The notes beneath the pieces are model-generated. The model did not search any database and had not been told where the DNA came from. It saw only the letters and a program-made list of their open reading frames with translations. A program made the translations under genes and the position numbers. Source: Nocardioides ginsengisegetis (lineage in GTDB: Bacteria > Actinomycetota > Actinomycetes > Propionibacteriales > Nocardioidaceae). From it: a stretch of 15,840 nt of DNA. Positions within the stretch are counted from its first letter, which is position 1, and the number at the start of each line of letters is the position of its first letter. Positions 1 to 15,840 of the stretch are shown here, in pieces. The DNA lies in the NCBI RefSeq assembly GCF_014138045.1, contig NZ_JACGXA010000002.1, positions 1 to 15,840 on the forward strand, read 5' to 3'.

Positions 1-339
1 GAGAGTGTGGCGCGCGAGGCCCACTACGACGGGCAACGCTGGGTTCCCGAAGAGGAGGCCGTTGTCGCTGCGGACCGCGACCTTGATCCGCTGCTGTACC
101 TCGACCGCAAGCGCGACGCTCGCCACGCGGCCAACTGGTCGCCCGCCCGTGTGCTGGCCGAGTGCGAGGCCAAGCGGCAGATCATTGAGGAGCACCGGAA
201 CCCCGAGGGGACCGAATGGTGCTTGCGATGCGTAGAGCACGACGGCGAGGACACCCCCTATCCATGCCCGACTCTTCGCGCCCTGGCCACCACCATCTAC
301 ACGGACCACCCGGACTACCGCGACGAGTGGCGCCCGTGA
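1..339 (+). CDS. DUF6221-like protein, probably 5'-truncated by the window edge
   Basis: Function unknown. The frame is open from base 1; a GTG at 7 could be a start, but the first residues read like the middle of a DUF6221-type protein, so the true start is probably outside the window. The family-like features are the stretch ARVLAECEAKRQIIEEH near residues 47-63, a small Cys cluster (WCLRCVEH, about residues 75-82) and the characteristic ending TDHPDYRDEWRP. DUF6221 is known from actinobacterial genomes and their phages. Its TGA overlaps the GTG start of the serine integrase (GTGA, 336-339), so the two are probably co-transcribed and translationally coupled. Family recognition is from memory of the C-terminal motif, not a search. 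Confidence 0.72.
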   Translation, partial: ESVAREAHYDGQRWVPEEEAVVAADRDLDPLLYLDRKRDARHAANWSPARVLAECEAKRQIIEEHRNPEGTEWCLRCVEHDGEDTPYPCPTLRALATTIYTDHPDYRDEWRP

Positions 340-1745
340 AGGTCGCCATCTACTGCCGCATCTCGCAGGACAACACTGGCGAAGGGCTCGGCGTCTCCCG
401 CCAACTCGAGGACTGCGCCGCACTCGCCGAGCAACTCGGCTGGGAAGTCGTCGAGGTCTACACCGACAACGACATCAGCGCCATGAGCAGCAAGCCGCGC
501 CCCGCCTACCGTCGGATGCTCGCCGACTGCGACGCCGGCCACATCGAAGGCATCGTCGCCTGGCACGCCGACCGCATGTACCGCAAAGCCACAGACCTCG
601 GCGAACTCGTAGACGTCTGCAAGCGCAACAACGTCCAGATCGCCACCGTCAAGGCCGGCACCATCGACCTCACCACCCCAACCGGCCGCCTCGTCGCCGG
701 GCTACTCGCACAAGTCGCCACCTACGAGGGCGAGGCCAAGTCCGACCGCTGGAAGCGCAGCATCAGACAGCGTCGCGAGGCTGGCGCCGCACCCTTCTCC
801 CGGTCTCGCCTCTTCGGCTACGAGCGTGACACCGCCATCAACGAGCCCGAGGCCGAGCACGTCCGCTGGATGGCCGCCGAAATCCTCGACGGCCGATCCA
901 TGAACAGCCTCGCCAGGGAACTCAATGAACGCGGCATCCTCACCACCGAGGGCAACACCTGGTCAACCCAGTCCCTCCGCAGGCTGCTACTGAATCCCCG
1001 CATCGCCGGATTCGCCACCCTCGGCCGCCGCGAGGAGAGAGTAAACAGCAAGGGCGAGCGAGTCGGCCGCCGCGTCATCGACATCGTCGGCAAGGGTCAA
1101 TGGAAGCCGATCCTCGACGACGCCACCTGGGAGGGCGTCCGCGCCACCCTCACCGCGCGCGCCGACACTCGACCAACCCCGCCGCGGGTCGCACTCCTCC
1201 CCGGCCTCGTCTACTGCCACTGCGGCGCACGCATGGTAACCGGCTCACGGATGACCAAACGCAAGGGCGTCCTGTCCCGCACCTACCGCTGCGACCACAC
1301 CCCCGGCGCGAAAGGCTGTGGGAAACTATCCGTGCAAGCCGAACCCGTCGAGGAAGTCGTCGAGGCCTTGGCGCGGAAGCTGCTAGCCGACCCCAGTGTG
1401 CGCGCTCGACTCGATGGACTCCGCAGTGAGCCAGGCCCCAAGCGCCACGAAGTAGCCGAGCTCGAGTTGCGCATCGCCGAACTCAAGCGGCAACTCGACG
1501 AACCCGGCACCCCCGTCGCCACACTCCTCCGCGCCATCGACCGCGCCAAGGAGCGCCAAGAGGCACTCTTGCGGGAACTCGGTGCCGTTGCGCACCCATC
1601 CATCCCTGCGGACATCGCCTCGTGGCCCAGCGACCTACGCAGACGCCGCGCCCTGGTGGACCTCGTCGTCGAGCGCGTCCACATCATGCCCTCGGAGACG
1701 CCAGGCCTGTTCGACCCCAAGCGGGTTGTGGTCGACCCGCGCTAG
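336..1745 (+). CDS. int: Large serine recombinase (phage integrase)
   Basis: Site-specific DNA recombinase of the large serine family, which joins attP and attB through a covalent phosphoserine intermediate and, with a directionality factor, excises the prophage. The 469-aa length suits the family. The N-terminal resolvase domain (about residues 1-150) starts VAIYCRIS with the probable nucleophile Ser10 after Arg8, followed by VSRQLEDC and WHADRMYR. A recombinase domain follows (about 160-280, including LNERGILT and W-x10-LLLNPRIAG). A zinc ribbon has Cys294, Cys296, Cys319 and Cys328. A charged coiled coil spans roughly residues 370-420. I chose GTG 336 because it gives the normal N-terminus; upstream in-frame sequence codes for the DUF6221 gene in another frame. 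The gene is convergent with a leftward RHH gene, and the two stops overlap. No attP core could be proven. Confidence 0.95.
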   Translation: MKVAIYCRISQDNTGEGLGVSRQLEDCAALAEQLGWEVVEVYTDNDISAMSSKPRPAYRRMLADCDAGHIEGIVAWHADRMYRKATDLGELVDVCKRNNVQIATVKAGTIDLTTPTGRLVAGLLAQVATYEGEAKSDRWKRSIRQRREAGAAPFSRSRLFGYERDTAINEPEAEHVRWMAAEILDGRSMNSLARELNERGILTTEGNTWSTQSLRRLLLNPRIAGFATLGRREERVNSKGERVGRRVIDIVGKGQWKPILDDATWEGVRATLTARADTRPTPPRVALLPGLVYCHCGARMVTGSRMTKRKGVLSRTYRCDHTPGAKGCGKLSVQAEPVEEVVEALARKLLADPSVRARLDGLRSEPGPKRHEVAELELRIAELKRQLDEPGTPVATLLRAIDRAKERQEALLRELGAVAHPSIPADIASWPSDLRRRRALVDLVVERVHIMPSETPGLFDPKRVVVDPR

Positions 1746-1897
1746 TTGCTGGGCCAAGATCGGACGTACTGCTCCAGCGCGCGGCGGATGACCTCGGCTA
1801 CGGACTCGCCGCGGTCTGACGCCGCGCGCTGGGCGGCCTCCCACAACTCATCCGGCACGCGCACGGTCCTGATGGGGACCCAATCCTCGCGCGCCAC
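1742..1897 (-). CDS. Small ribbon-helix-helix DNA-binding protein (51 aa)
   Basis: Probable transcription regulator of the Arc/MetJ/CopG ribbon-helix-helix type. The 51-residue translation has a short beta-strand region (VPIRTVRVPDELW), helix A (ELWEAAQRAASDRG) and helix B after the turn (ESVAEVIRRALEQYV), which is the RHH layout; such proteins bind DNA as dimers through the strand. GTG at 1897 is the best start because later GTGs would cut the strand, but no good Shine-Dalgarno lies before it. Its stop overlaps that of the integrase, read from the opposite strand. It lies 50 bp downstream of the leftward membrane-protein gene and may share its transcript. It could be a lysogeny regulator, an antitoxin-like orphan or an integrase regulator; the sequence does not decide. 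Confidence 0.72.
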   Translation of the reverse strand: MAREDWVPIRTVRVPDELWEAAQRAASDRGESVAEVIRRALEQYVRSWPSN

Positions 1898-1947
1898 GCG
1901 AGGGAGTAAAGCCGTCCCCGTATTTACGTGGCCGCATGGGTGTCCGA

Positions 1948-2223
1948 TTAACGGAGAGGCCGCACCGGATCACGTACAGTGAGCTCGGCGAGCGAGTCGG
2001 CGTTCATGCGAACTAACCGACAGGTCTGCACCGCGTAGCACCTGACGTGCGCGACAGCCGCAGCCGCCGACGCAACACAGCCAGTCAGACCCAGCATCAT
2101 CCAAGCCGATTCTGTGCCGAGCAGCCAGGCCGCCCAAGCACTCCCCATGAAGGCGGCGACCAGCGCCGTCAGTCCCCATTTTGCAAGCTTCCCGAGTGGG
2201 ACAGAGCCTTCATTCACGTTCAT
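1948..2223 (-). CDS. Two-helix membrane protein, unknown function
   Basis: A 91-aa hydrophobic protein, probably in the cell membrane. Two likely transmembrane helices are visible: about residues 15-35 (KWGLTALVAAFMGSAWAAWL) and 39-61 (ESAWMMLGLTGCVASAAAAV), with a short loop and a basic C-terminal part (CYAVQTCRLVRMN) likely in the cytoplasm. There is no signal-peptide cleavage motif. The ATG at 2223 follows GGGGAGA almost directly; the in-frame GTG at 2217 has better spacing from that GGGGAG and may be the real start. It sits leftward between repressor and integrase with the RHH gene downstream. By analogy with other temperate actinophages, genes in this slot can be expressed in lysogens and affect superinfection; that role here is inference. 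Confidence 0.7.
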   Translation of the reverse strand: MNVNEGSVPLGKLAKWGLTALVAAFMGSAWAAWLLGTESAWMMLGLTGCVASAAAAVAHVRCYAVQTCRLVRMNADSLAELTVRDPVRPLR

Positions 2224-2398
2224 TCTCCCCGTTGCCTATCACTAGCCCAACCCTCCGAGTGGGCCGGGTCGGAAGTAAAACAGTGGCCGCCGACAGCTAC
2301 CGACCGGTAGACGGTTTGGGGCGAGGATCTCGCCCGAACGTGCCATGCCAAGAGTGACCGTTCGACACGTAACGATCCGACCCCCTGACGACAACGCG
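2224..2398. other. Non-coding interval between membrane-protein gene and terminator
   Basis: I see no convincing gene on either strand here. The interval holds the upstream region of the leftward membrane-protein gene and a short inverted repeat (2297-2310). Weak promoter-like hexamers can be found on the minus strand, but none is good enough to call. If the lysogenic unit does not read through from the repressor, its promoter should lie in this interval. Confidence 0.5.
2297..2310. repeat. Short inverted repeat, possible operator
   Basis: CTACCG and CGGTAG arms flank the dinucleotide AC, a perfect 6-bp inverted repeat. It lies about 75-90 bp upstream of the leftward membrane-protein start, where an operator for the RHH or HTH protein would fit. 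The symmetry stops after six bases on each side, so it is not a convincing serine-integrase attP. Confidence 0.35.
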
Positions 2399-2440
2399 AG
2401 ACCCCCCTCACCCTGCAGGGTGAGGGGGGTCTTTTTCGCT
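2399..2440 (+). terminator. Strong intrinsic terminator with perfect 34-bp palindrome
   Basis: Bases 2399-2432 are a perfect palindrome (17-bp arms, centre CTGCAG, GC-rich arms with runs of six C or G), followed on the plus strand by a T-tract (TCTTTTTCG). This is the form of a rho-independent terminator for rightward transcription. The nearest upstream rightward gene is the integrase, so it may stop integrase read-through from running antisense into the repressor. Leftward there is no T-tract after the hairpin, so action in that direction is uncertain. Confidence 0.85.
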
Positions 2441-2454
2441 ACTCTGGGACCTAG

Positions 2455-2497
2455 CGCCCCTCGTCCTCTGGTTCCTAAGCCGCCTGGACGAGGGGCG
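2455..2497. repeat. 12-bp-stem hairpin downstream of the repressor gene
   Basis: CGCCCCTCGTCC (2455-2466) and GGACGAGGGGCG (2486-2497) are perfect inverted repeats around a 19-base loop. The hairpin begins 20 bases beyond the repressor stop, where a 3'-end structure or terminator would be expected. Neither strand has a T-tract after it, so it may act by structure alone, as mRNA 3' protection or a weak terminator. Confidence 0.55.
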
Positions 2498-2517
2498 TGG
2501 CATTGGGGGCGGGACGG

Positions 2518-2847
2518 TCATCCGGAACGCCTCCCCTCGGCCTCGTCCTGCTCGTACAGGTGGCGCTGGTATGTGGTGATGACGTCGTTCTGACGCCACC
2601 CGATCAACCTGGACCGACGCACGGCCTCCTCGACCGCGTCACGCTCCTCGGCCGGCGCGTCAAGCCCGTCGGTGAGCGACTGCCCGAACACCTTCTCGAG
2701 CGCGCCGATCGAGCTGCGCGGGTCATTGCGCCCGTTCTCCCAGTTGCCGACCGTCTTCGAGGTGACGTCGAGGCGCAGAGCGAGATCGCCCTGCGTCCAC
2801 CGCTTCTGCTCCCGCAGTCGCTTGATCCTCTGACCCACCGTTTCCAT
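2518..2847 (-). CDS. HTH (XRE/Cro-CI type) immunity repressor candidate
   Basis: A 109-aa DNA-binding protein and the best candidate for the phage immunity repressor. Residues 1-58 form a classic XRE helix-turn-helix: IKRLREQKRWTQGDLALRLD, then VTSKTVGNWENGRNDP, with the recognition helix around residues 29-40. The C-terminal half (residues 70-109, EERDAVEEAVRRSRL to TYQRHLYEQ) is charged and helical and may serve dimerisation; there is no LexA-like peptidase domain, so autocleavage is unlikely. I chose the ATG at 2847, which gives a normal N-terminus; an in-frame ATG at 2886 would add 13 residues, and neither start has a clear Shine-Dalgarno. It is divergent from the Cro-like gene across a palindrome-rich region. 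Confidence 0.85.
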   Translation of the reverse strand: METVGQRIKRLREQKRWTQGDLALRLDVTSKTVGNWENGRNDPRSSIGALEKVFGQSLTDGLDAPAEERDAVEEAVRRSRLIGWRQNDVITTYQRHLYEQDEAEGRRSG

Positions 2848-2920
2848 GGGCCAAGCGTGGGTGCGACTGGAAAGAAAAGCAAACATCTGGAAGGGGCCTT
2901 GCGGCGCCAAAATGGCGAGA

Positions 2921-2936
2921 AACCACCCCTGTGGTT
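2921..2936. promoter_or_regulatory. Candidate operator (perfect 6-4-6 inverted repeat)
   Basis: AACCAC and GTGGTT arms around CCCT make a perfect dyad between the divergent HTH genes. An XRE-type dimer could bind it. A second dyad (CGCCA/TGGCG) lies just to its left, but the two do not share an obvious half-site, so which protein binds which is unknown. Confidence 0.45.
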
Positions 2937-3010
2937 CGCCCGCGTGTCGCGACGTTTCCGCAGGCAGATGGCATATTTCTGGTCCGTCGCCCCTTTTTTC
3001 CACTCGATGC

Positions 3011-3039
3011 TTGACTTCCTTTCCGCATTTTTCTAGTAT
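3011..3039 (+). promoter_or_regulatory. Rightward early promoter, sigma70/SigA type
   Basis: TTGACT (3011-3016) and TAGTAT (3034-3039) are separated by exactly 17 bases, a near-consensus housekeeping promoter. The expected transcription start is about 3045-3047, which is the first base of the Cro-like ATG (3047) or within two bases of it, so the transcript should be leaderless. This is probably the main promoter of the rightward early array. Confidence 0.85.
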
Positions 3040-3046
3040 CCCCAAT

Positions 3047-3319
3047 ATGGATGAAAGAAGCCTCAACGGAGCGGCCGTCAAAGCCCTCCGCGAAGCCCTC
3101 CGACTGCCGGGTGGCGAGTTCGCCATCAAGTGCGGCATGTCCCACGGGCAACTCTCGAACATCGAAGCCGACAGGAAGCCGGCCTCTGCCGAGGCGGCCC
3201 GTCGGATCTGTGCGGCCCTCACCGCAGCGTTCCCCGCCCCGTCCCACCCGCGCGTGCAGGTCGACGTCTGGAAGGCGATCACCAACCCGAGCCCCATTGA
3301 GTTGGAGGAGACGGCATGA
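3047..3319 (+). CDS. Cro-like HTH protein, probably on a leaderless mRNA
   Basis: A 90-aa DNA-binding protein at the head of the rightward operon, in the position of Cro. Residues 7-60 form a helix-turn-helix of the XRE kind: NGAAVKALREALRL, then GEFAIKCGMSHGQLSNIEADRKPASAEAARRICAAL, with MSHGQLSNIEADRK as the probable recognition helix. The C-terminus (SHPRVQVDVWKAITNPSPIELEETA) is short and not recognised. The ATG at 3047 lies 7 bases after the -10 hexamer, leaving no room for a Shine-Dalgarno, so leaderless translation is expected; this is common in Actinobacteria. The stop overlaps the next start (ATGA). It could instead be an excise-type or activator HTH protein. Confidence 0.82.
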   Translation: MDERSLNGAAVKALREALRLPGGEFAIKCGMSHGQLSNIEADRKPASAEAARRICAALTAAFPAPSHPRVQVDVWKAITNPSPIELEETA

Positions 3320-3435
3320 CCCCCACCGAGTACGGCGAGCACCTCGCCTTGACGTGGCCCCCGCTCACTGAGGAGCAGATCGAGTCCGCGGCCCGCATCC
3401 TCGCCAGCGTCGAGGCTGAGGGGATGGCGGCGTGA
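3316..3435 (+). CDS. 39-aa hypothetical protein
   Basis: A tiny gene fixed in place by overlaps on both sides: its ATG overlaps the Cro-like stop (ATGA) and its own TGA overlaps the next GTG (GTGA at 3432). The product begins MTPTEYGEHLALTWPPLTEE and continues as one amphipathic helix (QIESAARILASVEAEGMAA). The pattern WPPLTEEQ is one I associate with small actinophage early proteins. It has no Cys, no membrane segment and no known catalytic motif. Function unknown; an excise-type role is conceivable from its position next to the switch, but there is no recognisable HTH. Confidence 0.65.
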   Translation: MTPTEYGEHLALTWPPLTEEQIESAARILASVEAEGMAA

Positions 3436-3833
3436 ACCGCCACCAGGGCGAGACGCTGGGCGAGTGGCGCGCCCGCTGTGACGCGATGGCCGAGCGCCAC
3501 GAGGCCGCGGAGAACTACGTCTACCGCGCCTTCGACGATGCGGGCCGACTCCTCTACATCGGATGCTCGCTCAACGTCGAGCAGCGCCTCACGGTCCACC
3601 GTCGCGAGTCCGACTGGTTCCGCTACTGCAACACGCTCCGCCTCGCGGGCCCGTACCGCCGCAGCGAGGCGATGCGACTCGAGCGCGATGCAATCGAGTC
3701 CGAGGGCTCCTACTTCAACAGCCCCATGTCGAACATGCGGCTCTACCAGTTGGGGTCGCCGGAGCACGTCACGGCCACCCAGCGCCTCGAGCGCTACCTG
3801 GCCGCCCGAGCTGATCGCGAGGTGGCCGCATGA
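3432..3833 (+). CDS. GIY-YIG nuclease-domain protein
   Basis: A 133-aa protein with a GIY-YIG fold, a nuclease family found in homing endonucleases, UvrC and many phage proteins. The first motif is YVY (29-31), the second YIG (42-44) in LLYIGCSLNVEQRL. The probable catalytic Arg is Arg52 with His56, the metal-binding Glu is Glu84 in EAMRLERDAI, and the family Asn is Asn96 in SYFN. All main catalytic positions therefore appear intact. The domain makes up most of the protein, with an N-terminal helix and an Ala/Arg-rich C-terminal helix and no extra DNA-binding domain, so it looks more like a phage-encoded nuclease than a large homing enzyme. GTG start overlaps the previous stop; its own stop overlaps the next ATG. 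Confidence 0.75.
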   Translation: MNRHQGETLGEWRARCDAMAERHEAAENYVYRAFDDAGRLLYIGCSLNVEQRLTVHRRESDWFRYCNTLRLAGPYRRSEAMRLERDAIESEGSYFNSPMSNMRLYQLGSPEHVTATQRLERYLAARADREVAA

Positions 3834-3958
3834 ACGCCACCCTCCAGCGCATCGCCGACCTCGCCGTGGGCTGTCTGTTCTTTGTCGCGTTCCTTCCGGC
3901 GCGTCTGGCTGATCGTTCGTTCACGTCGTGGGCGAACCGGACGGGCGGCGACCGATGA
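3830..3958 (+). CDS. 42-aa hypothetical protein with one hydrophobic segment
   Basis: A small gene held by ATGA overlaps at both ends (3830 and 3955). The product, starting MNATLQRIADLAVGCLFFVA, has one hydrophobic stretch (LAVGCLFFVAFLP, about residues 11-23) followed by a polar tail ending in RTGGDR, so it could be a single-pass membrane peptide. No family recognised. Its place in an unbroken chain of overlapping genes is the main reason to call it. Confidence 0.55.
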   Translation: MNATLQRIADLAVGCLFFVAFLPARLADRSFTSWANRTGGDR

Positions 3959-4029
3959 GCGTCTACATCGCCACTGTCGCTGTCTGGGTGTTCCTTGGTG
4001 GCTGCGTTGTTGCGGCGGCCCAGCGATGA
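3955..4029 (+). CDS. 24-aa putative membrane micro-protein
   Basis: The shortest confident-looking link of the array: ATG at 3955 overlaps the previous stop (ATGA) and its own TGA overlaps the next ATG (4026). The product is almost entirely a hydrophobic helix (VYIATVAVWVFLGGCVVAAA) with a short polar end, the shape of a single-pass membrane micro-protein. Together with the gene before it, it may form a pair of small membrane proteins. The coupling could also mean that it only keeps ribosomes moving to the downstream gene. Confidence 0.5.
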   Translation: MSVYIATVAVWVFLGGCVVAAAQR

Positions 4030-4367
4030 CCGCCGAGATCCTGCGCCGGGCTGCTGCGTTGATGCGCGAGCGGGCTTCACGCGCTGAGGCTCGGCGCTGG
4101 TATCCATCGGACGAACACGACGGCATGGACGAGATCCACTGGTGGGACATCACCGCGGCGCTTCCTGGGGACGATGACGACCCGATCAACGAGTTCGTGG
4201 ACTCGTGGCACCCCACCGTCGCGCTCGCCGTGGCCGATTGGCTGGACTCCGAGGTTATGGCCTTCGACCTCCTTTACGTTGCTGGCTACACGAAGGTCGA
4301 GGCGGCCAAGACGCTCTCTCGACACGCCCTCACTGTCGCCCGCGCCTTTCTCGGCGAGTCGGCATGA
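4026..4367 (+). CDS. Hypothetical actinophage-type protein (113 aa)
   Basis: A soluble, mostly helical 113-aa protein of unknown function. It starts MTAEILRRAAALMRERA, has an acidic middle (DEHDGMDEIHWWDITAALPGDDDDP), then WHPTVALAVADWLDSEVM and a C-terminal helix. The combination of an ILRRAAALMRERA start and a WHPxVALAVADWL segment is one I have seen in actinobacterial and actinophage hypothetical proteins. The late segment YTKVEAAKTLSRHALTVARAFL resembles a short helix-turn-helix, but I would not call a DNA-binding role on that alone. ATGA overlaps on both sides place it in the early operon. Confidence 0.7.
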   Translation: MTAEILRRAAALMRERASRAEARRWYPSDEHDGMDEIHWWDITAALPGDDDDPINEFVDSWHPTVALAVADWLDSEVMAFDLLYVAGYTKVEAAKTLSRHALTVARAFLGESA

Positions 4368-4720
4368 CCGCCCTCACCGGCGGCGAGCGCGAGTTGCTGG
4401 CATCGGCGCTCTGCGAGATCGAGAACCCGACCGTCGAGTGGTCGAGCGTGGGCGAAGGAATCCGCGACATCTACCTGCGCCGGATCGACAGCCTCGCGCC
4501 CACCGTCGAGTGGATCATCGCCCGCCACCTCTCGACCGCAGCGTCCGCGATCGACACCCGCCGCCACACCTACGTGCAGTCGGGTGGCCTACCCGAGCTC
4601 ATCCCCAGCAACCACGCGGACGCTGAACGACTCGGCCACCCCGACGGCCTGGCTGCTGCTGCCGAGATCATCCGCGCACTCGCAGCCCCACAGACACCCG
4701 ACGCGGATCTGCGGCCGTAG
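4364..4720 (+). CDS. Hypothetical protein (118 aa), last gene before the array's only gap
   Basis: No family recognised. The start MTALTGGERELLASALCEIE is followed by a helical stretch (VGEGIRDIYLRRIDSLAPTVEWIIARHL) and a C-terminal helix (GLAAAAEIIRALAAP). No Cys pairs, membrane segments or catalytic motifs are evident. The ATG at 4364 overlaps the previous stop. Its TAG at 4718-4720 is the only stop in the rightward array that is not overlapped by the next start: 130 non-coding bases follow. Confidence 0.68.
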   Translation: MTALTGGERELLASALCEIENPTVEWSSVGEGIRDIYLRRIDSLAPTVEWIIARHLSTAASAIDTRRHTYVQSGGLPELIPSNHADAERLGHPDGLAAAAEIIRALAAPQTPDADLRP

Positions 4721-4850
4721 CCCTATCCGCGGAGGGCCAGACGTGGCCGGGCCCGTTCAGGGGCGTCACCCGGCCGCACCAACGAAAGAAGCCCCCGCTG
4801 CTGGCAAGAGCGGCGGGGGCAGGAAAGAACTCCTACTAGAAGGGTACGAC
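4721..4850 (+). promoter_or_regulatory. Non-coding leader of the RNA ligase gene with GC-rich hairpin
   Basis: This is the only non-coding gap in the rightward array. It contains a hairpin at 4791-4820 (arms GCCCCCGCTGCT and AGCGGCGGGGGC, one G-T pair, loop GGCAAG) flanked by purine stretches GAAAGAA and AGGAAAGAA. The plus strand has no T-tract after it; the minus strand has a short T-rich run (TTCTTTCG), so it could end leftward antisense transcripts. No promoter could be called. An AGAAGGG Shine-Dalgarno sits just before the ATG at 4851. Confidence 0.55.
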
Positions 4851-5417
4851 ATGAACGACCAGATCGAATTCCAGCCGTGGCCGAAGATCGCCCGGCTCAA
4901 CCGCGACATCACCATCACCGAGAAGATCGACGGCACCAACGCCGCAGTCATCGTCGGCGAGGACCTCACTGTCGCGGCGCAGTCACGCAAGCGACTCATC
5001 ACCCCGGATGACGACAACTTCGGGTTCGCTCGCTGGGTCTACGAGAACGGCGAGGCGCTGGCTTCGCTGCTCGGCCCCGGTCGCCACTTCGGCGAGTGGT
5101 GGGGCTCTGGCATCCAGCGGGGCTACGGGCTGACGAAGGGCGAGAAGCGGTTCTCGTTGTTCAACACGGCACGCTATGCCGACGCCGACTTCTCCGAGGT
5201 CGCGGGCATGGGCCTCGTTCCAGTGCTCTACCAGGGCGCATTCTCTCAGCACGCGGTCGAGGACCAGATCGATCGCCTCGATCAGCTCGGCTCAGTCGCT
5301 GCTCCCGGCTTCTTCGATCCCGAGGGCGTCATCGTCTTCCACTCTGCCGCGCAGCAGATGTTCAAGGTCACCATCAAGGGCGACGAGGCCCCGAAGTCGC
5401 TGGCTGGTGCGGCATGA
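4851..5417 (+). CDS. RNA ligase (Rnl2-type nucleotidyltransferase)
   Basis: A compact 188-aa covalent nucleotidyltransferase that would seal nicked or broken RNA using ATP. The signature motifs are present in order. Motif I is EKIDGTN with nucleophile Lys25. Motif III is HFGEWWG (about residues 79-85), motif IV is EGVIVF (158-163) and motif V is FKVTIK with Lys172 and Lys176. The length corresponds to a catalytic domain alone; T4 Rnl2 has an extra C-terminal domain of roughly 80-100 residues that is missing here. I chose ATG 4851 because it has an AGAAGGG Shine-Dalgarno at good spacing and places motif I normally. It follows the array's only gap and overlaps the next gene (ATGA). In phages such ligases can repair tRNAs cut by host defence nucleases; that role is inferred. 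A DNA-ligase activity is less likely. Confidence 0.85.
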   Translation: MNDQIEFQPWPKIARLNRDITITEKIDGTNAAVIVGEDLTVAAQSRKRLITPDDDNFGFARWVYENGEALASLLGPGRHFGEWWGSGIQRGYGLTKGEKRFSLFNTARYADADFSEVAGMGLVPVLYQGAFSQHAVEDQIDRLDQLGSVAAPGFFDPEGVIVFHSAAQQMFKVTIKGDEAPKSLAGAA

Positions 5418-5590
5418 ACCACGAGCCGTCCGATGAGCCAACCCGGCCTGCAACCCTCGTGTCCCGCAGCAAGTTCGAGTCCCTGGCGACCACGATCCAC
5501 GGCGCTGTCATCGAGTGCACCGCCGACGCCTACTTCCTCGACTACAACGGGCGGACCTACACGACGCCGCGGAAGGTCGTGGCGGCATGA
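5414..5590 (+). CDS. 58-aa hypothetical protein
   Basis: Small polar protein of unknown function with a disordered start (MNHEPSDEPTRPATLVS) and a compact, probably beta-rich C-terminal part (SLATTIHGAVIECTADAYFLDYNGRTYTTPRKV). The second half looks like a small beta-barrel or SH3-like fold but matches no family I can name. Its ATG overlaps the RNA ligase stop and its own stop overlaps the next ATG, so it is co-translated with the ligase and could be a partner of it; nothing else supports that. Confidence 0.62.
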   Translation: MNHEPSDEPTRPATLVSRSKFESLATTIHGAVIECTADAYFLDYNGRTYTTPRKVVAA

Positions 5591-5895
5591 GCGCCGACAA
5601 CTGGGGCGTCTGCCCGCAGTGCAAGGTGTCCCGCGAGCGCGACATCGCCAACACCGAGCGGGCAGTCGCCGAGACCTACGGGAAGGTGTCGGTCGAGAAG
5701 TTCGATGACGCGCGAGCCCGCCTAGAGGCAAAGCGGGCCGAGCCCATCCAGTACACGCTTCGCGAGGACTACGAGATGGGCCTCGATGAAGATGGCGAGT
5801 TCTACGTCATCTACTCCGGCGGGTGCCGCGAGTGCGGACTGACCCACAAGTTCAAGCACTCCGAGCAGGTCGACCTCACCGGCGGTGCCGCATGA
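5587..5895 (+). CDS. Zinc-ribbon-like phage protein (102 aa)
   Basis: Starts MSADNWGVCPQCK, a beginning I recognise from actinophage early proteins of unknown function. Two CxxC knuckles, CPQC (residues 9-12) and CREC (about 80-83), are separated by a long charged helical hairpin (ERDIANTERAVAETYGKV through ARARLEAKRAEP), so one zinc site is probably built from both ends of the chain. An acidic strand region (EDYEMGLDEDGEFYVIYSGG) precedes the second knuckle. It might bind nucleic acid or protein; no catalytic motif is visible. ATGA overlaps on both sides. Confidence 0.7.
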   Translation: MSADNWGVCPQCKVSRERDIANTERAVAETYGKVSVEKFDDARARLEAKRAEPIQYTLREDYEMGLDEDGEFYVIYSGGCRECGLTHKFKHSEQVDLTGGAA

Positions 5896-6068
5896 AGCGC
5901 CGGACCTACCGACTCCCCGAGAGCCAGCTGCGTCACCTCGTGGGCGTCTCCGCACTCCACGACGGCGACTGTGTCCGCTGCCCCGACCCGATCCTCGTCA
6001 ACCAGCGGGTGGTTCCGCAGGGCGACGGGTGGATCCACGCGTCCTGCGCGTCGGGAGCGGACGAATGA
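5892..6068 (+). CDS. 58-aa hypothetical Cys-containing protein
   Basis: A small basic protein starting MKRRTYRLPESQLRHLVGV. Cys residues in CVRCPDPI and HASC, with nearby His residues, suggest one zinc site (C-x2-C plus W-I-H-x2-C), typical of the many tiny zinc proteins in this array. The DGWIHASC ending resembles phage proteins whose Cys/His pairs sit after a GW dipeptide. No known function. It is held in place by ATGA overlaps with both neighbours. Confidence 0.62.
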   Translation: MKRRTYRLPESQLRHLVGVSALHDGDCVRCPDPILVNQRVVPQGDGWIHASCASGADE

Positions 6069-6556
6069 GCCGCGAGTGGAAGCCGGGCGACGTGGCGATA
6101 GTGACGAACCAGTCCGGCGAGAGTGGCCGCGCGATCCGCTTCTCTGGTTCGCCAGAGGATGGCTGGTTCGCCGAGCGCGACGGCATCGGCGGCGACCTTA
6201 CGGACGCCCGCCCCCTCGTCGTCATCGACCCCGAGAACCGCGAACAGGTCGAACGGCTGTGCAACTTGGTTGACGGCGCTTTCAACGACACCCGCATCGA
6301 TGGGACCGGGCCGACCAGTACGGAACTTGCGCAGGCCGCCCTTCGCGAGTTCGCCAACCCGACCCCGCCGAAGCCCGAGGAACCGACCGGACTCGGCGCC
6401 GTGGTCGTGGACGAGAAGGGTCGCCTCTGGGTAAACCTCACCGACCCGAAGTGCAGCACCCACACCGATCCGTGGGTCAGCGTCCACGACCCCGACCGAT
6501 GGGCCTCCTACGCGGACATCGCCGCCGTCAAGGTGCTCTCTGGTGGTGTCGCATGA
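6065..6556 (+). CDS. Hypothetical actinophage protein (163 aa)
   Basis: Function unknown. The N-terminal part (MSREWKPGDVAIVTN, about residues 1-45) reads like a small beta-barrel. A linker with helices follows (ENREQVERLCNLVDGAF and STELAQAALREFANP), then a Pro-rich hinge (PTPPKPEEP). The C-terminal region (about 120-163) has GLGAVVVDEKGRLWVNL, PWV and WASYADIAAVKVLSGGV, a pattern that recurs at the ends of actinophage early proteins, sometimes on different N-terminal parts, which points to a mobile module. No catalytic residues are evident. It overlaps its neighbours by ATGA. Confidence 0.68.
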   Translation: MSREWKPGDVAIVTNQSGESGRAIRFSGSPEDGWFAERDGIGGDLTDARPLVVIDPENREQVERLCNLVDGAFNDTRIDGTGPTSTELAQAALREFANPTPPKPEEPTGLGAVVVDEKGRLWVNLTDPKCSTHTDPWVSVHDPDRWASYADIAAVKVLSGGVA

Positions 6557-6825
6557 GCCCCGACACCTACGCCGCCCTGTTCCTGATCGCCGTCGCCGTC
6601 GGGTTCGCGCTCCCCTCGCTGCTCATCCGCGCCCTCGTCTACATCGAGGCCCGCGACAACCGCTGGCAGGCCGAGTCCGACGCCGACTTCGCAGAGCGCC
6701 GAGTCGACGAATGGTTCGCCGCTGTCGACCAGGCCGTCGCCATCACCTGCGCCGAACCCATCTACGCCGAACTCGCCGTCAAGCGGTTGCGCGCCGAGCT
6801 GGACGCGTGGGGTGAGACCGCATGA
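6553..6825 (+). CDS. Small membrane-anchored protein (90 aa)
   Basis: The first 30 residues contain one strong hydrophobic helix (YAALFLIAVAVGFALPSLLI, about residues 6-25), followed by a charged helical region rich in Arg, Glu and Ala (EARDNRWQAESDADFAERRVDEWF and onward to the end). This suggests a single-pass inner-membrane protein with a cytoplasmic coiled region. It has no lipobox or signal-peptidase site. The role is unknown; holin is unlikely because it sits among early genes and has only one helix. It overlaps both neighbours by four bases. Confidence 0.65.
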   Translation: MSPDTYAALFLIAVAVGFALPSLLIRALVYIEARDNRWQAESDADFAERRVDEWFAAVDQAVAITCAEPIYAELAVKRLRAELDAWGETA

Positions 6826-7052
6826 CCGCTCAAAGCGACGCCCACCTCAACGGAGACTGCTGGCCCTCTCAATGCCAGATCTGTCAGGCCGAGGAAGACG
6901 CCCGCGAACCACTCAGCGGCGTCTATGGCGCCTGCGCCGGCTGCGGGGCAATCGAAGCCAACCTCGTCAAGCCAACCGGCGCCCGCGACCTGTCCGCGAT
7001 CGGCGAACACCACGCCTACCCCACCGGCTACGGATGCGAGTTCTGCGCGTGA
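6822..7052 (+). CDS. Cys-rich zinc-binding protein (76 aa)
   Basis: A small protein with three Cys pairs: CQIC (about residues 18-21), CAGC (about 38-41) and CEFC near the end (72-75), plus an isolated Cys13 and His residues in GEHHAYPTGYGC. This should bind one or two zinc ions in a treble-clef or ribbon arrangement. No family named. It stands in a run of small Cys proteins next to the recombination genes, so a nucleic-acid or protein adaptor role is possible. ATG 6822 and the GTG of the next gene overlap neighbouring stops. Confidence 0.65.
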   Translation: MTAQSDAHLNGDCWPSQCQICQAEEDAREPLSGVYGACAGCGAIEANLVKPTGARDLSAIGEHHAYPTGYGCEFCA

Positions 7053-7207
7053 ACACCTACGACGACCACGACGACCTCGCTTGCCCAATGTGCTGCCGCG
7101 AGGCATGCCAGACCTGCGCCGCCCCTTGCGAACACACCGACCCCCTGTGCGTCAGGTGCTGCCGGCTCTACCACCAGAACGAACCGATCCGAGAGGACGT
7201 CGCATGA
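7049..7207 (+). CDS. Very Cys-rich mini-protein (52 aa, nine Cys)
   Basis: The GTG start at 7049 overlaps the previous stop, and the stop overlaps the ATG of the exonuclease gene. Of 52 residues, nine are Cys, arranged CPMCC, CQTCAAPC and CVRCC, with His at several positions. Two zinc sites are likely. The acidic start (NTYDDHDDL) and helical end (HQNEPIREDVA) flank the metal core. I do not recognise a family. Direct coupling to the YqaJ-type exonuclease gives it a possible accessory role, but this is only position. Confidence 0.62.
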   Translation: MNTYDDHDDLACPMCCREACQTCAAPCEHTDPLCVRCCRLYHQNEPIREDVA

Positions 7208-7881
7208 CGCTGCACATCCTGGACGTTGAGCAGGGAACGCCTCCGTGGCATGACGCTCGCCGAGGAATCGTGACCGCCTCGACCGTCGGCAAGCTACTGA
7301 CCCCCACGCTCAAGGTCGCATCCAACGACGTGTCCCGAGGCATCACCGCAACCCTCGTCGCCGAACGCATCACCGGCCACACCGAGGAAACCGGCATGAG
7401 CCCCGACATGTGGCGAGGTGTCGAGTCCGAGCCGATCGCCCGCGACCTCTACTCCGGCCACTACCAGCAGGCCGTCGAGGTCGGGTTCATGCGCCGCGAC
7501 GAAGACGACTGGACGCTCGGATACTCGCCCGATGGCCTCGTGGCTGACGACGGGCTGATCGAGATCAAGTCGCCCCGCCAGAAGACCCACCTGAACACGA
7601 TTCTGGCGAACGAGGTCCCGACGCACTACATGCCGCAGTTGCAGGCCGGGCTACTCGTCTCCGGCCGCAAGTGGATCGACTTTGTGTCCTACTGCGGCGG
7701 CCTCCCCCTCTGGGTCAAACGCGTCACACCCGACCCCGCCTGGTTCGACGCCATCACCGCAGCCTGCCAGCAGTTCGAGAAGGCCGCCGCCGAAATGGGC
7801 GCGGCCTACACCCAAGCAATCGTCGGCCTCCCCACCACGGAGCGGGTCGACTTCAACCGAGTGGAGTTGAAGCTCGCATGA
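7204..7881 (+). CDS. YqaJ / lambda-exonuclease-type recombination nuclease
   Basis: A 225-aa nuclease of the PD-(D/E)XK superfamily, expected to degrade the 5' strand of double-stranded ends so that a single-strand annealing protein can recombine phage DNA. The N-terminal QGTPPWHDARRGIVTAS matches YqaJ-type proteins. GVESEPIAR includes Glu76, which aligns with lambda Exo Glu85. The catalytic core SPDGLV-x5-IEIKSPR gives Asp110, Glu120 and Lys122. The later HYMPQLQAGLLVSGRKW is the family's conserved Q-x-Q helix, and WIDFVSYC follows. Length is normal for the family. It is chained by ATGA overlaps, and the gene two places on (8141-8680) is the likely partner protein. No RecB helicase parts are present. 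Confidence 0.9.
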   Translation: MTLHILDVEQGTPPWHDARRGIVTASTVGKLLTPTLKVASNDVSRGITATLVAERITGHTEETGMSPDMWRGVESEPIARDLYSGHYQQAVEVGFMRRDEDDWTLGYSPDGLVADDGLIEIKSPRQKTHLNTILANEVPTHYMPQLQAGLLVSGRKWIDFVSYCGGLPLWVKRVTPDPAWFDAITAACQQFEKAAAEMGAAYTQAIVGLPTTERVDFNRVELKLA

Positions 7882-8141
7882 AGCACGTCGAAGACCGTTC
7901 GGCCATCCGACCGAGGCCGCATCACTACATGAACGCGGACGGCACCTGTCACGCGGGCGACCTCATGGAGCACGGGACGCCGTTCGTCGCGCTCTACGAC
8001 GCCGAGGAACTGTGTCGCATCGTCAACGCGGAGAAGGCGGAGGCGTGGGACGAGGGCAAGTGGGCGTGCTACAGCGCCGAGCGCGAATCCCGCGACGGCT
8101 CGGCCCTCATCAACCCCTACGCCAGACACCTGGAGCACTGA
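7878..8141 (+). CDS. Hypothetical protein (87 aa) between exonuclease and its likely partner
   Basis: Unknown function. The polar start MKHVEDRSAIRPRPHHYMNAD leads into an acidic helical segment. The second half has AWDEGKWACYSAERESRDGSALINPYARH. The AWDEG...NPY arrangement also appears in the product of 12182-12745 (AWDEGVAHCEEIAG...NPYR), so the two share a short actinophage motif. The sequence has scattered Cys and His residues but no CxxC pair. Start overlaps the exonuclease stop (ATGA); its TGA overlaps the next ATG by one base (TGATG). Confidence 0.66.
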   Translation: MKHVEDRSAIRPRPHHYMNADGTCHAGDLMEHGTPFVALYDAEELCRIVNAEKAEAWDEGKWACYSAERESRDGSALINPYARHLEH

Positions 8142-8680
8142 TGCGCGTCACCATCGAAAAGAAGACCGACCAGCTCAACTATGAAGACTTCCTGGGCGGC
8201 GTGACGCGAATCGTCACCATCGCAGGAGTCAAGGCCGGCACCAAGGAGCAGCAGTACGACATCGCCATCGAAGGCGACACGCGCTTCTGGCGACCAGCCG
8301 TCACGGTCCTCAAGCAACTGGTCGACGCGTGGGGCGACGATGCTACCGAGTGGGTTGGACGCCGCGCCGAACTGTACGGCGACCCGGAGGTCTCGTTCGG
8401 CCGCGACAAGGTCGGCGGAATCAGGGTCTCTCGGCTCTCCCACATCGACGGCCCGAGGACCGCGAACCTGACGATCACCAGGGGCAAGCGCGGCAACTTC
8501 ACCGTGACACCGCTGCCTGACACGCCCACCGCACCCCCCGAGCCCACCGCCGAAGAGGTCGCCGCCTGCACCGACGTCGACCAGTTGAAGGCGATGTGGC
8601 GCAACTCCAGCCCCGAGCGTCGCCAGCAGATCGAGCAGAGGGTGGCCGACCTCAACGACGAGCCGACGGGTGACGCCTAA
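8141..8680 (+). CDS. Probable recombination/ssDNA-associated protein (179 aa), unnamed family
   Basis: Residues 1-120 form the conserved part: MRVTIEKKTDQLNYEDFLGG, FWRPAVTVLKQLVDAWGDDATEWVGRRAELYGDPEV and GGIRVSRLSHIDGPRT. It looks strand-rich and may be an OB-like fold. A Pro-rich linker (TPTAPPEPTAEE) joins a helical tail with CTDVDQLKAMWRNSSPERRQQIEQRV, a motif that also follows linkers in other phage recombination proteins. I associate this family with actinophage genes next to RecE/YqaJ or Cas4-type nucleases, where a RecT-like annealing protein is otherwise absent. A single-strand binding or annealing role is inferred from position only. ATG 8141 overlaps the previous stop by one base. 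Confidence 0.68.
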   Translation: MRVTIEKKTDQLNYEDFLGGVTRIVTIAGVKAGTKEQQYDIAIEGDTRFWRPAVTVLKQLVDAWGDDATEWVGRRAELYGDPEVSFGRDKVGGIRVSRLSHIDGPRTANLTITRGKRGNFTVTPLPDTPTAPPEPTAEEVAACTDVDQLKAMWRNSSPERRQQIEQRVADLNDEPTGDA

Positions 8681-8775
8681 TGCGCGCCCTGGTCGCGGTC
8701 GCTGCCGTGTGGCCGCTGCTCGTCGAGGTGAAGGCGTTCAGGACGGCGCTGGTGGTTGCGGGGTGGGGCGGGTGA
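8680..8775 (+). CDS. Possible 31-aa micro-protein
   Basis: ATG at 8680 overlaps the previous TAA (TAATG), and its TGA overlaps the next GTG (GTGA at 8772), so it fits the chain exactly. The product begins MRALVAVAAVWPLLVEVKAF and ends VVAGWGG, mildly hydrophobic with a possible short membrane helix. The fit of both ends is the only support; it may be a translational bridge to the HNH gene. Confidence 0.45.
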   Translation: MRALVAVAAVWPLLVEVKAFRTALVVAGWGG

Positions 8776-9260
8776 AGACCTGCTCAACGGAAGGCTGTGC
8801 GCAGCCATCGATGGCTAGGGGCCTTTGTCGGCTCCACTACGAACGGGCGACTAGGGGCTATGTCCCGCGCACTCCGGCCAGCCCACTAGATAGCTGGTTT
8901 GAGAAGACCAAAGGTTGCTGGATCTGGAAGGGCCACATCACTAGGTATGGCTACGGCCAGCTCCGCGGCAAGAAGGCACACCGCTTGGTCTATGAAGCAA
9001 TGGTCGGGCCAATCCCCGAGGGATTGGTGATCGACCACCTATGTCGCAATCGGGCGTGTGTCAATCCAGAACACATGGAGCCCGTCACCAATGAGGAGAA
9101 TCTCGACCGCGGAGCTCGCAGCCCCAGTAAGACGACTTGCCCGGTGGGGCACTCATACACGCCCGAAAACACCTACGTCTACAACGGCGCCCGCCAATGC
9201 CGGACGTGCAGGCGTGAAGCGGCGCGGCGGTATCGGGCGCGGATCGCGGAGGCGAGCTAG
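8772..9260 (+). CDS. HNH homing-type endonuclease
   Basis: A 162-aa HNH endonuclease. It starts with a small zinc motif (CSTEGCAQPSMARGLCRLHY, residues 4-23), then WIWKGHITRYGYGQL and AHRLVYEAMVGPIPEG, the HNH core VIDHLCRNRACVNPEHME with the metal-site His in IDHLC and the final Asn/His in NPEH, and a C-terminal Cys cluster (CPVGH, CRTCRREAARRYRAR). This domain order is usual for actinophage HNH proteins, many of which act as free-standing homing enzymes. Its codons are visibly less GC-biased than those of its neighbours (CTA, AGG, ACT, TTT, AAA, GAT, GGT are frequent), which suggests recent transfer. The GTG 8772 start overlaps the previous stop. It separates two nuclease genes of the recombination block. 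Confidence 0.9.
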   Translation: MKTCSTEGCAQPSMARGLCRLHYERATRGYVPRTPASPLDSWFEKTKGCWIWKGHITRYGYGQLRGKKAHRLVYEAMVGPIPEGLVIDHLCRNRACVNPEHMEPVTNEENLDRGARSPSKTTCPVGHSYTPENTYVYNGARQCRTCRREAARRYRARIAEAS

Positions 9261-9610
9261 TGACTCGCAACCGCGCCACCGCCAAGAAGGCCGGCACCGC
9301 ATGGGAGACGGCGATCGTCGGCGCGCTCGTCGCCTACGGATGGCCCCACGCTGAACGCCGACGCCTAGCGGGAGCCGCCGACAAGGGTGACATAGCCGGC
9401 ATCCCCGGCGTCGTCATCGAAGCGAAGAACACCAAGGGGTATGCGCTCGCCGAAGCTGTCGACGAAGCCAACCATGAGGCCGTCAACGCCTCCGCACCCA
9501 TCGGTGTCGCCTGGTTGAAGCGCAAGGGCAAGACCGACCCGCTCGCCGGCTACGTCGTCATGGACGGCGCGACCTTCCTGCGGCTGCTCGGAGAGGCGGG
9601 CTACCAGTGA
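9260..9610 (+). CDS. PD-(D/E)XK nuclease, Holliday-junction-resolvase-like
   Basis: A 116-aa protein with the compact restriction-endonuclease-like core seen in archaeal Hjc and phage junction resolvases. Candidate catalytic residues are Glu16 (GTAWETAIV), Asp44 (DKGDIAGIPG), Glu54 and Lys56 (VIEAKN), in the correct order for a PD-(D/E)XK site. The rest (LAEAVDEANHEAVNASAPIGVAWLKRKG) completes the alpha-beta fold. It would cut branched DNA during recombination or packaging; a VRR-NUC or other phage nuclease identity is possible. GTG at 9260 overlaps the HNH stop by one base (TAGTG), and its own stop overlaps the next GTG. Codon use returns to the GC-rich pattern here. Confidence 0.8.
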   Translation: MTRNRATAKKAGTAWETAIVGALVAYGWPHAERRRLAGAADKGDIAGIPGVVIEAKNTKGYALAEAVDEANHEAVNASAPIGVAWLKRKGKTDPLAGYVVMDGATFLRLLGEAGYQ

Positions 9611-9843
9611 CCATCGCCGCCAACCTCGCCACCCTGGCCGCCGACCTCAACGGCTGGACCAACGCCATCGACAAGGCCAGACGCGCCTACGCCCAGCACC
9701 TCAACGAGCTCGAAGCCCACACGATCTGCCGCGACTGCGACCGACCAGCCACCAGCCAAGGCCGCTGCGACCCACACCGCCGCCGCTACTGGTCCGAATG
9801 CAGCCAGCGCGCCCGCGACAAGAAGAAGGAGACCACGGCATGA
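9607..9843 (+). CDS. Small zinc-motif protein (78 aa)
   Basis: Helical N-terminal half (MTIAANLATLAADLNGWTNAIDKARRAYAQHLNELEAH) followed by a zinc-type motif: CRDCDRPATSQGRCDPH, that is C-x2-C and a later C-x2-H, then a basic tail (RRRYWSECSQRARDKKKE). This C-x2-C...GxC-x2-H pattern is common in small actinophage proteins and could contact nucleic acid; it resembles the N-terminal motif of HNH proteins without the nuclease core. The function is unknown. Overlaps of four bases on both sides place it firmly in the operon. Confidence 0.66.
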   Translation: MTIAANLATLAADLNGWTNAIDKARRAYAQHLNELEAHTICRDCDRPATSQGRCDPHRRRYWSECSQRARDKKKETTA

Positions 9844-10196
9844 CCCGCCACTGGGACCGCGACGAATCCCCATCCACTCTCACCCACGGCGAATGGCGAC
9901 TCGACCCGAAGACCCGCGTGCTCGTGTGGGTTGACGCACCGCCCGTCAAGGAAGACCCGATCGCCTGCTACGTCTGTTTTGCCACCATCTACCAGTCTTG
10001 CCGGACCATCGGCGGCAGTCGCACCAAGGACCACGCCGGACGCGCACCCCGTCTGTGCCGTTGTGGACGCGAGCCGTCCTACCGCGCTTCCTACTGCGAC
10101 ACCTGCCGACCAGAGGAGCACCGGGCACGCGCTCGAGCGAGCAAGCGACGTGTGGCTGACCGCAGGTGGGCCGAGTCTCAGCGGGAGGCGGCGTGA
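9840..10196 (+). CDS. Cys-rich basic protein (118 aa)
   Basis: The N-terminal 40 residues (MTRHWDRDESPSTLTHGEWR...) are a Trp-containing region of unknown fold. Cys motifs follow: CYVC, then an isolated Cys, CRCGREPSYRASYCDTCR, then a strongly basic helix (EEHRARARASKRRVADRRWAESQ). Two zinc sites and a nucleic-acid-binding tail are plausible. The segment LCRCGREPSYRASYCDTCRPEE is similar in style to phage proteins near HNH and replication genes. No enzyme motif is visible. ATG 9840 overlaps the previous stop; the end overlaps the next GTG. Confidence 0.66.
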   Translation: MTRHWDRDESPSTLTHGEWRLDPKTRVLVWVDAPPVKEDPIACYVCFATIYQSCRTIGGSRTKDHAGRAPRLCRCGREPSYRASYCDTCRPEEHRARARASKRRVADRRWAESQREAA

Positions 10197-10414
10197 GCGG
10201 GCAGTTCGAGGACGACGGCGACAAGATCCGCGAGCTGCTGGCCGCGCTCACCGCCGAGCGTTACCGCTCTCCCTGGTGGCGCACACCCGCCGACCACCAC
10301 CCCGCGAGCGCACCCGACGCGCTCACCGACTGGGACGACTCAGAAGCGACCTGCGCGCGACGTCGGCGGGCGATGGCAGCGGACTTCGAGCAGGAGAAGA
10401 GGGCTGCGTCGTGA
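10193..10414 (+). CDS. Hypothetical protein (73 aa)
   Basis: Polar protein starting MSGQFEDDGDKIRELLAALT, then RYRSPWWRTPADHHPASAPDALTDWDD and a basic helical end (ATCARRRRAMAADFEQEKRAAS). The WDDSEATCARRRRAMAADFE segment looks like a helical hairpin. I recognise no domain, membrane segment or zinc pair. The GTG start overlaps the preceding TGA; the end overlaps GTG 10411. Its place is shortly before the replication initiator. Confidence 0.6.
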   Translation: MSGQFEDDGDKIRELLAALTAERYRSPWWRTPADHHPASAPDALTDWDDSEATCARRRRAMAADFEQEKRAAS

Positions 10415-10566
10415 TGGGCCGACACGCGCACCCCACCCCCCACTGTCCACTGGGGATTCCGCCTGTGCTATGGGAAAATGGGGCCACAGATGAAGACGGC
10501 CCGGACGCGGAGTTGGTACCTCCGGCCGGGCCTACCGATCAGCACCAAAGGAGAGTGATCGGCTGA
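10411..10566 (+). CDS. 51-aa hypothetical protein
   Basis: GTG at 10411 overlaps the previous stop (GTGA); an ATG directly after it (10414) is an equal alternative start. The product (MMGRHAHPTPHCPLGIPPVL...) is rich in His and Pro, then acidic, and looks unstructured. Its last codons carry AAAGGAGAG, a clear Shine-Dalgarno for the next gene at 10566, so part of its reading frame may be constrained by that role. The TGA overlaps the following ATG by one base. Gene status is moderate. Confidence 0.5.
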   Translation: MMGRHAHPTPHCPLGIPPVLWENGATDEDGPDAELVPPAGPTDQHQRRVIG

Positions 10567-10703
10567 TGGCTATCTTGCCACCACCAACCCCCGGCGCGCA
10601 CGACGACGTACCTCCTTGCCCCAACTGTGGCGAGGACATCACCAGCGACTTGCACCACGACTGGTGCATCGCGCCCCTGGATCAGATCGAGGGGTGGGTC
10701 TAG
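10566..10703 (+). CDS. 45-aa zinc-knuckle protein upstream of the replication initiator
   Basis: Starts at ATG 10566 with a good Shine-Dalgarno (AAAGGAGAG) about 10 bases upstream. The product MAILPPPTPGAHDDVPPCPN continues with CGEDITSDLHHDWC, giving CPNC plus HH and Cys, enough for a single zinc site, and ends IEGWV. Unknown function. The TAG overlaps the GTG of the replication initiator (TAGTG), so it is tightly coupled to it and may aid it. Confidence 0.6.
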   Translation: MAILPPPTPGAHDDVPPCPNCGEDITSDLHHDWCIAPLDQIEGWV

Positions 10704-11566
10704 TGCCGCGCATCCGCACCATCAAGCCCGACGCGTTCCTGAGCGAATCCCTGTCGTCCGTGCCCCGTGGCACCCGCTGGACATTCGCCGGCCTCTGGAC
10801 CTACGCCGACGACAAGGGCCGAGCTCGCGACGACGCCCGACTCATCAAGGCCGCGCTCTACCCCCTCGACGACGACGTGACCCTGGCCGACGTCGCCCAC
10901 GACCTCGACCTGCTGGCCGCAATCAGCGGGATCTGCCGCTACGTCGTCGAGAACCGCAACTACCTGCACATGCCGAAGTGGCACCACCAGAAGATCAACC
11001 GCCCCACCCCCGCCAAGAGCCCCCCGTGCCCGATCCATGAGGGCGGCGGGAGCGGTCACGTACTCCCCACTGACAACTCAGTGATTAATCACGGAGGAAT
11101 CACTGAGCCCTCAACGTGGGAAAGGAAGGGAAGGGAAGGGGAAATGGAAGGGGAAGGGAACGGAGAGTCCGCGACTGACGTCGCCGACGCGCCGAAGTCA
11201 CTCGCTCTCGTGAACGACCAACGACCCGACGTTGATGGCATCTGCGAACACCTCGCCGGAGCCATCGAGGCCAACGGCAGCAAGCGACCAACCATCACCA
11301 CCAGGTGGCGTTCTGCCGCCCGCCTCATGCTCGACAAGGACGGACGCAGCGCCGACGAGATCCACGGCGCGATCGAGTGGTGCCAGCGCGACGAGTTCTG
11401 GCGGGCCAACATCCTCAGCCTGCCGACCCTCCGCGAGAAGTACGACACCCTCCGGCTCCAAGCGCAGCGCAAGAGCGCCGCCACCCCGCGACAGGCCGCC
11501 GAAGCCGAGATGTGGGAGCGCGCCTACGCCCGCGCTGAGGCTCGCGAGATCGGGGCCGAGCGATGA
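10703..11566 (+). CDS. Replication initiator / replisome organiser-like protein
   Basis: A 287-aa protein of a type widespread in actinophage replication modules. The N-terminal winged-helix-like domain (about residues 1-105) begins PRIRTIKPDAFLSESLSSV and includes TFAGLWTYADDKGRARDDARLIKAALYPLDD and YLHMPKWHHQKINRP. A low-complexity linker follows (about 106-170, rich in Gly, Glu, Ser). The C-terminal helical domain (about 171-255) ends EFWRANILSLPTLREKYDTL, resembling DnaD/phage O-type C-termini that contact the helicase or its loader. It likely binds the origin and recruits replication proteins. The linker-coding DNA holds iteron-like repeats and a polypurine tract, described separately. 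GTG 10703 overlaps the previous stop; the end overlaps ATG 11563. Confidence 0.8.
   Translation: MPRIRTIKPDAFLSESLSSVPRGTRWTFAGLWTYADDKGRARDDARLIKAALYPLDDDVTLADVAHDLDLLAAISGICRYVVENRNYLHMPKWHHQKINRPTPAKSPPCPIHEGGGSGHVLPTDNSVINHGGITEPSTWERKGREGEMEGEGNGESATDVADAPKSLALVNDQRPDVDGICEHLAGAIEANGSKRPTITTRWRSAARLMLDKDGRSADEIHGAIEWCQRDEFWRANILSLPTLREKYDTLRLQAQRKSAATPRQAAEAEMWERAYARAEAREIGAER
11068..11167. other. Candidate replication origin: iteron-like repeats plus polypurine tract
   Basis: Within the initiator's linker-coding DNA, the decamer AATCACTGAG occurs at 11098-11107, as its reverse complement CTCAGTGATT at 11077-11086, and with one change (AATCACGGAG) at 11087-11096. A partial copy CACTGA is at 11068-11073. 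The two direct copies are 11 bp apart, about one helical turn. Right after them, 11118-11167 is almost pure purine on the plus strand (only T11145 and C11161 are pyrimidines). This layout resembles the lambda origin inside gene O. Binding by the initiator is inferred. Confidence 0.6.
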
Positions 11567-11973
11567 ACCCCCGCGAGGCCGTCGACCTGGCGCGCTACAT
11601 GCGGGCGCACTTCCCCCAGCAGCCGATCGACGAGTTCACCGCCGATGCGCTTGCTGAGACGTTGCGCGAGTACCCAGCCACTGACTGCCGCAAGGCGGTG
11701 CTGAACCTCGCCGAGCGTGGCGAGCATTGGTGCGCACCAACAGCCGTCAAGGCTGAGGTGAAGCGCATCCGCAACAAGCGGGTCGCAGACTATGGCCCGA
11801 TTGAGCCGCCCGCAGGACTCGACCCTGATGACGTGCGCGGCTACCAGCGTTGGCTCGGCGCGATGCACAAGGAGATCGCGGACGGCACCCTCACCGCGCC
11901 GCCCGAGATTGAGGGCATGGTGCGCGACGTTCGCGAGCTCGGCCACATCGGTCAGGACGTGCCCGATGCCTGA
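11563..11973 (+). CDS. Possible helicase-loader-like protein (136 aa)
   Basis: A soluble helical protein starting MNPREAVDLARYMRAHFPQQ, then IDEFTADALAETLREYPATDCRKAVLNLAERGEHW. This first part is similar in pattern to the G39P-type helicase loader/inhibitor fold (helical, YP/FP dipeptides, alternating helices with a Trp). The second half has a basic segment (VKAEVKRIRNKRVADYGP) and a helical end (VRGYQRWLGAMHKEIADG). Its position directly after the replication initiator, overlapping by ATGA, supports a replication role such as loading the host or phage helicase. No ATPase motif is present, so it is not DnaC-like. Assignment is tentative; I rely on pattern and place. Confidence 0.6.
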   Translation: MNPREAVDLARYMRAHFPQQPIDEFTADALAETLREYPATDCRKAVLNLAERGEHWCAPTAVKAEVKRIRNKRVADYGPIEPPAGLDPDDVRGYQRWLGAMHKEIADGTLTAPPEIEGMVRDVRELGHIGQDVPDA

Positions 11974-12109
11974 CGCCAAGCGCACCAAGCGCAGCCGCGA
12001 GGAGTACGAGGACCTGATCGCGAAGGCCATGCGCGTCGGGGACATGGGTTGGGTCGAGTTCCTGACCACCCGCTTCGACCGCGACTACCCGGCAGGAGGC
12101 GACCAGTGA
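11966..12109 (+). CDS. 47-aa hypothetical protein
   Basis: ATG at 11966 lies 8 bases inside the previous gene, and the stop overlaps the next GTG. The product begins MPDAKRTKRSREEYEDLIAK and continues AMRVGDMGWVEFLTTRFDRDYP, a charged, probably two-helix peptide with a basic start. No motif recognised. It ends the block directly following the replication genes. Confidence 0.58.
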   Translation: MPDAKRTKRSREEYEDLIAKAMRVGDMGWVEFLTTRFDRDYPAGGDQ

Positions 12110-12189
12110 CCCGCCACCCCACCACCGCGCCCGACCTTGAGACCACATCCGCTAGCACCGACCACACCGAGGAGCACGCGCATGGCTGA
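12106..12189 (+). CDS. Possible 27-aa micro-ORF
   Basis: GTG 12106 overlaps the previous TGA (GTGA) after an AGGAGG Shine-Dalgarno (12095-12100), and the end overlaps the next ATG by 8 bases (ATGGCTGA). The peptide MTRHPTTAPDLETTSASTDH... is Thr-rich and looks unstructured. It could be a true micro-protein or a coupling device; its own upstream AGGAGG favours translation. Confidence 0.42.
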   Translation: MTRHPTTAPDLETTSASTDHTEEHAHG

Positions 12190-12745
12190 GACGCCGCAGA
12201 ACGTCGACATTGAGCCGTTGACCGACGCCGAGTGGAACGCGATCTGCCGCGCCGCAGGAGAGCACTCGGACGACGCCTGCGATGCGCTGAAGGTGGCCGT
12301 CGAGCGCATCATCGCCGAGCGAGAGCGGGTCGCCGCTGAGATTGCCTGGGATGAGGGTGTCGCCCACTGCGAGGAGATTGCGGGCGTCGGCTACAACCAG
12401 CCCGGAGCAAGCTACGAGGGCGGGGACTCCAACCCTTACCGCGCCGCACCTGCCCCGCCCCAACCGGACCCGAGGAGGCCGACCGTGGCTGACGACCGCT
12501 GCCTGAACTGCAACCAGACCCTCCGGGTCATCAACTACGTACTCGGCGAGCGGCTGATGCATGTGGACCGCGATGCCTCGTTCCCGAGCGCGCAGAAGGG
12601 GACGGCGTGGCGACACTGCCGACAGCGAGTCGCCACCCTCCCGCCGACGCCTATTGATGGCCTCACAGACCCGTGCCCGACGCCGGAGTACGAGCCCGAG
12701 CGGCGCATAAGCCCCGACACGAACGAGGAGGCCGACCGTGGCTGA
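12182..12745 (+). CDS. 187-aa hypothetical protein, probably two genes fused in one frame
   Basis: The frame runs without stop from ATG 12182. Residues 1-95 (MAETPQNVDIEPLTDAEWNA to SNPYRAAP) are an acidic helical region with AWDEGVAHCEEIAG and NPYR, similar to the actinophage motif in the 7878-8141 product. Residues 102-187 begin VADDRCLNCNQTLRVINYVLGERLMHVD and read as a separate small zinc-type protein ending PERRISPDTNEEADRG. At the junction the DNA carries the Shine-Dalgarno/GTGGCTGA cassette that elsewhere joins two separate genes. So this is either one fused protein or a two-gene locus whose first stop was lost through a one-base indel near the C-rich run at 12453-12461. Function unknown. 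Confidence 0.65.
   Translation: MAETPQNVDIEPLTDAEWNAICRAAGEHSDDACDALKVAVERIIAERERVAAEIAWDEGVAHCEEIAGVGYNQPGASYEGGDSNPYRAAPAPPQPDPRRPTVADDRCLNCNQTLRVINYVLGERLMHVDRDASFPSAQKGTAWRHCRQRVATLPPTPIDGLTDPCPTPEYEPERRISPDTNEEADRG
12463..12492 (+). repeat. Repeat B copy 1: Shine-Dalgarno plus start cassette
   Basis: ACCGGACCCGAGGAGG followed by a C/G-rich spacer and GTGGCTGA. It matches the copy at 12951-12980 at 29 of 30 positions. Partial copies lie at 12724-12745 and 13320-13342. Here the cassette is inside an open frame and does not overlap a stop codon of the upstream gene in its present frame. Confidence 0.8.
12485..12745 (+). CDS. Internal-start product (86 aa), zinc-type protein with ERRISP tail
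   Basis: In-frame GTG at 12485 is preceded by GAGGAGG six bases upstream, a better initiation site than most genes here possess. It would yield an 86-aa protein starting MADDRCLNCNQTLRVINYVL, with a C-x2-C pair, His residues and a later Cys (WRHCRQR), followed by a Pro-rich linker and the ERRISP tail. Its start and the next gene's start at 12738 lie in near-identical DNA cassettes. Whether it is made in addition to, or instead of, the 187-aa form cannot be decided from sequence. Confidence 0.55.
   Translation: MADDRCLNCNQTLRVINYVLGERLMHVDRDASFPSAQKGTAWRHCRQRVATLPPTPIDGLTDPCPTPEYEPERRISPDTNEEADRG
12696..12716 (+). repeat. Repeat A copy 1 (ERRISP-coding, 21 bp)
   Basis: First of three identical 21-bp copies; the core GAGCGGCGCATAAGCCCCG is read in frame as ERRISP. 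It lies 30 bases before the stop of its gene and just upstream of the next gene's Shine-Dalgarno cassette. Confidence 0.85.
12724..12745 (+). repeat. Repeat B copy 2 (partial start cassette)
   Basis: CGAGGAGGCCGACCGTGGCTGA is shared with copy 1 without change, so the initiation signal and the 8-base start/stop overlap (GTGGCTGA) are conserved, while the ACCGGACC part is not. It provides the start of the gene at 12738. Confidence 0.75.
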
Positions 12746-12980
12746 GTCCGTGCTCATCGGCTCGACATGGAGGCGCAACCCTCCAGGGCGTGAAGTCGTT
12801 CGGATTGAACGCGTGTGGATGTACTCCGCCCTCGGCGACTCGGCAGAACTGACCGTGCGAGCACATCCAGTCACGGGAGGTAGGCCGCTCGTTGCGCCCG
12901 TCGAGTGGCTCCGCAAGCACTACACCGAGCGGCGCATAAGCCCCGCCCCGACCGGACCCGAGGAGGGCGACCGTGGCTGA
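12738..12980 (+). CDS. Hypothetical protein with ERRISP tail (80 aa)
   Basis: GTG at 12738 follows GAGGAGG with a six-base spacer and overlaps the previous stop by eight bases. The product is probably a small beta-barrel: MAESVLIGSTWRRNPPGREV, then VVRIERVWMYSALGDSAELTVRA and VAPVEWLRKHY, an SH3/Tudor-like order of strands often seen in phage proteins that start GSxWR and end in F/Y-L..Y. The C-terminus TERRISPAPTGPEEGDRG is the repeated tail. Function unknown. No Cys or membrane segment. It could be a small interaction module. Confidence 0.65.
   Translation: MAESVLIGSTWRRNPPGREVVRIERVWMYSALGDSAELTVRAHPVTGGRPLVAPVEWLRKHYTERRISPAPTGPEEGDRG
12925..12945 (+). repeat. Repeat A copy 2 (ERRISP-coding, 21 bp)
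   Basis: Identical to copies 1 and 3 over 21 bp, in the same reading phase relative to its gene, and again directly upstream of a Shine-Dalgarno/start cassette. Identity at synonymous positions shows it is conserved or duplicated as DNA, not only as protein. Confidence 0.85.
12951..12980 (+). repeat. Repeat B copy 3: Shine-Dalgarno plus start cassette
   Basis: Matches copy 1 at 29 of 30 positions. It encodes the tail TGPEEGDRG of the upstream gene and carries the GAGGAGG Shine-Dalgarno and GTG start of the next gene, with stop and start overlapping in GTGGCTGA. Confidence 0.85.
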
Positions 12981-13164
12981 GCGAGGCCGAGGGTCCCGCC
13001 GAAGCGACGGCCACTGTCCGGCGTGCGGCGCTGAGTGCAGCGCGCCGCCTGCCAGCACCGACGCCCACCGCATGTGGGCCCAGCGCCACGCCGACGCGAC
13101 CGGCCACACCGCGTGTGTCATCACCGAATCCGTCCGCACCTACGAGCCGAGGAGCACCACGTGA
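12973..13164 (+). CDS. Small Cys/His protein (63 aa)
   Basis: GTG at 12973 is set by the Shine-Dalgarno cassette and overlaps the previous stop by eight bases. After a basic start (MAERGRGSRRSDGH) comes CPACGAEC, then HRMWAQRHADATGHTACVITE, giving a CxxC pair with several His residues and a later Cys: a probable zinc-finger-like fold. The pattern CPxCG...W...H...TGH is known from small phage proteins with C2H2-like fingers. Its end overlaps the next GTG (13161). Confidence 0.66.
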   Translation: MAERGRGSRRSDGHCPACGAECSAPPASTDAHRMWAQRHADATGHTACVITESVRTYEPRSTT

Positions 13165-13343
13165 GCACCCGAGTCGCCTGCCAGTCCTGCCCCATCACGT
13201 TGCCCGTCGAGCAGTTCGTGGACCTCGTGTCAGGCGGGTGGGACATGACGCACACGTTCCAGCGCCCCGAGTTCAACGACGGCAAGGTCGTCGTCTGCCG
13301 AGGCAGGTTCGCCGCCCCGACCGGACCCGAGGGGGGCCGATGA
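13161..13343 (+). CDS. 60-aa hypothetical protein
   Basis: GTG 13161 overlaps the previous stop (GTGA). The product starts MSTRVACQSCPITLPVEQFV with one CxxC pair, then a beta-like region (GGWDMTHTFQRPEFNDGKVVVCRGRF), and ends APTGPEGGR, a relic of the repeated tail. Three Cys could hold one zinc with a His. No family recognised. The DNA for the last residues carries repeat B copy 4, which supplies the ribosome site of the next gene. Confidence 0.62.
   Translation: MSTRVACQSCPITLPVEQFVDLVSGGWDMTHTFQRPEFNDGKVVVCRGRFAAPTGPEGGR
13320..13342 (+). repeat. Repeat B copy 4 (diverged start cassette)
   Basis: ACCGGACCCGAGG is kept, followed by GGGGCCGATGA instead of AGGCCGACCGTGGCTGA. It codes the TGPEGGR tail and overlaps the stop/start ATGA of the next gene, so both the purine-rich initiation signal and the gene-joining role are preserved while the details differ. 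Confidence 0.7.
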
Positions 13344-13591
13344 GCGGCGACGAGCCTGAGATCCTGCTGCGCACGAGCGACTACGTGCTGGACATCGAGT
13401 TCCGTTGTACAGACGAGGACCACCCTGCTGACGGGCCGACTTGGTCCCCGTACCGCCACCTCGACCCAACCACGCCGACCAACAAGGCGCTCGAGGCCGT
13501 CGAGAGACTGAACGCCGACGGTGCTGCGGAGTGCATGGAGTTCCGCCTGACCGGCACTCGCATCGACTCCGTGAAGGAGTTGCTGACATGA
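13340..13591 (+). CDS. Hypothetical protein (83 aa)
   Basis: Acidic protein starting MSGDEPEILLRTSDYVLDIE, continuing FRCTDEDHPADGPTWSPYRHLDP and a helical second half with ALEAVERLNADGAAECMEFRLTGTRIDSVKELL. The order beta-strands, then helix, then strand and helix suggests a compact alpha/beta fold, but I recognise no family. The ATG overlaps the previous stop, and the end overlaps the next ATG (13588). No membrane or zinc motif. Confidence 0.64.
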   Translation: MSGDEPEILLRTSDYVLDIEFRCTDEDHPADGPTWSPYRHLDPTTPTNKALEAVERLNADGAAECMEFRLTGTRIDSVKELLT

Positions 13592-14238
13592 GCCCATCAG
13601 TCAGCGCCGCCGACGGCCAGGAGGCCGAGCGCCTCGGCAATTCGACGAAGCCGAACCCGGACCAGCCCGCCCGCTGCCCGTCGATCGACCCGCACGACAC
13701 ACTCCAGTGCGCCCGGCGCATCCACGAGGACGACCAGTGCGTCTTCGGCGGCATCGGCTGGAAGAAGGGCGAGCGGCCTCAGCGCGACGTCCCAGCATTC
13801 CTCTACCACTGGTCGCCAGCCAGGAATCGGATCAGCATCGAGCGCGAAGGCCTACGCCCCGGATCTCCGTCGAACACCTTCCCCGAGTGGTCCCCGCCCC
13901 ACATCTGTTACGGGGAGACGCCGGCCTCCGCGCTCGGCCTGACGCTGCTGCCCGACGAGCTCGACCTGTGGATGGTCCGGACCGACAGCCACAGGTTCAC
14001 CCTGGCCAACGAGGGTGCGGAGTGGCGCAGCGCCGACCAGATCGAGGCGTGGTGGGTCGGCGGTCGACCTCCTCGTGACCCAGTCATCGACATGACCCCG
14101 GCCGAGCAGGCCGAGGCCGACGAGATCGTGGCCTACCTCCACGAGCAGGAGATTGCCGAGCGGCGCATAAGCCCCGAAACGCACCCAACCCCCACCACCA
14201 CCGAGACCGGCACCACGACAGGAGCAGCAGATGAGTGA
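13588..14238 (+). CDS. ADP-ribosyltransferase/RES-like fold protein candidate (216 aa)
   Basis: The first 65 residues are low-complexity and include CPSIDPHDTLQCARRIHEDDQC, a Cys/His region seen as a small tag in other actinophage proteins. The core (about residues 70-155) starts FLYHWSPARNRISIEREGLRPGS, then ICYGETPASALGLTL and DELDLWMVRTDSHRF. YHxSPxxxxxxIxxxGLxPG is the opening of RES, KptA-like and other ADP-ribosyltransferase-fold domains. The exact catalytic Glu is not clear, so activity is uncertain. A helical stretch (TPAEQAEADEIVAYLHEQEI) and an ERRISP tail with a Thr-rich end follow. ATG 13588 overlaps the previous stop. It might modify a host protein or nucleic acid, or be a binding-only relative. 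Confidence 0.6.
   Translation: MSPSVSAADGQEAERLGNSTKPNPDQPARCPSIDPHDTLQCARRIHEDDQCVFGGIGWKKGERPQRDVPAFLYHWSPARNRISIEREGLRPGSPSNTFPEWSPPHICYGETPASALGLTLLPDELDLWMVRTDSHRFTLANEGAEWRSADQIEAWWVGGRPPRDPVIDMTPAEQAEADEIVAYLHEQEIAERRISPETHPTPTTTETGTTTGAADE
14156..14176 (+). repeat. Repeat A copy 3 (ERRISP-coding, 21 bp)
   Basis: Identical to the copies at 12696 and 12925 although it is 1.2 kb away in an unrelated gene. Again it is near the 3' end of its gene and in the same phase, but here no repeat B cassette follows; a Thr-rich tail intervenes. Confidence 0.85.
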
Positions 14239-14479
14239 GCGCGAGGACGACCTCAGGACGCTGGGCATCGAGCACGCCTTCGAACGCCTTGACCCCGACG
14301 GCTATGGCTGGGCAGCGGGCGACGGTCCTAGTGCCGAGGAGGTCGTGGGGGCGCTCATCGCGGCCGGCTGGCGACCTCCCGCCCACCGCGGATCGCACGA
14401 CTTCGACAACCACGGACCAACCGACAACCTCGACTGCCCCGGATGCGTGGCCCCCGAGACTCCTGGAGACCAGCCGTGA
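14231..14479 (+). CDS. Hypothetical protein (82 aa)
   Basis: ATG 14231 overlaps the previous stop by eight bases, after a weak GGAG. The acidic protein starts MSEREDDLRTLGIEHAFERL and continues with helical AEEVVGALIAAGWRPP, a phrase common in actinophage proteins (a helix followed by GWRPP). The end has HDFDNHGPTDNLDCPGCVAP with one CxxC pair and several His, a possible zinc site. Function unknown. Its stop overlaps GTG 14476. Confidence 0.63.
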   Translation: MSEREDDLRTLGIEHAFERLDPDGYGWAAGDGPSAEEVVGALIAAGWRPPAHRGSHDFDNHGPTDNLDCPGCVAPETPGDQP

Positions 14480-14865
14480 GCACCGTGAGCATCAACGAGA
14501 CGTGCCGCTGTGGGGCGACGTTCAGGGCGAGCGGAGACACGTTTGCCGTCAGCAGACGCCAGGGGTCATTCGATGAGCAGCACGCCGGATGTCGCCAGAT
14601 CGAGCCCGGCATGTGCGGCAACCCGAGCCCCGTGCTGGTCAAGCTCGGCACGCCGACGGCGGACTACTGCCAGTTGCGCACGAGTGCGCCTCCCGTGTCG
14701 TCCACGTCCAGGGAGCGCCGACGAGCCCGCGACCGGACCCGACACCCACCGCGCCCGACTCACAGCCCCACACGGCCACCAACGATTCCGCGTCGCCTGG
14801 CCCGGAGCAACCGCCGACGACTGGATCGACTACGCAGACGAAGAGAGGGCCGTCGCGATGGCTGA
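14476..14865 (+). CDS. Zinc-type protein with suspect out-of-frame C-terminus
   Basis: GTG 14476 overlaps the previous stop. The first 60-70 residues look genuine: MSTVSINETCRCGATFRASG, then FDEQHAGC and a Cys-containing CGNPSPVLVKLG segment, a CxCGA...H-A-GC zinc pattern of a known actinophage style. From about residue 75 the translation becomes an Arg/Pro-rich run (RERRRARDRTRHPPRPTHSP...) whose codons lack GC-rich third positions; it is the shadow of the gene in the next frame. So the protein probably used to end earlier, or a frameshift joins it to the downstream frame. The stop at 14865 is the formal end only. Confidence 0.55.
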   Translation: MSTVSINETCRCGATFRASGDTFAVSRRQGSFDEQHAGCRQIEPGMCGNPSPVLVKLGTPTADYCQLRTSAPPVSSTSRERRRARDRTRHPPRPTHSPTRPPTIPRRLARSNRRRLDRLRRRREGRRDG

Positions 14866-14938
14866 CGTTCTTGTGAAGACCAAGGGAGCGGTCGTCGTGT
14901 ACGCCGTCAACATCATTGAAGACCAGGAGGCGGCGTGA
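14684..14938 (+). CDS. Conserved-style hypothetical protein (84 aa), start uncertain
   Basis: The C-terminal 50 residues are clearly coding: FRVAWPGATADDWIDYADEE, then AVAMADVLVKTKGAVVVYAVNII, an alpha/beta pattern I associate with actinophage hypothetical proteins. Its reading frame is one base ahead of the upstream gene, with which it overlaps for about 180 bases. No good Shine-Dalgarno marks the start. GTG 14684 is the earliest plausible one; a later start or a frameshift from the upstream gene is equally possible. Function unknown. Its stop overlaps GTG 14935, and an AGGAGG Shine-Dalgarno (14926-14931) lies within its last codons for the next gene. Confidence 0.6.
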   Translation: MRLPCRPRPGSADEPATGPDTHRARLTAPHGHQRFRVAWPGATADDWIDYADEERAVAMADVLVKTKGAVVVYAVNIIEDQEAA

Positions 14939-15738
14939 ACAGCGAGTGCAAGTGCGGACGACCAACCCGAGACGCCGCCTACGTGTGCGACACCTGCGGG
15001 GACGAACTCGCCCGCGCCCTCGGTGACGTGACCTGGTTGGCCGAGGAGCTCGAAACCACCATCACGCGCCAGAGAGGCGTCGACTACCGCGGCGTCGGAG
15101 GCAGTAGTGGCGGCAAGAAGCCCTCAGAACGCCCCTCTCCCGTCCAATGGGGCGCCAGTGAGGCTCGGGGAGACCTCAGAGCCCTGCTCGTCTCATGGGC
15201 GCTGTTCTGTGAGGCTGAGGGGGTCAGGAACTCCTCGCCCTACCCCGGGCTGCCCGACGACGACCTCCCCGCCCTGTCCGGCTGGCTACTCTGGCGGGTC
15301 GACGGGCTGACCCTCAACGAGATCGGCTCCGATGCCGTCGAGGAGATCACCTCGGCCGTCGCCCACTGTCGTCGCGTCATCGACGTGGCCCCCGACAAGT
15401 GGTACGCCGGCCCCTGCAACCAGGAGACCGAAGGCGTCGAATGTGGTGCCGACCTGTACGCCCTCTCCGCAAAGGGCAACGTCTCCTGCGGCGTGTGCTC
15501 GGCAAGCTACGACGTGGCCGAGCGTCGGAAGTGGCTCCTTGAGGCCGCTGAGGACAGGCTAGCCGATGCCGCCACCCTCGCCCGGTCAGTGTCCTGGCTC
15601 GGCGCACTACCCCTCAACGCAGCACGCATCCGCAAGTGGGCCGAGCGCGGCCGGATTGTCGCCAAGGGACACCACGGGCAGAAGCCGCTGTATCGCATCG
15701 GGGACGCCATCGACCTGCTCGCCAAGGAGGCATCGTGA
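14935..15738 (+). CDS. Zinc-ribbon and helix-turn-helix DNA-binding protein (267 aa)
   Basis: Probable DNA-binding early regulator of a type common in actinophages. The N-terminal ribbon is CKCGRPT...CDTC (residues 5-21). A helical domain follows (LGDVTWLAEELETTITRQRG through WALFCEAEGVRN and GWLLWRVDGLTLNEIGSDA). A second zinc ribbon lies at about 161-191 (CNQETEGVEC-x13-SCGVC, then SYDVAERRKWLLEAAEDRL). The C-terminal MerR/excise-like winged helix runs from LGALPLNAARIRKWAERGRI to PLYRIGDAIDLL. GTG 14935 has an AGGAGG Shine-Dalgarno three bases upstream and overlaps the previous stop. It may control the following transcription unit, whose putative promoter begins 45 bases beyond its stop. 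Confidence 0.8.
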   Translation: MNSECKCGRPTRDAAYVCDTCGDELARALGDVTWLAEELETTITRQRGVDYRGVGGSSGGKKPSERPSPVQWGASEARGDLRALLVSWALFCEAEGVRNSSPYPGLPDDDLPALSGWLLWRVDGLTLNEIGSDAVEEITSAVAHCRRVIDVAPDKWYAGPCNQETEGVECGADLYALSAKGNVSCGVCSASYDVAERRKWLLEAAEDRLADAATLARSVSWLGALPLNAARIRKWAERGRIVAKGHHGQKPLYRIGDAIDLLAKEAS

Positions 15739-15770
15739 GCCTCGCGCGCGGGATTGTCCCCGACACGTAA
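15735..15770 (+). CDS. Possible 11-aa coupled leader ORF
   Basis: GTG at 15735 overlaps the stop of the HTH gene (GTGA) and gives MSLARGIVPDT before TAA. The overlap is exactly of the type used throughout the array, but the product is too short for a fold. It may be a leader peptide, a remnant or chance. Confidence 0.25.
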   Translation: MSLARGIVPDT

Positions 15771-15840
15771 CAAAGATCAAGAGTTGACTTGCGCCAATGG
15801 TTGTGCATGTGTCACACTCGGGTTGGGCGATACGCCCCCA
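15771..15840 (+). promoter_or_regulatory. Right-edge intergenic region with candidate promoter
   Basis: The chain of overlapping genes ends at 15738 or 15770. TTGACT at 15784-15789, the same -35 hexamer as the early promoter, is followed 17 bases later by ATGTGT, a weak -10. A TGTG...CACA dyad lies at the presumptive -10 (about 15801-15817), suitable for an operator. The next gene is outside the window, so it cannot be confirmed. Confidence 0.4.

What the first reader, a model, noticed from the sequence alone, without database searches (positions are those of the whole stretch)
11068..11167. Lambda-like replication origin embedded in the initiator gene
Seen: three copies of a decamer (AATCACTGAG, its inverse CTCAGTGATT, and AATCACGGAG) abut one another, the direct pair 11 bp apart, with a partial copy CACTGA at 11068, followed within about ten bases by a 50-base almost pure purine tract. 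They fall in the low-complexity linker of the replication initiator, where protein constraint is weak. Known: lambda and related phages place iterons plus an asymmetric purine-rich tract inside gene O. Inferred: this is the phage origin, and the linker's odd amino-acid composition results from DNA function.
Basis: partly seen in the sequence, partly recalled or inferred. Interest (0 to 1): 0.75.

Follow-up and report, generated by a model that had tools for sequence, protein, structure and literature searches.

The report
Phage origin hidden inside initiator gene
A prophage carries its probable DNA-replication start site inside the gene for its own initiator protein, as a row of short DNA repeats one helix-turn apart, and the same arrangement recurs in phages of very different bacteria, where one amino acid of the initiator goes with the repeat sequence.

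Summary
The unit is an 11-bp tandem iteron (core TCASKGA), six units at 11056-11117, ending where the 50-nt purine tract (11118-11167) begins. Eleven is no codon multiple, so successive units are read in different frames. The array beats all 400 synonymous-codon shuffles and occurs nowhere else in the 4.46-Mb genome. It lies in the predicted-disordered linker between a winged-helix domain and a C-terminal domain homologous to that of lambda O. 26 of 34 non-redundant relatives carry it; in three it lies past the initiator's stop codon, in L021 inside a DUF1643 gene. DNA-only scans lead back to this N-domain: 52/59, and for variant cores TCGCGA and ACGCGT 105/120 each. Residue 99 is Asn in 47/47 TCASKGA and in none of 74 TCGCGA proteins (72 Asp). 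Best reading: intragenic replication origin, lambda-like in logic, with an iteron class not found in ten open-access paper searches. No binding or replication assay was possible; a minority of relatives show no array.

The parts
10703..11566 (+). replication initiator gene (GTG start, 287 aa); occurs once, the second copy is a contig overlap
   Evidence: phrog_2149 'replication initiation protein' E=1.8e-48; contig overlap
10703..10990 (+). N-terminal winged-helix-like DNA-binding domain, residues 1-96
   Evidence: AlphaFold2 model: helices 22-34, 45-52, 61-73, strands 78-82 and 85-89; mean pLDDT 93-98 for residues 21-90, 78 for 91-100; related to phrog_1408 and phrog_16167 initiators
10985..11005 (+). 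motif HQKINRP (residues 95-101); residue 99 (Asn) is the proposed specificity residue
   Evidence: Asn99 in 47/47 TCASKGA proteins, Asp99 in 72/74 TCGCGA proteins
11048..11212 (+). coding DNA of the predicted-disordered linker, residues 116-170, in which the origin lies
   Evidence: pLDDT below 50 at 116-119 and 122-170
11056..11117 (+). array of six 11-bp iterons (first two and last imperfect)
   Evidence: score above all 400 codon shuffles; unique in the genome
11056..11062 (+). iteron core 1, TCACGTA (imperfect)
   Evidence: sequence
11067..11073 (+). iteron core 2, CCACTGA (one mismatch)
   Evidence: sequence
11078..11084 (+). iteron core 3, TCAGTGA
   Evidence: sequence
11089..11095 (+). 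iteron core 4, TCACGGA
   Evidence: sequence
11100..11106 (+). iteron core 5, TCACTGA
   Evidence: sequence
11111..11117 (+). iteron core 6, TCAACGT (degenerate)
   Evidence: sequence
11118..11167 (+). purine tract on the coding strand (48 of 50 A or G), with one G-quadruplex-type motif
   Evidence: exceeds 400 codon shuffles
11222..11560 (+). C-terminal helical domain (residues 174-286), of which residues 202-261 are homologous to the lambda O C-terminus and related to DnaD-like helicase loaders
   Evidence: BLASTP E=2e-9, 19/60 identical; hhalign 95.5%; phrog_391, phrog_2514; helices

Best explanation
The element is the replication origin of this prophage, written into the part of its initiator gene that encodes the flexible linker. 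SHOWN here by computation: an array of 11-bp iterons with near-palindromic 7-bp cores, abutting a long one-strand purine tract; DNA-level conservation; linkage to one family of winged-helix-like domains; covariation with residue 99. INFERRED: initiator molecules bind each core through the winged helix (the near-palindrome suggests two protomers per core), all on one face of the helix because the spacing is one helical turn; the resulting nucleoprotein bundle strains and opens the adjoining purine tract; and the C-terminal lambda-O/DnaD-like domain hands the replicative helicase to the exposed strand. Because origin and initiator are one stretch of DNA, they move and change specificity together.
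For: (1) Frame: 11 bp is not a codon multiple; in-ORF cores in 34 relatives fall in the three frames 48/44/44, pair spacings peak at 11, 22 and 33, and period 11 is the sole best of periods 7-16 in 27 of 34 (two of these, L066 and L067, at low score); a core-free test gives lag 11 or 22 in 28.3 of 47, ties split. (2) Codon shuffles: 26 of 34 carry the array (score >=26/35) at p<=0.01 or past the stop. (3) L020, L026, L073: the initiator ORF ends after the N-domain, array and purine tract continue; array p=0.002 against dinucleotide shuffles in each; in L021 (same protein as L020) the array lies at the start of a DUF1643 ORF. (4) DNA-first scans: 52 of 59 TCASKGA loci carry the N-domain on the same strand; TCGCGA 105/120, ACGCGT 105/120; reversed control 0 of 16 new stretches; period 10 gives 0 stretches, period 12 gives 4, against 46 at period 11. 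(5) Purine run (<=3 pyrimidines) after the array: median 38 nt, >=25 nt in 53 of 65 non-redundant loci; background 99th percentile 29. (6) 0 of 13 relatives sharing only the C-domain reach the array threshold, 16 of 34 N-type do at that strict threshold. (7) Residue 99: balanced accuracy 1.000, next best position 0.84; 14/14 closest cross-type pairs differ there, 0/28 same-type pairs. (8) Linker predicted disordered. (9) Known systems put origins at this place.
Against: No binding, footprint, coverage or replication data. Relatives without a recognisable array: 8 of 34 lack the TCASKGA array; 5 of 13 named phages lack all three cores at 11 bp and a lag-11 repeat. Purine tracts also occur in C-domain relatives with other N-domains (L012, L089), so the tract may serve something not tied to the iterons; it is under 25 nt in 12 of 65 array loci and in about half of the variant-core loci. 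The tract is only 42% AT in the window. One C-domain-only relative (L086) reaches 0.83 of a TCGCGA array. On supported branches only 5 independent TCASKGA/TCGCGA switches are available (4 with residue 99, 0 against, p=0.125). ACGCGT against TCASKGA is a single switch, so residue 100 is confounded with ancestry. Residue 99 sits where the model is less sure (mean pLDDT 78).
Confidence: 0.88

Rival explanations
1. Operator or centromere-like site: the array is bound by the N-domain, but to repress its own gene or to partition or pair the replicon, not to start replication.
For: Near-palindromic phased sites also serve as operators and centromeres (general knowledge); in the VIA list plasmid initiator N-domains tie with metalloregulator folds. 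No experiment here separates binding from origin firing.
Against: The array lies in the middle of or behind the gene; a simple sigma-70 consensus scan found no promoter-like site in 10900-11400; a purine run of 25 nt or more follows in 53 of 65 loci; the protein carries a lambda-O/DnaD-like C-domain.
Confidence: 0.07
2. Protein-level feature: the linker peptide (TEDSxSxHGxLTEDS...KGREGKG) is selected as protein, and the DNA repeats are a by-product.
For: The peptide is recognisable in close relatives, and repetitive low-complexity linkers occur in unrelated proteins.
Against: The repeat is 11 bp and frame-shifting, exceeds codon shuffles, continues past stop codons and into a DUF1643 ORF and lies in different parts of the protein. 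The linker is predicted disordered.
Confidence: 0.02
3. The array is a binding site but the purine tract is an independent RNA or DNA structure element (G-quadruplex, triplex, translation control), so the origin's melting site is elsewhere. (Compatible with the best explanation for the array.)
For: A G-quadruplex-type motif lies in the window tract and within 140 nt after the array in 23 of 65 loci; tracts occur without these arrays (L012, L089).
Against: Tract follows array with a median gap of 4 nt; tract length does not follow locus GC, which ranges 0.36-0.74 (r=-0.10).
Confidence: 0.2
4. Chance or composition artefact.
For: The window is GC-rich and the tract repetitive.
Against: Codon shuffles, genome-wide uniqueness, and a four-unit pattern absent from the 295 other genomes of the class that were searched.
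Confidence: 0.005

Closest known systems
Phage lambda origin in gene O
   Same: Iterons then a tract inside the coding sequence between DNA-binding and C-terminal domains; 60 C-terminal residues homologous.
   Different: Lambda iterons are annotated as 18 bp with starts 20, 24 and 23 bp apart (19-bp imperfect inverted repeats and an AT-rich region in PMC7466680, passages read); here 11-bp units with a 7-bp core and a purine tract. No N-domain similarity was found by sequence.
RepA_N plasmid initiators (pSK41)
   Different: No Pfam family at E<=0.1 for the window protein. [quoted passage not shown]
RepA-like prophage origins of mycobacteriophages such as Miko (PMC7157519, passages read)
   Same: Actinophage initiator with an N-terminal HTH; the authors thought the origin likely lies just upstream of repA or within it, as in lambda O.
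   Different: They identified no repeated motifs in the regions they examined; relation of that RepA to the present N-domain was not tested here.
Replication initiation / RepA-like / replisome organizer proteins of actinophages (phrog_2149; Streptomyces Austintatious, Gordonia Gsput1, Mycobacterium Butters)
   Same: Same protein family; Gsput1 carries TCASKGA and Butters TCGCGA arrays at 11 bp.
   Different: The feature tables read for these stretches list genes only and mark no origin.

Membership tests
lambda-type origin | origin inside the initiator gene between DNA-binding and C-terminal domains | tested here: met
   array 11056-11117 in the predicted-disordered linker; comparable place to the annotated lambda iterons
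lambda-type origin | C-terminal domain homologous to lambda O | tested here: met
   BLASTP E=2e-9 for 60 residues, hhalign 95.5%
lambda-type origin | iterons of 18-19 bp spaced 20-24 bp | tested here: not met
   11-bp units, 7-bp core
lambda-type origin | AT-rich melting region | tested here: not met
   window tract 42% AT, purine-rich
lambda-type origin | N-terminal domain related to lambda O | tested here: inconclusive
   no alignment of the N-domains
lambda-type origin | initiator binds iterons and fires replication | not testable with these tools
   needs footprint and replication assays
RepA_N plasmid initiators | RepA_N Pfam domain | tested here: not met
   no Pfam family at E<=0.1
RepA_N plasmid initiators | RepA-type winged-helix fold | tested here: inconclusive
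RepA_N plasmid initiators | origin central in rep, encoding a linker | tested here: met
   position and predicted disorder; definition from PMC5703833
phrog_2149 phage replication initiation protein | profile match over most of the protein | tested here: met
   E=1.8e-48, residues 2-269 of 287
11-bp iteron origin module (defined in this report) | at least three cores at 11-bp spacing in or next to the N-domain gene | tested here: met
11-bp iteron origin module (defined in this report) | residues 99-100 match the core type (NR with TCASKGA) | tested here: met
   window HQKINRP
11-bp iteron origin module (defined in this report) | purine tract directly downstream | tested here: met
   11118-11167

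The most novel reading that the evidence does not exclude
A cross-phylum class of phage replication origin: helically phased 11-bp near-palindromic iterons plus a purine tract, carried as a DNA module in the wing, the linker or beyond the stop codon of a winged-helix initiator gene, dictating the protein sequence it overlaps; the initiator reads the half-site mainly through one residue (Asn99: TCA; Asp99: TCG; with ACG in Asn-Asn/Asn-Pro proteins), and origin and reader have switched together repeatedly.
Probability: 0.7. Interest if true: 0.85.

Novelty: new variant of a known kind. Interest (0 to 1): 0.77.

Why it matters
Origins of most phages are unmapped (general knowledge). If this is right, the origin can be read off the sequence of many phages: a relative's protein (L124) matches 405 of 50,697 phage records, in the 60 rows listed by its N-domain, though not every record with the domain has an array. 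Arrays were seen in loci from actinobacterial, enterobacterial, Vibrio and Pedobacter sources. The DNA specificity of the initiator could be predicted from one residue. It is also a clear case of a DNA element dictating a protein's amino-acid sequence in all three frames, and arrays found without an initiator give a way to look for satellites or plasmids that borrow a phage's origin.

Tried and rejected
Conserved hairpin after the purine tract as a third element: z below -2 in 11 of 54 tested, mean -0.95; rejected as general. G-quadruplex as the common feature: 23 of 65; not general. GC skew as origin evidence: slightly negative throughout 10001-12250 (-0.158 to -0.003), no switch at the array; uninformative. 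Solved relatives by sequence: none at E<=1. Foldseek against PDB: weak winged-helix matches, none with E<=0.001. Rfam: none. Promoter or terminator consensus sites in 10900-11400: none. A second gene copy on contig C4: only a contig overlap. Residue 100 as an independent determinant: rejected, a single switch. Papers: ten searches listed no description of this array that I recognised; listings were capped and the library is open-access only. Passages only were read of PMC7157519, PMC7924643, PMC7466680, PMC5703833 and PMC7145576; all others were seen only as search listings.

Biases and rows dropped before counts: 41 of 327 N-domain loci with no core type at 95% match were left out of the residue comparison (32 of 213 after redundancy filtering, among them 11 NR and 11 with D at 99). 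L111 and L125, whose N-domain is cut off in the locus, were left out (their translations read HQVINR and HQRINR). The protein-first loci come; searches used seed peptides that include HQKINRPT (holding residue 99) and one from the linker, so they lean towards NR; the DNA-first rows alone, free of this bias, give NR in 35 of 37 TCASKGA rows (the other two are L111 and L125), D in 72 of 74 TCGCGA rows, N in 57 of 57 ACGCGT rows. The same-type control pairs are somewhat closer (mean identity 0.64 and 0.72) than the cross-type pairs (0.50-0.68). Accuracy is on the data used to choose the position, without cross-validation. Core types of named phages other than exact matches (SOVA965) were judged by eye.

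Full report
WHAT IS THERE. The window is contig C2 of an unnamed 4.46-Mb genome. It overlaps contigs C1 and C4 at 100%; C4 overlaps C6 at 99.97% and C6 overlaps C5 at 100%, so the region looks like one prophage cut into overlapping contigs: a serine integrase at 333-1742, a RecE/YqaJ-type exonuclease, an HNH nuclease and a RusA-like resolvase in the window, and terminase, portal and major head protein on C6. The ORF 10703-11566 is a phage replication initiator (phrog_2149, E=1.8e-48). AlphaFold2 gives a winged-helix-like domain at 1-95, a stretch with pLDDT below 50 at 116-119 and 122-170, and a helical C-domain.

THE REPEAT. The three decamers are as described, but they are windows onto an 11-bp head-to-tail unit. 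Cores stand at 11056, 11067, 11078, 11089, 11100 and 11111, exactly 11 bp apart, and the purine tract starts at 11118, the base after the last core. From 65 non-redundant array loci the unit reads (C)TCA[C/G][T/G]GA, with 1.7-1.8 bits at T, C and A; the median is 4 units at 5 of 7 matches or better, and 5 of the 65 gave no unit by that count.

WHY IT IS DNA AND NOT PROTEIN. Among 34 non-redundant relatives with the N-domain, period 11 is the sole best of 7-16 in 27 (L066 and L067 among them only weakly); spacings of single cores peak at 11, 22 and 33; in-ORF cores sit in the three frames 48, 44 and 44 times. The recurrent peptide LTEDS-LSxHGx-LTEDS is three copies of one DNA unit read in three frames. 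Shuffling synonymous codons removes the array: 26 of 34 have it at p<=0.01 or past the stop; L003, L015, L027, L066, L067, L081, L084 and L085 do not. In L002, L005, L009, L010, L014, L016 and L077 the best-scoring stretch lies in the N-domain-coding part. In L020, L026 and L073 the initiator ORF stops after the N-domain, yet array and purine tract follow; their arrays beat 400 dinucleotide shuffles each (p=0.002). In L021 (same protein as L020) the array lies at the start of an ORF with a DUF1643 domain; in L073 and L038 (same protein as L026) another ORF is open across it, without a family match.

DNA-FIRST TESTS. Scanning IMG/VR for three cores at 11 bp, without any protein, gave 24 and 46 stretches, 59 distinct. 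In 52 of 59 the N-domain lies on the same strand, its matched end within about 180 bp of the array; the seven others are L094, L101, L102, L103, L107, L109 and L145. Controls: the reversed pattern gave 17 stretches, one of them L102 and 12 copies of one sequence, none of the 16 new ones with the N-domain; period 10 gave none and period 12 gave four, two of them with the N-domain. Named phages suggested variant cores at the same period: TCGCGA in Butters, Redi and ODay, ACGCGT in Vibrio phage 1.131.O (exact positions). VvAW1 has only two ACGCGT 11 bp apart.

NAMED PHAGES. Of 13 fetched as an independent sample, three or more exact cores 11 bp apart occur in PSonyx, Butters, Redi and 1.131.O; two in Kp4865-4, ODay and VvAW1; SOVA965 has a lag-11 repeat of another core; Hum25, Mx8, Shamal, Tyrion and NL have none. 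Butters and Redi carry two blocks of the array in one gene, about 180 bp apart.

THE TRACT. The longest purine run with up to three pyrimidines after the array has a median of 38 nt and is >=25 nt in 53 of 65; random 140-nt windows of the same loci have a mean of 14.7 and a 99th percentile of 29. With variant cores it is >=25 nt in 54 of 105 and 51 of 105. Tract length does not follow locus GC (r=-0.10).

WHO READS IT. 0 of 13 relatives that share the C-domain but not the N-domain reach 95% of any of the three arrays (L086 reaches 0.83 for TCGCGA); by this strict threshold 16 of the 34 N-type relatives do. So the array follows the N-domain. Comparing 213 non-redundant N-domains, residues 99-100 in HQxI(99)(100)P separate the classes: NR in 47 of 49 TCASKGA proteins (the two others have cut-off N-domains), D at 99 in 72 of 74 TCGCGA, N at 99 in 58 of 58 ACGCGT with N or P at 100 in 54. 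The result holds in the DNA-first rows alone. Between TCASKGA and TCGCGA, position 99 classifies with balanced accuracy 1.000; the next best position reaches 0.843. The 14 closest cross-type pairs (50-68% identical) all differ at 99, as they do at 65; 28 same-type pairs never differ at 99. The quick tree built without residues 95 onward needs at least 14 switches between the two types; on supported branches 5 independent pairs remain, 4 agreeing and none opposing, too few for significance alone. An Asn reading A in TCA and an Asp reading the C opposite G in TCG would be chemically sensible (inference from general knowledge).

COMPARISON. 60 C-terminal residues are homologous to those of lambda O, and lambda's annotated iterons lie at a comparable place in O. 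The pSK41-type RepA_N plasmid initiators share the plan: boxes inside rep, ori-encoded linker, DnaD-like domains (PMC5703833, passages). For mycobacteriophage RepA the origin had been suspected upstream of or inside the gene, with no repeats identified (PMC7157519, passages). What differs here is the iteron: 11 bp, phased to one helical turn, with switchable near-palindromic cores, found with one N-domain family that takes several C-domains. I file it as a new variant of the known kind 'origin inside the initiator gene'.

LIMITS. No binding or replication is shown. A minority of relatives show none of the three cores. The purine tract is not exclusive to this family.

Noticed in passing
L094, L101, L102, L103, L107, L109, L145: TCACTGA-type arrays at 11-bp spacing (about 16 units in L102; two arrays on opposite strands in L145) with no N-domain initiator found in the stretch held: possible satellites or other replicons using the same iterons.
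   Followed up: partly
L143, L149; L176, L179 (Butters, Redi); loci such as L189, L190, L193: Two array blocks about 170-200 bp apart; in L149, Butters and Redi one lies in the N-domain coding part and one in the linker: the origin may be bipartite.
   Followed up: partly
L170, L171: A period-12 version of the TCASTGA array in stretches that carry the same N-domain family.
   Followed up: no
L084 and L085 linkers (Gordonia ClubL, OneUp); L066; L174 (SOVA965): Other repeats in the same linker: TTGCAAGTTACAACC-like units 30 bp apart (ClubL, OneUp), GCGCAGACGAGTC-like repeats (L066, by eye), ATCACCGAACG units 11 bp apart (SOVA965, by eye): further origin types.
   Followed up: partly
window 2399-2432: Perfect 34-bp palindrome downstream of the integrase gene.
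   Followed up: no
window 12441-12492, 12696-12746, 12929-12980: Short dispersed direct repeats (82-88% alike) among small ORFs, with a recurrent ERRISP peptide in neighbouring ORFs.
   Followed up: no
contigs C1, C2, C4, C5, C6 of the genome: The prophage is tiled over contigs that overlap at 99.97-100% identity; possibly extra copies or an assembly artefact.
   Followed up: partly
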